A stretch of DNA of 64,000 bases from a virus. The position numbers and the translations under genes are program-made. Where the stretch lies: positions 186,001 through 250,000 of IMG/VR virus record IMGVR_UViG_3300028840_001395. One strand, 5' to 3'. This document shows, piece by piece, positions 1 through 64,000 of the stretch. The notes below the pieces were generated by a model. That model was not told where the DNA came from and ran no database searches. It worked only from the letters and a program-made list of their open reading frames with translations. Position 1 is the first letter of the stretch. Every line of letters starts with the position of its first letter.

Positions 1-48
1 GATCAGAGCGGCCACGCGCTTCATCGTCTTGAGCAGTGATTCGTCCAT
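1..48 (-). CDS. Unknown protein, 5' end only (runs off the window)
   Basis: An ATG at 48 preceded by GAGGAAG reads MDESLLKTMKRVAALI and stays open to the window edge. Only 16 codons are visible, so no function can be given. It is the next gene downstream of the 96-890 gene. Confidence 0.5.
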   Translation of the reverse strand, partial: MDESLLKTMKRVAALI

Positions 49-95
49 GATCTTCCTCGACGTAGTGGTTCTACAAGGCCATCCCTATAGGGCAA

Positions 96-890
96 TCAAG
101 GGGCAATCGCCCTGGGACTCACCTTGACCGGATCCTCACTGAGCCGAAGATGGTCAAAGATCGCCTTGATGTAGAGCCGCTTGAGCAACTTCTGGGCTCG
201 CTCGATGAAGGTGTCGTCCGACCCCCGGAACGTGATCTCGCCCTTCCGAGACAAGGTGTCCGTCCCGACCATAATCCTGTAGGCCCACTGGAAAGGCTGT
301 TCACCCATGAAGCGGTTGTGAATCCGGCCCACGACGTTACCTTCGACGGCTCCGTTGACCTTGAACAGCATCGAGACGGGCTTGGTCGTGTCGTCGGTGT
401 GGTTGAACATCCACTTGACGGTCATGTCGTCAGCCACGTAGCGGATGATCTCCTGCGGGGCCTTCCCGCACTGGCGGAGGACTTCCAACGCCCCTCGAAT
501 CATGGCGTCGTTGTGGTGTCCCTGGTAGCCGTCCGGGAACAGGTCTGCCGGATCCATCATGCCGATCAACGTCTGCTGGGCCAGTTGGGCGATGCTCTCC
601 CAGATGTAGGACAGCCAACCGATGAGGTCGGCCTCGGTACGGGGCCTGTACGCGTCGAGACGCTTCGCAGCCTCGACGTTCCAGCGCCAGCGACCACCCG
701 CCTTCCACTCGACGCGGGCGACGTGGCTGGTCAGGTCGGTGTGCAGCAGGATGAAGTGCTTGCCGACGCGGAACGCCTCCGCGCCCTCCTTGTATTGATT
801 CTTGTCGAACAGGGCGGTGCCGTCGTCTTTCTCGGCTCCAGGGAAGATGCTCCGGATGATACGACCACCCTCGTCCATTCGGATGGTCAT
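96..890 (-). CDS. Hypothetical protein, 264 aa
   Basis: Not recognised. A soluble, tryptophan-rich protein without signal peptide or membrane segment. The ATG at 890 overlaps the stop of the upstream gene (887-1603), which indicates translational coupling; longer in-frame extensions run back into that gene and are not needed. It is the second gene of a two-gene unit read from the promoter at 1619-1651. Confidence 0.75.
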   Translation of the reverse strand: MTIRMDEGGRIIRSIFPGAEKDDGTALFDKNQYKEGAEAFRVGKHFILLHTDLTSHVARVEWKAGGRWRWNVEAAKRLDAYRPRTEADLIGWLSYIWESIAQLAQQTLIGMMDPADLFPDGYQGHHNDAMIRGALEVLRQCGKAPQEIIRYVADDMTVKWMFNHTDDTTKPVSMLFKVNGAVEGNVVGRIHNRFMGEQPFQWAYRIMVGTDTLSRKGEITFRGSDDTFIERAQKLLKRLYIKAIFDHLRLSEDPVKVSPRAIAP

Positions 891-1603
891 TGCTCCGCCC
901 TCCACAGGCTGTCGAGGCGCTCGATCTCCGGCTTGGTGATCTGGCCCGTCAGGCGGCTGTTCTCCCGCTGGTCCTTGTACATATCCGCCCACTGGGGGTC
1001 GGACTCCGCCTTCTCCTCCGGGTCTGCCAGACCCTCATCTACCGCCGCCTCCATCGGGGACTGGGGACAACGCCAGCCGTTCTCATCCGTGAGCATCCAC
1101 AGGAGCTTCTGGCGCTCCTCGGGATCCTTGACGTGCTTGATGTCGGCTTCCATCAGGATTGGCCATGCTTCGCCGCAGTCGTAGCACATGTAGGGCACTG
1201 GCTTGGTGACGTGCCCGTTGGTGATGCTCCGGCACGTCCGGCGGCGTCCGCCCCGCAGCGCGAGCCAGTTGAGGATGACCCGCTCCCACTCCCACTCGGG
1301 GCCACTCACGCTGTAGTTGAAGCCGATCTTGGTCGTGCCCTTGCCGTCGTGGTAGAAGATCTCCTTCGGCCCGACACAGAGGATGCTGGACGTATCCCCC
1401 CGCTGGATGGACGCACGGACATCATCCAGGGTGCCCCCGTTGTCGAGGATATGGCCATACATGAAGTTGGTTTCGGCCCACCTCTGGAAGTGCTCGCTCT
1501 CGGCCAGGATCTCCGTCCAGGGGCGCATGTGTTCGCGCAGGAAGGCGGCGAACAGGTCGCGGGCCTTCTTCGACTTCATGGTCACAGAGATCGAGTAGCC
1601 CAT
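887..1603 (-). CDS. Hypothetical protein with a C-x2-C pair, 238 aa
   Basis: Not recognised. One CYDCGEAW motif in the middle could be half of a zinc site. First gene after the promoter at 1619-1651; the ATG at 1603 has GGAGG about 8 nt upstream. Its stop overlaps the start of the next gene. Confidence 0.75.
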   Translation of the reverse strand: MGYSISVTMKSKKARDLFAAFLREHMRPWTEILAESEHFQRWAETNFMYGHILDNGGTLDDVRASIQRGDTSSILCVGPKEIFYHDGKGTTKIGFNYSVSGPEWEWERVILNWLALRGGRRRTCRSITNGHVTKPVPYMCYDCGEAWPILMEADIKHVKDPEERQKLLWMLTDENGWRCPQSPMEAAVDEGLADPEEKAESDPQWADMYKDQRENSRLTGQITKPEIERLDSLWRAEQ

Positions 1604-1618
1604 GTGGACACCTCCACG

Positions 1619-1651
1619 TAGACTACTCCGAAGGCAGGTCCGATAAGCCCC
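1619..1651 (-). promoter_or_regulatory. Phage-type promoter (CTTATC-N16-TAGTCTAC)
   Basis: Read on the minus strand: GGGGGCTTATC, 16-nt spacer ending CGGAG, then TAGTCTA. One of 19 copies of this family. It abuts the TAG stop of the upstream gene (TAG then GGGGCTTA) and directs the 887-1603 unit. Confidence 0.85.
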
Positions 1652-1930
1652 CTACTTGATGCCCTTGAGCGCCTCACGCGCCTGCTCCTGGCATCTCCGC
1701 AACGCCTGGATGGCGAAGGTCCCGTCACTGGCCTTGACCAGATCGTCCTCTCGGGCGATCTCCTGAAGGGCATCTCGCATCTTCTCGTACTGCCGGGCCT
1801 GAATCCAGCGGCCCATGCCCGGCTTGGCCCGTGCCTTCTGCTCCTCGGGAGTCAGCGCACCGAACTTCGCAGTCCCCCAGTTGCAGTCTGCGACCCAGTA
1901 GTTCCACAGGACTCGGAGCCAGTAGCGCAT
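1652..1930 (-). CDS. Hypothetical protein, 92 aa
   Basis: Not recognised; a small basic tryptophan-containing protein, probably mainly helical. The ATG at 1930 overlaps the stop of the upstream gene. It ends in TAG directly against the -35 element of the promoter at 1619-1651. Confidence 0.65.
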   Translation of the reverse strand: MRYWLRVLWNYWVADCNWGTAKFGALTPEEQKARAKPGMGRWIQARQYEKMRDALQEIAREDDLVKASDGTFAIQALRRCQEQAREALKGIK

Positions 1931-2118
1931 CACTTCACCCTGTTGGGGCCGAGCAGCTTGCCGATGAGCCTCTCGGTCTTCTCGTCCAGCGTCCCTGGCT
2001 CGTCCTCGTAGAGCAGCCCGGCCAGACCCCGGAGCAGATTCTGCTTCTCCTCGGGGGTCATCCACTTGACCCTGGCCCGGAGCCGGGCGGATGCCTTCTT
2101 CTTGGGCTTCTCGGCCAT
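1930..2118 (-). CDS. Hypothetical basic protein, 62 aa
   Basis: Not recognised; lysine/arginine-rich at the N-terminus, then amphipathic helices. The start at 2118 overlaps the stop of the preceding gene, so it is coupled in a run of small genes that stretches from about 5800 down to 1652. Confidence 0.6.
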   Translation of the reverse strand: MAEKPKKKASARLRARVKWMTPEEKQNLLRGLAGLLYEDEPGTLDEKTERLIGKLLGPNRVK

Positions 2119-2618
2119 CAGACCTTGCCCTTCCCGGCCCGCTTGAGTTCCTCGAACTGCTCGACCGTTAGGTCGGTGTTGTCCCACCCTCTCTCCGCAC
2201 AGTAGTCCCGGATGAAGTCGGTGCGCTCCTGCTGGACTTCCTCGCGGGTCTTGAAGTGTCGGGCCTCGGGCGGGTGAGCAAGCTCCTCGTCAGTCGGGTC
2301 GGCCTCTCCACAGCCGAGCTTCATCACCTTGAGCTTCTCCGAGGTCGGCACCTCGTCCCGATGGTAGGCGAGGTAGTGGATGCAGAGGGAGTTGGTCTCC
2401 AGGCCGTTGGGGAGCACGTAGTCGCACGAGGAACTGGGGATGTCACAGCCGGTCTTGTCGCAGCCGGTGCAGCCGTGGAACCCGAGCCACTGGGTTCCCA
2501 TCTCGGCCTGGCGCAACGCTGCCGCCATCTTGCGGGTCAGGCCGTCGATCACAGGCATGTCGGACGGGGGTTGCTGGGGTTCGATGTACAGGACGTGCTG
2601 GTCGTCGGTGTTGATCAC
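2118..2618 (-). CDS. Hypothetical cysteine-cluster protein, 166 aa
   Basis: Not recognised. A cluster CTGCDKTGCD followed by another Cys within about 10 residues near position 50-65 suggests a metal site. I chose the GTG at 2618, which overlaps the upstream stop (GTGA), because upstream sequence in the same frame belongs to the preceding gene. Confidence 0.65.
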   Translation of the reverse strand: MINTDDQHVLYIEPQQPPSDMPVIDGLTRKMAAALRQAEMGTQWLGFHGCTGCDKTGCDIPSSSCDYVLPNGLETNSLCIHYLAYHRDEVPTSEKLKVMKLGCGEADPTDEELAHPPEARHFKTREEVQQERTDFIRDYCAERGWDNTDLTVEQFEELKRAGKGKV

Positions 2619-2974
2619 GGGCCACCCCCGATCCCGTCCTTCTGGCGCATCTCCTTGATGTCCACCCAGCGGACGTGCTGACCACACGCGATGCAGTTGT
2701 CGAACTCCAGCAACTGGTAGGGCGGATTCTGGTTGCGAGACACCAGGAACAGACCGTCCTCGCAGAACGGACACTCGACCTTCCAGTCCGACTCGTCCGA
2801 GATCCTCTCCTGGTTGGCGTGCCGGAGGTCGATCACGTTCTCCCCAGCCATGCGCTCCCGGACGGCCTCGTCGGACATATCCACCGGCTCCGGCCCCTGC
2901 TGGTTGGGTTCTGGCTCCACGTCGCTGTTCGCGGGCGCACCGAGGGGCCAGTCGTCGTATCCTCGACCGCTCAT
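2615..2974 (-). CDS. Zinc-ribbon protein, 119 aa
   Basis: CPFC and CIAC pairs about 30 residues apart form a probable zinc ribbon in the C-terminal half; the N-terminal half is acidic and proline-rich. Function unknown. The ATG at 2974 overlaps the stop of the upstream gene. Confidence 0.65.
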   Translation of the reverse strand: MSGRGYDDWPLGAPANSDVEPEPNQQGPEPVDMSDEAVRERMAGENVIDLRHANQERISDESDWKVECPFCEDGLFLVSRNQNPPYQLLEFDNCIACGQHVRWVDIKEMRQKDGIGGGP

Positions 2975-3342
2975 CTCCGCCTCCCCGCACCGTCCTTGCC
3001 ATAGTGCTCTACACAGAAGTCGCACTCGTTGGAGCCGCCGTAGTTCTCATCCTCCAACACCTGCTCCGTGAGCCGGTCGAACCACTTCCGAAGGGCGTGC
3101 TCGGGCTGTCGCCGGAACCGAGAGTGCTTGCCTCCCGTCATGTAGCCGTAGCCCGCGATAGACAGACCCCGCATCACGCCGAACGCTTCGGCGTAGTAGC
3201 CGTCCTGCACCCGGAAGGTGATCTTGGTCGTGTCGTCGCCCCGGTTGCGGAGACAGTCCCGGCTCGCGTGCAAGAGCATCTTGACCTCGGTCTCGACCTT
3301 CTTGACCAACCTGGGTGGAATGTCCTTGTACTTGAAGGCCAT
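2971..3342 (-). CDS. Hypothetical protein, 123 aa
   Basis: Not recognised. Basic N-terminus, a central glycine/tyrosine-rich stretch and a single CDFC pair near the C-terminus. Followed by a gene coupled through a 4-nt overlap. Confidence 0.65.
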   Translation of the reverse strand: MAFKYKDIPPRLVKKVETEVKMLLHASRDCLRNRGDDTTKITFRVQDGYYAEAFGVMRGLSIAGYGYMTGGKHSRFRRQPEHALRKWFDRLTEQVLEDENYGGSNECDFCVEHYGKDGAGRRR

Positions 3343-3345
3343 CGG

Positions 3346-3702
3346 CTACCTCCCGTGTTCCTTCTCGAAAGCATCCATCTCTTCGGGCGTCGGTGGCTTG
3401 TCCCGCCACTCGTTGAACAGCGTCGAGGGACAGCCCATCCCGATACCACCCATGTCCGCCTTGGCCTGCTCTTTCTCTCGCCCCTCGGGCATGGACTCCA
3501 GGATCTCGCACCACCACCGCTCATCGTGGTACACGAGGAACTTGCACCGACCGTAGGTAGCCCCGTGGCGGTAGCCCTCCATGCAGGGCTGCGTGTAGCA
3601 GCACCATCCGCAGCCCACACAGGGCTGGATGGGGATGCCGTCTATTGATCCAAGAGGCGCTTCGGGGGAAGGCCCTCGGAAGCCCGTGTCGTGGTCGTCC
3701 AC
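3346..3702 (-). CDS. YkgJ-type cysteine-cluster protein, about 118 aa
   Basis: The motif CVGCGWCC plus downstream cysteines matches the CxxCGxCC cluster of the YkgJ family (putative zinc or iron-sulfur proteins of unknown role). The start is uncertain: no ATG lies before the cluster, so the GTG at 3702 is chosen. That overlaps the upstream gene by 61 nt and has no convincing ribosome site. Confidence 0.6.
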   Translation of the reverse strand: MDDHDTGFRGPSPEAPLGSIDGIPIQPCVGCGWCCYTQPCMEGYRHGATYGRCKFLVYHDERWWCEILESMPEGREKEQAKADMGGIGMGCPSTLFNEWRDKPPTPEEMDAFEKEHGR

Positions 3703-3866
3703 AACAGGCGAGTCGGGTGCAGTGTCGGGAACCTCTCGCACAGGGCGAGCAGACGCCCCAACAGTTCCGGCTTCCAGTCCGAGGTATCCTCCGGGAATCG
3801 GTGGATGACGTTGCCCTTCTTGTTCAGGATGAGGATCTCGTCCTCGGGGAACAGCTTGTCGAGCAT
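3642..3866 (-). CDS. Hypothetical protein, 74 aa
   Basis: Not recognised; a short soluble protein with a hydrophobic N-terminal strand pattern. It overlaps the 5' part of the downstream YkgJ-type gene in another frame. Confidence 0.5.
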   Translation of the reverse strand: MLDKLFPEDEILILNKKGNVIHRFPEDTSDWKPELLGRLLALCERFPTLHPTRLLWTTTTRASEGLPPKRLLDQ

Positions 3867-3935
3867 GGTCTTTCTCTCCCACAGCAGCCGCTCCCATAGC
3901 TGGCTGCTCTGATTCAGTTCTGCTTCAACTTCCAG

Positions 3936-4220
3936 TCAGCGTGCAGTACTAGAATCAGAGCTATCTAGAGTATCCTCCCGATCCCCGTGCCGGTCCTTGA
4001 GCACCATCTCCTGGCCTCCGATCCGCAGCGTGATGGCGTCTGCGGCCTGGAACAGGGCCATGCCGATCTTCTTGAAAGTCGCTGCGGTCGCGACATCCCT
4101 CAGATCCGTTCTCCCCTCCGGGTTCAAGTGAAGGGGGATCTCGATCACCAACATCGGCGGCTCGGGGGCGTTGGCCCCCCACTCCGCCAGCGCCTTGACG
4201 GCTTCCTCGACCTTGCTCAT
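3936..4220 (-). CDS. Hypothetical protein, 94 aa
   Basis: Not recognised. The C-terminus is Ser/Asp/Thr-rich. The ATG at 4220 overlaps the upstream stop (ATGA), preferred over a GTG four codons earlier. Confidence 0.6.
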   Translation of the reverse strand: MSKVEEAVKALAEWGANAPEPPMLVIEIPLHLNPEGRTDLRDVATAATFKKIGMALFQAADAITLRIGGQEMVLKDRHGDREDTLDSSDSSTAR

Positions 4221-4681
4221 GACAACTCCCACGGCGATGCGAGAATGACCCGCTCCTCGGGGTCAAGTCCCGCTGCCAGTCCTGCGTTCCGAACCCACTC
4301 GGCCATCGCGTCGCAGCCGATGGGCGTCCCCCTTCCCCTCTCCAGGGGCTTGCAGAGGATCGTCTGGCTGTGGCGGCACAGCTCGGGCGGGATGACCACA
4401 AGCACCATCACGTCTATCGGGGGCTGTGTGTAGCCCCCACGCTCGTCCTCATGCCAGTGGGGGTCCTGGTAGCTCATCACGACGCCCTCGTACTCGGGAG
4501 TCATCGGCTTGTTCCGGTCTCGACCCTGCACCGCGCTCTCGATCAACTCCTTCTTGATCCCGAGACTCGCTATCTGGCTACGCTCAAAATCCTTCAGAGC
4601 CTCCTCGAAGCTCTTGATGAGCTTGAACTCTCCCCGCCCGTGGCTCTGGGGTCGCCCCAGGGGCCAGCCGTCAGTCTCCAT
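4217..4681 (-). CDS. Hypothetical protein, 154 aa
   Basis: Not recognised. I used the ATG at 4681, which overlaps the end of the upstream gene by 11 nt; further in-frame extension lies inside that gene. The first third looks helical, the rest mixed. Confidence 0.6.
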   Translation of the reverse strand: METDGWPLGRPQSHGRGEFKLIKSFEEALKDFERSQIASLGIKKELIESAVQGRDRNKPMTPEYEGVVMSYQDPHWHEDERGGYTQPPIDVMVLVVIPPELCRHSQTILCKPLERGRGTPIGCDAMAEWVRNAGLAAGLDPEERVILASPWELS

Positions 4682-5066
4682 CTTCCTCGTCTTCCATGCA
4701 CGGCAACCGCTGCTGCCCGACCTTCTCCAGCCCGGCGTAGTCGATGGCGTCCGGGTTGCGAACTCGCGGGTCACTCGACGGCTCGACCTTGTTGCCCTCG
4801 TCATCCGTCAAGTCCGAGACGTGAATCCAGCCCCGGTTCTTGGTCACGGCCTGGTCGTCCATCTTGTCGTCGGCGCACTTGGTGAAGCTGGCGTGAACGC
4901 TGATCTCGGCATCTTCGAGGAGGGTTCTGGAATCCTCCTTGATCGCCTCTTCGGCCAGCTTGAGTGTCGCCTTGTCGTTGCCTTGATCCTCGACCCATAC
5001 GTGCATCATCTGGATGTCCACGTCCGGGGTCACGCACACCTTCCGCATGAACTTCTTCTCGGCCAT
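4671..5066 (-). CDS. Hypothetical acidic protein, 131 aa
   Basis: Not recognised; acidic, ending in a run of Glu/Asp. The ATG at 5066 follows GGAGGTAAGGGCG. Part of the minus-strand unit that begins at the promoter at 5814-5846. Confidence 0.6.
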   Translation of the reverse strand: MAEKKFMRKVCVTPDVDIQMMHVWVEDQGNDKATLKLAEEAIKEDSRTLLEDAEISVHASFTKCADDKMDDQAVTKNRGWIHVSDLTDDEGNKVEPSSDPRVRNPDAIDYAGLEKVGQQRLPCMEDEEDGD

Positions 5067-5071
5067 CGCCC

Positions 5072-5305
5072 TTACCTCCGCAGGTTGGCTGCCTGGGCGA
5101 CGAGCCTGTCCGTAGCATCCTGCTTGGACTCGAACGGAAAAGAGTCCGAATGCGTCGGGATCATGTTCCACGTCGCCGCCCACTTCTTCGTCCTGGGGTG
5201 ACGGGACACGATACCGATGAACTCGCTCCCCCGGAACACGTCATGGGCCTCGACGCCCTGGGCGTCCACCTCGATGCGGAGCTTGAACGTCAACTTGCCG
5301 GGCAT
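5072..5305 (-). CDS. Hypothetical protein, 77 aa
   Basis: Not recognised; beta-strand-like N-terminal half. Its ATG overlaps the stop of the SLOG gene by one base (TGATG), so the two are probably translationally coupled. Confidence 0.6.
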   Translation of the reverse strand: MPGKLTFKLRIEVDAQGVEAHDVFRGSEFIGIVSRHPRTKKWAATWNMIPTHSDSFPFESKQDATDRLVAQAANLRR

Positions 5306-5799
5306 CACGATCTCCGAACCTCGGAGCCATCGGGCAGGATGACGATCACCTTGCGTGCCCCGCCCGGCGGCTTCTTCCCCAGCTCGCCCGCCGAATACCG
5401 CACCGTGGCCCACGTCCCACCGCCCCGCTTCTGCTTGGGTTCCTCCATCTCCTTCGGACAGGCGATGACCCACACCGACTCGTCCGCGATGTCGTGGTCA
5501 CGGGCCAGGAACTTCTTCGGAGGACGTTCCTCGACCGCGTGGCGGCACTCGGCCCGGAGGTCACGAACGAGCGGCGGGTGGAGAACCACGTCACCGCCGA
5601 AGGCCAGGACGAGCGTGTGGAACTCGGCGTCCGCACCCTCGCAGTCGCCGTGGTGACCCCGGATCGTCCGGTGGTTGAAAGGCTCGACGGAGCCGTCCGG
5701 GGAGCCGCCCGCCGCCATGCGCTGGAAGATCGCTCCCAGCGTGCGAAGCTGGGCCGCAGTGCAGCCCTGGCGAGTCCCGGTGAAACCAATGTCGATCAC
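5305..5799 (-). CDS. SLOG-superfamily (DprA/LOG-like) Rossmann protein, 164 aa
   Basis: The N-terminus reads MIDIGFTGTRQGCT, followed around residue 50 by HHGDCEGAD and then a Phe-His and a His-Pro-Pro. This is the layout of small SLOG-fold proteins related to DprA and LOG, which bind nucleotides or nucleotide-derived ligands. Family knowledge: some SLOG domains, such as that of the Thoeris effector ThsA, sense NAD-derived cyclic ADP-ribose. No such role can be proven here. First gene of a unit read from the promoter at 5814-5846. Confidence 0.75.
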   Translation of the reverse strand: MIDIGFTGTRQGCTAAQLRTLGAIFQRMAAGGSPDGSVEPFNHRTIRGHHGDCEGADAEFHTLVLAFGGDVVLHPPLVRDLRAECRHAVEERPPKKFLARDHDIADESVWVIACPKEMEEPKQKRGGGTWATVRYSAGELGKKPPGGARKVIVILPDGSEVRRS

Positions 5800-5813
5800 G
5801 CATCACCTCCACC

Positions 5814-5846
5814 TAGACTACTCTGTCGGAAGGAGAAATAAGCCCC
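5814..5846 (-). promoter_or_regulatory. Phage-type promoter (CTTATT-N16-TAGTCTAG)
   Basis: Minus-strand reading GGGGCTTATT, spacer ending GACAGAG, TAGTCTAGG, 15 nt before the SLOG start codon. It precedes a protein gene and has the TAGTCT form of the -10 element. Confidence 0.85.
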
Positions 5847-6148
5847 AAGAAATGACGAAGCCCGCGCCTGGCGAGTCTTCCGGGGGTCGGAAGAGAGCCT
5901 GCTTGCGCGGGTCTCCGTAGCACCGGCATATCCAGAGAAGTCCAGATATGCCCGGCAGTGCCCTACCGGAGGGCAGTTTGTCTCATCCGGACTGCCCTCG
6001 CACCGACCCCCAGGCGTGTACGACCTCTCGCTCTAGCCTGGGGGCCTAGAACCGTGGGCCGGGACTTGCTAGAACCAGCGACCTCCGTGCAAAAGTAAGG
6101 CACCCTTCGATGAGGTGGGGGTTGGCAGCCCTTCACCTCGTGTGCTTG
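5847..6148 (-). ncRNA. Candidate structured non-coding RNA A, about 300 nt
   Basis: No credible protein gene lies here. Starting about 7 nt after the -10 of the promoter at 6154-6186, the minus-strand transcript would contain a chain of hairpins: 6112-6139 (GAGGTG/CACCTC), 6007-6044 (9 bp, CCCCCAGGC/GCCTGGGGG), 5969-5999 (9 bp), 5923-5955 (about 10 bp with a bulge) and 5861-5911 (CCCGCGC/GCGCGGG with an inner 7-bp stem at 5876-5894). The density of perfect stems far exceeds neighbouring coding DNA. No canonical tRNA cloverleaf was found. The 3' end is unknown, and function is unknown. Confidence 0.55.
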
Positions 6149-6153
6149 ACGCC

Positions 6154-6186
6154 TATACTACTCTGTCCTGACAGAAAAGTAAGCCC
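6154..6186 (-). promoter_or_regulatory. Phage-type promoter, TAGTATAG variant
   Basis: Minus-strand GGGCTTACT, 17-nt spacer ending GACAGAG, TAGTATAGG. It has the TAGTAT form of the -10 element and precedes candidate RNA A rather than a protein gene. Confidence 0.8.
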
Positions 6187-6461
6187 AAGAAAACGCGATG
6201 CCCGCCGTGGTGGGCCTTCACTCAGGAGGGGTTGACGACAGGGAACCGACCACGCTCACGTCGGGAGCCTGCCGCCAGGAAGCCTCCGGCGAGGGAACCT
6301 GGGCGGGCACCGAGGGATGGTTTTGTTTAGGGGGTCATCCACCCCCTCATCAAACGTCGCGCCTCATGGCGCTTTTGAGAATACAATCTTCGGCCTAGAC
6401 CCCCACCTCCATGTCCTGCGGCACCCCGCAAGGCCCCACAGGCGGTCAACCTGGTGGGGCT
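6187..6461 (-). ncRNA. Candidate structured non-coding RNA B, about 275 nt
   Basis: Between the promoters at 6467-6499 and 6154-6186 no protein gene is evident. The predicted 5' end coincides with a hairpin at 6433-6460 (GCCCCAC/GTGGGGC plus a 3-bp extension). Further stems lie at 6415-6432 (7 bp), 6359-6372 (GCGCC/GGCGC) and 6329-6347 (7 bp, AGGGGGT/ACCCCCT). Placement between two TAGTATAG promoters is the same as for RNA A. No homology to a known RNA family was recognised by eye. Confidence 0.5.
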
Positions 6462-6466
6462 ACACC

Positions 6467-6499
6467 TATACTACTCTGAAACCGCTGCGATGTAAGCCT
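6467..6499 (-). promoter_or_regulatory. Phage-type promoter, TAGTATAG variant
   Basis: Minus-strand GAGGCTTACA, 17-nt spacer, TAGTATAGG. A more degenerate -35 flank than the others, the same -10 variant as the other RNA-gene promoters. It directs candidate RNA B. Confidence 0.75.
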
Positions 6500-6551
6500 C
6501 TAAAGATTCTGCGACCCTCGACCGTCACAGTTGGGGCGACAATTTAGAGGC
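6496..6551. repeat. 9-bp inverted repeat GCCTCTAAA...TTTAGAGGC
   Basis: Perfect arms at 6496-6504 and 6543-6551, 38 nt apart. The left arm overlaps the -35 region of the promoter at 6467-6499. It could be a regulator site or a large stem. The remaining 6552-6609 holds no other clear signal. Confidence 0.5.
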
Positions 6552-6609
6552 GGGTGGTTTTACTTCTATCGGCGTAGGTATTGTGACAGTGCTATGAAGG
6601 GAGCAGAAT

Positions 6610-7050
6610 ATGAATGACTACAGCATCATCGAGACGAAGCCGGTCAACGTGGCCGTCATCGTCATCTTGTTCATCTTGCTGTTGTGCTTCGCGGGAGCGT
6701 CAGCGGTCTACTACACCAAGAGCCACCTGCTCGAAGTCGAGCTGGCTCACGAGCGCAGTGAGCACTTCAAGATGACCGACAAGGTGGAATACCTGGAACG
6801 CAAGGCCGAAGCCCTCCAGCACAACTACGTTGACCTGATTCTGACTGGCTACGTCCGGGTCGGCCCGAGTGACATGCGAGACCTGGTACAGCAGGCGCAG
6901 CATCTCCGGCAGGCTTCTCGGGAGAACTACCCGACCCATGAGGGTATCGGCGGCGGCGAGGATGAACTGGTCGCGGATCAGCCCAAGAAGGTCAAGCGGA
7001 AGGGGAAGAAGTCCCGCAAGTCCAAGCGCAAGGCCTCCCGCCGCCAGTAG
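6610..7050 (+). CDS. Small membrane-anchored protein with basic tail, 146 aa
   Basis: One hydrophobic helix at residues 12-35 near the N-terminus, then a coiled-coil-like stretch (about 38-70) and a strongly Lys/Arg-rich C-terminus, so probably a membrane-anchored protein with a long charged domain. Function unknown. Its ATG follows AGGGAGCAG. The last 73 nt overlap the 3' end of the convergent gene at 6978-8039. Confidence 0.65.
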   Translation: MNDYSIIETKPVNVAVIVILFILLLCFAGASAVYYTKSHLLEVELAHERSEHFKMTDKVEYLERKAEALQHNYVDLILTGYVRVGPSDMRDLVQQAQHLRQASRENYPTHEGIGGGEDELVADQPKKVKRKGKKSRKSKRKASRRQ

Positions 7051-8039
7051 AACCCGAACTCACCTTTCCCCACCCGCAGGGTGACGCGCCCGTCAGGCCC
7101 TCTGACGACGATAGCGTGGTCGGTGACCTTCTCCCGCACTCCGGCATAGGCCAGGAGGAGTTTTCGCACTACGGGGGACATGGGGGCGATTCTCGGCGTC
7201 CTGTGGATGGAGTGGAAGTTGAACTTGAGGAACGTCCCTTGGCGCGGGTCGAGGGGCCACGCCTTGACGGGGCCAGCGCCGGACAGCTTCTCGACCAGGA
7301 TGAGCGTGGGCTTCTCGCCCTCGGCCTGGATGATCAGGTCGCCCGGCTCGGCCCGCTGAAGGGCAGCGTTGATGGAGTCCTTGCGCTTGTGGTAGGCATC
7401 GTTCTCGGCCTTGCGCTTGGCCTCCTCCTCCGCATACTTGTACTGGGCGTTGATGCGCTCGAACTCCCGACGCATCTGGAACGCAGCCAACGACACGTTC
7501 TCGCCGTCCCCCTTCGCCTGGTCGCCCCTCTTGGGGTTGTCGTACTTGACGGGCGTGAGCGAGAGCCGGACCCTCCTGAACCTGTCCTCGTAGTGGGTCT
7601 TGCTCGGCGTGCGGTAGCGGATGATGACGGTGCTGCCCTTGGGCATGTTCAGCGCAGCCGCCTCCGACGTGTTGTAGGTCGCGGCGTCGAGGTCAGCGAG
7701 AAGGCGGCGCACCTTCTTGTTGAGCGACCCGCTGGGCTTCCGCTTCCACTTGCACAGCGGGATATCCTCGATGACGTGCTTCCACGCCCCGTGGATAGTG
7801 TCCGCATCCTCACGGGCCTTCTTCCCGTACATGTAGGGATACTGCTTGCCCAGCGCCTTCCCCTTGTGGCTGTTGCGGGGCCACGCCTCGATGCGGAAGG
7901 CCTCCTTCACGTCACCCCGCGCGTCCTTCTGGATGATGCAGATCAGGTCGAGCCGACCCTCGGGCCAGAGCGCCTGGAGCGCCTCGATGACCCGGTAGTC
8001 ATCGTTGATCTTGGCGAGAGCTTCAACCAGCTTGTTCAT
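6978..8039 (-). CDS. Hypothetical protein, 353 aa
   Basis: Not recognised. A basic soluble protein with a charged helical segment around residues 200-235 and beta-rich ends. The ATG at 8039 overlaps the stop of the upstream gene (ATGA). Its 3' end is antisense to the 3' end of 6610-7050 over 73 nt, unusually long for this tightly packed genome. Confidence 0.7.
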   Translation of the reverse strand: MNKLVEALAKINDDYRVIEALQALWPEGRLDLICIIQKDARGDVKEAFRIEAWPRNSHKGKALGKQYPYMYGKKAREDADTIHGAWKHVIEDIPLCKWKRKPSGSLNKKVRRLLADLDAATYNTSEAAALNMPKGSTVIIRYRTPSKTHYEDRFRRVRLSLTPVKYDNPKRGDQAKGDGENVSLAAFQMRREFERINAQYKYAEEEAKRKAENDAYHKRKDSINAALQRAEPGDLIIQAEGEKPTLILVEKLSGAGPVKAWPLDPRQGTFLKFNFHSIHRTPRIAPMSPVVRKLLLAYAGVREKVTDHAIVVRGPDGRVTLRVGKGEFGFYWRREALRLDLRDFFPFRLTFLG

Positions 8040-8218
8040 AGCTCCACGTCCTTCGGCTCGAAGTGCGAGCAGACCGGCTCACGGTCGTAGAAGCACTTGG
8101 CGTTGGCGCAGTCCCCGCAGCGGGCCTTCAGGAGTTCTTGAAGCTGGTTGGAGCATTCGCCCAGGACACGCCTCGCCTCGGCGGAATCGAGGCGTTCGAT
8201 CATCTCCTCGCGGGTCAT
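8036..8218 (-). CDS. Small cysteine-containing protein, 60 aa
   Basis: A helical N-terminus followed by CGDCANAKC and a later Cys-x-His, a plausible zinc site. Function unknown. Start and stop both overlap neighbours by 1-4 nt. Confidence 0.6.
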   Translation of the reverse strand: MTREEMIERLDSAEARRVLGECSNQLQELLKARCGDCANAKCFYDREPVCSHFEPKDVEL

Positions 8219-8712
8219 CACGTCCCCTCCCAGCCTTCCCACTCCTTCGGGTCGAGGGTGGCCGGATTCGTGTTCACGACCTTCTCGGCGGGCCAGTACT
8301 CCGGCAGTTCCTCCCACTTCTTGACCCACTCCTTGACCTTCTCCAGGGGGACGCCGTGCTTGTTGCGGGCGGCGGCGACCTCGGGAGCGCACTGGATGTG
8401 GATGACCTCGGCCTGGTAGCCATAGGCCTTTGCCGCCTGGTGGTAGGGCGCAAGCTCGGACATCCGGACGTTGGTGTTGTCCACCACGACGAACTTGTCG
8501 TTGCGGTCGCCGTTGAAGTTGGCCTGGATGACCTCGATGAACTTGCGGCAGCACTTGCCGTGGGCCAGGTCGGGATCCCTGAACTCGTACTCACCGGCCT
8601 CGTTGATGAAGTAGTGATCGGCGGAGCACACCACAGCGTCCGGGAAGTGCTGCTTGCGGTAGTGACTCTTGCCAGCACCGCTGAACCCACGCATGACGAT
8701 GACTCGGAGCAT
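8218..8712 (-). CDS. P-loop kinase of the AAA_33 / polynucleotide-kinase-like type, 164 aa
   Basis: A Walker A motif GFSGAGKS lies at residues 9-16 and a VVDNTN motif near residue 75, the layout of small zeta-toxin/PNK-like P-loop kinases (AAA_33). These phosphorylate nucleic-acid 5' ends or small molecules; the substrate cannot be told from sequence. There is no phosphatase domain fused to it, unlike T4 Pnk. It is cotranscribed with small genes, downstream of the promoter at 9350-9382. Confidence 0.75.
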   Translation of the reverse strand: MLRVIVMRGFSGAGKSHYRKQHFPDAVVCSADHYFINEAGEYEFRDPDLAHGKCCRKFIEVIQANFNGDRNDKFVVVDNTNVRMSELAPYHQAAKAYGYQAEVIHIQCAPEVAAARNKHGVPLEKVKEWVKKWEELPEYWPAEKVVNTNPATLDPKEWEGWEGT

Positions 8713-8731
8713 TCGGTTCCTCCGCTCTGCG

Positions 8732-9334
8732 CTACGCTGCCCGCTTCGCTTCGCGGGCCTTGCGCTCGGCCTCCATCTTGGCGATCCGCTGGGCCTTGGT
8801 CATGCCGCCCTGGGTCACGTCGATGTGATCCTCGATGGCCTGCCAGTTGGGCTCCTCGCCACGCAAGTCCACGATGTTGAACAGGGTGACCACCCCGTCG
8901 AGCCACGCGCTGATGTGCATCTGACCCTTGCGGTCGATGGCGTACACGTACTCGATGTCACCCTCGATGTTGTCCTGGGTGATACGCCAGTCGTCCCGCT
9001 CGTTGCGGTCGCCGTGGCAGAAGCACTGCGGGGAACGTGCCCACAGGCGATGGGCCTCGGGGTCGTCCTTCTCGCTGACGAAGTTCCGGTAGCCGATCTC
9101 CAGGTTGAAGTCGGCCACGGGCTCGTCCGGGAGCGAGCTGAGGATGCTGCTCCACCCTCCCTTGTGCTCATTGATCAGCAGCCGGAGCATCGCCATGTGG
9201 TCGCCCTTGAAGTGACCGTGACAGAGGTGCCAGAGCGCCTTGCCCAGCCCCGTGGGGTAGGCGTCGTAGTGGTGGTAGCGCCCGGAGAAGCCCCCCTTCG
9301 GGGTCACGCGAGCAATGCAGCCTCTCGTACTCAT
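8732..9334 (-). CDS. Conserved hypothetical protein (MSTRGCIAR-type), 200 aa
   Basis: The N-terminus MSTRGCIARV followed by GRYHHYDAYPTGLG is a pattern I associate with conserved phage and plasmid proteins of unknown function. The C-terminus is a charged helix. First gene after the promoter at 9350-9382, with a GGAGGTAATG ribosome site. Confidence 0.7.
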   Translation of the reverse strand: MSTRGCIARVTPKGGFSGRYHHYDAYPTGLGKALWHLCHGHFKGDHMAMLRLLINEHKGGWSSILSSLPDEPVADFNLEIGYRNFVSEKDDPEAHRLWARSPQCFCHGDRNERDDWRITQDNIEGDIEYVYAIDRKGQMHISAWLDGVVTLFNIVDLRGEEPNWQAIEDHIDVTQGGMTKAQRIAKMEAERKAREAKRAA

Positions 9335-9349
9335 GTCATTACCTCCACC

Positions 9350-9382
9350 TAGACTACTCTGTGGTCACCACAAGTAAGACCA
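9350..9382 (-). promoter_or_regulatory. Phage-type promoter (CTTACT-N16-TAGTCTAG)
   Basis: Minus-strand GGTCTTACT, spacer ending CACAGAG, TAGTCTAGG. It lies inside the last codons of the gene at 9365-9556, whose TGA stop is within the spacer. Confidence 0.85.
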
Positions 9383-9556
9383 CTCCCGAGGGACACCGAG
9401 ACCGAACACGTCGGGCTTGACCTCGATGGTTCCCCGGCCAGGTCGGGTCATGTGCAGCCACTTGCCCGCCGGGCGCATCTTGGTCACACGCAACGTCTGC
9501 GCGGGCTTGTCGCGCTTGTACTCGTACTCGATCTCGATGGCCTCGCCAGCTCTCAT
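9365..9556 (-). CDS. Hypothetical basic protein, 63 aa
   Basis: Not recognised; a small, probably beta-rich basic protein. Start overlaps the upstream stop. Its 3' end contains the promoter for the next operon. Confidence 0.6.
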   Translation of the reverse strand: MRAGEAIEIEYEYKRDKPAQTLRVTKMRPAGKWLHMTRPGRGTIEVKPDVFGLGVPREWSYLW

Positions 9557-9771
9557 CGGTCAACCTCCGCTGTCCGGCAGACGGCGAGCCGCTGGAGCGA
9601 TCCACCCGGCCTGTCCTCCCGCAGGTCGGTCGAGGCCCGATCCTCGGAGGGGAACAGCAGGCAGACGTAGACGGTGCCCATCTTCCGAGTCCCCACGAAC
9701 GGACAGAACACCCCCGGAGACTCAGCACAGGTGTTCTCGCCACAGCGTACCTTGACCGTCAGAGTCTTCAT
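9553..9771 (-). CDS. Hypothetical cysteine-containing protein, 72 aa
   Basis: Five cysteines, four of them in the N-terminal half, may form a small metal or disulfide fold. Function unknown. The ATG at 9771 overlaps the upstream stop (ATGA). Confidence 0.6.
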   Translation of the reverse strand: MKTLTVKVRCGENTCAESPGVFCPFVGTRKMGTVYVCLLFPSEDRASTDLREDRPGGSLQRLAVCRTAEVDR

Positions 9772-10265
9772 GTCAGATCCTCCCGGAAGGCGTCGATCCA
9801 CCCCGCGACCTTGTTCTTGAACCTCTGACACCGCTTGGAGTAGTGGCGCGGGAAGCGGAAGTAGGCAAGCTGCTGAGCTAGCTCATCCCAGTACGAAGCC
9901 GGGGGAAGTCGCTCGTCGTGCCAGACATTCTTCTCCCGCAGCCGGATGGCGATGCCGATGCGACGCTCCGAGATGTAGTTGACACCGACGCCTCCACCGG
10001 GATGCGGGCGGCGCTTGTGCTCGATGACCTTGACGGGCAGGTCGAAGAACTCGGCAGCGGCGAGCCCCGCTTCCTGTAGCTCCATCAGGATGCCCACGTC
10101 GGCGGGATGGGCCTCACCGATCTTGCCGTCGCCGGTCTTCCAGTCGCCTTCCTTCATCCTGCGGAGCAGGTCGTGACAGGGCTTGCACCAGCCTTTCGTC
10201 CCCGATGCGGAGAGGCGGGCCAGCTTCTTGATGCCGCTGCTACCGCAGTTCTCGCAGTAGGCCAT
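9768..10265 (-). CDS. Zinc-ribbon protein, 165 aa
   Basis: An N-terminal CENC...CKPC zinc ribbon (residues 4-30) precedes a domain of unknown function. A C-terminal ELAQQLAYFRF followed by His and Phe loosely recalls the HELAH helix of minizincin metalloproteases, but the catalytic histidines are missing, so no enzymatic role is assigned. Coupled to the upstream gene by overlap. Confidence 0.65.
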   Translation of the reverse strand: MAYCENCGSSGIKKLARLSASGTKGWCKPCHDLLRRMKEGDWKTGDGKIGEAHPADVGILMELQEAGLAAAEFFDLPVKVIEHKRRPHPGGGVGVNYISERRIGIAIRLREKNVWHDERLPPASYWDELAQQLAYFRFPRHYSKRCQRFKNKVAGWIDAFREDLT

Positions 10266-11005
10266 CAGTACCAGCCCCCCGCAGTCCCGAAGGAGCGGTA
10301 GCCCTGGCGGCGCAGGGAGCGGTCGAGGCGGCGACGCGCCTTGGTCGCGGCGGCGCTGAACTCCATCGTGACGTAGGAGCCGCCACCGCCCTCGTAGTGC
10401 TTGCACTCGTCGCGGTTGTACTCGTCGTTGCCGACGATCTGGCCCCCGCTGCCCCGCGTCCACTCGATCCGGCGCAGGGCGGCGAACAGCTTCTTGGCGA
10501 ACCAGTGGTCGCGGGCGTTCTCGACCGCGTGGTTGTTCTCGGGCACGTCCCACTCGACCGTGCGCCCCTTGTTGCGGAAGTGGACGCTGGCGTCGGGCAG
10601 GTGGATGTCCGCGTCCTTGGACACGGGCTTGAGATCGAGGGCCAACTTCTTCGGCGTCACCAGCTTGGTCCGGTCGTAGGCCCCCGGCCCGAGCTTGGGG
10701 TCGAAGACGAACAGCAAGCGGCGCATCGTGTCGAACCGCTCGCGGACCTCGTCGCTGGGGCACTCCCAACCCCACGACCGCAGAGTGAAGCCGCAGTGCC
10801 GGTAGAGCGCGGCCTTCTGCTCCTGGAAGCGCTTGTCCCCGCGCTTGCCCTTGGCGGCGGCGCGGAGCTTCGGCACGAGCGCCTTGGCCTCCGCGAGGAT
10901 CCCCTCCTGCTTGGCGTTCCACGCCGCGAGCAGACCCTTGCGGAACGTCGCCCACTCCTTCGCGGGAATCGTGATCGTCCCGCTCTCCCAGCAGTACTTG
11001 GACAT
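10265..11005 (-). CDS. Hypothetical protein, 246 aa
   Basis: Not recognised; a basic, mostly soluble protein. First gene of the unit read from the promoter at 11023-11055, with GGAGGTGATG at its start. Confidence 0.7.
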   Translation of the reverse strand: MSKYCWESGTITIPAKEWATFRKGLLAAWNAKQEGILAEAKALVPKLRAAAKGKRGDKRFQEQKAALYRHCGFTLRSWGWECPSDEVRERFDTMRRLLFVFDPKLGPGAYDRTKLVTPKKLALDLKPVSKDADIHLPDASVHFRNKGRTVEWDVPENNHAVENARDHWFAKKLFAALRRIEWTRGSGGQIVGNDEYNRDECKHYEGGGGSYVTMEFSAAATKARRRLDRSLRRQGYRSFGTAGGWY

Positions 11006-11022
11006 CGCATCACCTCCTGCCG

Positions 11023-11055
11023 CAGACTACTCTGTCAGCGACGGAAATAAGCCCC
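11023..11055 (-). promoter_or_regulatory. Phage-type promoter (CTTATT-N16-TAGTCTGC)
   Basis: Minus-strand GGGGCTTATT, spacer ending GACAGAG, TAGTCTGCGG. It directs the 10265-11005 gene. Confidence 0.85.
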
Positions 11056-11060
11056 TGCTG

Positions 11061-11225
11061 TCAGCGACCGATGAAGTCGCGGAAGCAGCGGCGGTCGGCG
11101 GCGGAGAGGGCGGCGCGGGCACGGCGACGGGAGACCCGGCGCAAGCGGCCCCGGATCGACACCCAGACGAGCTGACCATCGGGGCGCTGGCACTCGGTCA
11201 CGGTCCCGGTCTTGAAGGCGTCCAT
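11061..11225 (-). CDS. Small arginine-rich protein, 54 aa
   Basis: ATG at 11225 with an upstream GGGAGAGGGAG. The middle is very Arg-rich, which fits nucleic-acid binding. Second gene downstream of the promoter at 11460-11493. Confidence 0.5.
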   Translation of the reverse strand: MDAFKTGTVTECQRPDGQLVWVSIRGRLRRVSRRRARAALSAADRRCFRDFIGR

Positions 11226-11264
11226 CTCCCTCTCCCCTCCCCGGTCGCTCCCGTGAGCGACCGG

Positions 11265-11438
11265 CTAGCGGTTCTCGCAGCCGCACTCGTCGCAGTAGCC
11301 GAGGGTGTCGAGCGCGTTGAGGTGCGCTCCGCACTCCTCGCACACGATGATCGTGTGGGCCAGCTCGTCCTCGGTCAGGTCGGCCATCTCCTTGTCCACG
11401 GTCGCGGCCATCTGCTCCCGAGTCATTCCGTTCGCCAT
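11265..11438 (-). CDS. Small zinc-ribbon protein, 57 aa
   Basis: Starts MANGMTREQM with GGAGGGAGG upstream and ends in CEEC...CDECGC, a clear zinc ribbon. First gene after the promoter at 11460-11493. Function unknown. Confidence 0.65.
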   Translation of the reverse strand: MANGMTREQMAATVDKEMADLTEDELAHTIIVCEECGAHLNALDTLGYCDECGCENR

Positions 11439-11459
11439 CGTGTCCTCCCTCCGTTCACC

Positions 11460-11493
11460 TAGACTACTCTGGGCCGGGGCGAAATAAGACCCC
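11460..11493 (-). promoter_or_regulatory. Phage-type promoter, left half of a divergent pair
   Basis: Minus-strand GGGGTCTTATT, spacer ending CCAGAG, TAGTCTAGG. It faces away from the promoter at 11553-11588. Confidence 0.85.
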
Positions 11494-11552
11494 TATCAAA
11501 AGAAAACGCGCCCGCCCTCGCGCGTAGGGGTATGCCAAAATGGTATAGGCAC
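11494..11552. repeat. Spacer of divergent promoter cassette with ACGCGC/GCGCGT inverted repeat
   Basis: The segment contains TCAAAAGAAAACGCGC and the matching arm GCGCGT. The same layout (TCAAAAGAAA, CGCGC, short loop, GCGCG) sits between the divergent promoters at 44340-44443, so this is a duplicated bidirectional control module. A regulator site is an inference. Confidence 0.5.
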
Positions 11553-11588
11553 GGGGGTCTTATCTTGAGTCCCGACAGAGTAGTCTAG
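11553..11588 (+). promoter_or_regulatory. Phage-type promoter, right half of a divergent pair
   Basis: GGGGGTCTTATC, 16-nt spacer ending GACAGAG, TAGTCTAGG, then GGAG ahead of the 11608 start codon. Confidence 0.85.
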
Positions 11589-11607
11589 GTGAGGAGAGGA
11601 GCACGCG

Positions 11608-12114
11608 ATGAACACTCACGAAGCCTACGCCGAGGAAATCCGCCGAGGTGTCTGGGCCGACCCGAACCCCGACCGCTGCGGCTGCAAAGGAACCGGCCTG
11701 TGGGTGTCGGACTTCGACAGCTACCACGAGTGCCCGTTCCACGGCGACCCCGACATCCCCGACCCCGAGTGGGATGACGAGACCCACGGTCCCTGCACCT
11801 TCGACTGGGACGCCCACGAGCGCCGCATCTGCGTGGATGCCTACCGGCACTTCCGCGATCAGGCCGTCGAACTGGGCCTCTCCGCCGAGGTCTTCGAGGC
11901 CATCTGCCGCCGCGACCTGGGAGCGGGCGAGCACACCCCCCGCGAGTGGGTGAACGCCGCCAACGCCGCCGCCGAGGAGCTGGCCCACACCCTGGAGGAA
12001 GCCAACGCCCGCGCCGAGGGCTTCTCCTGCGCCCTGGAGCGCCGCCTCGAAGAGGAGTACGAGATCGAGATGCAGGAGTACGAGGAAGAAGTCCGAGCCA
12101 CGGGTATCCGATAG
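11608..12114 (+). CDS. Hypothetical acidic protein, 168 aa
   Basis: Not recognised. Cysteines in the first 40 residues (CGC, CPFHG) suggest a small metal site; the last 60 residues are Glu/Ala-rich and probably coiled coil. It ends in TAG immediately before the -35 element of the next promoter. Confidence 0.65.
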   Translation: MNTHEAYAEEIRRGVWADPNPDRCGCKGTGLWVSDFDSYHECPFHGDPDIPDPEWDDETHGPCTFDWDAHERRICVDAYRHFRDQAVELGLSAEVFEAICRRDLGAGEHTPREWVNAANAAAEELAHTLEEANARAEGFSCALERRLEEEYEIEMQEYEEEVRATGIR

Positions 12115-12148
12115 GGGGCTTACTTCCGGCCCGGTGAGAGTAGTCTGG
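12115..12148 (+). promoter_or_regulatory. Phage-type promoter (CTTACT-N16-TAGTCTGG)
   Basis: GGGGGCTTACT, spacer ending GTGAGAG, TAGTCTGG, 15 nt before the ligase start codon. It abuts the TAG stop at 12112-12114. Confidence 0.85.
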
Positions 12149-12162
12149 TCACGGAGGTTTCG

Positions 12163-13302
12163 ATGGCCAAGTCCAAGATCGAGAAGCTCGCGGCCCTGAT
12201 CGCCAAGGCCAAGGACGCGTACTACAACGGGAAACCCATCATGGGTGACCCCGAGTATGACGCGCTCGAAGACGAGCTGCGGAAGCTCGACCCGAGCAAC
12301 CCCGTCCTGGCGATGGTCGGTGCAGACCCGACCGGGAGCGGCTGGCCCAAGGTCAAGCACGAGATCCCGATGGGGTCGCTCCGCAAGGCCCAGGACTCCG
12401 ACGACATGGACAAGTGGTTCTCGACGCAGAGCGTCAACACGCCGGTCTGTGTCTCCGACAAGCTCGACGGCATCAGCATCGGCCTGCGCTACGAGAAAGG
12501 CAAGCTCGTCCAGGGCTTGACGCGGGGCGACGGCGACACGGGTGAGGACATCACCAGGAACGTCATGCTGATGCAGGGCGCGGTCAAGGTGCTCCCCAAG
12601 ACGGTCAAGGGCAAGCCCCTCCCCGACGTGGTGTACGTGCGGGGCGAGGTGGTGGTCAAGAAGTCCGACTTCGCCGCCAACTTCAAGGGCGACTCCAACC
12701 CGAGGAACACCGCGAGCGGGACGGCCAAGCGCCAGAGTGACCCGAGCAAGTGCAAGCACCTGACCATCCTCGCGTACCAGTGGCTCCCGGACGGCATGGC
12801 CCCGGAGTTCAAGTGCGACGAGTTCCACGCGCTGGTCGAGGCCGGGTTCCAAACCGCCAACTTCAAGGTCTGCAAGAACGCGGCCCAGGTACAGGCCTTC
12901 TACCAGGAGTACGTGGACAAGACCCGCGACTCCCTGGACTACCTGATCGACGGGCTCGTGGTGGACATCGATGACCGGGACGTGCGCGAGGGCAAGGGCA
13001 CCACGGACGGTCGGCCCAAGGGCGCGGTGGCCTACAAGTTCCCGCACGAGAAGAAGCCGACCACGCTCCGGAACATCCGCTGGCAGGTGGGCAACTCGGG
13101 GCGCATCACCCCGGTCGCAGAGTTCGACACCGTGAACCTGGCGGGCGCGAACGTGAGCCAGGCCAGCCTCCACACGGTCGAGCGTGTCAAGAAGTTGAAA
13201 TTGTTCAAGGGATGCCGTATCCTGGTGTCGCGGCGAAATGATGTGATTCCAATGGTGGAGGCAAACCTGGATGAAAACATCAACATCAGCGACTTCGAGT
13301 AG
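12163..13302 (+). CDS. ligA: NAD-dependent DNA ligase, N-terminal part (adenylation and OB domains), 379 aa
   Basis: The first half of a bacterial-type LigA. Domain Ia is at residues 1-60 (YYNG, EYDAL). The adenylation motif KLDG places the AMP-accepting lysine at K100, followed by TRGDGDTGED (about 120-129), the NPRNTASGT motif and a later AYKFP. An OB-fold segment with NLAGANVSQASLH ends at the ARRND-VIP-like strand. The protein stops there, where an intact LigA (about 670 aa) would continue into the zinc finger. A homing endonuclease gene follows, overlapping by 32 nt. From about 13190 codon use shifts to AT-richer codons, as if the end of this gene came with the insertion. Whether it works with the separately encoded C-terminal part is inference. 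Confidence 0.9.
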   Translation: MAKSKIEKLAALIAKAKDAYYNGKPIMGDPEYDALEDELRKLDPSNPVLAMVGADPTGSGWPKVKHEIPMGSLRKAQDSDDMDKWFSTQSVNTPVCVSDKLDGISIGLRYEKGKLVQGLTRGDGDTGEDITRNVMLMQGAVKVLPKTVKGKPLPDVVYVRGEVVVKKSDFAANFKGDSNPRNTASGTAKRQSDPSKCKHLTILAYQWLPDGMAPEFKCDEFHALVEAGFQTANFKVCKNAAQVQAFYQEYVDKTRDSLDYLIDGLVVDIDDRDVREGKGTTDGRPKGAVAYKFPHEKKPTTLRNIRWQVGNSGRITPVAEFDTVNLAGANVSQASLHTVERVKKLKLFKGCRILVSRRNDVIPMVEANLDENINISDFE

Positions 13303-14098
13303 CTATCTGGTATGCCCCGTCTGCCAGCGTAAGATGCGGTCTATCACCACACAGCACATCAAGAAGCATGGCTTTGAGGATGCGAAGTCATTCAAGAGAC
13401 ACTTCGGACTAGATTCTCTCAAGTGTGATGAGATGCGAGGACGCCAGTCCAAGTTCATGTCGTCACACAACCCCACCGCAGGGAATGGACACACCCCAAC
13501 GTCCATCAAGAAGATGAGGGAACGACGCAAGGGGAAAGGACTCGGTGTGGCCGGGAAGTACGAGAGGACTCCCGAGATACGCCTCAAGATATCGAAGGGT
13601 GTCACCCGAGCATGGGAAAAGGGGAAGAGAGGAAGAGGATGGTACGTTTACGGTCGCAAGGCTGAAAAGAAGGTATGGGTTCGGTCTTCCTGGGAAGAAC
13701 GGGTGGTGAGAGTCTTGGACTCCCATCCCTGTGTCCTTCGGTATGAGGTAGAACCCTTCCAGATTCCTTACTGGCATAACGGAAATCCGCATCGATACAC
13801 CCCTGACTTCTTGGTGATGTTGGAGGGTAACATCAAGGAACTGTGGGAGGTGAAACCACAGGAACTCCTGAATTTGCACCGTAATCCTTCCAAGATTGCT
13901 GCCTTGAATGAGTTTGCGGTAGATCACGGCATCAACACCAGGGTGGTTACTCTTGAGCACATAGAGGGGATGGAGAGACAGGTGGGAATCCAGCCGTGGA
14001 CGGGGGCTGGAGGGCCGTGGGTGAAACCGGATGACCCTGACTTCCGACCCCGAAGCCCCCGAGAACAAAAGGGCTTATCTGACGACTCAGTGGAGTAG
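13271..14098 (+). CDS. Free-standing homing endonuclease, Vsr/EDxHD-like (PD-(D/E)xK), 275 aa
   Basis: An N-terminal C2H2-like finger (CPVCQRKM ... HIKKHG) leads into a basic NUMOD-like linker and then a nuclease core: SSWEERVV near residue 145, YTPDFLV near 175 and ELWEVKP near 190. This is the layout of Vsr-like homing endonucleases such as I-Bth0305I that interrupt or sit beside phage replication genes. It lies between the two ligase parts. Its base composition is clearly lower in GC than its flanks, which marks it as an insertion. The start ATG has GGAGG upstream, and the TAG stop is part of the next promoter's -10 element. Confidence 0.85.
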   Translation: MKTSTSATSSSYLVCPVCQRKMRSITTQHIKKHGFEDAKSFKRHFGLDSLKCDEMRGRQSKFMSSHNPTAGNGHTPTSIKKMRERRKGKGLGVAGKYERTPEIRLKISKGVTRAWEKGKRGRGWYVYGRKAEKKVWVRSSWEERVVRVLDSHPCVLRYEVEPFQIPYWHNGNPHRYTPDFLVMLEGNIKELWEVKPQELLNLHRNPSKIAALNEFAVDHGINTRVVTLEHIEGMERQVGIQPWTGAGGPWVKPDDPDFRPRSPREQKGLSDDSVE

Positions 14099-14104
14099 TC
14101 TAGG
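14071..14104 (+). promoter_or_regulatory. Phage-type promoter for the C-terminal ligase part
   Basis: GGGCTTATC, 16-nt spacer, TAGTCTAGG. It overlaps the end of the homing endonuclease gene (stop TAG at 14096-14098 is the start of TAGTCT) and gives the second ligase part its own transcription start. Confidence 0.85.
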
Positions 14105-14118
14105 TGAAGGAGAAGATG

Positions 14119-14946
14119 ATGACCGTGTCAGCAGCGAGAGAGTATTTTGAAGCACCGACCCTCTGCCCCTCCTGCGGGGGCCAGCTCAAGCGGGACGGCG
14201 AGTACCTCATCTGCCCGAACACCGATGGCTGCGAGGCCCAGGCGACCGGCGCTATCAAGCGCTGGTGCAAGAAGATCGACGTGAAGCACGTCGGGGAGAG
14301 CCTCATCGTGGTGCTGGTCGAGGAGGGGCTGGTCAAGGACATCGCAGACCTGTACACGCTCGACCCCGCCGAGGTCGAGAACCTGACGATGGGCGACCGC
14401 CGGGTGGGCGGTACGGGTCGCAAGGCCGTGACCAACCTGCGGAACAAGATGGCCCTCCCGCTGCACGTCTTCGTCGGGAGTCTCGGCATCCCGCTCATCG
14501 GGCGCAGCATGGCCAAGACCATCGTGGACGGCGGTTTCGACAGCCTCTCGAAGATGCTCAAGGCCAAGATCTCCGAGGTCGCCGCCATCCCCGGCGTCGG
14601 CCAGAGCAAGGCCGACAGCTTCGTCAAGGGCTTCACCGCCAAGGCCGGGCTGGTCGCCAAGCTCATCTCGGTCGGCATCGTGGTGCAGAGCGCCACCGGG
14701 CCGCTCAAGGGCAAGGTCTTTTGCCTCACGGGCTTCCGCGACAGCGACCTGACCGAGGCCATCGAGCGGGCGGGTGGCACGGTCAAGTCCAGCGTGAGCA
14801 AGAAGCTGACGCACCTGGTGCTCAAGGATCCGTCCTCGACTTCGGGCAAGGCGAAGAAGGCCCGCGACTACAACAAGCAGGGCGTGGCCGACATCGAACT
14901 GATAGACCCGGACGAGGCGTGGGATCTCGCGGGAGGTCGTCCGTGA
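14119..14946 (+). CDS. ligA: NAD-dependent DNA ligase, C-terminal part (Zn finger, HhH, BRCT), 275 aa
   Basis: It begins where a normal LigA would reach the zinc finger: CPSC at about residue 16 and CPNTDGC about 15 residues later. Helix-hairpin-helix repeats fill about 45-190, and a BRCT domain starting GKVFCLTGF runs to the end. There is no adenylation domain, so alone it can only bind DNA. Start chosen at ATG 14119, 6 nt after AAGGAG; an ATG one codon earlier is possible. Together with 12163-13302 it would rebuild a nearly complete ligase with little sequence lost at the junction. Confidence 0.9.
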   Translation: MTVSAAREYFEAPTLCPSCGGQLKRDGEYLICPNTDGCEAQATGAIKRWCKKIDVKHVGESLIVVLVEEGLVKDIADLYTLDPAEVENLTMGDRRVGGTGRKAVTNLRNKMALPLHVFVGSLGIPLIGRSMAKTIVDGGFDSLSKMLKAKISEVAAIPGVGQSKADSFVKGFTAKAGLVAKLISVGIVVQSATGPLKGKVFCLTGFRDSDLTEAIERAGGTVKSSVSKKLTHLVLKDPSSTSGKAKKARDYNKQGVADIELIDPDEAWDLAGGRP

Positions 14947-15185
14947 AAGCCGTCCACCGATACATCATCCTGGGCGGGAGCTACGCCGACATGGCCCACC
15001 TCCACACGCTCGCACAGAGCAGCGCGGAGGCCCTCCAGAAGTGGCGCGACCATTTCGGAGACAAGGTAGAGGGCTGGCCCGATCCCCCCGTGGACAACAT
15101 CGACACCGACCGGCCCGACCTGGCCAAACACTGGAAGGGGAACGGATACGATTACTACTACCGGGACAGGGGAGTGTCAGTGTGA
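14943..15185 (+). CDS. Hypothetical protein, 80 aa
   Basis: Not recognised. GTG start overlapping the ligase stop (GTGA). A small protein with an aromatic C-terminus (YDYYYRD). Confidence 0.6.
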   Translation: MKAVHRYIILGGSYADMAHLHTLAQSSAEALQKWRDHFGDKVEGWPDPPVDNIDTDRPDLAKHWKGNGYDYYYRDRGVSV

Positions 15186-15433
15186 GCAGCGCACGCACCA
15201 AGGTCAAGCGACTCCCGTGCGGTCTCCTGCTCGTCTACGGGCGTGACCGTCACGGTTGCCCCCACGTCGAGGTCTGCCGGGAAGACAAGAAGTACTCCCG
15301 ACCGGCATACCCCGTCGCCATAGGGCCGAGCCTCACCCTGACCTGGGGCGGCTGGTCGGCCACGGGAATCGACTACGACTCCCCGACCCGATGGGGTTTC
15401 GGGGTCGGTCGCCTGTGGGTCGAGGTGGTGTGA
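15182..15433 (+). CDS. Hypothetical protein, 83 aa
   Basis: Not recognised; GTG start overlapping the previous stop. Probably a beta-rich fold with several Gly/Trp. Confidence 0.55.
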   Translation: MSSARTKVKRLPCGLLLVYGRDRHGCPHVEVCREDKKYSRPAYPVAIGPSLTLTWGGWSATGIDYDSPTRWGFGVGRLWVEVV

Positions 15434-15744
15434 TGGGCCTCTACCTGCACCCGCCGGGCTTCCTCCCCGAATGGCTCAAGGAGAACGCCATCGAGATCAC
15501 CCGACAGGATGTTCTCGACGCCGACCTGACGGACGAAGATACGCTCCCCGTCTGTCTCGTCCCCAATCCCTACGCCGAGGGTGTGTGGGCCGCAGGGGTC
15601 ATCTACGACGACATCGAGCGCGCGGAGTTCACACGGGAGGATGACCCGCGACCGAAGACCTGGTGGTTGCTCGAAGTGGAGAAGATCAAGGAGTTCGCGG
15701 GGGAAGTCCACCGGCTTACCAGGCGGGGTCCCCGAGTAGTCTAG
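15433..15744 (+). CDS. Hypothetical protein, 103 aa
   Basis: Not recognised; acidic, soluble. The ATG overlaps the previous stop (TGATG). Its final codons GTA GTC TAG are the -10 element of the promoter at 15712-15745. Confidence 0.6.
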   Translation: MGLYLHPPGFLPEWLKENAIEITRQDVLDADLTDEDTLPVCLVPNPYAEGVWAAGVIYDDIERAEFTREDDPRPKTWWLLEVEKIKEFAGEVHRLTRRGPRVV

Positions 15745-15745
15745 G
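15712..15745 (+). promoter_or_regulatory. Phage-type promoter inside a gene end (CTTACC-N16-TAGTCTAG)
   Basis: GGCTTACC, 16-nt spacer ending CCGAG, TAGTCTAGG, wholly within the 3' end of the preceding gene, then GAGGAGG before the ATG at 15759. Confidence 0.8.
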
Positions 15746-15758
15746 CGAGGAGGAAGAG

Positions 15759-16382
15759 ATGCCAACCCTGAAACGCGAGTGGATCAAGGTAGCCGACCTG
15801 CCGGGCGCTCCGTTCCGGGGAGCCTTCCCGGACTACAAGGCGAAGCTCCTGCCCGTGCAGGCCGGGCAGACCATCCGTGTGCCGAAGGACACCAAGCTGT
15901 TCCGCATGAAGACCGGCGCGTTCCTGTCCAAGCGCACCTACCGGGTCAAGGTCGATCACGTCCTGACCGGATCCGACATGACCCACCTGGGCCACAAGAA
16001 CCGCGTGACCAATCCGCAGCCCCGCTGGCCCGGCTCCGGTGGCTACTGGACCGAGGCCGACATCAATGACGTGGAGGTCGAGGGCGCGTGGGTCTGGTGC
16101 CAGCCCTGGATCGAGCGTGAGCGTGGGTGGGGGGTTCGCCCGGACGGGTACACGCTCCACACGGACAAGGACGGGGCCAAGCGGATGCTCGCCAAGATGC
16201 GGAAGCGTGAGGCCAGCGAAGGCTACAGCGCCGCGAACGTACCGGACGAGTACTCCGAGCCTTCGGGCAAGCCCTACCGCTGCTTCATCACCGACCCCGC
16301 CGAGCTGGCTGCCATCGAGAAGGCCAAGGACGGCGTGTGGGGCAAGAACGGCAACACGACCCCGCCGGAGTGGAGGGACTAG
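15759..16382 (+). CDS. Hypothetical protein, 207 aa
   Basis: Not recognised. Soluble, rich in Gly/Trp/Tyr in the centre, with no recognisable catalytic motif. Starts 6 nt after GAGGAAGAG. Confidence 0.65.
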   Translation: MPTLKREWIKVADLPGAPFRGAFPDYKAKLLPVQAGQTIRVPKDTKLFRMKTGAFLSKRTYRVKVDHVLTGSDMTHLGHKNRVTNPQPRWPGSGGYWTEADINDVEVEGAWVWCQPWIERERGWGVRPDGYTLHTDKDGAKRMLAKMRKREASEGYSAANVPDEYSEPSGKPYRCFITDPAELAAIEKAKDGVWGKNGNTTPPEWRD

Positions 16383-16384
16383 CG

Positions 16385-16759
16385 ATGGAACGCCTGCCCC
16401 ACGCGGTCTACCCCGGACACCCACTCGTGGTCGCGCTCTACGCGATGCGTGAGTACCCGAGCGCACGCGAGGCTCTCGCCAGGACGGAACACGGCTGGCC
16501 CGAGATGGTCGGCAACTCGGCCATCCCTGGAGCGGGTGACGGGGCGCACGCGGGAGCGAGACTCCTGCGAGGCATTTGGGAGAACCGGGTTCCCATCCAG
16601 ACGGCCCACCAGGTCGCCCACGGGATATGGGCGGCGATGGTCGGGCCGGGCAGCGGGAACCACGAGGCCAAGTATGAGCCGGGCCTCAAACAGGCCGAGG
16701 AACTCCGCGAACTGTTCGAGGAAACCGCCCGCGAGTGGGACTGGAATCTTCCCGACTAG
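16385..16759 (+). CDS. Hypothetical protein, 124 aa
   Basis: Not recognised; several conserved-looking His/Trp residues (HPLVVALYAMREYPS; WPEMVGNSA), probably mainly helical. It ends TAG directly before the promoter at 16760-16794. Confidence 0.65.
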   Translation: MERLPHAVYPGHPLVVALYAMREYPSAREALARTEHGWPEMVGNSAIPGAGDGAHAGARLLRGIWENRVPIQTAHQVAHGIWAAMVGPGSGNHEAKYEPGLKQAEELRELFEETAREWDWNLPD

Positions 16760-16794
16760 GGGGCTTATTTCTCCCCGCGACAGAGTAGTCTAGG
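16760..16794 (+). promoter_or_regulatory. Phage-type promoter for the WGR-PARP gene
   Basis: GGGGGCTTATT, 16-nt spacer ending GACAGAG, TAGTCTAGG, an essentially consensus copy 19 nt upstream of the PARP start. Confidence 0.88.
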
Positions 16795-16812
16795 GGAAGG
16801 GAGAACAGGACG

Positions 16813-18489
16813 ATGGCAGAGAAGCTCAAGAGACGCGAGTTCCCGTCCGGCTACAACCCGGACGACTTCGAGTACAAGGGTCGCCCGGCCAACGACCAGG
16901 GCGACTTCGGCGGCGACGTGGGCATCGCGGACATGGCCTGCGTCGATCAGTTCGGAGAGAAGAACGCCAGCAAGTTCTACCACGGCGGCGTCGTCCAGGC
17001 GAACGACGGCACCTGGTTCCTCTACACGGAGTGGGGCCGCTGCAAGCCCGGCAACTCCTGGTCGGGTTCGTCCTGGACGGGCAACGCCCAGGACTTCCAG
17101 TTCGTCCGCTGCGGCTCCGAGGATGAGACCCGCGCCGAGTTCGCCAAGAAGATGGCGAGCAAGAACACCAAGCGCCTGACGCAGATCGACGTGGGCGGCA
17201 AGAAGGTGTGGGCGGGCAAGAAGGGCAAGGACGGCTACATCGTCCAGCAGCTTGCCACCCGCGAGAAGGGCCTCCCCGACGCCCTCCGCATCAAGGACAA
17301 CTCGGGCGTCGGCTCCGCCGCCAACGGTGGCAACGGCAAGACGGCGAAGCCGAAGGCCAAGGGCAAGAAGGCCAAGGCCGCGAAGCCGACCCGCAAGTTC
17401 GACCAGCAGGTCGTGTCCCTCGCTTCGTCGCTGGTCGGCGGCACGCAGACCTACACCCGGTCGCTCTCGGCGGCGTCCGGCGTCACGCCGACGATGAACG
17501 CCATCGAGGAGGTCAGGAACGACCTGATCCCCGCCGCGATGGAGCGCATCAAGACGGTCGGTGACGACGTGAGCGCCCAGGTGCGGGACAACAAGCTCGT
17601 CGCCATCTCCAAGATGGTCGCCGCGATGGTTCCGCGCCCCATCCCGCGCAAGGGCCAGAGCGAGGAGGACGCGATCCTCTCCGGCGGCAACATCCTGGTC
17701 TTGCAGCAGGACTTGGACGCCTTCGAGGCCGCGCTCCTGAACGAGGACTTCGAGCAGGAGGCCCCCGACACCACGGTCAACCCGGACACGCTGCTCAACG
17801 CCCGGCTGTCCTACCTCGACCCCAAGGGTGACGGCAAGTGGGTCGCCCAGGCCTTCGCCAAGATGACCGCCAACCGGCACGGCTACATCCGGGGCCGGAT
17901 GAACGTGCGGCACATCTTCGCCGTCGAGCGCCCCGACCGCGACGCCCGGTTCATGAAGTGCGTCAAGCAGATCGCGGCCAAGCGCAAGGGCCGGTTCAGC
18001 CTGACGGCGAACCTCCAGCCCCGCTCGCGGAACGACCTGAACGGCATCGGGGACGACTATGGCCTGGCGAACGTGGTGCTGGCCATCCACGGCACCCGGC
18101 CCGTCAACATCGCCCCCATCATGGGGACGAACTTCCGACTGCCGCGCAGTCTGCCCGGCGCGCAGATCACCGGGGCCAACTTCGGTCACGGGGTGTACTT
18201 CGCCACGGACTGGAAGAAGTCCTACGGCTACACGGGGCGCGGGTACTGGGGGCACTCGGGCGGCGACATCCGCAACCGAGGGTGCTTCATGTTCCTCTGC
18301 GACATGGCGATGGGCGACCCCTACCGCGCCCCCTCGACCGGCTCATGGAGCCAGCCCCCGCAGGGCAAGGACTCCGTGTTCGGCGTCGGCGGCGACCGAG
18401 GCCACCGGCTGGAGAACGACGAACACGTCATCTTCAACCCGGACTACCAGCGCATCCGCTACCTGGTCGAGTTCGACTGGCTGACCTAG
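16813..18489 (+). CDS. WGR-domain poly(ADP-ribose) polymerase-like protein, 558 aa
   Basis: Transfers ADP-ribose from NAD+ to an acceptor if active. Residues about 50-160 form a WGR domain (W74-G75-R76), the nucleic-acid-binding and allosteric domain of DNA-dependent PARPs. A Lys/Ala-rich linker (about 175-195) and a helical region (195-350) follow. The C-terminal catalytic domain has the full H-Y-E triad: H426 in HGTR, Y462 in GHGVYFATD and E537 in NDEHVIF. An intact triad is typical of polymer-forming PARPs. There are no zinc fingers, as in bacterial PARPs and PARP2/3. It sits between the split ligase and small genes, under its own strong promoter. Target and role in infection are unknown. 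Confidence 0.9.
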   Translation: MAEKLKRREFPSGYNPDDFEYKGRPANDQGDFGGDVGIADMACVDQFGEKNASKFYHGGVVQANDGTWFLYTEWGRCKPGNSWSGSSWTGNAQDFQFVRCGSEDETRAEFAKKMASKNTKRLTQIDVGGKKVWAGKKGKDGYIVQQLATREKGLPDALRIKDNSGVGSAANGGNGKTAKPKAKGKKAKAAKPTRKFDQQVVSLASSLVGGTQTYTRSLSAASGVTPTMNAIEEVRNDLIPAAMERIKTVGDDVSAQVRDNKLVAISKMVAAMVPRPIPRKGQSEEDAILSGGNILVLQQDLDAFEAALLNEDFEQEAPDTTVNPDTLLNARLSYLDPKGDGKWVAQAFAKMTANRHGYIRGRMNVRHIFAVERPDRDARFMKCVKQIAAKRKGRFSLTANLQPRSRNDLNGIGDDYGLANVVLAIHGTRPVNIAPIMGTNFRLPRSLPGAQITGANFGHGVYFATDWKKSYGYTGRGYWGHSGGDIRNRGCFMFLCDMAMGDPYRAPSTGSWSQPPQGKDSVFGVGGDRGHRLENDEHVIFNPDYQRIRYLVEFDWLT

Positions 18490-18503
18490 CCCGACAGGGC
18501 TAG
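18486..18503 (+). terminator. Perfect 7-bp hairpin at the PARP stop codon
   Basis: CTAGCCC, loop GACA, GGGCTAG; the TAG stop lies inside the 5' arm. There is no U-tract, so it may act as a weak terminator, mRNA 3'-end protector or translational separator rather than a classical terminator. Confidence 0.45.
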
Positions 18504-18515
18504 GGGGAGGAAGAG

Positions 18516-18692
18516 ATGACCCTGCTCGACGGCTTCTGGTGGCTCTCGACTCCGCGTGCGACGTTCGGTGCCGAGGTCAAGGGCGGCATCGTGACCGAGT
18601 GCCCGATGGACGCCTACCAGGGACAGCCCTTCACCAAGGTACTCACCGAGTTGGTCGCTGGCCCCGGCGAGTTCCGCTGCGCGAGGATCTGA
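18516..18692 (+). CDS. Hypothetical protein, 58 aa
   Basis: Begins MTLLDGFWWL after GGGGGAGGAAGAG. Not recognised. Its stop overlaps the next start (TGATG). Confidence 0.55.
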   Translation: MTLLDGFWWLSTPRATFGAEVKGGIVTECPMDAYQGQPFTKVLTELVAGPGEFRCARI

Positions 18693-18817
18693 TGGACGCA
18701 AGCTGGACAACCTGGGTGAGCCACTTCGGCGTCGTGATGCTGTTCTTCGTCGGCGTGAGCGTCGGCTACAAGTGGCGCGGGAACGTGGAGCGCAAGCGCC
18801 AGAGGGACGGCAACTGA
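18692..18817 (+). CDS. Single-helix membrane peptide, 41 aa
   Basis: One hydrophobic helix (about residues 8-27) followed by a basic tail. Function unknown. Coupled to both neighbours by TGATG overlaps. Confidence 0.55.
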   Translation: MDASWTTWVSHFGVVMLFFVGVSVGYKWRGNVERKRQRDGN

Positions 18818-19116
18818 TGGCTGTCATCGCATCTACTCTCACGATCTGCGGGATCGCCATTCTCCTCTGGCTCTCCGGCTATTGGCTCGGTCAGAAGAGC
18901 ACAAAGGACAAGTATCGCCACCCGAAGAAGGTCACCGAGGAGGAGATGCCCATCCTCCACCCGAACAGCGGTCGCTTCTGCCACGTCTGCGGCTGCGACA
19001 CGCACAAGTCCACCGTGTTCCACGACCAAAAGCAGCACGAGATCCCCAAAGCCCGCTACTGCCACATCTGCGGGGCCGGGCCAGGAGAGAACTGCGATGC
19101 AGGACTTCACGGATAG
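18817..19116 (+). CDS. Membrane-anchored zinc-ribbon protein, 99 aa
   Basis: N-terminal transmembrane helix (about 5-25), then a CHVC...CHIC ribbon with extra Cys/His. Probably cytoplasmic zinc domain on a membrane anchor. Function unknown. Confidence 0.6.
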   Translation: MAVIASTLTICGIAILLWLSGYWLGQKSTKDKYRHPKKVTEEEMPILHPNSGRFCHVCGCDTHKSTVFHDQKQHEIPKARYCHICGAGPGENCDAGLHG

Positions 19117-19408
19117 CCCTGGCTGGCACAACATCCCCAGGCCGCAGAAGATGATCGCGGTCGGTCTGGTGCTCATCGGGCTGTCCCTCGTCTGGTTCGG
19201 CCACCTCACCCCCCTTGGAGACAAGGGACAGAGCCTCGGTACCGACCTGATGCTGTTCGCGGGCATCTACGGGCTAGTGCATGAGCTGGCTGCCACGAAG
19301 AAGCGGCTCCGCAACATCCAACAGGTCATCAAGACCGAGAACGTGAACGTCGCCTGCCAGACGGTCAACATGATAGAGGGGGGCTTGTCGGAGCCTCCAA
19401 AGGAGTAG
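19097..19408 (+). CDS. Two-helix membrane protein, 103 aa
   Basis: Hydrophobic segments at about 22-40 and 50-66, then a helical soluble tail. The TAG stop (19406-19408) is the first TAG of the following promoter's TAGTCTAG. Confidence 0.6.
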   Translation: MQDFTDSPGWHNIPRPQKMIAVGLVLIGLSLVWFGHLTPLGDKGQSLGTDLMLFAGIYGLVHELAATKKRLRNIQQVIKTENVNVACQTVNMIEGGLSEPPKE

Positions 19409-19414
19409 TCTAGG
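19381..19414 (+). promoter_or_regulatory. Phage-type promoter inside a gene end (CTTGTC-N16-TAGTCTAG)
   Basis: GGGGCTTGTC, 16-nt spacer ending AAGGAG, TAGTCTAGG. The -35 hexamer differs at one position from the CTTAT consensus. It is the last member of the family before a 24.6-kb stretch without any. Confidence 0.75.
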
Positions 19415-19453
19415 AGAACAGGGTGCCAACCCACAGAGGGAGAGGAGATACCT

Positions 19454-20251
19454 ATGGCACAAATGACACCGGATCAGCTCGACCCACACAAGACCTACGG
19501 GCTTTACGAGGTGACCCGCCTGTGCGGGCTGTCGCAGAACCCGTTCTACTACCGAGCGGTTGTGCAAGGAGTAGCCTCGGAGAACTCCAAAGGTCGGATG
19601 GAGATCAAGGGCAAGGACGCGATTCCCCTCCTTCAGGAGTGCCTGAACTCCCCGAAGCGGGCCACGAAGAAGTCGGCGCTGGATGCCCCGATCAACGTGG
19701 ACAAGACCCTCGTGAAGCCGATCTCTTCGGATTCCAAGGTCAAGCACAAGCGACGCATGGTGGCTCCCCTTCCTCCGGGATTCAAGTGCTGGGAGGATGT
19801 GATCAAGGCGGTCCGGGCCACCTTGAACTCCGACCGCTACTACCAGATGAGAGGGCTCAGCAAGAAGTTCGGCATCATGCAAAACGGCATCTTCCTACGT
19901 CCCGAGAACCGGCGTCACGTCCGGGAGAGCGACGGGGAGAAGGTCGTTCGTGGCGATCACGCGAAGCGCATCCTCATCAAGGCGCTCCGTGGCCGGAGCT
20001 ACTTGGGTGCCCAGATGAAGGCGATGAAGGCCCAGAAGAAGGCCCAGAAGTACCAGAAGGACGTGGCCACTCCGCCCGCCGCCCCGAGCCAGCCCTCGAC
20101 CCCGGCCACGCCGAAGGACTCATCGCCCGAGAAGCAGCTCGCCCGGATCACATCCCTCGTCAACGATGTCAGGGAGTATCTCAGCACGGAGCCTCGTGAA
20201 GATGCCCTGATGATCGCCTGTATCCTCAAGAACTACTACGAGAAAGAGTAG
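19454..20251 (+). CDS. Putative DNA-binding protein with MerR-like N-terminus, 265 aa
   Basis: Residues 10-55 (LYEVTRLCGLS ... YYRAV) resemble an excisionase/MerR-type winged helix-turn-helix. A basic middle and an Ala/Pro/Lys-rich linker (about 195-225) lead to a helical C-terminus. It is the first gene after the promoter at 19381-19414, so it might regulate the operon it begins; that is inference. Confidence 0.55.
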   Translation: MAQMTPDQLDPHKTYGLYEVTRLCGLSQNPFYYRAVVQGVASENSKGRMEIKGKDAIPLLQECLNSPKRATKKSALDAPINVDKTLVKPISSDSKVKHKRRMVAPLPPGFKCWEDVIKAVRATLNSDRYYQMRGLSKKFGIMQNGIFLRPENRRHVRESDGEKVVRGDHAKRILIKALRGRSYLGAQMKAMKAQKKAQKYQKDVATPPAAPSQPSTPATPKDSSPEKQLARITSLVNDVREYLSTEPREDALMIACILKNYYEKE

Positions 20252-20259
20252 GTAGCACA

Positions 20260-21039
20260 ATGAAGATCGAAGACCCCCGCAACGCCCAGGCCATCGCCCA
20301 GTCCCCCGACTGGCGCACCGCCGTCACCGACCTGCTGACCCTGTGGGCCAACGAGAACCGGCCCTTCTCTTCGGGCGAGGTCGCCTCCGCCCTGCGGACG
20401 CACCGGCCCGACCTGCGGTTCAGCGTCCTGTCGGTGGGCGAGCACCTCCGCGACATGTTCTACTCGCAGACGATGCCGCCCTACGCCGGGGGCCAGCCGT
20501 TCCAGGTGCCCCGGCTCACCGAGGGCCTGTACCCGACCCGCACGACCGCCGGAACCGAGGTGTTCGTCTACGCCCCGCAGCCCGACGAGGGCGACTCGCA
20601 CGACTTCGAGGTCTACATCCCCGAGCCGGGCGAGACCATCGCGGACGCCCCGGCCCAGGCCATCCCGCAGACGCAGCAGGCGCAGCAGACCGGCGGGCCG
20701 ACCCCCGTGACCATCTTCGGGGCCAAGGTCGCCAACGCGGACATCAAGGCCAAGGTCCACGACGACAAGCGCCTCTGCGTCCCGCGCTCCGCCTTCGAGC
20801 TGTCCGTCCACCTGGGGGCGCAGCCCATGCGGGGCGGCGAGCCCGTGTACGTCACGATGGAGCCGGACAAGGTGACCGTCAGCCTGTCCGACCCCGGCAA
20901 CGGGGCCAAGCCCTACGACCTGTCGCAGACCAGGGGGCGCGTGCTGTTCCCCTCCCCCGACCCGGCCAAGCCCTTCTCGCCGGGCGCGGTGTTCCAGGTC
21001 AAGGTCGAGAAGGGCGTCCTGACCATCGACCTGCCCTAG
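20260..21039 (+). CDS. Hypothetical protein, 259 aa
   Basis: Not recognised. The N-terminal 80 residues look like a helical (possibly winged-helix) domain, a Gln/Ala/Pro linker sits at about 125-145, and the C-terminal half is beta-rich. Probably two domains. Very high GC at third codon positions, typical of the core phage genes here. Confidence 0.65.
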   Translation: MKIEDPRNAQAIAQSPDWRTAVTDLLTLWANENRPFSSGEVASALRTHRPDLRFSVLSVGEHLRDMFYSQTMPPYAGGQPFQVPRLTEGLYPTRTTAGTEVFVYAPQPDEGDSHDFEVYIPEPGETIADAPAQAIPQTQQAQQTGGPTPVTIFGAKVANADIKAKVHDDKRLCVPRSAFELSVHLGAQPMRGGEPVYVTMEPDKVTVSLSDPGNGAKPYDLSQTRGRVLFPSPDPAKPFSPGAVFQVKVEKGVLTIDLP

Positions 21040-21064
21040 CCCACCGCTTCGCGAGGGGGCCACC

Positions 21065-21265
21065 ATGCCCGAGTACGTCCTCAAGATCCTCTTTCGGTTC
21101 GAGGAGATCGATGACGCCGAGGCTCGCGCCGACATGCGCGACATCCTGGCCCGACTCGACCCCGACAGTCATCCCTGCGAGTACACCCTCCGGGCTCTTG
21201 CCCGGAGGCACGGGGGCAAGACCGGGAAGGTCATCGATTCTGGTGTGTTCCCCGAGGAGAAGTGA
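21065..21265 (+). CDS. Hypothetical protein, 66 aa
   Basis: Not recognised; small, charged. GGGGGCCACC precedes the start, and its stop overlaps the next ATG. Confidence 0.55.
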   Translation: MPEYVLKILFRFEEIDDAEARADMRDILARLDPDSHPCEYTLRALARRHGGKTGKVIDSGVFPEEK

Positions 21266-21450
21266 TGAGCTGGTTCCTCGCCATCATCTTCGGAGGGCTG
21301 GTTCTTGGCGTCGTCCTGATCTGCCTGTTCGTGCAGTTGTTCCTCGTCTGGATCCCGCGCTGGCTCCAGCACCGCGACGACAAGAGAGTCATGCAAGTCC
21401 GGCATGAGCGTGAACAGGCCATCCTACAGCGCATTCAGGAGGGCGAATGA
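21265..21450 (+). CDS. Single-helix membrane protein, 61 aa
   Basis: A hydrophobic helix occupies residues 3-30; the C-terminus is charged. Function unknown. Confidence 0.55.
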   Translation: MSWFLAIIFGGLVLGVVLICLFVQLFLVWIPRWLQHRDDKRVMQVRHEREQAILQRIQEGE

Positions 21451-21749
21451 CCCCCGCCGAAGAGATGCGCCTCCAGTACGCCGAGCGCCGGGCCGAGCGC
21501 CAGAAGCTCAAGCTGATCGACATCCGTGACCGCCTTCGGGCCGCGACCGACCCACACTCCCTCACCAGTGTCCTCATGCTCATCCCCGATGAGATCGACG
21601 CCTTCCTGGCCGAGGAAGTCTGTCCGGGCGAAGGTCCGGTGGACAAGTGCCCGGACTGTGGCGAGCCGTGGTGGACGGTGCAGAAACGGTGCAAGTGCTG
21701 GCCAAAGCATGAGCAGGGTAGAGTGGACGCGGAGGTCAGTGATGAGTGA
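21447..21749 (+). CDS. Small zinc-ribbon protein, 100 aa
   Basis: A helical N-terminal half followed by CPDC...CKCW, a probable zinc ribbon. Coupled to both neighbours. Function unknown. Confidence 0.6.
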   Translation: MTPAEEMRLQYAERRAERQKLKLIDIRDRLRAATDPHSLTSVLMLIPDEIDAFLAEEVCPGEGPVDKCPDCGEPWWTVQKRCKCWPKHEQGRVDAEVSDE

Positions 21750-22203
21750 CGGACGCCGGCGATTACTGATTCTGGACGCGATGGCCCGGATGGATGTCAA
21801 GGACAAGCAGACGTTCTCCCAGACCGTGACTGGCCTGGTCAAGATCGTGCCCGAGCTTCTCGCAGGGCGCATCCGGGAGAACGGGCGAGCCCACTTCGTC
21901 TTCGAGGGCGGCGAGGAAGTGTTCCTGACCATGAAGGAACTGATGGGCACCGATGAGCCGGTCGAGCCCACCATCACGGCCCAGGTGATCGAGCTAGGTG
22001 AATGCCACGGCTGCGGGAAGCCCGTGGTGGACGACAAGGGTGCAGCGGAGCCGGACGCCAAGCCCCCGGAAGGAAAGGTCTTTCTGGGGATGCAATACGC
22101 TGTTCGAGGTGACAGAAAGGCGCTGCTCTGTGAGGATTGCTTCGCCAATGGCCTCGTGTGGGCGGCGAAGGGTGCCTTGGGAAAGGTAGAGGTGGGTGAC
22201 TGA
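21742..22203 (+). CDS. Zinc-binding protein, 153 aa
   Basis: C-terminal CHGC and CEDC pairs about 40 residues apart suggest a treble-clef or ribbon fold. Start at ATG 21742 overlaps the end of the previous gene by 8 nt. Function unknown. Confidence 0.6.
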   Translation: MSDGRRRLLILDAMARMDVKDKQTFSQTVTGLVKIVPELLAGRIRENGRAHFVFEGGEEVFLTMKELMGTDEPVEPTITAQVIELGECHGCGKPVVDDKGAAEPDAKPPEGKVFLGMQYAVRGDRKALLCEDCFANGLVWAAKGALGKVEVGD

Positions 22204-22430
22204 TGAGGGACTTTCTGACTTCACTATCCGTCAACCAGAAGGTTGCCCTCTACCTGGGTCTGCTGCTGACCACCATCGCCGTCCTGTGGTCTCTCGACTT
22301 CGTGAGCATCACCTACACGTTCAATCCAACGTCCTTCCATTTCCAGATGGGAGGGGTCGGTTCAACGGTGGTAGCCCTTGTGACAGTGATCTTCTGGATT
22401 GGGGGGCATACGCCCAAGGGAGACAAGTGA
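22203..22430 (+). CDS. Two-helix membrane protein, 75 aa
   Basis: Hydrophobic segments at about 14-31 and 50-67, short basic ends. Starts and stops overlap neighbours. Function unknown. Confidence 0.6.
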   Translation: MRDFLTSLSVNQKVALYLGLLLTTIAVLWSLDFVSITYTFNPTSFHFQMGGVGSTVVALVTVIFWIGGHTPKGDK

Positions 22431-23275
22431 TGGGTTGGCTCAGAGACAAGCTCGACGCCTGGTGCCGGAGTCGGCAATTCAACAAGGCGACGGGCAAGAA
22501 GAAGCGGATGCTGTTCTCCAGAATGCGGATGCAGGACTCCACCCTGTTCATCTCCAACAGCAACCTGGGCAGCATCACGGTGGACACCAACAGCAGCACG
22601 GGCTCGACCAACGTGATGATGACCGACCCCGACCGCCCCCGTCCCGAACCGCCCAAGGATGAGCGCATCGAGGTCAACCCCACCGAGGTCGTCGCCTTGC
22701 TGGAGACCGACGTGGATATCCCGCTCGATGACATGGAGGAGAAGCTCGACAAGCTGCGGGAGCGGGCGCTGTTCTACTCGACCACCCTGCACCAGTCCGT
22801 CCCCGCCGAGATCGGTCATGCCATCACCCTGCTTGAAGCCCGCAAGCAGTACACGAAGCTCCAGGCCCACATCCCCTGGCGGACCACGACCAAGGAGAAG
22901 ATCGACGCCCTGTGCAAGAAGTACCGCCTGGAGCATCACGACATCGACCGCTACATCCCCGAGCTTCCCGAGTACGTGGTCGAGGAGGTCGAGCGGTTCA
23001 AGGGTGTCTTCGAGAAGGCCGTCAAGAAGGTCCGGCACACCGACCCGGAGATGAAGCTCTCCCTGATAGCCAAGCCCGAACTGTTCACCAAGCGACCCAA
23101 GGGCGACCCGATTCTTCTCGCCCGGTCGCCCTTCGGCCCGTTCTTCTACGTCCTGTGCGCCTGGGACGAGGAGGTCAACTTCGTGGGCGACCTGCTGGGA
23201 GGCGGCATGACCCACGACATCGTGGACCTCGCGGACGACGAGCACACGGGCGACAACGAGAGTTCCGATGGCTAA
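22430..23275 (+). CDS. Hypothetical protein, 281 aa
   Basis: Not recognised. Basic N-terminal 40 residues, a Ser/Thr/Asn-rich segment, then two long helical regions (about 85-220) and an acidic C-terminus. No catalytic motif seen. Confidence 0.65.
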   Translation: MGWLRDKLDAWCRSRQFNKATGKKKRMLFSRMRMQDSTLFISNSNLGSITVDTNSSTGSTNVMMTDPDRPRPEPPKDERIEVNPTEVVALLETDVDIPLDDMEEKLDKLRERALFYSTTLHQSVPAEIGHAITLLEARKQYTKLQAHIPWRTTTKEKIDALCKKYRLEHHDIDRYIPELPEYVVEEVERFKGVFEKAVKKVRHTDPEMKLSLIAKPELFTKRPKGDPILLARSPFGPFFYVLCAWDEEVNFVGDLLGGGMTHDIVDLADDEHTGDNESSDG

Positions 23276-23501
23276 GAAGCGCATCTTCGGGGCCGTCAAC
23301 GAGCACTGCCGGAAGCGGCTGAAGTCCTTCGTGGATGCCTTCGACCCCGAACGGCTCGACTACACCGACTACGGGGAGTCCGAGTCCATCGTCTTGACCC
23401 TGAAGAACGGCAAGCGCGTCAAGCTCAACGCCAACTCCAACACCGTGGACGGGGCCTGGATCACCGTGGACATCCTTGACCCCGTTACGCCGAAGTCGTA
23501 A
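23268..23501 (+). CDS. Hypothetical protein, 77 aa
   Basis: Not recognised; a small alpha/beta protein. Unusually for this region it ends in TAA. Confidence 0.55.
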   Translation: MAKKRIFGAVNEHCRKRLKSFVDAFDPERLDYTDYGESESIVLTLKNGKRVKLNANSNTVDGAWITVDILDPVTPKS

Positions 23502-23514
23502 CGGCGGAGACGTA

Positions 23515-23724
23515 ATGGCCAAGGACAAGGTGCTGGACGTGAAGAAGGGCGGCTTCTCCATCGGTGACGCGGTGATGTTCGAGGACAACCGCTGCAAGGT
23601 CGTCGGCTTCGGCACCCAGACAGAATCCGCCATCGTCCGGGTCACAGTGCCCGGCAACAAGACCGGACGCCGCCTCGCGGTAGCGGTGGTGCCCATCGAC
23701 CAACTGAAGAAGGTCAAGAAGTGA
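23515..23724 (+). CDS. Small beta-rich protein, 69 aa
   Basis: A GDAVMFEDNRCKVVGFG segment recalls KOW/SH3-like barrels; no specific family. Lys-rich C-terminus. Precedes a gene coupled by GTGA. Confidence 0.55.
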   Translation: MAKDKVLDVKKGGFSIGDAVMFEDNRCKVVGFGTQTESAIVRVTVPGNKTGRRLAVAVVPIDQLKKVKK

Positions 23725-24221
23725 GCAGCGACGCCTACAACAAGTACCTCCAACTGGAAGCCAAGCGGCACGTCATCCTCAAGACCCACAAGGGCACCCA
23801 GGACGAACTCGACGCCCTCGAAGACCCCATCCTCGAAGCAATGGACCCGCTCTGGTGGGAGATGACCGAGGAGGAACGGGCCAGCATCAACGAGGCCACG
23901 AGGAAACGAGCCACCACCCCTCGCACGGATGTCCCGAAGAAGTACACCTGTGCCTGGTGCCGGAAGAAGTTCGTCTCCGAGATCCGACCCCCTCTCCGAC
24001 TCCCGGATGGGGCCAAGCATGGTCGGGTGGGGGTGTCCAACAAGGTCGAGAAGCTGGGCGAGCCCATTGTCATCCAAGGCCATGCCGTGAGCCCCCCTGG
24101 AGGCGCTCTGTTCGAGGGTTCCGAGTTCGCCTGCTCGGTAGAGTGCTACGAGAACCTGACGGGCCAGGAGCCACCGGATGGCGCGACCCATAGCCAAGGT
24201 GCAAGTTCAGACCAGTCTTGA
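23721..24221 (+). CDS. Hypothetical zinc-binding protein, 166 aa
   Basis: Helical N-terminal half; CAWC at about residue 78 and a distant CSVEC form a plausible zinc site. The last 44 nt overlap the pyrF-like gene in another frame. GTG start. Confidence 0.6.
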   Translation: MSSDAYNKYLQLEAKRHVILKTHKGTQDELDALEDPILEAMDPLWWEMTEEERASINEATRKRATTPRTDVPKKYTCAWCRKKFVSEIRPPLRLPDGAKHGRVGVSNKVEKLGEPIVIQGHAVSPPGGALFEGSEFACSVECYENLTGQEPPDGATHSQGASSDQS

Positions 24222-25143
24222 CCGCTGGGCCTGGAAACGCCTTCAACGCATCCTGAAACACCGCGAGACCACGAAGAGATACGGCGAGGAATGGCCCAAT
24301 CAATCACTGATTCTGCGCGAGATCGTGCAGGCTTACATGGAGGAACACCCCGAAATGGATCCACACAGCGAAGCCCGGAGTCGTCTGATCGTCGCCCTCG
24401 ACATGCCCCACCGGGACGCCCTGGAGGCTGCCCGGAGGCTCAAAGGTCGTGTCGGAGCCTTCAAGCTCAACTCCGCCTTCGTGGGTGGCGGACCGGAGAT
24501 CCTCGCGGATTTCTTCCAAAACGCCGGACCAGTGTTTCTGGACATGAAGTTCCACGACATCCCCAACACCGTGGCCAACCACGTCACGGCGGTCACGGAG
24601 ATGGGCAGGCACTACCTGGCCGGAAAGCCTGGAGACCCCTATGTCTCGATGATGACCATCCACACGGCGGCAGGCGAAGCGGCGATGAAGGCGGCAATGG
24701 AAGCTGCCCGGAAGGCCGCGACTCACGCGAACCGCCCCCGGCCCAAGATTCTGGGTATCACCGTCCTGACCTCGCTCTCCGCCGAGGACTGCGAGGCGGT
24801 CGGGATGTCCGTCCACGGTGAGACTGATGCCGCTGCCGTCACCGATGTCGTCCTGAAGCGAGCCAAGCTGGCCCGTGACTGTGGCCTGGACGGACTGGTC
24901 TGCTCCGGCAAGGAGGTCGAGGCCGTCCGCGAGGTGGTCGGGGAAGAGATGAAGCTCGTGGTGCCGGGTATCCGTCCGGCTGGGGGGTCGGAAGATGACC
25001 AGGCGAGGGTAGTAACCCCTGAGAAGGCCATCAAGGCCGGGGCAGACTACCTCGTCGTGGGGCGCTCCATCTACGGGGCCAATGACCCCGGCCAAGCCGC
25101 CGATGAGATCGTGGCCCAGATCGCGGAGGCTCTGACCGGATGA
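24178..25143 (+). CDS. pyrF: Orotidine 5'-phosphate decarboxylase with RHH-like N-terminal extension, 321 aa
   Basis: Converts OMP to UMP, the last step of de novo UMP synthesis. From about residue 65 the protein is a PyrF TIM barrel: IVALD at the first strand, the catalytic DMKFHDIPNTV (D-x-K-x-x-D) and the C-terminal phosphate-binding RPAGG ... VVGRSIYGA. Residues 1-59 (VQVQTSLDRWAWKRLQRI ... SLILREIVQAYM) look like a ribbon-helix-helix DNA-binding unit, not part of PyrF. An internal ATG at 24355 (codon 60) has GGAGGA 10 nt upstream, so both a fusion and a plain PyrF could be made. The next gene, a nucleotidase, overlaps by 4 nt. Confidence 0.88.
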   Translation: MARPIAKVQVQTSLDRWAWKRLQRILKHRETTKRYGEEWPNQSLILREIVQAYMEEHPEMDPHSEARSRLIVALDMPHRDALEAARRLKGRVGAFKLNSAFVGGGPEILADFFQNAGPVFLDMKFHDIPNTVANHVTAVTEMGRHYLAGKPGDPYVSMMTIHTAAGEAAMKAAMEAARKAATHANRPRPKILGITVLTSLSAEDCEAVGMSVHGETDAAAVTDVVLKRAKLARDCGLDGLVCSGKEVEAVREVVGEEMKLVVPGIRPAGGSEDDQARVVTPEKAIKAGADYLVVGRSIYGANDPGQAADEIVAQIAEALTG

Positions 25144-25700
25144 GGATCTACATCGACTGTGACGACACCCTGTTCCCGTTCACCAAGGGCATCTTGGAGG
25201 CCTGCAACCGGGAGCATGGGACGAATCTGACAGTGGATGACGTGACCCAGTGGGCGGTCAACCCCGTGCTGCCTCCCGGAGTCCAGTGGTGGGAGTTCAC
25301 GGACAGAGAGGGCTTCTACAGGGACTTGGAGCCGTTGCCCGGTGCCCGAAGCCTGGTGAACGCCGTTCGTGCGTCAGGGAGGCCCTGGGGCTTCCTGACG
25401 AGCCTTCCTGTCAAGCACACCAGCAGCAATCTCATTGAGGAGCGCCGGATCTGCCTCGACAATAGCTTCGCAGTGGACGGACGGGATATCCCGAGCCGCA
25501 GGCTCATCGTGGCCAAGCGCAAGGATCTGGTCGTCCATGAGGGCGACGTGCTGATCGATGACTACATCGAGAACATCAAGGCGGTCGAGGCGGTAGGTGC
25601 AAAGGGCATCCTCGTGAAACAGCCCTCGAATCGTAATACCGCTAGACCGAGATGGACTCTCCCGGAAGTGACAGAGTGGGTGAAACAACTCCCGAGGTGA
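25140..25700 (+). CDS. HAD-family 5'(3')-deoxyribonucleotidase-like phosphatase, 186 aa
   Basis: HAD motif I is DCDDT at residues 6-10, with a late acidic pair in VLIDDYIENI, matching the NT5C-type 5'(3')-deoxyribonucleotidases that dephosphorylate dNMPs. It overlaps pyrF by 4 nt, which supports a nucleotide role. The C-terminal LPEVTEWVKQLP segment is repeated just downstream at DNA level in another frame (see findings), which suggests a recent tandem duplication truncated or shifted its original end. Confidence 0.75.
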   Translation: MRIYIDCDDTLFPFTKGILEACNREHGTNLTVDDVTQWAVNPVLPPGVQWWEFTDREGFYRDLEPLPGARSLVNAVRASGRPWGFLTSLPVKHTSSNLIEERRICLDNSFAVDGRDIPSRRLIVAKRKDLVVHEGDVLIDDYIENIKAVEAVGAKGILVKQPSNRNTARPRWTLPEVTEWVKQLPR

Positions 25701-25704
25701 CCGA

Positions 25705-26361
25705 ATGGGTGGAGAAGCTGCCGAGTCTCCCCTGAAGCCCCTCGCAGACCTCGAAGAGATGACCCAGAATCGGGTCAACGAGGCGCTGCTGGACCTGCTA
25801 CCGGGGAGCCTGATCTCCGAGATAGTGGAGCAGAGAGTCCGGGACTTCATCGGACAGTCCCTCGATGCGATGGTCGAGAAGGCCGTCACCGAGCGTTTCG
25901 AGGAAGCGATGTCCGAGTGGCTGCGGGACGCCGGTTTCACCGACCGCATCGGTGAGATCGGCCAGCAGTTCATCGACAACAACATCCCCAAGGATCGCAT
26001 CGAGCGGGAAACCGAGAAGCGGGTCGCCACCCTCATGGGCGGCAAGGTCGATAAGATGATCTACGCTGCCGTGGAGAAGCGGTTCCAAGAGTGCATTGAC
26101 AACTGGGTGACCAAGAACCTCACCGAGCTTGAGTTCGGAGACAAGTACGAGGATATCGTCGCGGAAGCTGCCCATGAGTATGCCCGTGGGATGGGCCAGA
26201 ATCTCTTGACCAACGTGATGAAGGCATTGCAGATGGTCGGCTCGGGGGTCATCGCCACGGCCAATGCGGCTATGCACGATGACTTAGCCGTTTGCCCGAC
26301 GTGCAAGATCCTGGTCAAGAGCAACGAGCAGTGCCCGATGTGCAAGCAGTATGTCTACTGA
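25705..26361 (+). CDS. Helical protein with C-terminal zinc ribbon, 218 aa
   Basis: Mostly amphipathic helix with many Glu/Arg, then CPTC...CPMC at the very end (residues about 196-214). Function unknown. Its start lies inside the duplicated segment that follows the nucleotidase. Confidence 0.6.
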   Translation: MGGEAAESPLKPLADLEEMTQNRVNEALLDLLPGSLISEIVEQRVRDFIGQSLDAMVEKAVTERFEEAMSEWLRDAGFTDRIGEIGQQFIDNNIPKDRIERETEKRVATLMGGKVDKMIYAAVEKRFQECIDNWVTKNLTELEFGDKYEDIVAEAAHEYARGMGQNLLTNVMKALQMVGSGVIATANAAMHDDLAVCPTCKILVKSNEQCPMCKQYVY

Positions 26362-26767
26362 CGACACCAGCAACGACGCCGAGATCCAGGGCCTCACGAT
26401 GACCCTGGTGAAGCAGGCATTCCGACACACCTTCCCCGGTGCCCGGTTCAAGCTCACCGACCGCCTGGGTGGCAAGGTGCTCACGTCCGTCATCTGGCAG
26501 TTCGAGGTCGAGCTGTCCGTGACCGAGAGGCCGATCTCCTACGCGGATACGGACGGCGAAGCCACGGTGACGATCACCTTCCGGCCTGCCGCCAAGAGGC
26601 CGACCATCGTGGTTCACCAGGAGAGCACAACGAGTCCGACGCGGGTATGGACTCTGGTGAAGGACACGCGGAAGTACCTGGAGGGCATCGCGGCAGCAAT
26701 CACGATGGCCTGCGAGGAACAGTACTACGACGACACGAATGATGTCCGTGACCTTTTCGGAGAGTGA
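26351..26767 (+). CDS. Hypothetical protein, 138 aa, paralogue of 60196-60699
   Basis: Function unknown. It shares an FPGA segment and a C-terminal KYLEGIAAAITMAC motif with the protein at 60196-60699 (KKHLLGISAAITQMC), so the two are probably paralogues. Located just before the thymidylate-synthase-like gene. Confidence 0.6.
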   Translation: MSTDDTSNDAEIQGLTMTLVKQAFRHTFPGARFKLTDRLGGKVLTSVIWQFEVELSVTERPISYADTDGEATVTITFRPAAKRPTIVVHQESTTSPTRVWTLVKDTRKYLEGIAAAITMACEEQYYDDTNDVRDLFGE

Positions 26768-26778
26768 GGGAGAAAGCG

Positions 26779-27609
26779 ATGCCCGATGTCCAGCAGATCC
26801 AGGTCGTATGCCGGTCAATCGACCAGGCCCACTTCAACTTCATCAGGGAGCTGTTCCAGCGGGGGCGCACCTACGTCAACCTGCGGGGCAGCTACGAGGG
26901 TCACCAGCGGCTGGAGTTCGGGTTCATCAACTTGCACCTGACCCATCCGGGCGAGGACACGGTGCCGATTCTGCCCCAGGGTGTCCCGGCGATGAGCACC
27001 CTGGAGGGCAACGAGAAGTACTTCCTCGACAAGCTCATGAATCCCGACCCCGAGCCGAACGAGCAGTACACCTATGGGCGCTTCATCGCCCCGCAGCTCC
27101 CGAAGATCGTCAAGATGCTGCGGGACACGCCGGACACCAACCAGGCCGTCATCTGCATCGGCAACGAGCACAGCGTCGATCAGGAGCATCCGCCCTGTCT
27201 CCGGCTGATCGACTTCCGTGTTCAGGGCGACCGGCTCCACATGTTCGTCTACTTCCGCTCCTGGGATCTCTGGGGTGGCCTCCCCGAGAACCTCGGTGGC
27301 CTGCGACACCTTCAGGAGTACGTCGCCACCGAGATCGACCGGGATGCGGGCGAGCTTCTCGCGGCCAGCAAGGGCCTGCACCTGTACGACATGGCGTGGC
27401 CCGTCGCCTTGATGCGCCTCGCGGACAACATGCCCGACAACTCGGTCATCACCCGGAAGCAGGCCGAACTGGGTGAGGGCTGGATGTCCGTCTGCGCTGC
27501 CTGTGGGGAGTCCATCGCGGAGGGTGAGGGCCACCGGGCGACGCGGCTCAACCCGGAGACGGGGCAGGACGAGTACGTGATGTACTGCAACGCCCACAAG
27601 GAGCCCTAG
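26779..27609 (+). CDS. Thymidylate synthase / dUMP hydroxymethylase superfamily protein, archaeal-like, 276 aa
   Basis: TS-superfamily enzymes add a one-carbon unit to C5 of a pyrimidine nucleotide using methylene-tetrahydrofolate. Visible landmarks: YTYG near 97-100, the active-site C140 in EHPPCLRLIDF, FRSWDLWGGLPENL with R159-S160-type phosphate ligands and N171, and KGLHLYD near 198-204. The PPCL/FRSWD style is nearer archaeal TS than E. coli ThyA. The retained Asn in LPEN favours dUMP over dCMP. A C-terminal extension with CAAC...C-x2-H is a likely zinc site absent from ordinary TS. Start at ATG 26779 after GGGAGAAAG. Whether it makes dTMP or hydroxymethyl-dUMP cannot be decided. Confidence 0.75.
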   Translation: MPDVQQIQVVCRSIDQAHFNFIRELFQRGRTYVNLRGSYEGHQRLEFGFINLHLTHPGEDTVPILPQGVPAMSTLEGNEKYFLDKLMNPDPEPNEQYTYGRFIAPQLPKIVKMLRDTPDTNQAVICIGNEHSVDQEHPPCLRLIDFRVQGDRLHMFVYFRSWDLWGGLPENLGGLRHLQEYVATEIDRDAGELLAASKGLHLYDMAWPVALMRLADNMPDNSVITRKQAELGEGWMSVCAACGESIAEGEGHRATRLNPETGQDEYVMYCNAHKEP

Positions 27610-27649
27610 AACCTCTCCGTATCGGGTAGATCTAGTCGGAGGTGAGAAG

Positions 27650-27826
27650 ATGGCACGATGCAACGGGTGTGGGAAGTGGATGGGCGCGTTCGAGACCGCC
27701 ACTTACTGCGATGATTGCCGGGAGGATTCGAGCAATCAATGCTGTTCGGTCTGCGGGAAGCGGGATGATGGTCACCGGAGCGAATGCACCTGCGAGACGA
27801 ACAACTATGACCCGGACTTCGACTGA
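27650..27826 (+). CDS. Double zinc-ribbon mini-protein, 58 aa
   Basis: MARCNGCGKW ... CDDC followed by CCSVCG ... CTC: two C-x2-C-type knuckles. GGAGGTGAGAAG precedes the ATG. Function unknown. Stop overlaps the next start (TGATG). Confidence 0.6.
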   Translation: MARCNGCGKWMGAFETATYCDDCREDSSNQCCSVCGKRDDGHRSECTCETNNYDPDFD

Positions 27827-28149
27827 TGGCGACTACACAAGATATCGCAGACCGCATCACTTCGGGACGCCTCTACCCGCTAGGAATTGCTTTGGAGAGA
27901 TGGGGCCAAAGTCGTTGGCCGGATTTCCCAGAGGTTCTGAAATGGCACCCTGACCCAACCCTCAATCGACTTGGGCGGTTGCGTGACTATCTCGTGTTCC
28001 ACTCGATTCAGGCTCCGTTCAAACGTCGCTTCCATGCAACCGTCCTCAACCTCCTGTTGACGGCAGCCTACCGCTTGCAGTTGTTCGGTGTGGCTGATTC
28101 CTACCGACGCAAGTTCTTGCGGAGTGACCAGCCCATCGGCATCCGATAG
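27826..28149 (+). CDS. Hypothetical basic helical protein, 107 aa
   Basis: Not recognised; base composition is slightly AT-richer than its neighbours. It ends in TAG, and the next gene starts three codons later in the same frame. Confidence 0.55.
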   Translation: MATTQDIADRITSGRLYPLGIALERWGQSRWPDFPEVLKWHPDPTLNRLGRLRDYLVFHSIQAPFKRRFHATVLNLLLTAAYRLQLFGVADSYRRKFLRSDQPIGIR

Positions 28150-28158
28150 GAGGGACAG

Positions 28159-28464
28159 ATGGCGACCGAACACCTGCTCTATGAGGGCATCACCTACGAG
28201 GTCGAGGCCCGCTGGGAAGAGTTCAACGGCGGCATCGTCTATCAGGTCGGGGTCATCTTCAAACAGGCACGGAACATCGCTATGGCCCCTCTCCGAGTGA
28301 GCGACCGGGGCAATGACCCCCGTGAGGCGATGCACCATCTGGTGATGCTCATCAACGACCTGAAGCTGGCCGGGGTCTTGAAGAAGATCGAGGGTCGCCA
28401 GGGCCTCTACTTCGACCCCGAGGCTGAGGTGCCCATCGACCTGCAGAACCGAGTCTCTTCGTGA
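28159..28464 (+). CDS. Hypothetical protein, 101 aa
   Basis: Not recognised; alpha/beta. AGGAGGGACAG precedes the ATG, so it has its own ribosome site, but it is also in frame with the preceding gene across a single TAG. Confidence 0.55.
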   Translation: MATEHLLYEGITYEVEARWEEFNGGIVYQVGVIFKQARNIAMAPLRVSDRGNDPREAMHHLVMLINDLKLAGVLKKIEGRQGLYFDPEAEVPIDLQNRVSS

Positions 28465-28473
28465 GGGACTGTC

Positions 28474-28728
28474 ATGGGTGAGACCGCCTACCTCCTGTTC
28501 CTCTGTCAGATGACCGACAGACCCCCGTATATCAAGTTCCTCGAAGCGGACGTGTACTCCGAGCGCCACCCCACCACGATGTCCGGCTACGTGTATCTCT
28601 ACCTGTCAGAATCCACCGGCACCTCCTTCAAAGAGGCCAAGGCCAACGTCTTGAAGAAGGCCAAGGCCAGGTGGGGCGATGACTGGGTGCAGGGGGTCTT
28701 GAGCGCCGGGATTGGGGTAATCAGGTAG
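28474..28728 (+). CDS. Hypothetical protein, 84 aa
   Basis: Not recognised. Its TAG stop is followed directly and in frame by the ATG of the zinc-finger gene at 28729. Confidence 0.55.
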   Translation: MGETAYLLFLCQMTDRPPYIKFLEADVYSERHPTTMSGYVYLYLSESTGTSFKEAKANVLKKAKARWGDDWVQGVLSAGIGVIR

Positions 28729-29115
28729 ATGACCCTGAAGTGCCCAGAGTGCGGGGCTCCGATGGAGCTTCGACCCAGCCAGTTCGGCAAGAACCGGGTG
28801 TACTACGCCTGTATCGCGGACGACTGCCGAGGAGCGCACGGGGCACACCCGGACGGGACGCCGTTGGGCAAACCCGCTGACCAGGCGACCAAGCGGATGC
28901 GGATGGCGGCTCATGCGGAGTTCGACAAGCTCTGGAAGCGGGGCGACTTCACCCGCAAGCAGGCCTACGCCTGGATGCAAGAGACGCTGGGGCTGACCAA
29001 GGAGGAGGCGCACATCGCCAACTTCGATATCCCGACCTGCAAGCGGCTCATCGAGGCCGTCTGGGCGAAGCTCGAAGCCAATGATGATTCGATACTCCCC
29101 GACGAGTGGAGGTAG
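28729..29115 (+). CDS. DUF3268-type zinc-finger protein, 128 aa
   Basis: Begins CPECGAPMELR, then YYACIADDC and GAHGAHPDGTPLG, followed by an AHAEFDKLWKRG helix pair and AYAWMQETLGL. This matches the zinc-finger-containing DUF3268 family found in phages and bacteria; function unknown, nucleic-acid binding likely. Confidence 0.7.
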   Translation: MTLKCPECGAPMELRPSQFGKNRVYYACIADDCRGAHGAHPDGTPLGKPADQATKRMRMAAHAEFDKLWKRGDFTRKQAYAWMQETLGLTKEEAHIANFDIPTCKRLIEAVWAKLEANDDSILPDEWR

Positions 29116-29120
29116 CGACG

Positions 29121-29345
29121 ATGGCAGACCTGGCAGACATGATGGATGAGAACTCTGTCCGGCTCGAAGTCGAGGTCATCAAGATGGATGACCAGTCCAT
29201 GCTGGTCGAGTATGAGGGCGAGCAGGAGTGGATTCCCTACAGCCTCATCGAGGAGGAATCCGAGATCACCGAATTTTCCGAGGACGGCGAGGAGGGGGCG
29301 CTGGTCATCCCTCGCTGGAAGGCCGAGGACGTGGGCTTCGTCTAG
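29121..29345 (+). CDS. Hypothetical acidic protein, 74 aa
   Basis: Not recognised; strongly acidic. Last gene of the long plus-strand block. Its stop and that of the convergent cysC gene share the palindrome CTAG at 29342-29345. Confidence 0.6.
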   Translation: MADLADMMDENSVRLEVEVIKMDDQSMLVEYEGEQEWIPYSLIEEESEITEFSEDGEEGALVIPRWKAEDVGFV

Positions 29346-29854
29346 GCCCACCCACGTCCATAGAGCGCACTCATGATCTTTTTCACGCACTGGGACACCG
29401 TATCTTGCGGTGTCAGGCGGAGATCGTGTCCTTTGGGCTTCTCGAAGGGGTCGTCAACCCCGGTGAAGTGAGGGAGATCGCCCCGTCTGGCAGCCTCCCA
29501 CATCCCCTTCACATCACGTTCCTCGCAGACCTCGGTAGGGGCGTCCATCCAGACCAGAATCACCCGGTCGAGCACCCTCTGAATATCTTCGCGGTCCTTC
29601 TCATAGGGTGTGATGTTGGCGGCGACAACACAGATTCCCTGACGGTTGACGACCCCAGCCACCTCACGGACACGCCGGAGGTTCTCCCTGCGGTCAGGCA
29701 AACTGAAGCCCAGGTCAGAACACAACCCTGTCCGCACAGCGTCCCCGTCGAGGGACAAGCACGGGGAGGGAAGAGAGGGAACCAGAACGCGGGCAATCGT
29801 GGTTTTGCCTGAGCATGGAAGGCCCATCAACCAGACGGTGAATCCGTACTTCAC
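29342..29854 (-). CDS. cysC: Adenylylsulfate (APS) kinase, 170 aa
   Basis: Phosphorylates APS to PAPS, the sulfate donor of sulfotransferases. P-loop GLPCSGKTT near residue 9, [10 protein letters not shown] and [20 protein letters not shown] are diagnostic for CysC; the lid-region lysines (FEKPKGHDL) are present. I chose the GTG at 29854, which overlaps the gmd stop (GTGA). A sulfotransferase lies 3.3 kb upstream in the same minus-strand block, which gives the product an obvious consumer. No sulfurylase was found here, so APS would have to come from the host. Confidence 0.9.
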
Positions 29855-30888
29855 TCGGACTCTTTCCCCGCCAACTTCAGGTCGTGGGCCACCATGAGCC
29901 GCACGAGTTCCTCGAACTTGACGGAGGGTGTCCATCCGAGGCTGTCCGCTGCCTTGGAAGCGTCACCCAGTAGCTCCACGACATCCGTGGGCCGGAAGTA
30001 TCTCGGGTCAACCTGAACGCGGACTCGCCCACGTTCGTCAACCCCGTGACGATGAACCCCCTCACCCAAGAACTCCAGGGGCATCCCAGCACACGCGAAC
30101 GCCTCCCGGCAGAAGTCCTCGACCGAGTGGTCCTCACCCGTGGCCAGCACGTAGTCCTCGGGTGCGTCCTGCTGGAGCATCCGCCACATGCCCTCCACGA
30201 ACTCGGGAGCGTATCCCCAGTCCCGGCGGGCAGCCAGGTTACCCAGGTAGAGGCAATCCTGTAGGCCGTGCTTGATGCGACCCACGGCCCGAGTGATCTT
30301 CCGGGTGACGAAGGTCTCGCCTCGACGCTCCGACTCATGGTTGAACAGGATGCCGTTGCAGGCGTAGAGGCCGTAGGCTTCCCGGTAGTTCACCGTCACC
30401 CAGTAAGCGTACAGCTTGGCCGCAGCGTAGGGGCTGCAAGGACGGAAAGGTGTGCTCTCGCTCTGGGGTGACTCCTGCACCTTGCCATACAGCTCCGAGG
30501 TCGAAGCCTGGTAGAAGCGGGTCTTGATTCTGGCGTCCTTGATCGCGTCGAGCAGGCGAATGGTTCCCAGTCCCGTGACTTCAGCGGTGTACTCGGGCAC
30601 CTCGAAGCTGACCTTGACGTGACTCTGCGCCGCCAGGTTGTAAATCTCGTCCGGTTCCAGGCGCTCAATCAGGCGGGAGATGTTCGACCCATCCGTCAGG
30701 TCGCCGTAGTGCAGGAACAGCGTGCGGTCGTTGACGTGGGGGTCTTGATAGAGATGGTCGATGCGAGCCGTGTTGAAGGAGGACGAGCGACGGATGATGC
30801 CGTGAACCTCGTAGCCCTTGGCCAGCAGCAGTTCAGCCAGGTACGATCCGTCCTGGCCGGTGATTCCTGTGATGAGCGCCTTCCTCAT
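29851..30888 (-). CDS. gmd: GDP-mannose 4,6-dehydratase, 345 aa
   Basis: Makes GDP-4-keto-6-deoxymannose from GDP-mannose. Near-full length for the family. NAD(P)-binding [12 protein letters not shown] at the N-terminus, [15 protein letters not shown], the catalytic STSELYGK and [10 protein letters not shown], and the substrate-binding [16 protein letters not shown] are all present. It is followed (downstream) by cysC and preceded by the GDP-fucose synthase, each with 4-nt overlaps. Confidence 0.95.
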
Positions 30889-31793
30889 GCGTGCCTCTTG
30901 AACCAGTCGTAGGTCTTGCGAATGCCGTCCTCCAGCGAGGTCTGTGCCTGCCAGCCCAGATCCCGTAGTCGGCTCACGTCGAGCAGCTTCCGGGGCGTCC
31001 CGTCCGGCATGTCGGTGTCCCAGAGGATGTCACCCTCGTATCCCACCACTTCCTTCAGCAGGGAGGCCAGTTCCGCAATCGTGAGATCTTCACCCACCCC
31101 GACGTTGACGAAGTTGTCCCGTCCGTCCGCATCGAAGTGCTCCATCAGGAACACCAGAGCGTCGGCCAGGTCATCCACGTAGAGGAACTCCCGGCGGGGT
31201 GCCCCCGTCCCCCACAGAGTCACCGAGGGCAATCCTGCGACTTTGGCATCGTGGAAGCGCCGCAGTAGGGCGGGCAGGACGTGGCTCCCGTGGGGGTCGA
31301 AGTTGTCGCCGGGGCCGTAGAGGTTCGTGGGCATCGCGGCGATGAAGTTGGTGCCGTGCTGCCGGTTGTAGCTCTGGCACATCAGGATGCCCGCGATCTT
31401 GGCGATGGCGTAGGCGTCGTTGGTCGGCTCCAGTGGCCCGGTCAGGAGGTGATCTTCTTGCATCGGTTGCGGCGCGAGCTTGGGATAGATGCAGGATGAC
31501 CCGAGGAACAGCAGCTTGCGGACACCGTGGCGATAAGCTGCATCGATCACGTTGGTCTGGATCTGGAGGTTGACCCGAAGGAAGTCCGCCGGGTAGGTGT
31601 CGTTGGCCAGAATCCCGCCCACCTTGGCTGCTGCGAGGAATACACCTTCGGGCTGCTCCTCGGAGAAGAACTCATCCACCGCCTGCGGGTCGGTGAGGTC
31701 GAGCTGGTCACGGTCGCGGACGAGGGGCGGTGTTGGGAGCCTCCGACACAAGGCGGACCCGACGAGGCCCTTATGACCGGCTACATACCACAT
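30885..31793 (-). CDS. fcl: GDP-L-fucose synthase, 302 aa
   Basis: Epimerase/reductase that turns the Gmd product into GDP-L-fucose. [10 protein letters not shown] near the N-terminus, GSSCIYPK, the catalytic YAIAK and NLYGPGDNF are family signatures. I start at ATG 31793 (MWYVAGHKG), which overlaps the radical-SAM stop by one base; upstream codons in frame belong to that gene. With gmd it forms a complete two-enzyme route from host GDP-mannose to GDP-fucose. Confidence 0.95.
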
Positions 31794-32506
31794 CACAGGT
31801 CTCGTGGAGCCTGCGGGGCGACCGGTTTCTCCCGGCCCTGTGCCCTCTCCACATCCTTTGCACTGCTCAGCATACACTGGTCACAGTGGAGCGGGAGATC
31901 GCCAATCTTCTCTTTCCAGTCGGGGTTGTCCTCCAGCTTGAGGCCCTTCCCGAGCGGAACACAGCAGGGATAAACGAACCCGTCCAGGCAAATGGTCGTG
32001 GTGTACTTGTTATTGCAGTCTCGTGGGTCTTGCCCAGGAGCCGACCAATGCACCGTCTTGGCCTCGGCTAGCTGGACACGCCCCTCGCAGTAGTGCCGGA
32101 GTTCCTGGATGGTGTGAGTGTTGCTCTTGCATCCTGGGTGGGTCTCGGAGGTGAGGACAGGGACTCGCACGGCATCGAAGTAGTCGAGGATGTCCAAGTG
32201 ATCAAGGATCAGATCCCCGTTGGTGGCCAAGAAGATCTTGTCGTAGGAATAGCCCTCACTGACGGCCTTGACCACCTCCTTCAGGCGAGGGTGAAGCAAA
32301 GGCTCCCCTCCCGTGATGCAGAGGTTGGGGATGTGGCCGATCAGGGGGGCCAGCTTCATGAGGAAATCCACATCCCAGTGCTGCGCCTTCCTGTGAGGGA
32401 TCCGAAAGCTACACGAGGGGCATTTCCTGTTACACGCGGTCGTGATCATCAGAGCCAGCAAGTGGAGGGGTGCTGTAGCCACTTCAGCCCTCCTCGACAG
32501 GGGCAT
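31793..32506 (-). CDS. Radical SAM protein with SPASM-like C-terminus, 237 aa
   Basis: [12 protein letters not shown] provides the CxxxCxxC cluster site, and [11 protein letters not shown] matches the GGEP motif. C-terminal cysteines ([14 protein letters not shown]) could hold an auxiliary cluster as in SPASM proteins. The reaction is unknown; in this setting sugar, peptide or lipid modification would all be possible. Start at 32506 overlaps the SGNH gene by 23 nt; a start closer to the cysteine motif is possible. Confidence 0.8.
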
Positions 32507-33146
32507 TGAGATCTTCCACGATGGCTACCACCTCTCGATACAAGAGATGGGCGGCTCCCTTTCCAAGGTGTATTCCATCCTCGGTAAATCCCTCCAAGAT
32601 GGCCCCCTCGGAGTCCACCACCTTGCTCCAGAGATCGCAGTAGCTCACTCCTCGGTTGCGGCATTCCTGCGCCAACAAGTCGTTGACCTTGATCGTCAGT
32701 TCCCGCCGTTCCTCCAAGCTGCCTTCACAGGGGAAATTGCGATTACGGCTGTTCATCGCCGGACTCACACTTAAAACGAATGACTGAGACTTGGTAAGCC
32801 TGGAAAATTCGGTGATGGTGTTCAGGTAAGGATGGACGAGCTTGGGCAGGGTTTCTGATCCCTGCTGTTCTGTGATACGGACGAGATGGCACCGCACATC
32901 AATCTCTCCGGACACCCATGCGATAACACTACCTGGGACAATCCTCGGGAGCCAGTTCCAAGAGTCCTCGCCAATACCTGCTTCCTTGATGGAAGCAAGA
33001 CCTTGAACCCCATCTCGGCCCACCCGGTGCATTGTCACAGGGCCAAGATGATGGACACACCCCTTATTGGCCAGGGGGAGGAACAACTGAGTATGACTAT
33101 CCCCGATAGCATGGAGATTCTGGATTCTGGTGTATTCCTGGCTCAA
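32484..33146 (-). CDS. SGNH/GDSL-like hydrolase, 220 aa
   Basis: AIGDSHTQ near residue 12 (block I Ser-containing GDS) and EDGIHLG near the C-terminus (block V D-x-x-H) define an SGNH fold; these enzymes act as esterases or acyl/acetyl transferases on glycans and lipids. No ATG is suitably placed; I use the TTG at 33146, with AAGAGG upstream, next to the sulfotransferase stop. Lower GC than neighbours hints at separate acquisition. Confidence 0.7.
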   Translation of the reverse strand: MSQEYTRIQNLHAIGDSHTQLFLPLANKGCVHHLGPVTMHRVGRDGVQGLASIKEAGIGEDSWNWLPRIVPGSVIAWVSGEIDVRCHLVRITEQQGSETLPKLVHPYLNTITEFSRLTKSQSFVLSVSPAMNSRNRNFPCEGSLEERRELTIKVNDLLAQECRNRGVSYCDLWSKVVDSEGAILEGFTEDGIHLGKGAAHLLYREVVAIVEDLNAPVEEG

Positions 33147-33156
33147 GAGGTACCTC

Positions 33157-33765
33157 TTACTCGAACTTGTAACCGAACCGCTCCAAGTCCTCTGCGAAGA
33201 TCCTCTCCAAGAGCGCCCGTGATTCGTCGTCGTAGTAGTCCCGGTAGTCCTTCTTCCGTTGGGTGATGTTGACGTGGGGGAACTCGATCCTCGGGAGGCC
33301 CATCCGCTTCCGAAGATCGTGGACACAGGTGGGCAGCTCCTCGAACTTGAGCACCACATCCACGATCTGCTGACCATCCTCGTCCGTGACGAACTCGGTC
33401 AGCGTGGCATAGGAGTTGACCCCGTAGACCCGAGGCTCCTTGGTCTTCATCTCGTACCAGCGCAGGTACTCTGCGAGGCTCTTGCCCTGCATGAACTTGT
33501 GGAAGTTGTGGCCCGGCTTCTGGACGATGTAGAAGTAGGTGGAAAGCATCCAGTCGAAGGGATTGCGGACCATCAGGAACTTCAAAGCATCGTTCCACTC
33601 TTGAATCCGGCCCTTCGACTCGAACCACTTCTTCACGTCCCGAGGCAGAACGTGCCCACCCAGGATATCATCGCCACAACCCTCGAACACCTTCCGAAGG
33701 GACATCCCCCCTGTGCGGAAGATGTGGAAGAACAGGTAATTGTCGTCAGCATTGAAAAGAGCCAC
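33157..33765 (-). CDS. Sulfotransferase, 202 aa
   Basis: Transfers sulfate from PAPS. The 5'-phosphosulfate-binding loop appears as FFHIFRTGGMSL (residues 12-23) and the 3'-phosphate-binding element as LMVRNPFDWMLSTYF (about 63-77), as in the Sulfotransfer_2 family that includes carbohydrate sulfotransferases. Genes for PAPS synthesis (cysC) and GDP-fucose are in the same block, so a fucose- or glycan-directed activity is a reasonable inference, not shown. Confidence 0.82.
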   Translation of the reverse strand: MALFNADDNYLFFHIFRTGGMSLRKVFEGCGDDILGGHVLPRDVKKWFESKGRIQEWNDALKFLMVRNPFDWMLSTYFYIVQKPGHNFHKFMQGKSLAEYLRWYEMKTKEPRVYGVNSYATLTEFVTDEDGQQIVDVVLKFEELPTCVHDLRKRMGLPRIEFPHVNITQRKKDYRDYYDDESRALLERIFAEDLERFGYKFE

Positions 33766-33806
33766 GGGTATATCCTTTCGGGTTCTCGGTCAGTTTGTCG
33801 TCCACC

Positions 33807-34541
33807 TTACTTCCGAATGAGCACGAACCCTGCACTCAGATAGGGACGCCTCGCTGACGGAAGGCTGTTGGTCTGTATGTCATCGTAGAACTCCCGAGCC
33901 TGCTCCCGATACGCCTCGGTGTCCGGCAGATCGGTCGGCTCGGCTACCGTGGCCAAGTCCTCCACGGCTGCGAACAGATCACGGAAAGCGTCCGCATCGA
34001 AGTTGAACTGCTCGGGCCAACTTTGGTGGGGTTCCGGCCACTCCCCTTGCTGGTAGTAAGTGGCCACCTCAAAGGCCGGGACAGTCACCACGAGGGGAGC
34101 ACCGGGCTTCAGGAGTGACAGCAGGTTCCTGACGATTCGCAGAATCTTGTCCCAGTCGTTGTGCTCGATGGCACTGAGGCTCAGGATGCCATCGAAGGAG
34201 CCGGGGTCAAGCATGGGAGTATCTTCCAGATCCGATTGGATCAGGGTGGCCCGAGTGATGCAGTCCTGGTGGTGATGCCCTGGCTTGACATCGACGTTCA
34301 CAGCTTCGCCGTAGTTCTCAGCCAGGAAGTGCTGCATCGAACTCTGACCACCTCCAGCATCCATCACACGGGCCTTGTCGTGCGGCTGCTGGACGTAGGT
34401 AGCCAGCTTCTCACAAGCCCAGGAGTACTCTGCCGTGTAGGGCCAACGATCTGGCCACTTATACCCAGGACGCCGCTTCTCTCGAATCACAGCATGTTGC
34501 TGAAGAACGTCTTCCACACGGTAGTCGAGGGGGATAAGCAT
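33807..34541 (-). CDS. Class I SAM-dependent methyltransferase, 244 aa
   Basis: Motif I VMDAGGGQSS at about residue 59, an acidic strand end NVDVKPG, DGILSLSAIEHN (motif IV/post) and PLVVTVP. A small-molecule or sugar methyltransferase by context. It lies between the sulfotransferase and the giant glycosyltransferase. Confidence 0.8.
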   Translation of the reverse strand: MLIPLDYRVEDVLQQHAVIREKRRPGYKWPDRWPYTAEYSWACEKLATYVQQPHDKARVMDAGGGQSSMQHFLAENYGEAVNVDVKPGHHHQDCITRATLIQSDLEDTPMLDPGSFDGILSLSAIEHNDWDKILRIVRNLLSLLKPGAPLVVTVPAFEVATYYQQGEWPEPHQSWPEQFNFDADAFRDLFAAVEDLATVAEPTDLPDTEAYREQAREFYDDIQTNSLPSARRPYLSAGFVLIRK

Positions 34542-34546
34542 GAGAT

Positions 34547-37500
34547 TTACCTCTTGATTCCGAGAAGATTCAGAGAGACGGTGTCGTAGGATGACCAGTC
34601 CCTCACCGCCTTGATCTCCGGTACTTCGTTACTCTTCCATTCCTTGATATCCTTGAACCCTGCTGCGATCAGCAGCTTGGTCAGGGACTCCTTCACGAAG
34701 GTCTGCTTGTGGCGGTCGGGTTCCTCCGCCGCCTTGCGGAAGTCTCCGAACAGGGGAGCGTTGGGGTCTTTTCCGAACTTGTGCGACTCGACGCAGTTGG
34801 CCACGATGAGTCGCAGATCAGGAACCGCGACCCGAAGGATACCTCCAGGACGTAGCGCCTGGTGCCAGTTCCGTAGGATGTCGAGGGTTTCCTCGGCGTA
34901 GAAGTGCTCAAGGACATGGCAGGCGTAGATCTCGGAATAGGCCGCGCTCGGGAGAGCTTCGTGGGCGTCGAGCACCTGATCGACTGCCGGGCCGGGCCTC
35001 AAGTCCGTGTTGATGTAGCCCTTGATGTGCTTGTCGCCACAGGCGATGTGGAGCTTCAGTTCTTTCTGGGGCGGGGTGGGTTCCACGATGTCTACCTCGG
35101 GAATCGAGACAGTTTCATGGTTTCCGGTTGGGAGCGCCAAGCCCCTCTGTCGGCGTTCCTCCCGGACGATGGCGAGAAGTTGTTCCATTGCAACGTCCCA
35201 CGTCCAGTGGTCACGGGCCAGTTCGTATCCGGCCTGCTGAATGACAGCCCTGTCCGCATCCCGTTCGGGTCTCAACCAGTCCCGGAGTAGCTCGACAAGC
35301 TCCTCGTTGTCCTTCCAGATGACGCAGTTGACCCCATCTTGCAGACCGTAGCCTTCCATGTCATCGAAGTACTGGACGGCACAGAAGCCCTTGGTGATGA
35401 GGGAGTCGGGAAGTCGGTCGGAAGTGTAGCGGCGGAGCTTCTGGAAGAGGGACTGCACGACCACGACGCGGGCGACGGAATGAAGCTCTGCACGCCGAGC
35501 CCGTGCGATAAACGGGTGTGATAGGATGGGCTGGCGGAGCTTGTTCCAGGAATGTCCGTAGCAGACATACATCCCCGGAAGGGCCTTCTCGATGTCCAGC
35601 GCCATCTGAACGCGAGGTGCCACCCCCGGCCCCTTGTGGAACCCAGTGTGAGGAGACCCTGTGAAGCAGGCCTTCCCAGCCGCTTTCCAGTCCTTCGGAT
35701 TCCCCTGACGAGGCCCGTTGACGGTGGTGTCCGTCCCGATAATATGGTGCCCAGTCTTGGCCCGGACACCCATCTCTCTGAGCTTCTCGGCGTAGGTACA
35801 CTCCGACGAGAGGAACAGGTCAAGTTCCTTGCACTGATCTGCCTGCCACGCCTCAACCGGCTCGTCAATGTCCGTCCGGACATCCCCCGTCCACGACACG
35901 ATGAGGCAGTTCGGAGGGGCGAGCTTCCGCATCTGACGGATGATGCCCGAGTTGAAAGCCCTGTTCCCCTGCACCTGCATCCAGATCAGAGTTGGCTGGT
36001 GCGTCCTGATCAGCTCATAGACCTCTTCATACATCCGATTGAGACCGACCTTCTGCCTTCGTTCGTTCCAACGGATCGTCTGATATGGCCCCATCCTTGC
36101 CAAAGCCAGACAGTGACCATGTTGGGCTTCATGCGACCCGGCAAGAGAGACGTGCAGGACTCTCTCGGGAGGCCCGGCTTCAATCGGTGACCGCCGGTGA
36201 GGCATCCCCCGCTTAGGGTTGTACACGTTGGGCCAACCCATCGGGTCTCGGGTGATAGGCCTCGCGTACTTCTTGTTGTATTTCTTATGCCACGCATCCC
36301 GGTGCTTATTGAGGCGCGTTGAGTTGGCTTCCCTGTTGGGATCGTCCAGAGTCTCATTCACCAGGTCGATGAGCGTCACATCAGGCTTACGCTCCATCTT
36401 CCAACCCAGCCGATGTCCTCGCAGCCCCCAGGCCGAGTCTCCCCCGTAGGTGTGATGTGTCCGGGTGTTTTCGTCGCCCCAGAAGGCCCCGAAGCCTTCC
36501 GCGATGATGTCCTCGCACATCTCCCGGCGAGCAACGACCTGGTTGGGGTGAGGAAGACCAGGGGCTTGAGGGAAGTCCATCTTCATGTAGGTCTTACCCC
36601 GGTCACGGCTCATGTGAAAAGCCACGGCCCCGAGAGTTGGGTCGGAGTCCAGGTGCCGTATCGCGTTCGCTATCGACTTCCCTTCGATGATGATGTCGTC
36701 GTTGATCTGACAGATGAACCTGCCCTTGGACGCTTCATACGCCCGGTTGAAAGCCGGAATCGCCCCCTCCATCCCTCCCAGGATGGGCCGGATATCAGAC
36801 TGCTCCTTCATCCACGTCATGGATGTGTCGGACTCATCGCCGTAGGCGATGACGATCTCGTAGGTGTAGTCGGAATCCTTGAGGCTCTCGCGGACAGATG
36901 CCACGCATTCCTTGAGCATCTCCGGTCGGTTGACTGTTCCCAGAATCACCGAGCAGTCGATAGGAGCCGCCGTGACCATGCGAGAGATATCCCGCTGCAG
37001 ATCAGGATGGAGGGGGGGAGGGGCAGGCTCGGGGATAACCTCGGGAGGCTTCTGTGGATGCCTGTTCTTCCACTTTCGCACGGAGTCCCGCATCGGCTTC
37101 CGACCGATGCGGGAAGGAGCTTCCTCGACCGGAACCGGAGGCTGATCCCCCCGGAGAGACTTCAGGAGCTTCCTCATGTCCTCCGGAATGTCCTCTGCAT
37201 CATCGAGGCTACCCTGACCGATGATCTCGAAGGAGCCCTTGCGTGAACGACCTTCTCGCTCCAACACCGCCCGGTTCCAGATGTTGTCCGCGTGCTGCAA
37301 GCAGACGATGAGGTCGATCTCCTTGGTGATATCCTTGAACACCGGGCGGGTGTTCATCCCCTTGCGGAAAGCTGCGGCCATCGGGCCGTCTTTGCCCCGT
37401 GCCCGCTCCGGCCAACCCCCGACCTTGCGGAGATGCTCTCCTGCGAAGGAGATGCTCGTCCCGATGAGTCCCTGCTCGGCCCGGCCTGTCCACCGCATCA

Positions 37501-38524
37501 CCCGATCTTCGGCCAGCGCGTAGAACAAAACCTCCGCGACACCCGACCAGTGAGCACCCTCATCGTGAGCCCGACAGGCTGCAGCCAGGCGACCGATGGG
37601 CTGGATGTCGTCATCGTCAGCCAAGAGCACCAGGTCAACGGTCGGACCCGCCGCCTGAAGAATGGCGTTGAGCTTCGAGGTCACCGTCTGACTGGTCACC
37701 TCAACGTAGCGCACCCGCTCCATCTTCTGCACGAGGCCCTTGCCTGCATCGGTGGGCTCCCCACCGACCAGAATCTCGTAGTCCCAACCCGCAGGCACAG
37801 TCTGCTGCTGAAGTCGCTTCAGGCAGGCTTCGAGCAACTTGGGGCGATGGGTCGTGGCGACGAAGAACGCAGCCCTCTTGCTACGAGTGGGCTTGGTCTG
37901 TCTTGGACTGGGCTTGACGGTGGGTGTCACCTTGGGGGCAGTTTGGGGCTTCGGCTTGGGCTTCTTCTTGGGAGCAGGGACCGTCCGGTCAACAAGGCTT
38001 CGGGCCACTCGATAGGTGGCGAGGTTCTTGATATTGGGCCATTCCCGCAAGTACTGCTCGGAGACCATGTAGCAGTGGTCGAGCTTCCCCGCGTTCTCCA
38101 AGGCCACCACGGGCTGGGGGAGGATATCCTTCGCTTCCGCCTCCCCTACCAGATTCAGAGCACCCAGCTTGTCCGGGGAGAGCTTGCCCCACGTCTTGAT
38201 CGCGCTGGCGAAGAAGTGTTGCGGGAGCGTCAGGCCCGAATGCAAGAAGAAGTTGTAGTCGGCAGGGTGGTCAGCCCACTTCTGATGGCACCACTCCCGG
38301 TACACGGGGGCTGACAGCTTCCGCTTGGACAGGAAGTAGCCCCACCCCTGCTTCTGGATGATCTTCCAGGCCGCGCTGAAGTCGCTCTTGAGCGCATTGT
38401 TGCAGACGATGACGTGAACCTGATAGAGCCGGGTCAACGTCTCCAGGTGGGCCAGCAGATTCTTGAGCCCGTTGGCCCCACTCCCTGCCGACACGAGGAT
38501 GGAGATCGAAGGCTTCTTGGTCAT
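34547..38524 (-). CDS. Multidomain glycosyltransferase with C-terminal methyltransferase, 1325 aa
   Basis: At least four modules can be seen. Residues 1-185: a GT2-like unit of uncertain activity, followed by a Lys/Pro-rich linker (about 183-220). About 220-450: GT-A fold with LLADDDD as metal-binding acidic motif. About 530-790: a second GT-A with CQINDDIIIEG. About 815-1135: a GT-B-like region (HVSLAGSHEAQHG; CFTGSPHTG; HPFIARARRAELHS). About 1160-1325: a SAM methyltransferase (LHIACGDKHIKGYINTD; VLEHFYAEE; LRVAVPDLR). Such a chain could build and cap an oligosaccharide in one protein. The ATG at 38524 overlaps the endolysin stop (TGATG). Confidence 0.8.
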   Translation of the reverse strand: MTKKPSISILVSAGSGANGLKNLLAHLETLTRLYQVHVIVCNNALKSDFSAAWKIIQKQGWGYFLSKRKLSAPVYREWCHQKWADHPADYNFFLHSGLTLPQHFFASAIKTWGKLSPDKLGALNLVGEAEAKDILPQPVVALENAGKLDHCYMVSEQYLREWPNIKNLATYRVARSLVDRTVPAPKKKPKPKPQTAPKVTPTVKPSPRQTKPTRSKRAAFFVATTHRPKLLEACLKRLQQQTVPAGWDYEILVGGEPTDAGKGLVQKMERVRYVEVTSQTVTSKLNAILQAAGPTVDLVLLADDDDIQPIGRLAAACRAHDEGAHWSGVAEVLFYALAEDRVMRWTGRAEQGLIGTSISFAGEHLRKVGGWPERARGKDGPMAAAFRKGMNTRPVFKDITKEIDLIVCLQHADNIWNRAVLEREGRSRKGSFEIIGQGSLDDAEDIPEDMRKLLKSLRGDQPPVPVEEAPSRIGRKPMRDSVRKWKNRHPQKPPEVIPEPAPPPLHPDLQRDISRMVTAAPIDCSVILGTVNRPEMLKECVASVRESLKDSDYTYEIVIAYGDESDTSMTWMKEQSDIRPILGGMEGAIPAFNRAYEASKGRFICQINDDIIIEGKSIANAIRHLDSDPTLGAVAFHMSRDRGKTYMKMDFPQAPGLPHPNQVVARREMCEDIIAEGFGAFWGDENTRTHHTYGGDSAWGLRGHRLGWKMERKPDVTLIDLVNETLDDPNREANSTRLNKHRDAWHKKYNKKYARPITRDPMGWPNVYNPKRGMPHRRSPIEAGPPERVLHVSLAGSHEAQHGHCLALARMGPYQTIRWNERRQKVGLNRMYEEVYELIRTHQPTLIWMQVQGNRAFNSGIIRQMRKLAPPNCLIVSWTGDVRTDIDEPVEAWQADQCKELDLFLSSECTYAEKLREMGVRAKTGHHIIGTDTTVNGPRQGNPKDWKAAGKACFTGSPHTGFHKGPGVAPRVQMALDIEKALPGMYVCYGHSWNKLRQPILSHPFIARARRAELHSVARVVVVQSLFQKLRRYTSDRLPDSLITKGFCAVQYFDDMEGYGLQDGVNCVIWKDNEELVELLRDWLRPERDADRAVIQQAGYELARDHWTWDVAMEQLLAIVREERRQRGLALPTGNHETVSIPEVDIVEPTPPQKELKLHIACGDKHIKGYINTDLRPGPAVDQVLDAHEALPSAAYSEIYACHVLEHFYAEETLDILRNWHQALRPGGILRVAVPDLRLIVANCVESHKFGKDPNAPLFGDFRKAAEEPDRHKQTFVKESLTKLLIAAGFKDIKEWKSNEVPEIKAVRDWSSYDTVSLNLLGIKR

Positions 38525-39546
38525 CAGAACCAATCCAGGCCGAACACGGCGTTGCGGACTTCATCCCAGTAGGCGAACTCTCGACACTCATCCAAGGAGT
38601 ACGTCTTGCGAAGCTCCGACCCGAACGTCGTGATGCGGGCCAACAGCCCAAGCTCGTTCTGGAAGTGCCACCACTCGGCTCCGCCCGCGTTGCCCGAAGT
38701 GAAGAAGCTCCGCCGGGCGCGGATGCGGTTGAAGCCGTGCTTGAGGGCGACATCGGTGAAGCTGAAGAACACCCCCTGCACCCGCTTGGTTGTCGGGATG
38801 TGGACGGTATTGCCCCCCGAGTCCTTCTGCTCGATGACCTGCCATGCCTCGATGGTCATCTTACCACCGGCCACGGAGCCGCCGTAGAGCTTCTTGATGA
38901 GCGCATCCTTGTCCAACGAGGACCGGCACCAGACCTCCCAGTGTCGGTCGGAGTGCGGGTCGGCTTCGATGATGTAGGGGTCTGTCTCGGGATCGGCCAT
39001 CCCTGACAAGGGAGCGAGGTCGAAGGCCCGTCCGACATAGTGGAAGGACTTCTTCGAGCGGTTGGCGTTCGACCCCGCCGTGAGCAACCTCCGGCCACCC
39101 GCCGAGGTGACGATGCCACCGAGGTCGTGAACCTCGTCATAGAGGGCCTGGTAGAAGGGTGCGATGTCTGACCGGAGAACGGTGCCCTCGTTGCCCTGGC
39201 CGTTGAACTGGTCAGCCGGGCAGGCGGGCCAGTAGGGCTTGGTCAGGTTGAGCTGGCTGCCGTCATCGTCGCTCGGCTCGATCTCGGTATCGGGGGTCAC
39301 ATCTACGTTGTAGTCGATGTGGTAGGCTGCTCCCCCGTCGCCCAGAGCGAAGTTGTAGGCCGAAAGGGTGCTGTCCCCCACCTCACCATCCGAAAGGAGC
39401 CCAGAGGCCGTCTGGAAGGCGCTGACGGCTCTTTCTGTCCCCTCTCCGAACACCCCATCTGCGATGCCGGGATGATAGCCCAGGTAGGCGAGTCCTAGCT
39501 GGAGGTTGCGGACATCCTCTCCGCGTGATCCTATCCTCAGAATCAT
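38524..39546 (-). CDS. Endolysin: peptidoglycan-binding domain plus M15 (VanY-like) peptidase, 340 aa
   Basis: Residues 1-70 are a PG_binding_1 repeat (GSRGEDVRNLQLGLAYLGY; DGVFGEGTERAVSAFQ). The C-terminal part has the zinc-peptidase motifs SFHYVGRAFDL (H-x6-D) and EWWHFQ (H) of M15 D,D- or L,D-carboxy/endopeptidases. It cleaves cell-wall peptides, most likely for host lysis. No holin or spanin was recognised beside it. Lack of a signal peptide fits holin-dependent release. It heads the minus-strand glycan block, which is an unusual place for a lysis gene. Confidence 0.85.
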   Translation of the reverse strand: MILRIGSRGEDVRNLQLGLAYLGYHPGIADGVFGEGTERAVSAFQTASGLLSDGEVGDSTLSAYNFALGDGGAAYHIDYNVDVTPDTEIEPSDDDGSQLNLTKPYWPACPADQFNGQGNEGTVLRSDIAPFYQALYDEVHDLGGIVTSAGGRRLLTAGSNANRSKKSFHYVGRAFDLAPLSGMADPETDPYIIEADPHSDRHWEVWCRSSLDKDALIKKLYGGSVAGGKMTIEAWQVIEQKDSGGNTVHIPTTKRVQGVFFSFTDVALKHGFNRIRARRSFFTSGNAGGAEWWHFQNELGLLARITTFGSELRKTYSLDECREFAYWDEVRNAVFGLDWF

Positions 39547-39621
39547 GGCCCCTCCACGGTCGATTCTATCTACCGATACGCGATAGACAAATCACCATAC
39601 CACCGAGGGGCTTGTGAGGGG

Positions 39622-39885
39622 TCAGTTGATGTGGAAATGAACCTCGACCCGTCGAGGCTCGGGACGGGTCTCTCGTTCGATCCAGTTGATGAGCGTCCCC
39701 CTGTACATGGACATCAGTTCGGCGGCGTCCTCCCAGGTGCCACCGGCCTGCTCCACGTCCCGCACGAAGTCCAGAGCTTGTTGGCGGGTCTTGTCGTGGT
39801 AACGGCATCGACGGCCCCGCGACCGGGCCTCCTTGGCGATGCGCTTCATCTTGACCAGGAACCGAAGGTGCTCCGTTGCGTCCAT
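39622..39885 (-). CDS. Hypothetical basic protein, possible HTH, 87 aa
   Basis: Basic N-terminal half, then a segment (TWEDAAELMSMYRGTLINWIE) that resembles a helix-turn-helix. Function unknown; a regulator is possible. I chose the ATG at 39885 because AGAGGAGG precedes it, 54 nt downstream of a perfect TATAAT. Confidence 0.6.
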   Translation of the reverse strand: MDATEHLRFLVKMKRIAKEARSRGRRCRYHDKTRQQALDFVRDVEQAGGTWEDAAELMSMYRGTLINWIERETRPEPRRVEVHFHIN

Positions 39886-39937
39886 CCGAACCTCCTCTGT
39901 ATAGACTTCGGGGTGTTGCAGGTGGCGTGCCATCACT

Positions 39938-39943
39938 ATTATA
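39938..39943 (-). promoter_or_regulatory. Perfect -10 box TATAAT (possible host-type promoter)
   Basis: TATAAT on the minus strand in an otherwise GC-rich region, with transcription expected toward the 39622-39885 gene. No good -35 box is at the right distance, so a regulator-dependent or weak promoter is more likely than a strong one. Confidence 0.35.
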
Positions 39944-40152
39944 TGCTCCCCACCCCCGTATTGATTGCAGTTTTTTCAAGTCGCCCGCTTAGCCTCATGG
40001 CGTTTACCACAGAGTAAATGGCGATTGACTCCAGAGTAAACACCCGTCCCGAAGTCGGGTATGGCTGATACAAGCCCATCTTAGCTATAGTGCCGGGCCG
40101 TCTCAGGGTCACCCCCTTGGCACACCAGGGGAGCGTCTGAGCCAAAGAAAGT
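39944..40152. other. Gene-free stretch with direct repeats and a stem-loop
   Basis: CAGAGTAAA occurs at 40010-40018 and 40032-40040, the first inside a TTTAC...GTAAA inverted repeat, possibly regulator sites. At 40102-40141 CTCAG/CTGAG encloses CCCCTTGG-CACA-CCAGGGG, just after the stop of the uracil-DNA glycosylase on the minus strand; it could end that transcript although no U-tract follows. Confidence 0.4.
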
Positions 40153-40728
40153 TCAGGTGAGGTCGCGGGCGTCCCGCAGCTTGTCGAGGGTGTCCTGCAT
40201 CAGATCTACGGCCTTCTGGCTCCGGCCCTGTCGCAGAATGTAGGACGGGTGGTAGGCCGCGAGGAGAGGAATATCTCCCGCGTCGAGGTAGGTCAGATCC
40301 GTCCGCCGGGCCAGTGACCCCATCGTCGTGAACTGAAGAGACAGACGGCAGCCGGAGAAGCGACCCAGGGTGATGATGGCAGCGGGCTTGATGACCTGGA
40401 TTTGTTGTTCCAGGTAGGGCAGGCAGGCGACAAGCTCGCCGGACTCAGGGTCTCGGTTGCCGGGCGGACGGCACTTGAGCATGTTGGCGATGAATACGTG
40501 GTTCCGGCTCATCCCGGCCTTCTTCAAGAGCTTGTCGAGCAGATGCCCCGACCGGCCCACGAAGGGGAGGCCCTGCTCATCCTCATCCTTGCCCGGAGCC
40601 TCGCCCACAATCATGATGCCTGCAGCGTCGTTGCCCGCTCCGAACACGGGGTTGGTTCGGGTCGCGTGGAGCGGGCAGCGGGTACAGACGGCTATCGCCG
40701 TGTCGATCTCCTTGAGTGACTCGGGCAT
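40153..40728 (-). CDS. Family-4 uracil-DNA glycosylase, 191 aa
   Basis: Removes uracil from DNA. Four cysteines for a 4Fe-4S cluster (CTRC near residue 15; [18 protein letters not shown] later), the active-site [20 protein letters not shown]-type motif and the C-terminal HPSYILR are typical of thermophile-type family 4 UDGs. The ATG overlaps the upstream stop (TGATG). Its presence argues against wholesale uracil substitution in this phage's DNA. Confidence 0.92.
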
Positions 40729-41546
40729 CACTTGGCCCCTTCCACTTCGAGCCAGTTGCCGTTCTCATCCATCATCTTCATCTTACCCACCACCGAATCG
40801 TAGTAGAGGTCGCCAGGCTTCGCCCCAGTCGGGTCGGAAAGGACATTGGCGGTCTTCGGGAACGGCTGAAGATTTACCGGGAATTTCTTGGGTTTCGGTG
40901 GCTCCCACCCCCTCGTCCGGATGTCCCCGTTGTTCTTGAGCAGGTCGAGCGCACCCTCCCTGGTCATCTCGAACAGAAACTCATCGTCCTCCGCGAAGGC
41001 GTGATACTTGGCCGGGGCTGCCGTTGATTCCCAGGAGCAGTCTATCAGCCGGATCTCCCGCACCATCGAGAACGGCCCCTCGGCCCGGCGGATAGCCCGT
41101 GTCTTCCAGAGAACATCCTCGTAGGCACGGGCCTGGATGCGACGGGTGCCCCCGACCATCCCAACCACCTGGCCCTGGCTGTTCTTGTTCGTGCTGAAGT
41201 AGGCGGAGTGCCCCTGCGAAGCGAGCACCGTCAGGCTGTTGCGGCGCTCCCAGGCCGTTGCGTGCCCGAGGTTCGCCAGAATGTCGTTCAGGAGGTCTTG
41301 GAGCTTGCGCTCTATCTGGTGGTCAGGGGCGACGATGAGGACATCCTCCTGCGCCATGCGGAGAGCAGCCGAGACAAGCATCCAGGTCGTGGCCCCGATC
41401 CCTCGGAACTGGTAGGCCATCGTCCCCCGGCGAGGGTCGGGATCCTTGGGGTCAATGATGCCTTCACGATTGAACGCGAGCCGATTCTGGATGAACGTGT
41501 CGAGGGGGGTGAGACCCAGGCTCTCATAGGCCTGGTCGAGGGTCAT
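40728..41546 (-). CDS. Tandem paralogue 2: GIGATTWML protein, 272 aa
   Basis: Begins [19 protein letters not shown] and carries [16 protein letters not shown] near residue 50, matching the adjacent upstream protein almost motif for motif. GxGATT looks like a Walker A loop in which the lysine is lost. A C-terminal extension of about 50 residues is unique to this copy. Function unknown. GGAGG precedes the ATG at 41546. Confidence 0.7.
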
Positions 41547-41548
41547 GC

Positions 41549-42124
41549 TCAAGGTGCCTCCCACCCGACCGTCTGGATGTCCTCATTCATCCGAATGAGG
41601 TCGAGGGCACCACTTCCAGTCAGCTCGAAGAGAAACCCACCGTCCCCACCGAAGGCGAGGAACTGGTCACGGCCTGGCTCATCCCACGGGGCGCTCTTTC
41701 GCCGGATCTCGTGGATTCTCCCGAACGGCCCCCGTTCGGCCTTCAGGGTGGCCTTGGCCTTCCAGTCGTAGTCGTGGAACTTCGGGCCGAAGAAAGGCCG
41801 CTCTCCTCGACCGTTGCTACAGAAGGCCCGGCTGTTGTTTACCGACTTGAGGCACCTGACATCCATCCCCTTGTCCCAGGAAGCGAAGTAACCCAACCCC
41901 TTGAGAATGCGGCGCAACGGGTTCAAGAGGTCTTCTCCATTGGGGTCAATCAGGAGCACACTGCCCCTTCTCATCTTCAAGGCGGCGGACACCAGCATCC
42001 AGGTCGTGGCCCCGATGCCCTGGTGGAACGGTCGCCCGTCTCTTCGGTTCCAGGAGGCCCTCTGCTCGATGAAGTCATCGAGGGGTGTCAGACCGAGCTT
42101 GCGGTAGGCCTCGTGGAGAGTCAT
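41549..42124 (-). CDS. Tandem paralogue 1: GIGATTWML protein, 191 aa
   Basis: Begins MTLHEAYRKLGLTPLDDFI, then [16 protein letters not shown]. Same order of motifs as its downstream neighbour, including a shared L(W/T)K-rich middle and an E(G/R)GPF segment. A gene duplication followed by divergence. Function unknown; possibly a degenerate P-loop protein. Confidence 0.7.
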   Translation of the reverse strand: MTLHEAYRKLGLTPLDDFIEQRASWNRRDGRPFHQGIGATTWMLVSAALKMRRGSVLLIDPNGEDLLNPLRRILKGLGYFASWDKGMDVRCLKSVNNSRAFCSNGRGERPFFGPKFHDYDWKAKATLKAERGPFGRIHEIRRKSAPWDEPGRDQFLAFGGDGGFLFELTGSGALDLIRMNEDIQTVGWEAP

Positions 42125-42136
42125 GCCCCTACTACC

Positions 42137-42715
42137 CTATCCAAGCAGATCCTTTACCGGGTGAATCCGCTCTTGCTTGAATAGAGGATACCCGGCCTTC
42201 CAGTCTTCGAGGAAGGACGCAGACATCTCGGTGTCGATCAGACGCTCGATGACCGTCCGGCGAGGGACATCGAAGCCGAAGTAGACCCAGCCTTCGGGGA
42301 TGACCCCGATGATGCGGTCCGGCAGGCGACCTCGGTGATTCGGCTCCTCGGTGCGCCAGGTCAAGTCCACCACCTTGCCGTTGATGGCCAGCCAAGCGTG
42401 CAACACGGGCATTCCTGCCGGGCCACAGGCATAGCCCTCGCAGTAGGTCAGGGTCTCGGCCTGGTCGTAGAACAGGAGCACCTGAGCGTTGTAGAAGCAC
42501 TCCCCCAGCTTGAACCGCTTGCCCCAGTTGTCCACAGCGGCGAAGACCTGCTTGCGCTCCTCGGCGGTCAGGGGCGCGGACAGATACTCGTGACCACGGT
42601 CGAGGAGGTAATCCTCGGCACCGAGATAGTTGTATCCCTTCGGGGGATTCATGATATACCGCTTCATCTCAAGGATGGCCCGGAGGAAGTCACGGAGCCG
42701 GTCAGCCTGGGTCAC
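42137..42715 (-). CDS. Hypothetical protein, 192 aa
   Basis: Not recognised. A single compact domain with Cys/Tyr-rich centre (CFYNAQ; YCEGYACG; HAWLAINGKVVDLTW), whose Cys-His-Asp order faintly recalls papain-like or transglutaminase-like folds; this is not enough to assign one. GTG start at 42715 with GGAGG upstream. Confidence 0.6.
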   Translation of the reverse strand: MTQADRLRDFLRAILEMKRYIMNPPKGYNYLGAEDYLLDRGHEYLSAPLTAEERKQVFAAVDNWGKRFKLGECFYNAQVLLFYDQAETLTYCEGYACGPAGMPVLHAWLAINGKVVDLTWRTEEPNHRGRLPDRIIGVIPEGWVYFGFDVPRRTVIERLIDTEMSASFLEDWKAGYPLFKQERIHPVKDLLG

Positions 42716-42941
42716 CTTGAGTCCTCCTTGCGACGCTCCCAGCCTCAATCATCTGACGGGCGCGAGCAAGTTCGTCGCAAGGCCCCAGGCGCTCGTCCTC
42801 GGTCACGGCGGATTCCATGTCATCGAAGTACAGCTTCTCGTCACAGTTGATGAGAGTCATCCATCCCTCCAACGGACGGAACTGCCAGATGGGGCTACAA
42901 AAAACCCTCCCATCCTTCATCTTGACGAGGGTGTCGTGCAT
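42702..42941 (-). CDS. Hypothetical protein, 79 aa
   Basis: Not recognised; small alpha/beta with an acidic C-terminal half. Overlaps the next gene by 14 nt. Confidence 0.55.
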   Translation of the reverse strand: MHDTLVKMKDGRVFCSPIWQFRPLEGWMTLINCDEKLYFDDMESAVTEDERLGPCDELARARQMIEAGSVARRTQGDPG

Positions 42942-42953
42942 GTATCCTCCCGA

Positions 42954-43304
42954 TCAGTGCAAGCCCTGCTCCCGTCGCTTCTGGAGTTCGACGTTGATCT
43001 CGGCCAAGAGGTAGTCGGTGTCGGGGATCTTGACGGTGGCCCGCTGGAGCCTGCGCCGCCATCGCCGCAGCTCGTCGCTGGAGTGCCTGATCACGACGCG
43101 ACACACCACGTCGCGGGTGTAGCCGCAGGCCTCGTTGAACACGCGCTCATGCCTGTCCGCAAGGCCGTCCGTGTCGGTGACCCAACACCGGAGGACGCGC
43201 TCCAGCACGTCCTTGGCGCTCTGAAGCTCGATGCCCTTGATCAGGACAGCATCCCGGACGAGTCTCTCGACCTCGGCCTGGGTGTAGGTGCGTTCGTCAG
43301 CCAT
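42954..43304 (-). CDS. Hypothetical helical protein, 116 aa
   Basis: Not recognised; long amphipathic helices, probably a helical bundle or coiled coil. The ATG at 43304 overlaps the upstream stop by 8 nt. Confidence 0.55.
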   Translation of the reverse strand: MADERTYTQAEVERLVRDAVLIKGIELQSAKDVLERVLRCWVTDTDGLADRHERVFNEACGYTRDVVCRVVIRHSSDELRRWRRRLQRATVKIPDTDYLLAEINVELQKRREQGLH

Positions 43305-43551
43305 CGCCGTCCATCTCCTTCTGGGCCTCTGCGACGCCCTTCGCATAAGCCCGGATGTAGGTCAGGATGGCGTTGAGCTTGTCGTTGATACCCACGAGCA
43401 GCAGGATGGTGACGGTCCAGGCGAACCCGACCAGGAAGCCCCGGAGGCCCACGTCGAGAACCCACCAGCCCACCGCGAGTCCCACGGCCAGGGCAACGAT
43501 GGTACCGAGGACCATCAGGATGCCGTTCTTGATGCGCTCACGCAGGTACAT
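43297..43551 (-). CDS. Two-helix membrane protein, 84 aa
   Basis: Hydrophobic helices at about 11-33 and 38-57, then a charged tail. GAGGGGGAG precedes the ATG at 43551. Function unknown; a holin-like size but with no holin-specific feature. Confidence 0.6.
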   Translation of the reverse strand: MYLRERIKNGILMVLGTIVALAVGLAVGWWVLDVGLRGFLVGFAWTVTILLLVGINDKLNAILTYIRAYAKGVAEAQKEMDGDG

Positions 43552-43765
43552 CTTGGCTCCCCCTCTCAATCCCGGCCCCCTTGAGCCAGCCGTTCTCCCA
43601 CTGCCGGTGCTTGCGGGTGCCGGGCTTGTGGGGGTTGATGTCCTCCATCATCACGAGGCAGATGTCGCGGCTCCGACCCTCGAACAGCCCGAACTTGGCC
43701 AGCTCGTGGTAGGCCGCTTCGCCCTTCTTGGTTGCCCGGTTGGACAGTCGGTCGAGCATGGTCAT
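43538..43765 (-). CDS. Hypothetical basic protein, 75 aa
   Basis: Not recognised; basic. Starts at ATG 43765 after a GGGAGTGAGGG stretch. Confidence 0.55.
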   Translation of the reverse strand: MTMLDRLSNRATKKGEAAYHELAKFGLFEGRSRDICLVMMEDINPHKPGTRKHRQWENGWLKGAGIERGSQDVPA

Positions 43766-43768
43766 CCC

Positions 43769-43990
43769 TCACTCCCCCCGTCGCGGGTTGCCGGGGCAAC
43801 CGCTGCAGTAGCCCTCGCAGCCACCCTCACCGCCGCAGATGCCAGCCGCCCAGAACAGACCACGCGGGGCGCGGGCGGGCTCGCGGGCCATCGCGGCATC
43901 CACGGCCATCTCGGCGGCGGTGTCCGCGTCCACGCCGTTCGCCACCAGCTCGGCGGCGACCTCATCCCACGGGCGGCTGTCCTGTGCCAT
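43769..43990 (-). CDS. Small protein with Cys-rich tail, 73 aa
   Basis: Helical Ala-rich body and a C-terminal CGGEGGCEGYCSGC cluster that could bind metal. The ATG at 43990 has GGAAAGGAG upstream, preferred over a GTG further 5'. First gene after the promoter at 44065-44097. Confidence 0.6.
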   Translation of the reverse strand: MAQDSRPWDEVAAELVANGVDADTAAEMAVDAAMAREPARAPRGLFWAAGICGGEGGCEGYCSGCPGNPRRGE

Positions 43991-44064
43991 CCTCGCGCTC
44001 CTTTCCGGGGTGGTGACGGCCCTTGCCCGCTCAGGCTCGGTAACTGTCACTCTCCCCCGTTGTC

Positions 44065-44097
44065 TAGACTACTCTGTCACCGACCGGGATAAGCCGT
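44065..44097 (-). promoter_or_regulatory. Phage-type promoter (CTTATC-N16-TAGTCTAG)
   Basis: Minus-strand GGCTTATC, spacer ending GACAGAG, TAGTCTAGA. It overlaps the end of the 44077-44325 gene, whose TGA lies in the spacer. Confidence 0.82.
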
Positions 44098-44325
44098 TCC
44101 CTCGGCCCACTCGCGGTAGCGGTCGAGCTGCGCCTCGGCCTCCGCGATGGCCTGCTCCAGGGTCAGCCAGGGAGGCACCCCGGTGTCGTCGCCGTCGCGG
44201 AGCAGCCGCAGGTCGTGCTCGGTCTCGGCCACGCACTCCCAGGGGGTCGGCGCGTCGAAGTTGAGCGGCTCCCGCCGCATGTCCTCACGCGCATCTGCGA
44301 TCTCGGCTCCGAACACGTTCATCAT
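44077..44325 (-). CDS. Hypothetical acidic protein, 82 aa
   Basis: Not recognised; helical and acidic. First gene after the promoter at 44340-44373, with GGAGGAAAG before the double ATG. Confidence 0.6.
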   Translation of the reverse strand: MMNVFGAEIADAREDMRREPLNFDAPTPWECVAETEHDLRLLRDGDDTGVPPWLTLEQAIAEAEAQLDRYREWAEGTAYPGR

Positions 44326-44339
44326 CTTTCCTCCTCACC

Positions 44340-44373
44340 TAGACTACTCTGGGCCAGAGAGAAATAAGACCCT
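44340..44373 (-). promoter_or_regulatory. Phage-type promoter, left half of a divergent pair
   Basis: Minus-strand GGGTCTTATT, spacer ending CCAGAG, TAGTCTAGG. It is a near copy of the one at 11460-11493. Confidence 0.85.
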
Positions 44374-44408
44374 TCTTTTCAAAAGAAATCGCGCATATTC
44401 GCGCGTGA
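44374..44408. repeat. Divergent promoter spacer with CGCGC/GCGCG inverted repeat
   Basis: Contains TCAAAAGAAATCGCGC, loop ATATTC and GCGCGTG, the same design as 11494-11552 although the flanking genes are unrelated. Confidence 0.5.
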
Positions 44409-44443
44409 GGGTCTTATCTCGGGCTGCAGGGGAGTAGTCTAGG
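44409..44443 (+). promoter_or_regulatory. Phage-type promoter, right half of a divergent pair
   Basis: GGGTCTTATC, 16-nt spacer ending GGGGAG, TAGTCTAGG, just ahead of the 44465 gene. Confidence 0.85.
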
Positions 44444-44464
44444 TGAGGCAAGAGGAGGATGACG

Positions 44465-44968
44465 ATGAGCTGGGATGACGACTGGGATGAGTGGGACGAG
44501 GCCGGTGACTTTCACTGGGTCAAGTGCTCCCACTGCGGGTGGTCGGGCAAGACGGATGGCGACCCCGAGTGTGGCTGCTACGACCGTCACGGCGAGTCCG
44601 AGCCCCGTGAGCCGGACGAGTCCTGCGAGTGCGGGGCGTGCCGGTGGGAGGACATCGAGTACAACCCGACCTGCACCGAGTGCGGGACGGGGCCGCTCAC
44701 CGAGGGCATCTACCGCACCTCGACCCACACGGCCCGCAAGCACTTCTACGCGGGTTCCCCCAACATCGAGATCCGCCCCGGCGACCGCTACCGCAAGACG
44801 GTCAGCCGGGACTTCTACCCCGGTGGGGCGTGGGGTCCCTGGCACCTCCACCGGAAACGCATCTCCAAGGGCTGGGGCTGGGCCGACCAGCACACGGTCG
44901 AGCCGAAGCCCTCGGGCTGGGACGAGCAACGGGCGTGGGACGGACACCCGCTCGGAGATTCCGCATGA
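44465..44968 (+). CDS. Zinc-ribbon protein, 167 aa including acidic N-terminus
   Basis: CSHCGW...CGC, then CECGAC...CTEC: two or more zinc knuckles in the first 80 residues, followed by a Trp/Tyr-rich domain of unknown function. The second of two close ATGs (44465) has the right distance from AGGAGG. Confidence 0.65.
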   Translation: MSWDDDWDEWDEAGDFHWVKCSHCGWSGKTDGDPECGCYDRHGESEPREPDESCECGACRWEDIEYNPTCTECGTGPLTEGIYRTSTHTARKHFYAGSPNIEIRPGDRYRKTVSRDFYPGGAWGPWHLHRKRISKGWGWADQHTVEPKPSGWDEQRAWDGHPLGDSA

Positions 44969-45216
44969 CCGACCTCCCCCGAACTCGTGACGCCATTGCG
45001 GCCTACGACCGCGAGTGGGCCAAACCCACCAAGAGCTATGCGAAGCTCGAAGAACTGGGCGAGGCGGTCGGCATCGCCTTCGGTGAGGACACCAAGGAGT
45101 TCAACAACCCGGCCAACTGCCGGGCGCTCGTGCGACCCGGCCCGCCGATTCCAGGGCCAGGGTTCGAGCTGTCCTTCGTCCGGAGGATGGTCAAGAGATG
45201 GGTGGAGGGCCGATGA
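44965..45216 (+). CDS. Hypothetical protein, 83 aa
   Basis: Not recognised; helical N-terminus. ATGA overlap with the previous gene. Confidence 0.55.
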   Translation: MTDLPRTRDAIAAYDREWAKPTKSYAKLEELGEAVGIAFGEDTKEFNNPANCRALVRPGPPIPGPGFELSFVRRMVKRWVEGR

Positions 45217-45383
45217 CCCGCAAAGGAAATCCCGGAGATACCTGCCCCGTCTGTCGGGGTGGAGGCCACTACCTGCACATCGAGCGCTGGGAGTCCGGCG
45301 AGATCATGTGGGACGGCTTCATCGAATGCGAGAACTGCGACGGCATCGGGGTCGTCCCTGATGACGAGGAGGAGATCGAATGA
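45213..45383 (+). CDS. DnaJ-type zinc-finger mini-protein, 56 aa
   Basis: CPVCRGGGHY and CENCDGIGVV are two CxxCxGxG-like knuckles of the DnaJ central domain type. No J domain. Function unknown; similar mini-proteins occur in phages. ATGA overlap at the start. Confidence 0.65.
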   Translation: MTRKGNPGDTCPVCRGGGHYLHIERWESGEIMWDGFIECENCDGIGVVPDDEEEIE

Positions 45384-45613
45384 GCGACGGAGCATCTATC
45401 CCCCGCTGGCCCTACGACTGCGACAACTGCAAGTTCAACTGGAACTGCGGCCCTCGCGCCCGCTGCAACTACACCTACCACATCGATGACAAGGAAGCGG
45501 GCCAGCTCAACCGCTTCGGGCAGGCCCACAAGATGAAACCCACGCCCCCGGCCCGACTGCGGGCTGTTCGGCGTATTGTAAAGAAGATGCGGGAGGAGCG
45601 GGGATACGCATGA
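45380..45613 (+). CDS. Small cysteine-containing protein, 77 aa
   Basis: CDNCKFNWNC and a further Cys form a possible metal site; basic C-terminus. Function unknown. Confidence 0.55.
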   Translation: MSDGASIPRWPYDCDNCKFNWNCGPRARCNYTYHIDDKEAGQLNRFGQAHKMKPTPPARLRAVRRIVKKMREERGYA

Positions 45614-45795
45614 CCATCGAGGAAGCTCTCCAGTGGTGCATGGACAACGGAGTCGAACTCGGCTTCGGGACGCACCCGCACGACGGGTCACCCACGGTCT
45701 CGATGCGACACGGCATCATCACACGGGACTGGGAGCCAGGCACCTCGGCGGAGAAGATCATCCGGCTCGTGAAGCGAGCAACGAGGGACGATTGA
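45610..45795 (+). CDS. Hypothetical protein, 61 aa
   Basis: Not recognised; an alpha/beta mini-protein coupled to the previous gene by ATGA. Confidence 0.55.
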   Translation: MTIEEALQWCMDNGVELGFGTHPHDGSPTVSMRHGIITRDWEPGTSAEKIIRLVKRATRDD

Positions 45796-45800
45796 CCACG

Positions 45801-45944
45801 ATGGCGAAGAGATGGAGTGACGGGGACTGGATCGACTTCTTCGTCCTGCGGTTCCTGCCCGTTGTGGGCATCCTGCTCGGGGGCATCACCCTCTGGGCAC
45901 TCGGGGTAACCATCAAGACGGTCTTCTGGGCACTCGGAGGGTGA
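45801..45944 (+). CDS. Single-helix membrane peptide, 47 aa
   Basis: A hydrophobic helix from about residue 14 to 45 after a charged N-terminus. Function unknown. Confidence 0.5.
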   Translation: MAKRWSDGDWIDFFVLRFLPVVGILLGGITLWALGVTIKTVFWALGG

Positions 45945-46231
45945 CGCTGATGCACAGATTCCTGATGGAAAGCAAGTACGGCGGTGTGATCATCGCCTCC
46001 TTCGGGGCCATTCTGATCGCGGGCTTCCTCACTCTCGTCACCTACCTGCATGAGGCCCGCCAGGAGAGACAGGCTCGTCGGATGGAGATGCTGAATCTGT
46101 CCCTTGACATCCTGCTGGACTCCGCGAAGCATGAGCAGGAGCGCAAGGAGAAGCTCAAGGAGATCAAGGCCAACCAGCACCCCTTCCAGGAGTTCTGGGA
46201 CGCACCCTATCAGAAGGGCGGAGGCGACTGA
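45941..46231 (+). CDS. Membrane-anchored coiled-coil protein, 96 aa
   Basis: Transmembrane helix at about 14-36, then a charged coiled coil. Start GTG at 45941 (GTGA overlap) or ATG at 45950. Spanin-like topology can be imagined but no signal peptide, lipobox or partner is visible. Confidence 0.55.
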   Translation: MTLMHRFLMESKYGGVIIASFGAILIAGFLTLVTYLHEARQERQARRMEMLNLSLDILLDSAKHEQERKEKLKEIKANQHPFQEFWDAPYQKGGGD

Positions 46232-47052
46232 TGGGCATCCGGGTCAACAAGGTCATCGGCTACGGGGTGAAGAACCTCAAGCCCGATGACCCCCGCGTCG
46301 ATTGGAAGGAGCTTCACCATCCCGAGCGCCGTGAGAAGCGATACGACACGGACATGTCCCAGTTCATCCGCTGGCTCCAACGCAAGAAGGTTCAGGAGCG
46401 CCTGATGGCACTGAACCTGCGGGAGTATCCTGGCATCGATGACGGGATGCGACGCTTCATCGAGACTGACATCAAGTTCCTCATCCAGAACATCAAGACC
46501 CAGATGAAGAACAGCCCAACCGCGTGGCTCTACCTGCGAGGTGGCCCTTCAGCGTGTCTTGTCCACGAGGGCGAAGGCAGCAAGCAGAACGTGATGGTGT
46601 TCCTCCAGCCCGATTGCCCGGACTGGCACCGGCACGACGACATCATGGACTACTACGAGGAGACCAGGAGCGACGGCCCAAGTAGCCGCGTGGTGGACTT
46701 GACGAACCGAGGGGGCATCCACCCCTACAACAGCGCCATGATTCGCTTCAGGAAGCCCTCCAAGGGCGTCTACGAGGGTCAGAAGAAGCCCTTCGAGAGC
46801 AAGCACGACCTCCGGGTGGATGAACACGGTCTCGTCTCGATGGGTGTCGGCACCTACAACCAGTTGGTCGGTCGCTGGGACCCCAAGATGAAACCGTGGG
46901 CCAAGGGGAAGTTCCTGGCCCACCTCCGGCGGTCGTGGAGACCGAAGGTGCCTCTCGGTGTGCTCGCTGTGATGCTCTGGCACGACTGCTTTCCGAACCT
47001 GGAGAAGTTCATCGATGACCTCCGACCCATGATCTACGTCTGGTGGGGTTGA
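46231..47052 (+). CDS. Hypothetical protein, 273 aa
   Basis: Not recognised. Basic N-terminal half, beta-rich centre, no known motif. Its start overlaps the upstream stop. Confidence 0.65.
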   Translation: MGIRVNKVIGYGVKNLKPDDPRVDWKELHHPERREKRYDTDMSQFIRWLQRKKVQERLMALNLREYPGIDDGMRRFIETDIKFLIQNIKTQMKNSPTAWLYLRGGPSACLVHEGEGSKQNVMVFLQPDCPDWHRHDDIMDYYEETRSDGPSSRVVDLTNRGGIHPYNSAMIRFRKPSKGVYEGQKKPFESKHDLRVDEHGLVSMGVGTYNQLVGRWDPKMKPWAKGKFLAHLRRSWRPKVPLGVLAVMLWHDCFPNLEKFIDDLRPMIYVWWG

Positions 47053-47054
47053 CC

Positions 47055-47231
47055 ATGTGGGAGGGACTACGGCGCTGGGTGGTCGTGTTGATGGGCATCT
47101 TCTGGATGCTAGCTGCTGCTGTCTATCTGACGACGGAGAAGGCTCACGTTGTCTCGGGCGTCACGCTCTTGGTTGCGGGAGCCTTGACTGTGGGCATCGG
47201 GTTCCTGATGGCGGAGTGGGAGTCTAGGTGA
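47055..47231 (+). CDS. Two-helix membrane protein, 58 aa
   Basis: Hydrophobic helices at about 7-25 and 33-52. ATG at 47055 preferred over an overlapping GTG. Function unknown. Confidence 0.55.
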   Translation: MWEGLRRWVVVLMGIFWMLAAAVYLTTEKAHVVSGVTLLVAGALTVGIGFLMAEWESR

Positions 47232-48124
47232 ACATCAAGAATCTCCGACCGGGTGTCCGCGTCCGGGTGCAGCACGGCCTCGATCATCGAAAGGCACCCC
47301 CGACCGGACAGTCCTACATCGACGCACGAGAGCCGCACGAGGGGTGCATCGGACTCATTGTCAGCACCTACGATGAAGAGGGCCGTGCTGCCTGGGTGCG
47401 CTTCGATGACGGGGTGGACGCGCCATTCTGGTTTTACGAGCTTGACCATGCCCCTCATTCAGCGCAAGTGTCCGAAGATACTGGATGGGAAGGAAATCCA
47501 CCGGGGAGCTGTCAGAATGACGACCTCCCGAGCGTCACAGAGGGCATGGAGGAAGAAACCATGCCTGAGATTCACATTCACGACTTCGTTCGCCGCCAGA
47601 CCCCCGACAGCCGGTTCTCCCACTGGCTCCTGTCCGACGAGGAGCTTCTCGACCGCATCTACCAGGGCTGGGACAAGCGCCAGCAGGGCTACCGGGATGG
47701 TGTCATCCTCGTGCCTGTGGACCCCGAGGGCTTCTTCACGGGCGTCGTGACGCTCCAGGAGGGTGACAAGCTGCGGGGCTCGTTCGTCCCCCGCCAGAAG
47801 GGTGAAGACCCCCGCAAGCAGACCTCGCTCGACTCCGGCAAGTCCGACGTGGCCAGTCGGAAGCCTCCCGCCGTGGCGGTCGATATCGTGCTCTACCGGG
47901 ACGACGTGCTGGCCGAGGACGGCGACGACACGGGCCACGAGTGGAACATCATCTCGGTCAACGCCAATCCCGTGGAAGGGACTGTGCCCATGTCTCCGGG
48001 CACCCTGATGGCCAACCACTTCCACGACTCGGGCGGCACTCAGACGGACATGAGCGACGAGGAGTTCGTCAAGGCCCTCCGCGAGGCGTACTTCTTCTGG
48101 AAGGACAAGGCCTTCATCGGCTGA
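47228..48124 (+). CDS. DUF3228-family protein with N-terminal beta domain, 298 aa
   Basis: Residues about 112-298 match DUF3228: MPEIHIHDFVRRQ at the start, VDIVLYRDDVLAE and WNIISVNANP with NHFHDSGGT near the end. That family has no known function. Residues 1-75 look like a separate small beta domain (RPGVRVRVQHG; WVRFDDGVDAPFWF). An internal ATG at the DUF3228 boundary could give a shorter product. GTG start overlapping the previous stop. Confidence 0.7.
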   Translation: MNIKNLRPGVRVRVQHGLDHRKAPPTGQSYIDAREPHEGCIGLIVSTYDEEGRAAWVRFDDGVDAPFWFYELDHAPHSAQVSEDTGWEGNPPGSCQNDDLPSVTEGMEEETMPEIHIHDFVRRQTPDSRFSHWLLSDEELLDRIYQGWDKRQQGYRDGVILVPVDPEGFFTGVVTLQEGDKLRGSFVPRQKGEDPRKQTSLDSGKSDVASRKPPAVAVDIVLYRDDVLAEDGDDTGHEWNIISVNANPVEGTVPMSPGTLMANHFHDSGGTQTDMSDEEFVKALREAYFFWKDKAFIG

Positions 48125-48160
48125 TCATGGGGTATCATAGGTGAACCGAGGAGGTTCACC

Positions 48161-48796
48161 ATGTACGCCGTGTTCGATGGGATCGATGGTTCGGGCAAGG
48201 ACACCCAGCGCGACCTGCTCCGCATCAAGCTCCGCACCCACAAAGACCAGACTTCGCTCTGCCTCAACGAGCCTGACGAGGCCAACCCCATCGGAAGGCT
48301 CATCCGGCAACTCTTGAAGTCCGGAGAACTTCCCGAGAGTCACGCCCCTCTCTTCGTGGCCGACCGCATCGCGCTCCAGACACTGACTATTGGCCCGGCG
48401 CTCAAGGCCGGGGATTCTGTCCTCTGTTCCCGCAGCTTCCTCTCGACCCTGGTGTATCAGCAGGAGAACTGGCCACTCGACTGGCTGTTCGACCTGCACC
48501 GGGAGTTGCCGATCAAGCCCGACTTCGTGTTCATCCTCGACATCGACCCCAAGGAGAGCCTGGAACGCGCCCAGAAGCGTCCGGGTCACATGGAGTACTA
48601 CGAGAAGCTCCCCATCCAAGAGCGGAACCGGGAGAGATACAAGGCTCTGGTGGACGACTCTCGCTTGCAAGACCTCCTGGCACCGGGCGGCAAGGCTGTT
48701 CTCCTTGACGCCAGTGGGTCGAAGTGGCAAGTCCACAAGCGCGTGCTCGAAGCGATGGGGTGGCACGAAGCCGCAGCGGAGATCATCGATGGGTAA
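48161..48796 (+). CDS. tmk: Thymidylate (dTMP) kinase, 211 aa
   Basis: Phosphorylates dTMP to dTDP. P-loop FDGIDGSGKDTQ at residues 5-16, an arginine-containing DR(I)ALQ motif near 67, the lid/LID-type ...RPGHMEYYEK... region and normal length (about 210 aa). GAGGAGG precedes the ATG. With pyrE, pyrF and the TS-like protein in this window it points to phage control of thymidine nucleotide supply. Confidence 0.9.
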   Translation: MYAVFDGIDGSGKDTQRDLLRIKLRTHKDQTSLCLNEPDEANPIGRLIRQLLKSGELPESHAPLFVADRIALQTLTIGPALKAGDSVLCSRSFLSTLVYQQENWPLDWLFDLHRELPIKPDFVFILDIDPKESLERAQKRPGHMEYYEKLPIQERNRERYKALVDDSRLQDLLAPGGKAVLLDASGSKWQVHKRVLEAMGWHEAAAEIIDG

Positions 48797-49319
48797 GAAG
48801 AACAAGGCCCGGAACGCCCAGAAGAAACGCCAGAAATCGGCACTCAAGGATGCTCGCCGCCGGGCTGCCCAGAAACCCAAGCCCCAAGGGTCCAAGAAGC
48901 CCACCGTCACCGAAGAGATGTTCCCCGAAGAGGATCTGGTGTTCTGGCTGGCTCACGGTGTCAACTACCTCGTATCCGACTACGAAAACGCGACCTGGAC
49001 GCCGATGTTCGAGGAGATCTACGAGGGGGCCAAGCTCACGCCGGAGGACATCGCCAAGGCCATCGTGGACAAGTTCGGGGAGTCCTACGAGAAGTGGCCT
49101 CCGGAGGGCGAGGCTGCTCTGGCTTGGTCGGTTCAGCCGAGGGAGACCGTCTACATCTACTTCCTGGAGATCCTGCGTCGGCTGCGGGAGAAGAAGTACT
49201 CTCGGGAGCAGTCCGGGAAGCTGGCTGTGAGTCCGCACAACGGCGTCGTCTGGGGGGTGTTCCGCATGGTCGAGAAGGAGATGTCGGAACGCCGGAAGAA
49301 GAGAGAGGGCAAGGCATGA
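48789..49319 (+). CDS. Hypothetical protein with basic N-terminus, 176 aa
   Basis: A Lys/Arg/Gln-rich first 40 residues precedes an acidic helical domain. Function unknown. Overlaps tmk by 8 nt. Confidence 0.6.
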   Translation: MGKKNKARNAQKKRQKSALKDARRRAAQKPKPQGSKKPTVTEEMFPEEDLVFWLAHGVNYLVSDYENATWTPMFEEIYEGAKLTPEDIAKAIVDKFGESYEKWPPEGEAALAWSVQPRETVYIYFLEILRRLREKKYSREQSGKLAVSPHNGVVWGVFRMVEKEMSERRKKREGKA

Positions 49320-49576
49320 CCGACCGGGACGGTGTGTTGGAGGTGCTGGCCGAGGCGGATGCGCTACTGGTGGATGGCTTCGAGGGTGCCCTCATCGGCT
49401 ACTGCCAGCAGTTCAACAAGACGGTGGCGCTCTACGACTATGACAAGTGCATCAAGATTCTGATGCAGCGGGATGGCATGGACTGGGATAGTGCCGTCGA
49501 GTTCTTCGAGTTCAACACGCTGGGGGCCTACGTGGGGGAGAAGACTCCCGCTTTTGCTACGCTGATCACGGTCTAG
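49316..49576 (+). CDS. Hypothetical acidic protein, 86 aa
   Basis: Not recognised. DRDGVLEVLAEADALL and later YDYDKCIKILMQRDGM look like helical pairs. ATGA overlap with the preceding gene. Confidence 0.55.
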   Translation: MTDRDGVLEVLAEADALLVDGFEGALIGYCQQFNKTVALYDYDKCIKILMQRDGMDWDSAVEFFEFNTLGAYVGEKTPAFATLITV

Positions 49577-49619
49577 CTCGGTTCTCTCCCTATCCGGCTC
49601 CCCCTGTGAGGAGGCTGTG

Positions 49620-49796
49620 ATGGCCAAGCGACGTTGCTGGCTGTGGCATCGATGGCAGGTCGTGGGAGAACGCGGGCCTGACCGCTACGAAGAGTGCAAG
49701 GACTGTGGCCTTCGACGGGTTCGGAAGTTCAAGATGGTCGAGTCACCTATCGACAAGGACTGGCTCTCTGGAAGAAAGGAAACCCTCGATGACTGA
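49620..49796 (+). CDS. Small zinc-knuckle protein, 58 aa
   Basis: MAKRRCWLWHRW ... CKDCGLRR: one C-x2-C knuckle with an upstream Cys and His. GAGGAGG precedes the ATG. Its end overlaps the pyrE start by 8 nt. Function unknown. Confidence 0.6.
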   Translation: MAKRRCWLWHRWQVVGERGPDRYEECKDCGLRRVRKFKMVESPIDKDWLSGRKETLDD

Positions 49797-50352
49797 CAAG
49801 GAAAAGCTCCTCAGCCTCCTGAAGACCCTCTCCTACAAGGAAGGCACCTTCACCCTGAAGTCCGGGCGGGAGTCCGACTTCTACATCGACTGTCGCCTGA
49901 CCTCGTTCCATCCCGAAGGCAGCTTCCTCTGTGGCGTCGAGATGCACGAGATCATCCAGACACACTTCCCCGACGCGGTGGCCGTCGCGGGGGTGCCCAC
50001 CGGGGCCATCCCCCTGGCCACCTCGGTCACCAATCGCAGCTACCAGATCGGCAAGCGTCCGCTGCCCCAGATCGGTATCCGCAAGGATGCCAAGGCCCAC
50101 GGCAATGACCCCGGCTCCCTGCTGATCAACCACAAGCAGTTCGATGAAGGGGCCGAGGTCGTCCTTCTGGAAGACGTGACCACCACGGGCGGTAGCGTCC
50201 TCAAGGCGGCGGCGATTCTGGAAGCGGCAGGCTTCGAGGTCATCGGCATCATCGTCCTGGTAGACCGCCAGGAGGGGTCGCGGGAGACCATCGAGCACGC
50301 GGGCTACGACATGGAGGCCGTGTTCACCCGGAAGGACGTGAAGGGCGAGTGA
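49789..50352 (+). CDS. pyrE: Orotate phosphoribosyltransferase, 187 aa
   Basis: Makes OMP from orotate and PRPP. FTLKSGRESDFYIDCR near the N-terminus, GVPTGAIPLA, and the PRPP-binding VVLLEDVTTTGGSVL are diagnostic. Length is normal for bacterial PyrE. Its partner pyrF lies 25 kb away on the same strand (24178-25143), so this phage encodes both enzymes of the UMP synthase pair. Confidence 0.93.
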   Translation: MTDKEKLLSLLKTLSYKEGTFTLKSGRESDFYIDCRLTSFHPEGSFLCGVEMHEIIQTHFPDAVAVAGVPTGAIPLATSVTNRSYQIGKRPLPQIGIRKDAKAHGNDPGSLLINHKQFDEGAEVVLLEDVTTTGGSVLKAAAILEAAGFEVIGIIVLVDRQEGSRETIEHAGYDMEAVFTRKDVKGE

Positions 50353-50645
50353 CCCTCGTTGAGGCCATCAAGCACGCCGAAGAGATTGGGGCGGGAGACT
50401 GCGCCTGTGCAGCCGAGCACGTCCAACTCGCGGGGTGGCTCCGAGAGCTACGGACGGCACGGGTCAAGCTCGACCTGGCCGATGAGCTGATCGGGGACTT
50501 CTGTGACTACCAGTGCGACCGGGCCGAAGAGAACGGTGGCGACCCGTGCCCCGAGATTCTGGACGACGACGGCGAGCCTATGTTCGAGGATCCAGACGAC
50601 TGGTGCCCCTTCTGCCGGGCGCGGGACTGGGTAGGGACAGAGTGA
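50349..50645 (+). CDS. Hypothetical acidic cysteine-containing protein, 98 aa
   Basis: CACAAEH, CDYQC and CPFC motifs may form a metal site. GTG start overlapping the pyrE stop (GTGA). Function unknown. Confidence 0.55.
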   Translation: MTLVEAIKHAEEIGAGDCACAAEHVQLAGWLRELRTARVKLDLADELIGDFCDYQCDRAEENGGDPCPEILDDDGEPMFEDPDDWCPFCRARDWVGTE

Positions 50646-50646
50646 C

Positions 50647-50886
50647 ATGGCACCGCTGATCGAGATCTGGGCGGATTTCAACGCCAAGCTGGAAGATGAG
50701 CGCATCAGCCTGATGACCCGAGGCTCCCAGGCAGCGATCAACGACTACTGGCGTGAGGGGAACGCGGTCGGCAACAAGGTGTTCCTCTGCGACGGCGAGA
50801 TCGGTTGCGTGGCCATCATCGAGGAAGCCGAACCCGGTTACCTGGTGGGTCGGCCCATCACCCCCTACATGGACGTGAACGACTGA
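50647..50886 (+). CDS. Hypothetical protein, 79 aa
   Basis: Not recognised; alpha/beta, acidic. Stop overlaps the next start. Confidence 0.55.
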   Translation: MAPLIEIWADFNAKLEDERISLMTRGSQAAINDYWREGNAVGNKVFLCDGEIGCVAIIEEAEPGYLVGRPITPYMDVND

Positions 50887-51119
50887 TGGCACTCGTAGAA
50901 CCCCGCATCATCAAGCTCACAGAGGACGTGCCCGATGCCTTTCGGGGCGAGATCATCCCCATCGACACGGTGGGCGAGATTCTGGTTCGGGAGTGGGTGG
51001 CTGGTCGGCAGGTCTGGTTCGTGGAGTTCGTGGTGGTCACTTCGGTAGGCAGCGAGGTCACGATGCACGCGGACGTGTTCCCCGATCAGGCTGTCTTGTT
51101 CGACCCAGGGGATGATTAG
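50886..51119 (+). CDS. Hypothetical beta-rich protein, 77 aa
   Basis: Not recognised. Its 3' end overlaps the convergent gene at 51116-51274 by 4 nt. Confidence 0.55.
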   Translation: MALVEPRIIKLTEDVPDAFRGEIIPIDTVGEILVREWVAGRQVWFVEFVVVTSVGSEVTMHADVFPDQAVLFDPGDD

Positions 51120-51274
51120 AGGGTGAAGTCGATCACGGCGATGCCCCGCTCCGGCTCCTCGTCCTCCAGCGCCTCCGGCGGCGGCTCGGGAAGCGGGAGC
51201 TGCAGGGTGGGCTGATTCTCCGCCGGGCGATCCTCCCGGCGGAGCTTGTCCAGTCGGTCTTTCCACCAGGTCAT
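51116..51274 (-). CDS. Small proline-rich acidic protein, 52 aa
   Basis: Basic start (WWKDRLDKLRRED) and Pro/Glu-rich tail. GAGGTGCTCG precedes the ATG at 51274. The only gene served by the minus-strand promoter at 51293-51325. Confidence 0.55.
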   Translation of the reverse strand: MTWWKDRLDKLRREDRPAENQPTLQLPLPEPPPEALEDEEPERGIAVIDFTL

Positions 51275-51292
51275 CGAGCACCTCCTCTCATC

Positions 51293-51325
51293 TAGACTAC
51301 TCTGTCGAACCCCGAAGTAAGACGG
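51293..51325 (-). promoter_or_regulatory. Phage-type promoter, left half of a compact divergent pair
   Basis: Minus-strand GTCTTACT, spacer ending GACAGAG, TAGTCTAGA. The -35 elements of this and the next promoter touch, with no spacer between them. Confidence 0.83.
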
Positions 51326-51359
51326 GGGCTTACTCGCGTGCGGAATGGAGTAGTCTGGG
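51324..51359 (+). promoter_or_regulatory. Phage-type promoter, right half of a compact divergent pair
   Basis: GGGGGCTTACT, 16-nt spacer ending TGGAG, TAGTCTGGG, 15 nt before the 51374 start. Confidence 0.83.
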
Positions 51360-51373
51360 TGTGGAGGTGCCAC

Positions 51374-52240
51374 ATGCCCAAGTATGGCAACATCCCGACC
51401 CGGCTCAAGGTGTTCCTGCGGGCGGCTATCCAGTTCAAGCGGCCCCACGGGGACGCAGTGCAGTGCTGTCCGGCCTTCGTGACCGACCTGGACAGGCCCA
51501 AGACCCACGACACCGCCCGCCGATGGGCGGGTCGTGCCCAGTACAACCCCTCCTACGCGGTGGTCTACCCGAACACCAAGGTCGAGGGATTGGGGCAGGA
51601 CAACAAGCCCATCCCCAGCGTCACGTTGGTCGGTACGGACGCCCGGCAAGAGGGTGGCTTCGCCTTCAAGGTGGTGACCCCGGAGGGCTGGCTCGTGGAC
51701 CTCCGCAAGGAGGAGTTCTACGAGGTGCTGTTCAAGAAGGGCATCCCCAAGTCCGGCAAGATGGTGGGGCCGTTCCAGTGGGTCGTCAACGGCAGCCAGA
51801 TGCGGCTCACGCTGGTCGGGTCGAGGCTCTACAAGGAGATCGAGGAACTGTCCAAGATCCGCAAGAAGCCTCGGAAGGGCAAGCTCGGGATTCGTGACCT
51901 CGAAGTCGGGGGAGTCTACACGAGCCAGGGTGGCAACAACTACGGATGCGATGCCGTCTTCCTGGGCCGTGCCCGCTTCGACGGCAAGCTCAAGTGCGCC
52001 TGGGTCTACGTCGCCGGGCACTACAGCTCGGTAGCCGGGTATCAGACGGCCTACCAGCGGGCGCTCAAGGAGGGGTGGAATCGGCCCGTTGTGGTCCTGA
52101 CCAGCGGTTGCTCCTACACGGAGTGCGTTGGTAAGGTGGATCTGAAGCCGAACCCGCGTGAGTCTCCGATGACGGAGCACGTCGAGTTCCAGGACGGCTA
52201 CGGGACGAAGCTGTATCGCCCCCGAGTGACGGAGTGGTAG
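51374..52240 (+). CDS. Hypothetical protein, 288 aa
   Basis: Not recognised. Mixed alpha/beta with a basic linker at about 165-185 (KIRKKPRKGK) that may join two domains. ATG at 51374 after GGAGGTG. First gene of an operon that contains the NADAR protein. Confidence 0.65.
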   Translation: MPKYGNIPTRLKVFLRAAIQFKRPHGDAVQCCPAFVTDLDRPKTHDTARRWAGRAQYNPSYAVVYPNTKVEGLGQDNKPIPSVTLVGTDARQEGGFAFKVVTPEGWLVDLRKEEFYEVLFKKGIPKSGKMVGPFQWVVNGSQMRLTLVGSRLYKEIEELSKIRKKPRKGKLGIRDLEVGGVYTSQGGNNYGCDAVFLGRARFDGKLKCAWVYVAGHYSSVAGYQTAYQRALKEGWNRPVVVLTSGCSYTECVGKVDLKPNPRESPMTEHVEFQDGYGTKLYRPRVTEW

Positions 52241-52242
52241 AG

Positions 52243-52713
52243 ATGGACATCAAATCCAAGGGCAAGTACCCGTCGAACGCACTGTCGAACTTCGCCCCGC
52301 ATCCGTTCTACCTGGACGGCATCCTGTGCAACTCGATGGAGGGGTTCCTCCAGTCGCTCAAGTTCGACAAGCCGCACATCCAGGCTGAAGTCTGCAAGCT
52401 GACGGGTCTGGCGGCGAAGAAGCGTGGGTCGAAGCGCACCAAGACCTGGCAGAAGGTACAGAGGCTCTGGTGGCAGGGACAGATCTACGACCGGCACGGA
52501 GAGAGCTACCAGCGGCTGCTCGACCGGGCCTACGCTGCTTTGGCCAAGAACGAGAAGTTCAAGAAGGCCCTCCTCGCCACGGGTGACGCCGTGCTGACCC
52601 ACAGCATCGGGCACTCCAACGCCCGTCAGACTATCCTGACCGAGCGGGAGTTCGTCCGGCGGCTCATGGCAATGCGGAAGGTTCTCCAGTGGAAGGAGGA
52701 GGCCGAGGGATGA
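52243..52713 (+). CDS. NADAR-family protein (YbiA-like N-glycosidase fold), 156 aa
   Basis: LSNFAPHPFYLDGI at about residue 14, SMEGFLQSLKF at about 31-41 and LLATGDAVLTHSIG near 120 follow the NADAR pattern (SNF, E-rich helix, L-x-TG). Known family members remove ADP-ribose from nucleobases or hydrolyse N-glycosidic bonds of riboflavin intermediates. In a phage with a WGR-PARP, reversal of ADP-ribosylation is an attractive but unproven role. Starts 2 nt after the preceding stop. Confidence 0.78.
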   Translation: MDIKSKGKYPSNALSNFAPHPFYLDGILCNSMEGFLQSLKFDKPHIQAEVCKLTGLAAKKRGSKRTKTWQKVQRLWWQGQIYDRHGESYQRLLDRAYAALAKNEKFKKALLATGDAVLTHSIGHSNARQTILTEREFVRRLMAMRKVLQWKEEAEG

Positions 52714-53003
52714 AGCCCGCACGCATCAAGTTCCTGACCGCCGAGGAGGGTGGCCGGAAGGCTCCCCCACAACACGACAGGCCCTTCAACTACCGGACTC
52801 ACGCGGGGCCGACAACCGACCACAACGACGCCTCGTGGACGCTCGTAGTCGAGTTCGAGAAGAATCCAGGGGCCGGGCAGTGGGAGGACTGCACGGTCAA
52901 CTACCTGGCCTACAACCATCCCAAGTGCCCGCCGCTGACGCCGGGCACCGAGCTTTTCTTGTTCGAGGGCTACAGGATCGTGGCGCTCGTCAAGGTGGCC
53001 TGA
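52710..53003 (+). CDS. Hypothetical protein, 97 aa
   Basis: Not recognised; beta-rich C-terminal half. Overlaps both neighbours. Confidence 0.55.
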   Translation: MKPARIKFLTAEEGGRKAPPQHDRPFNYRTHAGPTTDHNDASWTLVVEFEKNPGAGQWEDCTVNYLAYNHPKCPPLTPGTELFLFEGYRIVALVKVA

Positions 53004-53485
53004 TGCGCCAGAAGCTCATCTTCCTCGACATCGACGGGGTGCTGAACAACTCCGGCTGGTGGGAGAAGCTCTACGCCGATCAGTCACAGAGTCCCTATCT
53101 GTTCGACCCCCAGAACGTCACGTCCCTCAACATGATCCTCGACCAGACCGGAGCGAACATCGTGATCTCGTCGGCCTGGCGGCACGGCAAGAAGCTCAAC
53201 TGGCTCAAGAAACACCTGCGGAAGCAAGGCGTCCGAGGTCACGTCCTCGGTGTCACACCCGATGGCTGGAACATCAAGAGCTTCCCCGAAAACTGGGTTC
53301 GGGGTCACGAGATCGAACTCTGGCTCAAGAGGCATACGGACGGGAAGGCCGTGTTCGTCATTCTGGATGACGACGATGACATGGGGCCGCTGATGGACCG
53401 GCTCGTCCAGACGGATATGAAGTACGGGCTGACGCCGGAACTGGCGGCGAAAGCGACCCGGATGCTCAAGGGGGTGACCTGGTGA
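53003..53485 (+). CDS. HAD-like phosphatase of the RNA-repair-associated type, 160 aa
   Basis: LIFLDIDGVLN (motif I) at the N-terminus, VISSAWR (motif II) and FVILDDDDDM with a later VQTD and GLT. This is the pattern of the HAD domain described in Swiss Army Knife RNA repair proteins, thought to process RNA ends. ATG at 53003 overlaps the upstream stop (TGATG). Confidence 0.72.
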   Translation: MRQKLIFLDIDGVLNNSGWWEKLYADQSQSPYLFDPQNVTSLNMILDQTGANIVISSAWRHGKKLNWLKKHLRKQGVRGHVLGVTPDGWNIKSFPENWVRGHEIELWLKRHTDGKAVFVILDDDDDMGPLMDRLVQTDMKYGLTPELAAKATRMLKGVTW

Positions 53486-53922
53486 GCGAACCCACGACCT
53501 CGGAAGAGATGCGGGTCAAGCTGGTCGAGCTATATCAGGCGATGTACAGCTTGACGGAGCCGGAGTGTGCCTGCGAGTGCAAGATTCCCCGCTCCTGCTG
53601 CTCTCCCGAGTACTGCGAGATGACCATCTCCCATGCGAAGGAGAGGTGGGGTGTCGAGTTGGTGAGGACGGCCCACGCCCGGCTGCCCTTGATGGGGGAC
53701 AAGGGTTGCGTGGCTGCCCCGCACTTGCGACCGATGTGTACCTTGCACACTTGCACGATCAACTCCCTCGGTTTCAAGCCCAACGACCCCGAGTGGAACG
53801 ACAAGTACTTCGACCTGCGGGGTCAGATCGATGCCCTGGAGTACAATCTGACGTGCGAACTGGAGCGCGTCAAGTCCGAAGATTCTGGGCCTCGTCCGGA
53901 TACTTCTTCAGCAGCGCCCTGA
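53482..53922 (+). CDS. Cysteine-rich protein, 146 aa
   Basis: About ten cysteines, most in the first half (CACECKIPRSCCSPEYC), suggest metal clusters. Function unknown. GTG start. Its last 53 nt are antisense to the end of the convergent gene at 53870-54340. Confidence 0.6.
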   Translation: MSEPTTSEEMRVKLVELYQAMYSLTEPECACECKIPRSCCSPEYCEMTISHAKERWGVELVRTAHARLPLMGDKGCVAAPHLRPMCTLHTCTINSLGFKPNDPEWNDKYFDLRGQIDALEYNLTCELERVKSEDSGPRPDTSSAAP

Positions 53923-54340
53923 GCTGTTCCCGCTCCCGCCGCTCCCGCTGCTCCGCCAGTCGCTTCGCCACCCGCTGACGCTCCCGCTCTTCCCGCTCCT
54001 TCTTCTCCTTGGCTTCGGCACGGGCCTTGGTCTCCCACTCGTCGCTCCACAGATCCTCGATGTCGAAGGTCTCGGTGTAGTAGTCATAGTCACCGCAGCG
54101 CCCGTACTCCTTCCACTCGATGGTGATCCAGCCATCCTCGTCGTGGAAGTCGAGGCTGCCGTCCTCATCATCGTCGGCCAGGTTCGAGATGTTGATGTAG
54201 CCGTGGTCGTAGTCCGGGTCGAACTCGCTCCGCAGGTCCACGTAGTCCTGGATCATGTCGGTCAGTTCCCAGGTCGCCTCGTCCTTCTCGCGGGACTCCT
54301 TGAGGGCCTGGAGCACTTCCTGCTTGGTTGCGATAGCCAT
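53870..54340 (-). CDS. Acidic protein with charged coiled-coil tail, 156 aa
   Basis: Acidic N-terminal domain (many Asp/Tyr) and an Arg/Glu-rich helix from about residue 105. Function unknown. ATG at 54340 overlaps the upstream stop (TGATG). Confidence 0.6.
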   Translation of the reverse strand: MAIATKQEVLQALKESREKDEATWELTDMIQDYVDLRSEFDPDYDHGYINISNLADDDEDGSLDFHDEDGWITIEWKEYGRCGDYDYYTETFDIEDLWSDEWETKARAEAKEKKEREERERQRVAKRLAEQRERREREQLRALLKKYPDEAQNLRT

Positions 54341-54570
54341 CACTTCACCCCCGCCTTCTGCATGTTGCCCTCGGAGGTGATCACGAGCATCTTCTTCGGA
54401 ATCAAGGCCTCGAACACCCCGCGCTTGCTTTTGAAGCTCAGGCAGTGGGAGGCCCGTTCCTCGGTGATCGGCTGGCCCCCCTTGTCCTTCTCGCAGTAGC
54501 AGAGGGAGCCTTCCTTCCACCAGCACTTCCAGCAGCACACCGGGAGGCCCTTGTAGGTCGAGATAGCCAT
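54340..54570 (-). CDS. Small cysteine-containing protein, 76 aa
   Basis: CCWKCWWKEG and CYC at the N-terminus, possible metal site. TGATG overlaps on both sides. Function unknown. Confidence 0.55.
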   Translation of the reverse strand: MAISTYKGLPVCCWKCWWKEGSLCYCEKDKGGQPITEERASHCLSFKSKRGVFEALIPKKMLVITSEGNMQKAGVK

Positions 54571-55256
54571 CACGCCACCTCCGACTTCAGCTTCGTCTCG
54601 GCCTCGCGGAGCGCGACCTCCGCAGCCTTGACCTCGGCCTCGGCCCGCTCCAGGGCGGACTCGCACCGCTGGAGGTTGTCCTGCTCCCGCTTGACGGCGG
54701 ACTCCTTGTACTGCAGCGTGCTCTTGGCGTTCAACGCCCGGCGGCGAGCGGTCATCAACTCGTTCTTGGCCTTGGTCAGCCGGGCTGCCTCCTCGAAGGC
54801 AGCCCCCACCTTGGTCGCGGACACGTCCCCGGCGTCGAACCAGAGCTTGATGGCGGACAGCACCATGTCCTTGCTCGGGCCACCGTAGTAGAAGGCGTAC
54901 TCCGCGATCAGCTTCGGGTCGGGCTTGTTGTCCTCGCGGCACTTGCTCTCCATCTGCTTGTAGGTGCGGCCCCGCAGGTAGCCGTAGGCCAGCAGCCGGT
55001 GGCGGCGCTGACGGCCTCCCTGCTGCCCGTGGTCGCGCCAGACGCTCTCCTGCTTCCACAGCTCGTTGAGCTTCCGCTTGTGGTTGCCCTTGTCCTTGAA
55101 GCCCTTGTCACCCCGCTCCCACAGGTCGTGGTACTGCTGCTTGGCCTTGGCGGAGCCACGGCGGGCCAGGGTGGTCACAGCGGCACTGTACTTGATCTGG
55201 GCCTTGAGGCGGGCCACCCAGTTCCAGTATGCGGTCTTGTCGGTCTTGGTATCCAT
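54570..55256 (-). CDS. Hypothetical basic protein with C-terminal coiled coil, 228 aa
   Basis: Residues 1-150 basic with Trp/Tyr; residues 155-228 a long Glu/Lys/Ala coiled coil. Function unknown. It is the first gene behind a host-type promoter (55386-55414), so it may be expressed before the phage promoters act. GGAGGAACGTGAG precedes the ATG. Confidence 0.65.
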   Translation of the reverse strand: MDTKTDKTAYWNWVARLKAQIKYSAAVTTLARRGSAKAKQQYHDLWERGDKGFKDKGNHKRKLNELWKQESVWRDHGQQGGRQRRHRLLAYGYLRGRTYKQMESKCREDNKPDPKLIAEYAFYYGGPSKDMVLSAIKLWFDAGDVSATKVGAAFEEAARLTKAKNELMTARRRALNAKSTLQYKESAVKREQDNLQRCESALERAEAEVKAAEVALREAETKLKSEVA

Positions 55257-55280
55257 CTCACGTTCCTCCTGAAACACGAA

Positions 55281-55315
55281 TAGCGTTAGTCCTTCGAGGG
55301 AACCAACGCTACTAG
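55281..55315 (-). promoter_or_regulatory. 5'-leader stem-loop TAGCGTT...AACGCTA
   Basis: Perfect 7-bp arms with extra inner pairing (TCC-TTCG-AGGGA-like core) in the leader of the 54570-55256 gene, 10-15 nt before its ribosome site. Could control translation or transcript stability. Confidence 0.45.
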
Positions 55316-55385
55316 GAGGACCGCGAGCCTATGGCGGGTGTCGGCCCTACGTGAAGCTGGTGTAGTAGTTCTTCATCACGCCCCC

Positions 55386-55414
55386 ATAGTAGGGGCCTTC
55401 TGGCCCCGTGTCAA
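55386..55414 (-). promoter_or_regulatory. Host sigma70-type promoter with inverted repeat in the spacer
   Basis: TTGACA (55409-55414), 17-nt spacer, TACTAT (55386-55391), reading toward 54570-55256. The spacer contains GGGGCC-AGAA-GGCCCC, a perfect 6-bp inverted repeat that could be an operator. It is the best host-type promoter seen in the window. Confidence 0.7.
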
Positions 55415-55929
55415 GATCCTTCTCCGCCTTCCATGACCGCCAGCATCGACCGGAACGTCGCCCCATCGTCCGTGGGGCCAGGAACGAGAACCTCTTTCCA
55501 GTTCGAGCCTATCTGCTTGATGACCCCCAACCGGAACTTGATGATGGCCTTGGCCTCGACCTGGCGGATGCGCTCACGGGTCAGGTTGAACAGCTCACCC
55601 ACCTTCTCCAAGGTGAGGCCATCTGGATTCCTCTCGGCCACGTCGAGGACACAGCTCTCCCCTCCGATGTGCTCTCCCGCTTCGACCTCGGGGAAGTTCG
55701 GCATGATGGAGCCAGCGTGGCTCACGTCGAGGTAGAGGTTGTACTTGCAGGTGACGTAGGGACAGGGCCGAACCCCGTGCCTGCAATGCGCCCGGAGACG
55801 GGGGAGATGACGGGGTGTCCTCGGCCCCTGGAGAGGTTCTTCGTTGTTGACCGGGATGGTCTTCTTGAACTTGCGTTTCGGGTTCATCTCGGGATCGATC
55901 TGAAGTGCTGTGGCTCCTTCTTCCATCAC
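55411..55929 (-). CDS. Sigma-70 region-4-like DNA-binding protein, 172 aa
   Basis: Residues about 105-135 (GLTLEKVGELFNLTRERIRQVEAKAI) are a typical sigma region 4.2 helix-turn-helix, which contacts the -35 box. The part before it (CPYVTCKYNLYLDV; GESCVLDVAER) resembles proteins I associate with myxobacterial and other deltaproteobacterial genomes. Region 2, which reads the -10 box, is absent, so it is a co-regulator or partial sigma rather than a full factor. It follows two tRNA genes behind a TAGTATAG promoter; recognition of the CTTAT element is a testable inference. Confidence 0.75.
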   Translation of the reverse strand: MMEEGATALQIDPEMNPKRKFKKTIPVNNEEPLQGPRTPRHLPRLRAHCRHGVRPCPYVTCKYNLYLDVSHAGSIMPNFPEVEAGEHIGGESCVLDVAERNPDGLTLEKVGELFNLTRERIRQVEAKAIIKFRLGVIKQIGSNWKEVLVPGPTDDGATFRSMLAVMEGGEGS

Positions 55930-55942
55930 TTCCTCACGTTCA

Positions 55943-56033
55943 TGGTCGCTCCGACAGGAATCGAACCTGCGATGCGGGTGTCACCCCGAGCGGATTTAGA
56001 GTCCGCCTCCTTCGACCACTCGGACACGGAGCG
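55943..56033 (-). tRNA. tRNA with anticodon CUA (decodes UAG), Ser-like
   Basis: Acceptor CGCTCCG pairs with CGGAGCG, then A and an encoded CCA. D-arm TCCGAGTGGTCGAAGGA is of the tRNA-Ser kind. Anticodon stem GCGGA/TCCGC encloses CTCTAAA, giving anticodon CUA at 55997-55999. A long variable arm (GGGTGACACCC) and T-arm GCAGG-TTCGATT-CCTGT complete an 88-nt class II cloverleaf. This would read amber codons, probably as serine; charging identity is inferred. Confidence 0.88.
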
Positions 56034-56043
56034 ATTGAAGTGT

Positions 56044-56258
56044 GGCGCGTGACAGGAGTCGAACCTGCATAACCCTCCCCACAAGGGGGAAGGCAAAGAA
56101 GAGGCCAGGCCTGGTCAAGAGAGGGGCCTGCGACATCCACGCCGAGCGGGCCTAGCAGGCCCGTGTCCCGACTCATCCCATCTGCATGGCGATCCACCAT
56201 GCGTGCCCTTCTTCTCCCCCGGTTAAAGCGGGGGGCCTCACCGTTGGGCTACACGCGC
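56044..56258 (-). tRNA. Interrupted tRNA-like gene, Gln-like, apparent anticodon UUA
   Basis: The 5' part (from 56258) has acceptor GCGCGTG, a D-arm GCCC-AACGGTGA-GGC and anticodon arm CCCCG-CTTTAAC-CGGGG (anticodon UUA, would read UAA). The 3' part has T-arm GCAGG-TTCGACT-CCTGT and CACGCGC, which pairs with the 5' acceptor over 7 bp. About 140 nt lie between, containing hairpins such as GCATGG/CCATGC and CGGGCCT/AGGCCCG. It starts 3-4 nt after the expected start site of the promoter at 56268-56300. It may be an intron-bearing tRNA, a tRNA with a giant variable arm, or a tRNA-like regulatory RNA. Confidence 0.55.
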
Positions 56259-56267
56259 ACTGTCCTC

Positions 56268-56300
56268 TATACTACTCTCTAAGGCGGGAGGATAAGCCCA
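56268..56300 (-). promoter_or_regulatory. Phage-type promoter, TAGTATAG variant, for the tRNA genes
   Basis: Minus-strand GGGCTTATC, 16-nt spacer ending GAGAG, TAGTATAG. It overlaps the end of the 2H phosphoesterase gene, whose last codons encode the -35 element and whose TAG lies in the spacer. Confidence 0.85.
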
Positions 56301-56779
56301 GGAGCATCGAAGTGGGCCATCCCCCCATCCCACCAGCCTACCCGAGCCTTGAACGCAGGATAGCCCTTTCTTATGTCCATGTCACCCGATTTCTTGCGGA
56401 TCAGGTCATTCGCGTAGGCCGGAACCACCCCCGTGGCCGTCGAGACTGTGACGTGGGGAGTCCGGCCCGCTACAGTCCGGAACTTCGTGGGAGGTTTCAC
56501 AATGAGCACCTGGGCCTTCTCATCCGAGACCTCCCCGACCACCTTGACCGCGACCGACTTGCCCCACGGGAGACTGTGGGGCCTTGTCTCTTCGCCGTCC
56601 TTGAAGTGCCAGATGGTCATGTGGTGAGCGAGTCTGACAGGGAAGCTCGGGGGAAAGGCCCGAAGGAGTCGTTGGCGGTCTTGGGAGGCGATGAACAGGG
56701 CGATGTAGATCACGCCATCGTCGGGGTGTCCAGCAACACGTCGCAGCCACCTGGCCGCGACTCGGTTGGCTGCTATCAC
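56279..56779 (-). CDS. 2H phosphoesterase-like protein, 166 aa
   Basis: Two H-x-T motifs, H53-M-T55 in HHMTIWHF and H109-V-T111 in PHVTVSTATG, about 55 residues apart and each followed by a hydrophobic strand, define the 2H superfamily. Members open cyclic phosphates or 2'-5' bonds in RNA; the anti-CBASS phage protein Acb1 is one example. Position directly upstream of tRNA genes would also fit tRNA repair. Substrate unknown. ATGA overlap with the response-regulator gene upstream. Confidence 0.72.
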   Translation of the reverse strand: MIAANRVAARWLRRVAGHPDDGVIYIALFIASQDRQRLLRAFPPSFPVRLAHHMTIWHFKDGEETRPHSLPWGKSVAVKVVGEVSDEKAQVLIVKPPTKFRTVAGRTPHVTVSTATGVVPAYANDLIRKKSGDMDIRKGYPAFKARVGWWDGGMAHFDAPGLILPP

Positions 56780-57198
56780 GTAGTACCCGGCGGAGTGGGG
56801 ATCACCGAGGTTTCAAGCCAGTATCTCTTGACATCCTTCAGAAGGTTCTCCAGGTCACCATAGTTGATCGGCTTGACCACGTAGGAGTTCGCCCCATCGT
56901 AGAAAGACTGGAAGATGTCCGCCTCCAGCTTCGAGGTCGTCATCACGATCACCGGGATGTGGCGCAAGCTCGGATCATTCCGGATTTCCCGGAGGGCTTC
57001 CTGGCCGTCCATCAAGGGCATCTGCAAGTCGAGCATGACCACATCGGGTAACTTGCCCGACCGGAGACGCTCCAAGAGCTTCTGACCGTTCTCGACCCGC
57101 TCGACTTGAAGCGAGCAGTCGCAGTCCTTCATCGCTTCCTGAATGAGAACCCAGTCCTCACGATCATCTTCGGCAAAAAGAACCAGCGGGTCACTCAT
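56776..57198 (-). CDS. Single-domain response regulator (CheY/Rcp1-like), 140 aa
   Basis: Complete receiver domain: acidic pair EDD at 10-12, phosphoacceptor D57 in VMLDLQMP, T87 and K109 in VVKPI. No output domain. It overlaps the histidine kinase gene by 8 nt, as in many kinase-Rcp1 pairs. It would take phosphate from the kinase and act by protein contact. Confidence 0.9.
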   Translation of the reverse strand: MSDPLVLFAEDDREDWVLIQEAMKDCDCSLQVERVENGQKLLERLRSGKLPDVVMLDLQMPLMDGQEALREIRNDPSLRHIPVIVMTTSKLEADIFQSFYDGANSYVVKPINYGDLENLLKDVKRYWLETSVIPTPPGTT

Positions 57199-58288
57199 TG
57201 TGGGACTCCGGGGTCAAAGGGATTCTGATAATGAACGCAGCGCCGACGCCAGGTTCACCGCGAGCTTCGATGGTCGCCCCATACTGCTCAAGCAGACGAC
57301 GACAGAGGGCCAAACCAATACCCGTACCGGGATAGTCAAAGCGGGTGTGCAGCCTCGTGAACACCTCGAAGATCTTGTCCGCGTGCCCCTGGTCGAAACC
57401 AATGCCATTGTCCTGAACCACCACCACCGCGTCGTCTCCCTCGACGGTGCCGTGAATCTTGATCACCAAGGGGCGTTCGGGGTGGCGGAACTTGAGTGCA
57501 TTGGACAGGAGATTGGCGAACACCTGCCGAATCTGCATCGTATGGGCATGGACGGTCGGAAGTTCCCCCACCACGACCTCGGCGTTCGCCTCCTGCACCC
57601 TCAACTCAAGGTCTTGCAGGGCTTCCCGCAGCACACGACCCAGATCGACCACCATGAGAGGTACGTCGGTGTATCCAGCCCGTGCGTAGCTCAGCAGGTT
57701 ATCGATGAGATGGGACATCCGTTCTGTGGCCGAGAGCATCACCTGGAGATATTCGGCCCCGCGTTGGTCTATCTGGTCACTATACTTCTCTGTGAGGATC
57801 TTCCCGAACCCCTTGATCTTGTTCAAAGGTTCCCGGAGGTCGTGAGAGGCAGCATAGGCGAAGCTCTGGAGGGCTCGGTTGGAGGACTCAAGTTGCTTGG
57901 TGCGCTCCTGAACAGCATCTTCGAGCTTCTTCTGGGCCTTCTTCTGCTCGGACACATCCCTGATCACAACGATCACCTCGTTGTCTCCCGAGGCAGAGAA
58001 GCGGGCCTCGAACACACAGTCGGGGAACTCGTCCAGGGTGTATTCCCAGAGCAGGACTTCGCCGGTCTCCAAAGCTCCGAGGATGTAGTGCATCGCCTGT
58101 TCAGTGAACTCGGCGTCAAAGATCTCACCGACGGTCCGACCCACATACTCACTCGGAGAGACAAGCGACGGAACCTTCCCGACATGGGTGTCGAGGAATC
58201 GACCTTCTCGATTGAGCAGGTGGAGCATGTCCGGAGTTGCCCGAACGAATGCTCGGTAACGAGCCTCAATCGTGGTCAAGTGATCCAT
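57191..58288 (-). CDS. PAS-domain sensor histidine kinase, 365 aa
   Basis: PAS-like sensory domain (about 5-115, ending VVIRDVSEQKK), coiled coil, HisKA with H149 in SHDLREPL, and an ATPase domain with N263 (NLLSNALKF), DNGIGFD and GTGIGLALCRRL. No membrane segment, so cytoplasmic. Start at ATG 58288, overlapping the upstream response regulator by 13 nt. All catalytic boxes are intact. The PAS ligand is unknown. Confidence 0.93.
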   Translation of the reverse strand: MDHLTTIEARYRAFVRATPDMLHLLNREGRFLDTHVGKVPSLVSPSEYVGRTVGEIFDAEFTEQAMHYILGALETGEVLLWEYTLDEFPDCVFEARFSASGDNEVIVVIRDVSEQKKAQKKLEDAVQERTKQLESSNRALQSFAYAASHDLREPLNKIKGFGKILTEKYSDQIDQRGAEYLQVMLSATERMSHLIDNLLSYARAGYTDVPLMVVDLGRVLREALQDLELRVQEANAEVVVGELPTVHAHTMQIRQVFANLLSNALKFRHPERPLVIKIHGTVEGDDAVVVVQDNGIGFDQGHADKIFEVFTRLHTRFDYPGTGIGLALCRRLLEQYGATIEARGEPGVGAAFIIRIPLTPESHNE

Positions 58289-59073
58289 CCCGACCCCGAC
58301 GCACTCACCATGCTCTTGAGGTCTTTCAAGTCCTTGAGCTTGTCCACGTTGAGTGCATCGAGCAGGAGTACGAACAGAACAGCGACGAGCACCAAGCACA
58401 GGAACATGACGATGGCGGCGACGGGATGGGCACCAATCCACTCAAGTGCCCACTTCCAGGCAGACTTGTTGGCGTTCTTGACCTCCTCCAGAATCGCATC
58501 GTGCTGGGTCTTGTCCTCCTCGGCCCGACGCTTCATCCCCTGGGAGAAGTCACGTCGAAGCTCTGACATCTCCTGAGAGGTCTTGGTCTGGGCCTGGACG
58601 GACTCTCGGGTCAACCCCACAAGCTGCTCGATGAGAACTCCGACACCGGGCGCACCGTCACCATTCTGGCGGCGCTTCTCCTGCACCCCGATGGCATAGA
58701 GGCAAGTGCGCTCCAGCAGGTCGCCCCCAAAGGTGCCCTTCTCCAGATACTCGACAGCCCCGATGTCCATTGCCTGAAGCTGAAGGTTCCGGTCTCCATG
58801 ACTGGTCACGATGATGACAGGAGTATGGAAGTGCAGCTCGTGGAGCTTGCGGAGAAACGTGATGCCGTCACTGTCCGGCAGCTTGTAGTCGAGGAGGACT
58901 ACATCGTAGCGGTGATGCGTCTGCTGGAGTTGGTAGAAGCCTTCCTGTGCCGTGTGCGCGTCGTCAACGACGAACTTCGCTCGGCTGGCGTCCTCTAGCA
59001 GATCCCGGATGAGACGGCAATCGTCCTGATCGTCATCAATCACCAAGACCCGGACGGTCAAAGGAGAAGGCAT
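58276..59073 (-). CDS. Response regulator receiver with C-terminal membrane anchor, 265 aa
   Basis: Receiver domain at 1-125 with DDD (13-15), D62 in VLLDYKLPDSDG, S91 and K112. A charged coiled coil (about 150-215) leads to one hydrophobic helix (HPVAAIVMFLCLVLVAVLFV) and a short tail. A receiver tethered to the membrane by its own C-terminus is unusual. It is first in the three-gene phosphorelay operon and could recruit the kinase to the membrane. Confidence 0.88.
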   Translation of the reverse strand: MPSPLTVRVLVIDDDQDDCRLIRDLLEDASRAKFVVDDAHTAQEGFYQLQQTHHRYDVVLLDYKLPDSDGITFLRKLHELHFHTPVIIVTSHGDRNLQLQAMDIGAVEYLEKGTFGGDLLERTCLYAIGVQEKRRQNGDGAPGVGVLIEQLVGLTRESVQAQTKTSQEMSELRRDFSQGMKRRAEEDKTQHDAILEEVKNANKSAWKWALEWIGAHPVAAIVMFLCLVLVAVLFVLLLDALNVDKLKDLKDLKSMVSASGSGWIT

Positions 59074-59095
59074 CTAAGTCCACCCCGCACCCCTG

Positions 59096-60133
59096 TCAGG
59101 AGCAGTAGGAAAGCTGCTTGGTCAGGTAGCGGTTGAGGTTCGTGAGCGCCCGGAACAGCGTGCGACTGTCGTCCACCGTCGCATGAATGGCCTTTTCGAG
59201 ATAGTTGTCGATCTTCCGGGCCATCGTGCTGTCCTGGCGAGCGACCTTGGCAAGCAAGACCGAAGCCCGGTCAAGGGCAGTCTGGATGGCCTCCGCATCC
59301 GGCTCATAGCCGCCCTTGATGAGATCCATCGCCGTGCTGATCTCGACCTGAAGCTGCTTCAGGCCAGGGATGCACACGGTCACGCTCTGGGTGCCCCAGC
59401 CGAAGCCCACGTCGCGGGCCAGACCCACCGGGTACTCGCCCTGGGGCAGCTTCTTGCCGTCCACCGGGGAGACATGGTTGCGACCGAAGGCGTCCACGTA
59501 GCCGTGGCTCACGCGCTTGGCGTAGTGCTTCTGAAGCTCACGCTTGGCCATGTTGAGGTCAGGGAACCAGAATCGCTGGTCGGTATCGAACTTGGCCCCG
59601 TCGATGCGACCCGTTGCGCCGGAGTCCGTCATCGCGCCCCAGCGCCGGATGACCTTGAAGCCACCCTCGTCCGGGACGACCATGCCCTCGTAGAACTTCG
59701 ACTTGTTCTTCGCGGCATCGATCAGGTAGACCATGAAAGCCTCACCCGCCTTGACCTTGTTCCGGTTCAGGCCCTCCCGTTGCAGGATCGGCTTGTGGGC
59801 CACCTTGCGGAGCAGGGCATACTTCTCCATGCAGGTCAGGCCCGCCCACTTCTGGACGGTCATGCCCTGCTTCTGGTAGCAGAAGCACGCGATCTTCGCG
59901 GCCTCGACGGCTTCGAGGCGCATCTCATGGGCCTGCTTGAGCAGTGGGATGAGGTGCTGCCGGGTCTCCGGGTTATCGGAGGCGCACTTCTGCATCTCAG
60001 CCAGCAGACCCGACTCCTGGGCCTCGCTCAGCTCCACGAACTCATCCTGGTCGAACACGTCCAGGTAGGGCTGATCGGGGGTCATCGTCTGGTGCTTCTT
60101 CTTGGCACCGATTTCCTGGGGGTCAAAGTCCAT
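59096..60133 (-). CDS. WGR-domain protein without PARP catalytic domain, 345 aa
   Basis: Residues about 135-235 form a WGR-like domain: KFYEGMVVPDEGGFKVIRRWGAM with a later TGRIDG and a GYVDAFGRN end. The N-terminal 130 residues are acidic then helical; the C-terminal 100 residues are helical. WGR domains bind nucleic-acid ends, so a DNA- or RNA-binding partner or competitor of the WGR-PARP at 16813-18489 is possible. ATG at 60133 after GGGAGGA. Confidence 0.75.
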   Translation of the reverse strand: MDFDPQEIGAKKKHQTMTPDQPYLDVFDQDEFVELSEAQESGLLAEMQKCASDNPETRQHLIPLLKQAHEMRLEAVEAAKIACFCYQKQGMTVQKWAGLTCMEKYALLRKVAHKPILQREGLNRNKVKAGEAFMVYLIDAAKNKSKFYEGMVVPDEGGFKVIRRWGAMTDSGATGRIDGAKFDTDQRFWFPDLNMAKRELQKHYAKRVSHGYVDAFGRNHVSPVDGKKLPQGEYPVGLARDVGFGWGTQSVTVCIPGLKQLQVEISTAMDLIKGGYEPDAEAIQTALDRASVLLAKVARQDSTMARKIDNYLEKAIHATVDDSRTLFRALTNLNRYLTKQLSYCS

Positions 60134-60195
60134 CACATCCTCCCGCAAGGGTATTCGTCTCCACCCCTACGGAAATATCAAAGCCCTACCGAGAA

Positions 60196-60699
60196 TCAGA
60201 TGGTGAGGAAGTCGAAATCGTCCTCGTCTTCGTCGTCTTCCCCGAGGAGGTTCTCCACGGTCTCCTTGGACTTCGGCGGCAGCTTGTCATTGAGATACGC
60301 CTCAAGCTCGGCCAGGTCGAACTCGTCATCCTCTGTCTCTTCCGGCAGACCGGGTGTGGATACGGTCGAGAAGCCGCACATCTGGGTGATGGCGGCGGAG
60401 ATGCCGAGGAGGTGCTTCTTGAGTTCTTGCAGCACCACCCGGAGAGCAATGGGGTCGCAGAAGTCCTCCTTGTGCATCCACAGAAGGCAGTTCCCGTGTG
60501 TGTCCGTCTTGGCCTTCATGTAGGCGGCAATGCCCTTGCCACGAGCACTCCCTCGCTGGACATTGGTTAAGACCGCGATTTCAATGATAATCTCACCGAT
60601 CTCGATGGTGTCTATCCAGCCGGTCTTGAACTCCTCACGGGATACCACGGCTCCGGGGAAGAACTCCTGCATCTCGGTATCGAAGGTTCGTCTATCCAT
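60196..60699 (-). CDS. Hypothetical protein, 167 aa, paralogue of 26351-26767
   Basis: FFPGAVVSREEF and KKHLLGISAAITQMC match the shorter protein at 26351-26767. The C-terminal 60 residues are a highly acidic tail unique to this copy. Function unknown. Confidence 0.6.
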   Translation of the reverse strand: MDRRTFDTEMQEFFPGAVVSREEFKTGWIDTIEIGEIIIEIAVLTNVQRGSARGKGIAAYMKAKTDTHGNCLLWMHKEDFCDPIALRVVLQELKKHLLGISAAITQMCGFSTVSTPGLPEETEDDEFDLAELEAYLNDKLPPKSKETVENLLGEDDEDEDDFDFLTI

Positions 60700-60775
60700 G
60701 CTCCTACTACCCTTTTTCTGGCAAGGGGGCTCCCCCTCCGTCCGATAGGGTATCAGAGGGGAAGGAGGTGCAAGC

Positions 60776-61564
60776 ATGAGCACCGCAGCAGTCGATACGA
60801 ACACTGGCGACGTGAAGATGGCCTCCGTTCTCTCCGAGATCGGTGACCTCGATCAGGGCACCCTCGTATCCGCCCGGCTCAAGAAGAAGGGCGTGCAGCG
60901 GGGCCAGGCAGGCTCCAAGGTCGTGTACGATGACGACTTCGTTCACGTCCTGATCTGGAGTGGCTTCCACTACCAGGCGCTGGTCGAGCGTTCCTTCAAG
61001 AAACTCCACCAGTTGTGGGGCAAGGGCGACCTGGCCACCAAGCTCATCGAGGCGACCCGCAACAAGGGTCAGCTCGGGGTCACCGTGGGCGACGTGACCA
61101 CGGCCATCCAGGAGGTCGAGGACGCCCTCCTCAAGGTCATCCGGTCCGGCCAGAAAACCGAGTCCATCTACGCCGAAGAGATTGAGCAGCCCATCTCGGT
61201 CTGGACCCCGCTGGAGGTGGGCGGCAAGCGCATCCGGGGAGCCAAGGTCTATGACGGGGCGGGTGACCCGAACAACCCGCGTGCGCCCAAGCCGGGCACC
61301 GTGTACATCGACGGCGTGAAGCTCGGGGAGAAGATTCTGACCCCCGCGCCGAACGGTTCCTGGAAGCCCAAGCAGAAGGCCAAGACGGTCGCCAAGGACA
61401 TCCTGCGGTCGTGGCTGCCCATCGGGCTGTACGTCCGCTACGCGCTGGAGAAGGAGCGGCTGCTCGACGTGAAGGTCGGGGATGAGGCCGGTCAGTTCGC
61501 CAAGTCCGAAGGCGTGCCGGTGGATCCGATGGCGGTCAAGTCGCTGTTCAAGATCGCCCCCTAG
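60776..61564 (+). CDS. Hypothetical protein, 262 aa
   Basis: Not recognised. Helical N-terminal half and a basic beta-containing second half. GGAAGGAGG lies before the ATG, and GGGTATCAGAGG a little further upstream resembles a sequence ahead of tmk, too weak to call a promoter. Confidence 0.65.
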   Translation: MSTAAVDTNTGDVKMASVLSEIGDLDQGTLVSARLKKKGVQRGQAGSKVVYDDDFVHVLIWSGFHYQALVERSFKKLHQLWGKGDLATKLIEATRNKGQLGVTVGDVTTAIQEVEDALLKVIRSGQKTESIYAEEIEQPISVWTPLEVGGKRIRGAKVYDGAGDPNNPRAPKPGTVYIDGVKLGEKILTPAPNGSWKPKQKAKTVAKDILRSWLPIGLYVRYALEKERLLDVKVGDEAGQFAKSEGVPVDPMAVKSLFKIAP

Positions 61565-62334
61565 CTGTCGGGGTCGTCGGGATCTTCGACCTCGATGAAC
61601 GTGCCCCCGTCGTAGGCGTCGTTCAGCGTCACCTCATCGACAATCTTGTCCATGTCGATCTCCGACACCAGACGCTCGCTCTCCTCGCGCCAGAGCTTCT
61701 CCTTGGCGTCAGCGTGACAGGGAGGACTCACGGCCAGCCACACGTCATCCTGCTCGCAGATGTGCTTGGCCTCCTTGAGTGACTCGGCGGGAGCCAGGGG
61801 CAGGTTGTTGTTGCAGTCGTCATCGAACACGCGCCAGCAGAGGATCGCTTCCTCCCCCTCGACCACGAGATGCGTGATGATGGTCTCGAAGTCCTTATCC
61901 TCTCCGGGAACGATGTAGATCATCCGGTGGTAGTGCAGGTTGGCGTCGATGCCTTCCAGCACCCCCGGAGGGATGGTCATCCAGCCCCGGTCGAGAGGGA
62001 TCTGTCCGTTCATGCAGCCCTCGATCTCTTCCAGCGCCTTTGCCCGCTTGGCTTCCTGGCGCTCGACGCCTTCGGCCACATACTCCAGTAGCGTCTTGCC
62101 CCGTAGACGGGCGACGATGAACATGACCACGAACAAGGGCCAGCGAATGAACGCTCCGAGAGCCTTCATCAAGGGGATACCCCCCTCGGACTCGCCCAAG
62201 ACCTTACGGAGCCAGTCACGGAAGCTCGCGCCCCTCGATTGGACGAGGGCGACCTCGAACAAGATCACTGTGGGCAGCGCGAAGGTGCCCACGAAGAGAT
62301 ACCCGAGTGAGATATTGAGGAAGGTGTCCATCAT
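61561..62334 (-). CDS. Membrane protein with large cytoplasmic domain, 257 aa
   Basis: Hydrophobic segments at about 8-30 and 60-80, then an acidic soluble domain. Function unknown. Convergent with 60776-61564, sharing a 4-nt overlap of stop codons. Confidence 0.6.
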   Translation of the reverse strand: MMDTFLNISLGYLFVGTFALPTVILFEVALVQSRGASFRDWLRKVLGESEGGIPLMKALGAFIRWPLFVVMFIVARLRGKTLLEYVAEGVERQEAKRAKALEEIEGCMNGQIPLDRGWMTIPPGVLEGIDANLHYHRMIYIVPGEDKDFETIITHLVVEGEEAILCWRVFDDDCNNNLPLAPAESLKEAKHICEQDDVWLAVSPPCHADAKEKLWREESERLVSEIDMDKIVDEVTLNDAYDGGTFIEVEDPDDPDS

Positions 62335-62762
62335 TCCTCCGCACTTTGGCGGCGGCGCATCACCAGGAGGGCGTCACGCTTCTTGTTGATGCTCTCGATG
62401 GCCTGTTGCATCTTCGTCCAGACCGAGGCGTTGTCCGAGTGAATCCGGATCTCGTCCGGTATCACGTCCAGGTTCTCGTGGACGGCGATCTGCTCCTCCA
62501 ACCACGTCAACACGTCGTAGCCCGTGCGGCCTTCGGGGTCTGGTGTCCCGAACCCGTAGCAGCCACCCAGGTCGTGATCGAGCGAGAGGATGCCGACCTC
62601 GCCGGTCTCCAGCATGGCGATGGTGTCGGCCACAGACCGAACCACGAGCCAGGTCGTCGGTGAATCCTTGATGTACTCGGGCGGATGCTCGACCCACACG
62701 CCCTTGTCGTCCGGCACACCCCGGATGTCGTCCAGGTAGACGTTGACCTTGTTGTCACCCAT
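62331..62762 (-). CDS. cREC-type receiver-like protein, 143 aa
   Basis: VYLDDIR at the start, VRSVADT, SLDHDLGG in the middle and IHSDNASVWTKM near the end match the cyclic-phosphate-processing receiver (cREC) family, receiver-like folds linked to RNA repair enzymes. It is not a standard response regulator. ATG at 62762. The third candidate RNA-end or cyclic-phosphate enzyme in the window, with the HAD and 2H proteins. Confidence 0.7.
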   Translation of the reverse strand: MGDNKVNVYLDDIRGVPDDKGVWVEHPPEYIKDSPTTWLVVRSVADTIAMLETGEVGILSLDHDLGGCYGFGTPDPEGRTGYDVLTWLEEQIAVHENLDVIPDEIRIHSDNASVWTKMQQAIESINKKRDALLVMRRRQSAEE

Positions 62763-62788
62763 AACGCTCAACCCTCCCTGGCTCTATT

Positions 62789-63250
62789 CTACACGGCAAC
62801 CTTGCGACGTTCCAGTTCCGCCAAGATCGCCTCCAGGGGCACCTCCCGCAGCCCGTAGGGGTCGAGAGGCTCGTCGGGGTCGGTGAGGCACGCCTGGAAG
62901 CTCTCGGCCTCCTTCACGGCGGTCTTCGGTCCCTTGGAGGGCATCAGGACGAGCTTGTCCGCGTGAACCTCGGTGATGACCCCCCACATCCGGTCGCGGC
63001 TGCGTCGGCCCCCGCCCGAGATGTAGTCCCCGGCGAACTCGACCGGGACTCCGGGTTTGGCCCACTCGGGAATCAGGTAGTAGAAGTCGTCCCCCCGCGC
63101 CTTGTCTGCGAAGTGGCGCTTGAGGCCACCGGGGGCGGTCGGGTCGATGGCGATCTTGGCCCACCAGTTCTTGCCCCGCTTGTGGTTCTCCCACTTGGGA
63201 ACCTCGGTCAGTGCGCCGTGCTCGATGGCCAGGGTGATGGTGTCGCTCAT
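62789..63250 (-). CDS. Hypothetical protein, 153 aa
   Basis: Not recognised; beta-rich with Trp/Lys. ATGA overlap with the zinc protein upstream. Confidence 0.6.
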   Translation of the reverse strand: MSDTITLAIEHGALTEVPKWENHKRGKNWWAKIAIDPTAPGGLKRHFADKARGDDFYYLIPEWAKPGVPVEFAGDYISGGGRRSRDRMWGVITEVHADKLVLMPSKGPKTAVKEAESFQACLTDPDEPLDPYGLREVPLEAILAELERRKVAV

Positions 63251-63429
63251 CGCCCGATCCCCTTGAAGTTGTAGTTGCCCGCCCGGATTGCCGCCTCGTC
63301 GGCCCTCCGTGCCTCCTCGAAGCGCGGATCCTCCCGCTCCTTGTCGGAGCAGTCGAGGCAGATCTCCTGGGTGTTGAACATCGACATGATGTGGCAGCTT
63401 GTCTCTTTCCCGCATCGCTGGCAGCGCAT
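63247..63429 (-). CDS. Conserved small zinc protein (MSMFNT type), 60 aa
   Basis: CQRC...MSMFNTQEICLDC, a Pro, and GNYNFKGIG at the end form a pattern I recognise from conserved small phage and bacterial proteins of unknown function. Confidence 0.7.
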   Translation of the reverse strand: MRCQRCGKETSCHIMSMFNTQEICLDCSDKEREDPRFEEARRADEAAIRAGNYNFKGIGR

Positions 63430-63442
63430 CGTGACCTCCCGG

Positions 63443-64000
63443 CTAGCTCGCGTTGGCCTTGCGGAAGCGGTCGTAGCACTCGGACTCGGTGACCTCGCGG
63501 CCCAGCTCCTTGAACAGCGCCCGGAGCGCCCGGTTGTAGGCGGTGGACCGGCGCTGGACCTCGGAGCGGCTGCACTCGCCGTCGCAGGTCAGGTTCTCGG
63601 GCGACAGGTTCCCGTACACCCGGTCGATGTCATCGAGGATGTCATCCTCGTCGCGCTTGCCGGTGAGCGGGGTCACGTCGCTGCGCTTGGGGGTCCGGGT
63701 CTCGCCCGTGGTGAGCAGGAGCCGGACGCGCCCGTCGCCCAGGAAGCCCTCGACCGTGCCGGTCTCGGTGCCGTTGAAGGGGTTGGTGTAGGTCACCCGG
63801 TCGCCCACCTTGAAGTCGTGGTTCGCGCCGCCGTCCGCGTCGGGCAGGTTCGGAACCACCTGGGAGACCATCATCTTGTAGCGGCCCCCGCGAGCCCCCT
63901 CCACCAGGATGGGGTACTTGCGGTTGCGGGGCTTGAGCCCCGTGATGGTGAACTCGCGCCCCTCGCACTGGAACTTCGCGCCGAAGTGCTCGGGCTTGAG
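63443..64000 (-). CDS. Hypothetical protein, partial (start beyond the window)
   Basis: The frame is open to the window edge, with LKPEHFGAKFQ visible at the boundary. A KOW/SH3-like segment (FKVGDRVTYTNPF; GTVEGFLGDGRVRL) suggests nucleic-acid or protein binding. C-terminal part helical. Function unknown. Confidence 0.6.
   Translation of the reverse strand, partial: LKPEHFGAKFQCEGREFTITGLKPRNRKYPILVEGARGGRYKMMVSQVVPNLPDADGGANHDFKVGDRVTYTNPFNGTETGTVEGFLGDGRVRLLLTTGETRTPKRSDVTPLTGKRDEDDILDDIDRVYGNLSPENLTCDGECSRSEVQRRSTAYNRALRALFKELGREVTESECYDRFRKANAS

Follow-up and report, generated by a model that had tools for sequence, protein, structure and literature searches.

The NAD-dependent DNA ligase gene (ligA) of a giant phage is split into two open reading frames (ORFs) by a nuclease gene, with none of the ligase missing by comparison with intact relatives. 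The two ORFs lie on the same strand, in the order of the ligase domains, in the window, a stretch of 64,000 nucleotides within a 435.8-kb virus record (Table 1). Judging from the sequences, at least seven different large phages have had exactly this joint of ligA invaded by such a nuclease gene. We consider it likely that a free-standing TnsA-like homing endonuclease invaded ligA and left two cistrons, which would most probably encode a two-subunit ligase.

Table 1. Positions in the window of the ligase halves, the nuclease gene and associated elements
Feature	Position	Strand	Basis
Promoter-like motif CTTA-N17-GTAGTCT before part A	12119..12146	+	Perfect copy; promoter role inferred
Ligase part A, 379 aa	12163..13302	+	PF01653, PF03120; PHROG 3869 positions 6-383; KxDG
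Probable co-converted flank, 3' end of part A	13213..13302	+	GC3 0.64; matching L037 region diverges from L036
Probable homing endonuclease of TnsA-like type, 275 aa, with a C2H2-type finger, a NUMOD3-like stretch and a PD-(D/E)XK core	13271..14098	+	PF08722, Foldseek
Promoter-like motif CTTA-N17-GTAGTCT in nuclease 3' end, before part B	14074..14101	+	Perfect copy; promoter role inferred
Ligase part B, 280 aa if read from GTG 14104	14104..14946	+	Pfam HhH/BRCT; PHROG 3869 positions 385-643

Part A matches the NAD-ligase adenylation domain at residues 61-295 (Pfam, E 2e-49) and the OB domain at residues 300-371 (E 1e-20). Part B matches the HhH and BRCT domains; its match to the C4 zinc finger is weak and below the profile cut-off, and all four zinc cysteines are kept in its translation. 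The two proteins together thus carry the adenylation, OB, C4 Zn, HhH and BRCT elements of a LigA in the usual order, with the lysine of the KxDG motif, and they cover PHROG 3869, a complete NAD ligase of 656 positions, without a gap. The catalytic equivalents K115, D117, G118, E173, R200, R277, D285, G286 and K314 are conserved in part A, which differs from the E. coli enzyme by R208 to K and K290 to D, two positions that are also variable in intact phage relatives. Uninterrupted ligA genes, for which the preliminary description had suggested a search, were found in many related viral contigs (designated here by L numbers), L001 being 53% identical, and both halves are about equally conserved with respect to the latter (52-53%). 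The same description had held that the adenylation/OB and Zn-HhH-BRCT parts are separate genes fractured by an apparently mobile nuclease gene and that little sequence was lost; the Pfam domains, the position of the nuclease ORF between the halves, the PHROG coverage and the comparisons with empty sites given below all agree with it.

The nuclease ORF begins within the end of part A, with which it shares 32 bp, and 5 bp separate its end from the GTG at 14104. It scores 49.2 bits against the TnsA N-terminal domain of Pfam, for which the curated cut-off (PF08722) is 26.5 bits, and matches T7 endonuclease I weakly. A PDB sequence search returned essentially T7 endonuclease I, and the predicted model is closest to TnsA (Foldseek, E 8e-6), with a pLDDT of about 72-92 in the core and poor values in the remainder. 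Residues E142, D179 and E193-x-K195 are conserved across the homologues, the N-terminus is a CxxC...HxxxH finger, and the L037 homologue contains a NUMOD3 motif, which is a mark of homing endonucleases. Within the PD-(D/E)XK enzymes, these profile matches and the predicted fold place the nuclease in the branch that contains TnsA and T7 endonuclease I. The Vsr/EDxHD identity given in the preliminary description had to be abandoned for the window nuclease, which showed no Vsr match and was placed in that branch by Pfam, PDB search and Foldseek alike. It shares with TnsA of Tn7 and with T7 endonuclease I the nuclease core and the conserved acidic and lysine residues; however, TnsA is a transposase subunit and T7 endonuclease I a junction resolvase, whereas the window nuclease stands alone and comprises a finger and NUMOD3-like parts. 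The nuclease found in ligA is probably a homing endonuclease, and TnsA-like nucleases a probable type of such enzymes; we know of no tested TnsA-like homing endonuclease.

No relatives of the nuclease were found in bacterial genomes, and among named phages the matches were all weak, chiefly to annotated head-completion proteins. In the records searched for further copies (those of the window, L033, L037 and L091), a single one was present in each. More distant TnsA-like nucleases are encoded at L097:6518-7453, L099:6590-7573, L102:6584-7567 and L106:6644-7627, in each case directly downstream of a gene whose product, of roughly 800 aa, is of one kind in all four; another, smaller TnsA-like ORF often lies close by. 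The ligA gap of L033 also contains, next to the nuclease, an additional ORF (4706-5713) that includes a DGQHR stretch and has no Pfam match.

A nuclease of the window type was identified at the same OB/Zn joint in seven phages: the window, L033 (536 kb), L037 (619 kb), L091, L092/L093, L157/L158 and L162. In trees calculated separately for parts A and B with the junction left out, the nuclease-split ligases fall among intact ones. Constraining the first five split phages (window, L033, L037, L091 and L092) to one clade was rejected by the AU test, with p values of 1.5e-65 for part A and 2e-45 for part B, and the nuclease state needs 7 changes on a ligase tree of 93 rows. The distribution of the nuclease at this single site of ligA is thus scattered and polyphyletic. 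A mismatch between the nuclease and ligase trees was also sought; it was not demonstrable because the nuclease tree has no well-supported branch.

Two pairs of close relatives allow the occupied and empty sites to be compared. The split gene of L037 has as sister the intact gene of L036, with identities of 77% over the first exon and 80% over the second; between the exons, 84 bases remain unmatched in L036 against 916 in L037. Upstream of the insert there is a stretch of roughly 150 bp over which identity drops; downstream it recovers sharply. Between L162 (split) and L173 (intact), about 10 bp are unmatched between the exons. No residues are missing in either pair, and these comparisons therefore indicate that nothing essential was lost by the split. 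Base composition changes around the insert as well. Up to about position 13210 of the window, part A has a GC3 of 0.88-1.0, which falls to 0.64 over its final codons. The nuclease has 0.62 and the first codons of part B 0.72, after which the values are mostly above 0.9. The lowered GC3 thus spans the insert and about 80 bp on either side of it, versus about 0.95 elsewhere, a profile that fits insertion by homing with co-converted flanks.

The start of part B is more likely one of the ATG codons at 14116 and 14119, which are preceded by GAAGGAG, giving this half its own ribosome-binding site. Upstream of both halves we found a perfect copy of the motif CTTA-N17-GTAGTCT, with identical spacing, the second copy covering the final codons of the nuclease ORF. 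The motif occurs 50 times in perfect form in the 435.8-kb record, versus 0 for the reversed pattern used as a control, and its copies in the window mostly lie about 15-22 bp upstream of a start codon with a ribosome-binding site in between. These positions suggest that it acts as a promoter, and the copy at the end of the nuclease ORF would probably drive expression of part B. The preliminary description had proposed that a phage promoter has arisen at the end of the nuclease gene: a promoter-like motif is indeed present there before part B, but a motif that arose in place is indistinguishable from one that came with the insert. The motif was sought at eight loci of related phages and was absent from them. 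In the window it is present in 15 perfect copies (e.g. 11559-11586 and 44413-44440), several of them as divergent pairs. One copy lies upstream of a gene just downstream of the ligase (16813-18489), whose 558-aa product has a PARP catalytic domain (PF00644, E 5e-16).

Eroded stages, in which ligA is split but the nuclease is reduced or absent, were also identified. In L160 the gap between the halves holds the finger end of the nuclease and nothing more of it, a reading that rests on a short CxxC...HxxxH stretch judged by eye. In L129 the nuclease is absent and the tail resembles that of the window (ANLDLNIRVS). In L054, L178, L191, L193, L194 and L195, which form one clade, the two ligase halves are independent genes on opposite strands. 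Phage T5 and T5-like phages also have ligA split at the same OB/Zn joint, and their ligases form a separate clade in the ligase trees. That both halves have been kept for so long as separate genes is, among the sequence data, the best argument for a working two-piece ligase. In marine T5-like phages, an ORF of the GIY-YIG-like T5orf172 type lies directly before the second ligase half, e.g. L007:5895-6263, and is placed likewise in L010, L011, L013, L015, L016, L018-L021, L025 and L026.

The nuclease-bearing alleles all have similar flanks (L-x-L-F/W-x-G-C). Immediately before [IV]LVSRRNDVIP, the window (13213-13230) encodes a Cys where intact ligases usually have Asp or Ala. Cys precedes ILVSRRNDVIP in 7/7 nuclease-bearing, 8/8 T5-like and 4/6 opposite-strand ligases, in neither of the 2 with adjacent halves and no nuclease, and in 3 of 68 intact ones. 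Cys had been considered as a mark of every split ligase. It was perfect in the first set and was rejected on the wider one, which includes split ligases with A, T or D and three intact ones with C; a tree-aware test of Cys versus split state was not significant. Cys nonetheless remains a frequent feature of split ligases.

According to the explanation that we favour, a TnsA-like free-standing homing endonuclease would have entered the ligase gene where the OB fold meets the zinc finger. The enzyme presumably cuts the intact gene close to the codons of the conserved ...LVSRRNDVIP... stretch, and repair of the break would copy the nuclease gene together with flanking DNA from an invaded allele. 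Since neither an intron nor an intein is present, ligA would have become two cistrons. The break lies between two independently folding modules and removed nothing, so that the two proteins most likely dock and parts A and B would form a two-subunit ligase. A split ligA could then remain split, with gradual erosion of the nuclease and with the two halves moving away from each other like any other genes.

If the insert were instead an intron, RNA splicing would restore a single LigA reading frame. The residue counts around the joint allow an in-frame junction, and phage group I introns commonly hold nuclease ORFs. Yet an Rfam search of the window for intron families with E values up to 1 gave no match to a group I or II ribozyme core, and no Rfam intron match was obtained for L033, L034, L037 or L050 either. 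In L037, L091 and L092 each of the three ORFs overlaps its neighbour, which leaves no non-coding room for a ribozyme core, and in the window part B has a ribosome-binding site and a promoter motif of its own. Splicing, which the preliminary description had named as the outcome to speak against its reading, has thus left no sign, and we regard it as highly improbable. Inactivation by the insertion is unlikely too, though less so. The host probably carries its own LigA, so that a non-functional phage ligase would be tolerable for some time, and the split gene might be a dying pseudogene for which the host enzyme substitutes. Against this, the domains, the zinc cysteines and most catalytic residues are retained in the two halves, which are conserved to about the same degree, and split alleles endure in deep separate lineages, the opposite-strand clade and the T5-like phages included.

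The order of events may also be questioned. For Aeromonas phages, whose gene 43 is split, a review (PMC2988022) raises the possibility that splitting came before the nuclease, and ligA could likewise have been split first, as in T5, the nuclease landing in the gap later; the several split alleles that lack the nuclease (L129, L160, the L054 clade and T5-like phages) would be accounted for in this way. The nearest relatives of L037 and L162 are intact, though, and the nuclease remnant of L160 and the window-like tail of L129 fit loss of the nuclease after the split, which makes this order rather improbable. A single ancestral split inherited vertically, with intact copies as re-fusions, would explain the similar flanks common to all nuclease-bearing alleles. 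It is strongly disfavoured by the sequences, given that the AU tests rejected one clade and that several precise, frame-restoring deletions of the nuclease would be required, and we give it very little credence.

The class of mechanism is already known in T4-like phages: nrdA of Aeromonas phage Aeh1 is split by mobE, the T4 topoisomerase gene by mobA, and gene 43 of Aeromonas phage 25 is split with a seg nuclease; the products of split nrdA and gene 43 form working enzymes (PMC2988022). As in these cases, a free-standing nuclease gene lies between the halves of a DNA-metabolism gene, with overlapping start and stop codons and no splicing. Like fractured genes of the mobE/nrdA type, ligA has intact homologues, a nuclease between its halves without intron or intein, and a scattered distribution. 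In contrast to these systems, where the nucleases are of the HNH or GIY-YIG type, the nuclease of ligA is TnsA-like PD-(D/E)XK, the gene hit is ligA, the break falls between domains, at least seven phages are concerned, and empty sites and eroded stages are visible. New, as far as we found, are the gene and the type of nuclease, together with the fact that a single domain joint is hit repeatedly and that the stages can be seen. As ligA is cut into two genes by the nuclease, the working enzyme is probably made of two pieces, an arrangement that the annotation of phage T5 already gives for its ligase.

The NAD ligase of T5 is also encoded by two genes, LigA and LigB (AY543070, 65364-66335 and 66538-67317), separated at the same OB/Zn joint as in the window and with annotated promoters between them; unlike in the window, no nuclease is present there. 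Searches of the open-access literature yielded nothing useful on the splitting of ligA or the subunits of the T5 ligase. The alleles described here offer a possible route to the two-gene ligase of T5, and gene fission is seen in them to be recurrent and traceable, with intact, invaded, nuclease-eroded and stable two-gene states all surviving within one ligase family. More speculatively, TnsA-like nucleases may be a homing family dedicated to a single ligA joint, invasion and subsequent nuclease loss making the two-subunit NAD ligases of phages, T5 LigA/LigB included, with a co-carried flank perhaps adapted to the split enzyme; we advance this as a tentative idea, on balance doubtful.

A second kind of break affects ligA in the related phages L034 (4426-7918), L050 (5199-8755) and L091 (4371-6882): a split intein interrupts the gene at its active-site KxDGxS motif, and a gene for a Vsr-like nuclease separates the halves. 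The intein halves were found by profile in L034 and L091 and weakly in L050; the best match of the L034 nuclease is Vsr, at a weak E of 0.07. Dassa et al. reportedly described such split-intein fractured genes with Vsr-like (EDxHD) nucleases in 2009. The window resembles them in having a nuclease gene between the halves of a gene for a DNA-metabolism enzyme but differs in its nuclease family and break position and in lacking an intein, parts A and B giving no match to Hint/intein profiles. Two answers to selfish attack can thus be compared in one enzyme, namely split inteins that would rejoin the protein and bare fission, after which the enzyme has to function as two subunits. In L091 both breaks are present, and its LigA is therefore encoded by three genes.

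Follow-up and report, generated by a model that had tools for sequence, protein, structure and literature searches.

A divergent phage-encoded WGR-PARP and its linkage to DNA ligase genes

Here we describe a PARP encoded by a phage genome of 435,804 bp, within a window of 64,000 nucleotides that comprises bases 186001-250000 of that genome. The protein is a new, divergent member of the already-known phage PARPs, and the linkage of phage PARPs to DNA ligase genes suggests a role at DNA breaks. The best explanation, which we regard as about evenly balanced, is that it serves as a DNA-break-activated, reversible ADP-ribosyltransferase in phage nick or break processing; from the data below we infer its activity, DNA dependence, targets, role in repair and working as one system with other phage genes. 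The source virus is most likely a tailed jumbo phage, judging by the homologues of RIIA/RIIB, UvsX, a Dda-like helicase, clamp loader, GroEL, RtcB and ribonucleotide reductase in the record.

Results

The protein has the architecture of DNA-dependent PARPs

An earlier note on this DNA had proposed a phage WGR-PARP with an intact H-Y-E triad, and the reading frame agrees exactly with that proposal: an ORF of 558 codons with an ATG start and a purine-rich ribosome-binding site upstream, carrying all three triad residues (Table 1). The Pfam PARP family PF00644 matched the protein at 59.1 bits, above the curated cut-off of 26.7, and this was the single PF00644 match in the whole genome. By sequence, the protein is assigned to the PARP/ARTD catalytic family (H-Y-E clade). 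The triad glutamate would allow polymer synthesis, of which it is no proof. The statement that T4 Alt and ModA belong to other ART families also held. The ART domain of the window protein matched PARP families only; T4 Alt, ModA and ModB are of the R-S-E type, in contrast to the H-Y-E window PARP.

The domain order of WGR, helical region and PARP catalytic domain, and with it the claimed likeness to DNA-dependent PARPs, is backed by profiles, structure and conservation. The Pfam WGR profile scored 13.6 bits in the window protein itself, under its cut-off, and matched the full-length orthologue of the megaphage LR756511.1 at 4.5e-9 and, marginally, the relative L039 at 1.9e-4. The PARP_reg profile had no sequence match in the window protein and was matched in the PARP of Klebsiella phage FBKp34. 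An AlphaFold2 (AF2) model, for which 33 phage PARPs served as input, reached a pLDDT of 76.5 and a pTM of 0.72, with helices at residues 198-222, 228-249, 253-257, 260-272, 284-287 and 291-310 of the helical domain. The top Foldseek match in the PDB was 7s6h, PARP1 on a double-strand break (E 2.1e-19, 570 columns), and the PARP2 structure 6x0l also matched (4.4e-18), both over the whole WGR-HD-ART. The orthologue profile, the conserved N51, K54, G75, R76 and Y142 and the fold match together indicate that the WGR domain of a DNA-dependent PARP (PARP1/2/3 core) is present. A predicted helical domain is present between WGR and ART, and its autoinhibitory role is putative.

Table 1. Features of the PARP gene, its neighbourhood and related genes (positions are those of the window unless marked as genome)
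Feature	Position	Strand	Evidence and remarks
Promoter-like motif, further example	11556-11592		
Motif before LigA N-terminal part	12116..12152	+	Score 22.1
NAD+-dependent DNA ligase, N-terminal part (Ia, adenylation, OB)	12163..13302	+	Pfam; phmmer 9.8e-110 to intact L039 LigA
TnsA-like endonuclease ORF between ligase halves	13271..14098	+	PF08722 8.1e-13
Motif before LigA C-terminal part	14071..14107	+	Score 31.8
NAD+-dependent DNA ligase, C-terminal part (Zn, HhH, BRCT)	14104..14946	+	Pfam; phmmer 1.5e-96 to L039 LigA
Motif before PARP, GGGCTTATTTCT...CAGAGTAGTCTAGGGG	16761..16797	+	Score 53.4; CTTATT 16764-16769, 16-nt spacer, TAGTCT 16786-16791; then purine-rich ribosome-binding site, ATG at 16813
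WGR-HD-ART PARP gene	16813..18489	+	ORF, Pfam, AF2, Foldseek; 558 aa
WGR domain	16918..17247	+	Residues ~36-145; W74-G75-R76 motif; N51, K54, Y142; AF2 strands/helix, orthologue Pfam WGR, conservation
Lys/Ala-rich linker, low confidence	17260..17403	+	Residues ~150-197; pLDDT < 50 at 151-155 and 167-189
Helical (regulatory-like) domain, predicted	17404..17742	+	Residues ~198-310; AF2 helices, Foldseek match to PARP1/2
ART catalytic domain	17803..18474	+	Residues ~331-554; Pfam PF00644 5.3e-16, AF2, Foldseek
Triad H426	18088..18090	+	Invariant 33/33
Triad Y462	18196..18198	+	Invariant 33/33
Triad E537	18421..18423	+	Invariant 33/33
Gene syntenic with PARP in L002, L039, L041; function not assigned	20260..21039	+	phmmer
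NAPRT-like gene, then NAD synthase (NadE)	~132.9-135.5 kb of genome		Common promoter motif upstream
MacroD-type macrodomain gene, one in genome	138197-138757 of genome	-	Nearest MACROD2, 5.5e-29
ADP-ribosylhydrolase (ARH) gene, one in genome	269585-270790 of genome	-	Nearest solved relative ARH3, 3.8e-9

Conservation, selection and relationship to known PARPs

In the alignment of 33 phage PARPs, K54, G75, R76, Y142, H426, Y462, K469, Y473, N535 and E537 are invariant, and N51, L301 and D302 are nearly so. Coevolving WGR zones have been described in the C. difficile PARP at N34-Y39, Y57-G61 and K88-Y93 (PMC5966428); their apparent counterparts in the window protein are N51-Y56, W74-R76 and a stretch that ends at Y142, as matched by motif and not by direct alignment. 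Against close relatives the window PARP has a dN/dS of ~0.31-0.38, by a simple counting method in a GC-rich genome, which points to purifying selection. Decay to a pseudogene was ruled out by the dN/dS and the invariant residues.

In a phylogeny built from 36 phage and 18 bacterial sequences, the window PARP falls on a long branch, in a clade with 100/100 support that consists solely of five phage proteins (window, L002, L041, L039 and LR756511). Elsewhere phage and bacterial PARPs interleave, with at least 5 forced label changes, and the tree shows several phage-bacteria exchanges. The closest bacterial group to the window clade, Chloroflexota, is very distant (path 3.7). The exchanges and the existence of bacterial relatives are what one would expect if the gene were an inactive or idle passenger of bacterial origin. 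We consider this very unlikely, as the catalytic residues are invariant, dN/dS is ~0.34, the gene has its own promoter motif and ribosome-binding site, and the clade is restricted to phages.

The window PARP shares with the WGR-CAT core of human PARP1, PARP2 and PARP3 the order WGR-helical-ART, the H-Y-E triad, the WGR motif and a fold match over the full core. It differs in that the structural matches have ~16-18% identity, zinc fingers and BRCT are lacking, and the window clade has an N-terminal extension (~35 aa) and a ~30-aa insert before the HGT motif, both of which are also absent from other phage PARPs. Bacterial WGR-PARPs of the Herpetosiphon and C. difficile CD160 type are likewise compact WGR-helical-ART proteins, many of them also without a detectable PARP_reg (PMC5966428), whereas the window clade stands alone on its long branch.

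The implied rarity of phage PARPs was not borne out. PART/PARP ranks with the commonest ART families of viruses (PMC9503650), phage PARPs are documented, with BBA65562.1 of Xanthomonas phage XacN1 cited as a case (PMC7824862), and a single scan found PARPs on 33 viral contigs. The FBKp34 record is already annotated with all three domains, WGR, PARP_reg and PARP, and Pfam agrees. The PARPs of FBKp34, XacN1 and Cellulophaga phage phi17:2 have the same architecture and invariant residues as the window protein but are only 23-24% identical to it. The uncultured megaphage LR756511.1 encodes the full-length orthologue, at 40% identity.

Phage PARP genes lie close to DNA ligase genes

The PARP had been said to sit beside ligase genes. 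A ligase is indeed close, but it is an NAD+-dependent ligase gene (LigA), split in two, that lies upstream of the PARP with 1.87 kb and several small ORFs in between. The break falls between the OB and zinc-finger domains and each half has its own promoter motif, whereas LigA is intact in the relative L039 (417-2369, minus strand). Rfam gave no match between positions 12000 and 20000 of the window, and thus a recognised intron does not account for the split. The split resembles that in phage Aeh1, where ribonucleotide reductase is reportedly encoded by 'genes-in-pieces'. Elsewhere in the window, an orotidine 5'-phosphate decarboxylase gene is found at 24178-25143 (PF00215, 4.1e-48).

The linkage recurs in other phages. 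In LR756511 the PARP is followed, 0.4 kb downstream, by the start of an ATP-dependent ligase, as opposed to the NAD+-dependent ligase of the window, and at ~4 kb by an ADP-ribosylglycohydrolase (ARH) gene. In Cellulophaga phi17:2, and likewise in the closely related phi4:1, an ATP-dependent ligase lies ~0.45 kb from the PARP. The gap is at most 4 kb, a cut-off picked after the distances were seen, in 8 of the 18 phages with both genes (random placing, 1.4; P ~2.5e-6); in the other ten the two genes lie farther apart. When each lineage is represented by a single phage, the count is 5 of 10 against 0.38 expected (P ~1e-5). The excess persists at cut-offs from 1 to 32 kb and is weakest at 32 kb (one per lineage, P 0.008). 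The adjacent ligases vary in type, with NAD+-dependent LigA in the window clade and ATP-dependent ligases in LR756511, Cellulophaga and other phages, and this difference argues against simple inheritance of one PARP-ligase block. LigA is also found within 5 kb of two bacterial PARPs, adjoining in Gemmobacter caeni (L074:4092-8010) and near in Hyella patelloides (L086:4120-8400); the Hyella PARP ORF is broken in two.

Since RecA and DnaB are not close to the PARP (0 of 14 and 1 of 17 within 4 kb, together 1 of 31; Fisher test against ligase proximity, 7e-4), the ligase linkage does not merely reflect a replication module. This bears on a different account, in which the enzyme would be a host-directed effector like T4 Alt/Mod that ADP-ribosylates host RNA polymerase, translation or nucleoid proteins; breaks from degradation of the host genome would be only the trigger and the ligase incidental. 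Other phage ARTs are known to act in this way, and reviews expect it of jumbo-phage ARTs (PMC7824862, PMC9503650). We consider it rather unlikely for the window PARP, given ligase linkage without RecA or DnaB linkage, the retention of the WGR and helical domains throughout the 33 aligned phage PARPs, and the fact that it is not fused to a head or MuF protein, as injected ARTs usually are.

Erasers and NAD+ genes in the same genome

The ARH, macrodomain and NAD+ genes (Table 1) lie 64-70 kb from the PARP. ARH is present in 5/5 phages of the window clade versus 2/22 other PARP phages (Fisher 2.6e-4), absence from short contigs being weak evidence; among contigs over 100 kb only, it is present in 2/12 of the others (3.4e-3). 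It was not found in FBKp34, XacN1 or Cellulophaga phi4:1, which is near-identical to phi17:2. The macrodomain is present in 4/5 window-clade phages versus 5/22 others. ARH domains occur in ~5% of jumbo phages according to a survey (PMC9503650).

Matches to ARPP-1 and to the family Volactin were also seen among 72 large ORFs of the genome. ARPP-1 is a domain tied to ARG systems of hosts, which are proposed to act against viral ADP-ribosylation. In L002, the closest relative, a PRPP synthetase gene lies directly downstream of the PARP (L002:4646-5593). It has no match in the window phage's genome, and a PRPP/NARP1-type link as a clade-wide feature was dropped for that reason.

The erasers also bear on a proposal of DNA-end capping or counter-defence. 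Here mono-ADP-ribosylation of terminal phosphates of the phage DNA, or of nucleases acting there, would block host exonucleases or defence nucleases, and ARH and the macrodomain would uncap the ends before ligation or packaging. Terminal phosphates are substrates of PARP3 and of plant PARPs, and human ARH3 and MACROD2 strip PARP3-made ADP-ribose from DNA ends (PMC5725667, PMC7726343); the phage has both eraser types and a ligase adjoining the PARP. DNA modification by the window enzyme is putative, however, and the intact H-Y-E triad equally allows polymer on protein. We judge this proposal unlikely, but it is, like the host-directed account, a serious competitor of the break-processing reading.

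A promoter-like motif shared by the PARP, ligase, eraser and NAD+ units

The genome contains a bipartite promoter-like motif, GGKCTTAYTT followed after ~10 nt by CAGAGTAGTCTAGGTG, whose core consists of CTTAYTT, a 16-nt spacer and TAGTCT within GAGTAGTCTAGG; it is unlike sigma-70. There are 61 sites that score above 10, against 0 in the reversed control. Most of the copies shown immediately precede a ribosome-binding site and the start codon, which is often no more than a few tens of nt away. The PARP had been credited with its own near-consensus promoter. The gene does have a strong copy of this 61-site motif, but its likeness to sigma-70 is slight: CTTATT agrees with TTGACA at 2/6 positions and TAGTCT with TATAAT at 3/6, a near-sigma-70 promoter was rejected, and a sigma-70 promoter scan of the plus strand at the PARP found none.

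Further copies precede the macrodomain gene (score 45.2), the NAPRT-NadE unit (45.0) and the transcription unit of which ARH appears to be the second gene (38.9). Given 61 sites among roughly 450-600 genes, the sharing of the motif by the PARP, ligase, eraser and NAD+ units looks like more than chance in a post hoc test. It is also possible that the motif simply marks early or middle genes as a broad class.

Discussion

Handling of nicks or breaks in the phage genome is the best reading of our results, given the linkage to ligase and the finding of precisely the ARH and MacroD types of eraser. The earlier suggestion of DNA-end-dependent modification fits the architecture of the protein and is strengthened by the ligase linkage and the erasers. 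In the mechanism that we propose, for an enzyme of the WGR-HD-ART (PARP2/3-like) type, the WGR domain would bind a nick or break, upon which the helical domain would relax and the ART domain would spend NAD+ to ADP-ribosylate the PARP itself, nearby phage or host proteins of DNA metabolism, or DNA ends. PARP2 and PARP3 are described as responding selectively to 5'-phosphorylated breaks (PMC4081085). The site of action would be the phage's own large replicating genome, where breaks would be marked or protected, or factors recruited, before the phage ligase seals them. ARH and the MacroD-type hydrolase would then remove the marks, and the NAPRT-NadE enzymes would partly restore NAD+.

A further proposal, possible although we hold it tentatively, is that some jumbo phages encode a complete reversible cycle of break-triggered ADP-ribosylation, made up of a WGR-PARP, ARH and MacroD-type erasers and NAD+ resynthesis, that is coupled to a ligase. 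The erasers and NAD+ genes could instead serve other ends, such as countering host NAD-based defence. In the open-access journal papers searched, we found no description of the PARP-ligase link, of the co-occurrence of ARH in the clade or of the shared promoter motif.

The repeated occurrence of phage PARPs beside ligases of varied types points to a specific and testable function for them in the processing of nicks or breaks. A self-contained phage ADP-ribose cycle is suggested by the hydrolases and NAD+ genes that occur with the PARP. If true, the jumbo-phage cycle would be a viral counterpart of the eukaryotic PARP-ligase response to single-strand breaks, and the simple phage enzymes are possible minimal models of DNA-dependent PARP activation.

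Follow-up and report, generated by a model that had tools for sequence, protein, structure and literature searches.

We analysed a 64,000-nt stretch of phage DNA (the window), which corresponds to bases 186001–250000 of a 435,804-bp virus record (~436 kb phage). On the minus strand, positions 56258–56044 hold a complete tRNA cloverleaf together with a structured insert of 140–148 nt. This interrupted tRNA occupies the gap between the minus-strand reading frames 56279–56779 and 55411–55929, and an intact tRNA with a CUA anticodon lies 10 bp away. The features of the locus, in window coordinates, are:

56265–56299, minus strand: predicted phage promoter, GGCTTAT (-35-like) and AGAGTAGTATAG (-10-like), by consensus match
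56252–56258, minus strand: 5' strand of the acceptor stem, GCGCGUG, 7/7 pairs with 56045–56051 (P > 0.97)
56235–56249, minus strand: D-arm, GCCC-AACGGUGA-GGC (Rfam tRNA alignment and fold)
56217–56233, minus strand: anticodon arm, CCCCG-CUUUAAC-CGGGG, anticodon UUA (Rfam, ARAGORN; local stem P 0.9)
56069–56216, minus strand: insert, placed in the variable region in the favoured reading (cmscan alignment; fold z -2.7)
56082–56221, minus strand: the same insert taken as a 140-nt intron in a rival reading (ARAGORN)
56130–56156, minus strand: 27-nt hairpin, GCUAGGCCCGCUCGGCGUGGAUGUCGC, with a 26/27 copy at G000:C1:251690–251716 (plus strand)
56052–56068, minus strand: T-arm, GCAGG-UUCGACU-CCUGU (Rfam tRNA alignment and fold)
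56044–56051, minus strand: 3' strand of the acceptor stem, CACGCGC, and base 73 (C), with no encoded CCA
55943–56033, minus strand: intact CUA-anticodon (amber-reading) tRNA with a long variable arm and CCA (ARAGORN; Rfam, 55 bits)

Next to the interrupted tRNA the phage encodes a histidine kinase and a pair of response regulators (56776–59073, minus strand). We took an open reading frame that runs out of the insert and across the CTA tRNA to be a chance frame in DNA of 62% GC.

All four arms of the cloverleaf are present, with the conserved T-loop and D-loop bases. The T-stem pairs at 5/5 positions, as does the anticodon stem around the 7-base loop CUUUAAC, where the ochre-type anticodon UUA follows U33 and would read UAA. 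The Rfam tRNA model (RF00005) spans 56044–56258 of the minus strand end to end with 28.2 bits (E 7.8e-4, 501 bases), which with the insert in place is just below the gathering score of 29, and the covariance model assigns the insert to the variable region. When introns were allowed, ARAGORN called a tRNA-Stop(tta) of 75 nt with a 140-nt insert; when they were not, the UUA tRNA was missed and only the neighbouring CTA tRNA was found. As a control, 40 dinucleotide shuffles of the window gave 3 intron-type calls in 2.56 Mb, or ~0.075 per 64 kb, making a chance origin of the interrupted cloverleaf unlikely. The initial annotation had described a 7-bp acceptor stem, D-arm, UUA anticodon arm, T-arm and insert; these parts and their positions proved exact. 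The gene ends in CACGCGC-C-ACA, so that the CCA tail is not encoded, while 65 of the 70 ARAGORN tRNAs sampled from the phage do encode it; CCA could possibly be added by the host.

The promoter-like boxes end a few bases upstream of the tRNA 5' end. They follow a consensus, a [G/T]CTTA box and then AGAGTAGTNTAG, whose spacing is kept at all 17 sites collected from the window and from loci L033–L036 and L055 (at the 17 AGAGTAGTNTA sites, [G/T]CTTA always lies at -19/-20). Judged by its sequence, the interrupted tRNA appears to be a genuine gene under a phage promoter of its own. Two further promoter-headed stretches of ~300 nt each stand in tandem at window 5840–6466 (minus strand); they belong to no Rfam family and are possibly phage noncoding RNAs.

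We then considered the fold. Relative to shuffled sequences, the whole 56044–56258 element gave z-scores of -3.2 to -3.5 and the insert alone -2.7, and the full cloverleaf forms when the minimum-energy fold is computed with the insert included. The two ends of the insert are complementary and can form a helix (GGGGGA/UUCCCCC), and a GGGGAG repeat can be read in the sequence at both of its edges. In an alternative fold, CCCCG of the anticodon stem pairs with a distal UGGGG, the 3' junction falls in a short bulge beside this helix, and a long helix within the insert closes it off. The initial annotation had pointed out these two mutually exclusive pairings and suggested an anticodon-loop intron or a switchable RNA. 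Both can indeed be drawn, but they are far from balanced: the fold that has the local anticodon arm reaches -109.7 kcal/mol, the one with the distal pairing -103.8 kcal/mol (-101.7 if the cloverleaf is kept), and the pair probability is 0.87–0.91 for the local stem as opposed to 1e-4 for CCCCG with the distal UGGGG. Since the local pairing is favoured by 6–8 kcal/mol, the calculations give a switch no support. We consider it highly improbable that the element is a riboswitch-like RNA alternating between the two anticodon-stem pairings; Rfam also offers no known aptamer match.

Part of the insert recurs elsewhere in the phage. The 27-nt hairpin has a single further copy in the 436-kb record, with one mismatch and on the opposite strand; by our own rough estimate, not computed by a tool, a 26/27 match would arise by chance with a probability of the order of 1e-6. 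This copy sits inside a ~600-nt gap headed by the same type of promoter (L002:1018–1640, record 251207–251829). Both copies are predicted to form the same local hairpin within different enclosing stems (GGGCCUGC/GCAGGCCC and ACGC/GCGU), with the ACGC/GCGU stem of the second copy not favoured in one of four fold contexts. As a whole the gap is weakly more structured than shuffles (z -1.7), and a search of L036, which covers it, gave no Rfam match at gathering. By eye, the first 165 nt of the gap are tRNA-like, with a GGTTCAATTCC T-arm and weak acceptor pairing. Exact patterns of the 27-nt motif were absent from IMG/VR and GTDB genomes. We infer that the hairpin may be a functional module, perhaps one that binds a protein.

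The phage is rich in translation-related RNAs. A genome-wide search gave ~70 tRNA matches in the record, with anticodons covering all 20 amino acids, and a TTA-anticodon tRNA is unneeded for sense codons. That search missed the interrupted UUA tRNA, and so may have missed further interrupted tRNAs in the record. Because the record also encodes a tmRNA (tag ANDEAVLQAA, ARAGORN), the host is probably bacterial. An RtcB RNA ligase is encoded at record 101242–102504 (299 bits). Among 116 predicted genes, stop codons were TGA in 71, TAG in 35 and TAA in 10, and we rejected general stop-codon recoding because TAG and TAA still appear to end 45 of the 116. Other observations touch on decoding. The tRNAs at record 114406–114482 (L034) and 412787–412950 (L035) have odd anticodon loops (tatc, and ggga twice), possibly marking frameshift suppressors or decayed genes. 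ARAGORN also called a 223-nt "tRNA-Leu" intron in L034, but the stems are mismatched and the call is probably false. The plus-strand frame at window 11608–13302 ends in TAG, yet the same frame continues for 395 codons with coding-like usage; it may represent amber read-through or two genes sharing one frame.

Searches for relatives of the element were negative. Among 50,697 phage records searched at the DNA level, the 24 kb surrounding the element led to no relative and the element on its own matched T-arms only, and neither the two flanking proteins nor a D-arm plus UUA-anticodon pattern identified a relative in IMG/VR; no uninterrupted version of the UUA tRNA was found in these searches. One 122-kb IMG/VR genome (G001) keeps the neighbouring kinase and response regulator without the tRNAs. 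A PARP-like protein (window 16813–18489, plus strand) matches LR756511.1 (595 kb, 37% identity) and an IMG/VR contig (67%), and is also common to phages of Klebsiella, Xanthomonas and Stenotrophomonas. LR756511.1 has ~70 tRNA matches whereas the PARP-matched contig has none, and no copy of the element was seen in the stretches of either that we inspected. In LR756511.1, tRNAs carry inserts in the D-loop, the anticodon loop and the variable region, showing that interrupted tRNAs exist in other large phages; the published case is that of the Lak phages (PMC6784885).

A recurrent family of ~50-nt tRNA inserts occurs in LR756511.1, and we built a model (R1) for it. A motif with a UACAAAC end is present 15 times across ~3.4 kb around tRNA genes of this phage, and two further IMG/VR contigs hold 7–8 copies each (L043, LR756511.1 287500–292000; L059:3308–4377; L060:8625–12035). 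Fifteen aligned copies from the three contigs share two helices with 92% of cells paired, and their covariation score was 0.55; shuffles reached 0.25, and sliding gave no more than 0.15. Conserved elements are ACUYRGA, GUCYCC and the UACAAAC end. Once 38–65 nt ending at the motif were excised, ARAGORN called a tRNA spanning the join in 9 of 16 cases; without removal it called none. Several of the nine calls have implausible anticodons, and the control gave 1/195. Outward-facing motif halves flank some tRNAs in these contigs, and one such tRNA, judged by reading the sequence, resembles a circularly permuted tRNA-Lys. In L043, Rfam 15 gave no match at gathering, and the family was unreported in the literature searched, whose coverage excluded preprints and most subscription journals. 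It may be an undescribed small intron. The R1 model gave no matches in 119.5 kb of the window's phage (E 10) or in its whole record (E 1).

Taken together, we favour, at a rough probability of 0.45, a tRNA-scaffolded RNA, in which the insert is not spliced out and forms a giant variable arm. A phage tRNA gene of the UAA-reading type would have received a structured RNA of ~145 nt in its variable loop. The phage promoter would drive it, probably jointly with the amber-type tRNA behind it, and the RNA would most likely be left unspliced, keeping the usual cloverleaf with the insert protruding as a giant variable arm. The tRNA body would then provide the hairpin-bearing insert with a scaffold that is stable and can be processed by RNase P. 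That the element is transcribed and not spliced is our inference. The scaffold model is favoured by the cloverleaf in the predicted minimum-energy fold and the placement of the insert by the covariance model, and it is also backed by insert structure beyond that of shuffles and by the recurrence of the hairpin. The missing CCA, unlike in most tRNAs of this phage, fits a tRNA that is not used in translation. Against it stand the paired ends of the insert, which an intron would explain, the RtcB encoded by the phage, and the weaker predicted structure around the second hairpin copy. To our knowledge, a variable arm of this length has no precedent.

The insert could instead be an intron at about the canonical position 37/38 of the anticodon loop, cut by a nuclease and sealed by the phage RtcB to give a 75-nt ochre-reading tRNA acting alongside the amber-reading one; this we consider somewhat unlikely. 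ARAGORN builds precisely such a product, the insert is self-closed by a long helix in the alternative fold with the 3' junction in a short bulge, tRNA introns are reported for Lak megaphages (PMC6784885), and LR756511.1, which has one homologous protein in common with our phage, holds tRNAs that are detectable only after ~50 nt are removed. On the other hand, the required CCCCG/UGGGG pairing is the less stable one, and splicing would yield a tRNA with an unusual variable loop of 8 nt, closed by a G-U pair in one stem and lacking CCA. A tRNA splicing endonuclease would be unexpected in a bacterial host, and an EndA-type enzyme (tRNA_int_endo, PF01974) was absent from the phage in a search that was positive in four control archaea. 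RtcB may instead do tRNA repair, and the insert does not match the insert family of the other phages. A strict bulge-helix-bulge is also absent: the best alternative fold contains a large asymmetric internal loop and not 3-nt bulges around a 4-bp helix. Beyond the tRNA itself, Rfam gave no match to a group I catalytic core or to any other intron, group II included (E up to 10, 501 bases), nor to another family, in agreement with the earlier remark that the insert is too short for group I. Of the proposal in the initial annotation, the interrupted UUA tRNA was right; an anticodon-loop intron is a possibility, against which stand the odd variable loop, the G-U closure, the failure to find an endonuclease in the phage and the better unspliced anticodon arm. 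Protein-type tRNA splicing by a bacterial virus, in which an unknown phage or host nuclease excises the insert, RtcB ligates the halves and UAA read-through could be switched on during infection, seems quite unlikely.

An unlikely alternative of another kind is that a recent insertion disabled an ochre-type tRNA, whose RNA is perhaps still made and has no function. Such a dead gene would agree with the absent CCA (four of the five other CCA-less phage tRNAs have odd anticodon loops), with an anticodon that sense codons do not need, with the GGGGAG repeat at both edges and with the failure to find any relative bearing the insert. However, every tRNA helix is intact, the promoter fits the phage consensus, and the insert is structured beyond shuffles and shares its hairpin with another part of the phage.

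Bacterial viruses with interrupted tRNAs have been reported before, but we found nothing on the way in which these tRNAs are spliced, or on whether splicing takes place at all. The insert described here is short and matches no family, and its place in a stop-codon tRNA of a phage with its own RtcB makes it a concrete test case. If the insert is retained, the element would be a natural example of an RNA scaffolded by a tRNA; splicing, on the other hand, would reveal a bacterial-virus route of tRNA splicing for which we found no description in the literature searched.

Among known systems, the Lak megaphages (Devoto et al. 2019, PMC6784885) come close in having interrupted tRNA genes, many tRNAs, suppressor-type tRNAs and "enigmatic" introns; they differ in being low-GC and TAG-recoded, and the likeness drawn here is at the level of description. 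The R1 inserts of LR756511.1 and two IMG/VR contigs likewise lie in large-phage tRNA genes but form a compact two-helix motif ending in UACAAAC, to which the window's phage has no match. Group I introns occur in bacterial tRNA anticodon loops, for example in tRNA-Leu UAA. They resemble the phage element in an insert at or beside the anticodon arm and a 5' exon with two possible partners, whereas the phage insert is 140 nt, shows no catalytic core match and has junctions unlike the usual 5' splice-site U. Archaeal and eukaryal tRNA introns are located at 37/38. Here the position, a 3' junction that the alternative fold places in a short bulge, and an RtcB-type ligase in the genome are shared, and the phage differs in having no strict bulge-helix-bulge, no endonuclease that we could find and probably a bacterial host. 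Finally, in engineered tRNA scaffolds a tRNA body carries and stabilises an inserted RNA, as it would in the phage element, which by contrast is natural and has its insertion in the variable loop instead of replacing the anticodon arm.
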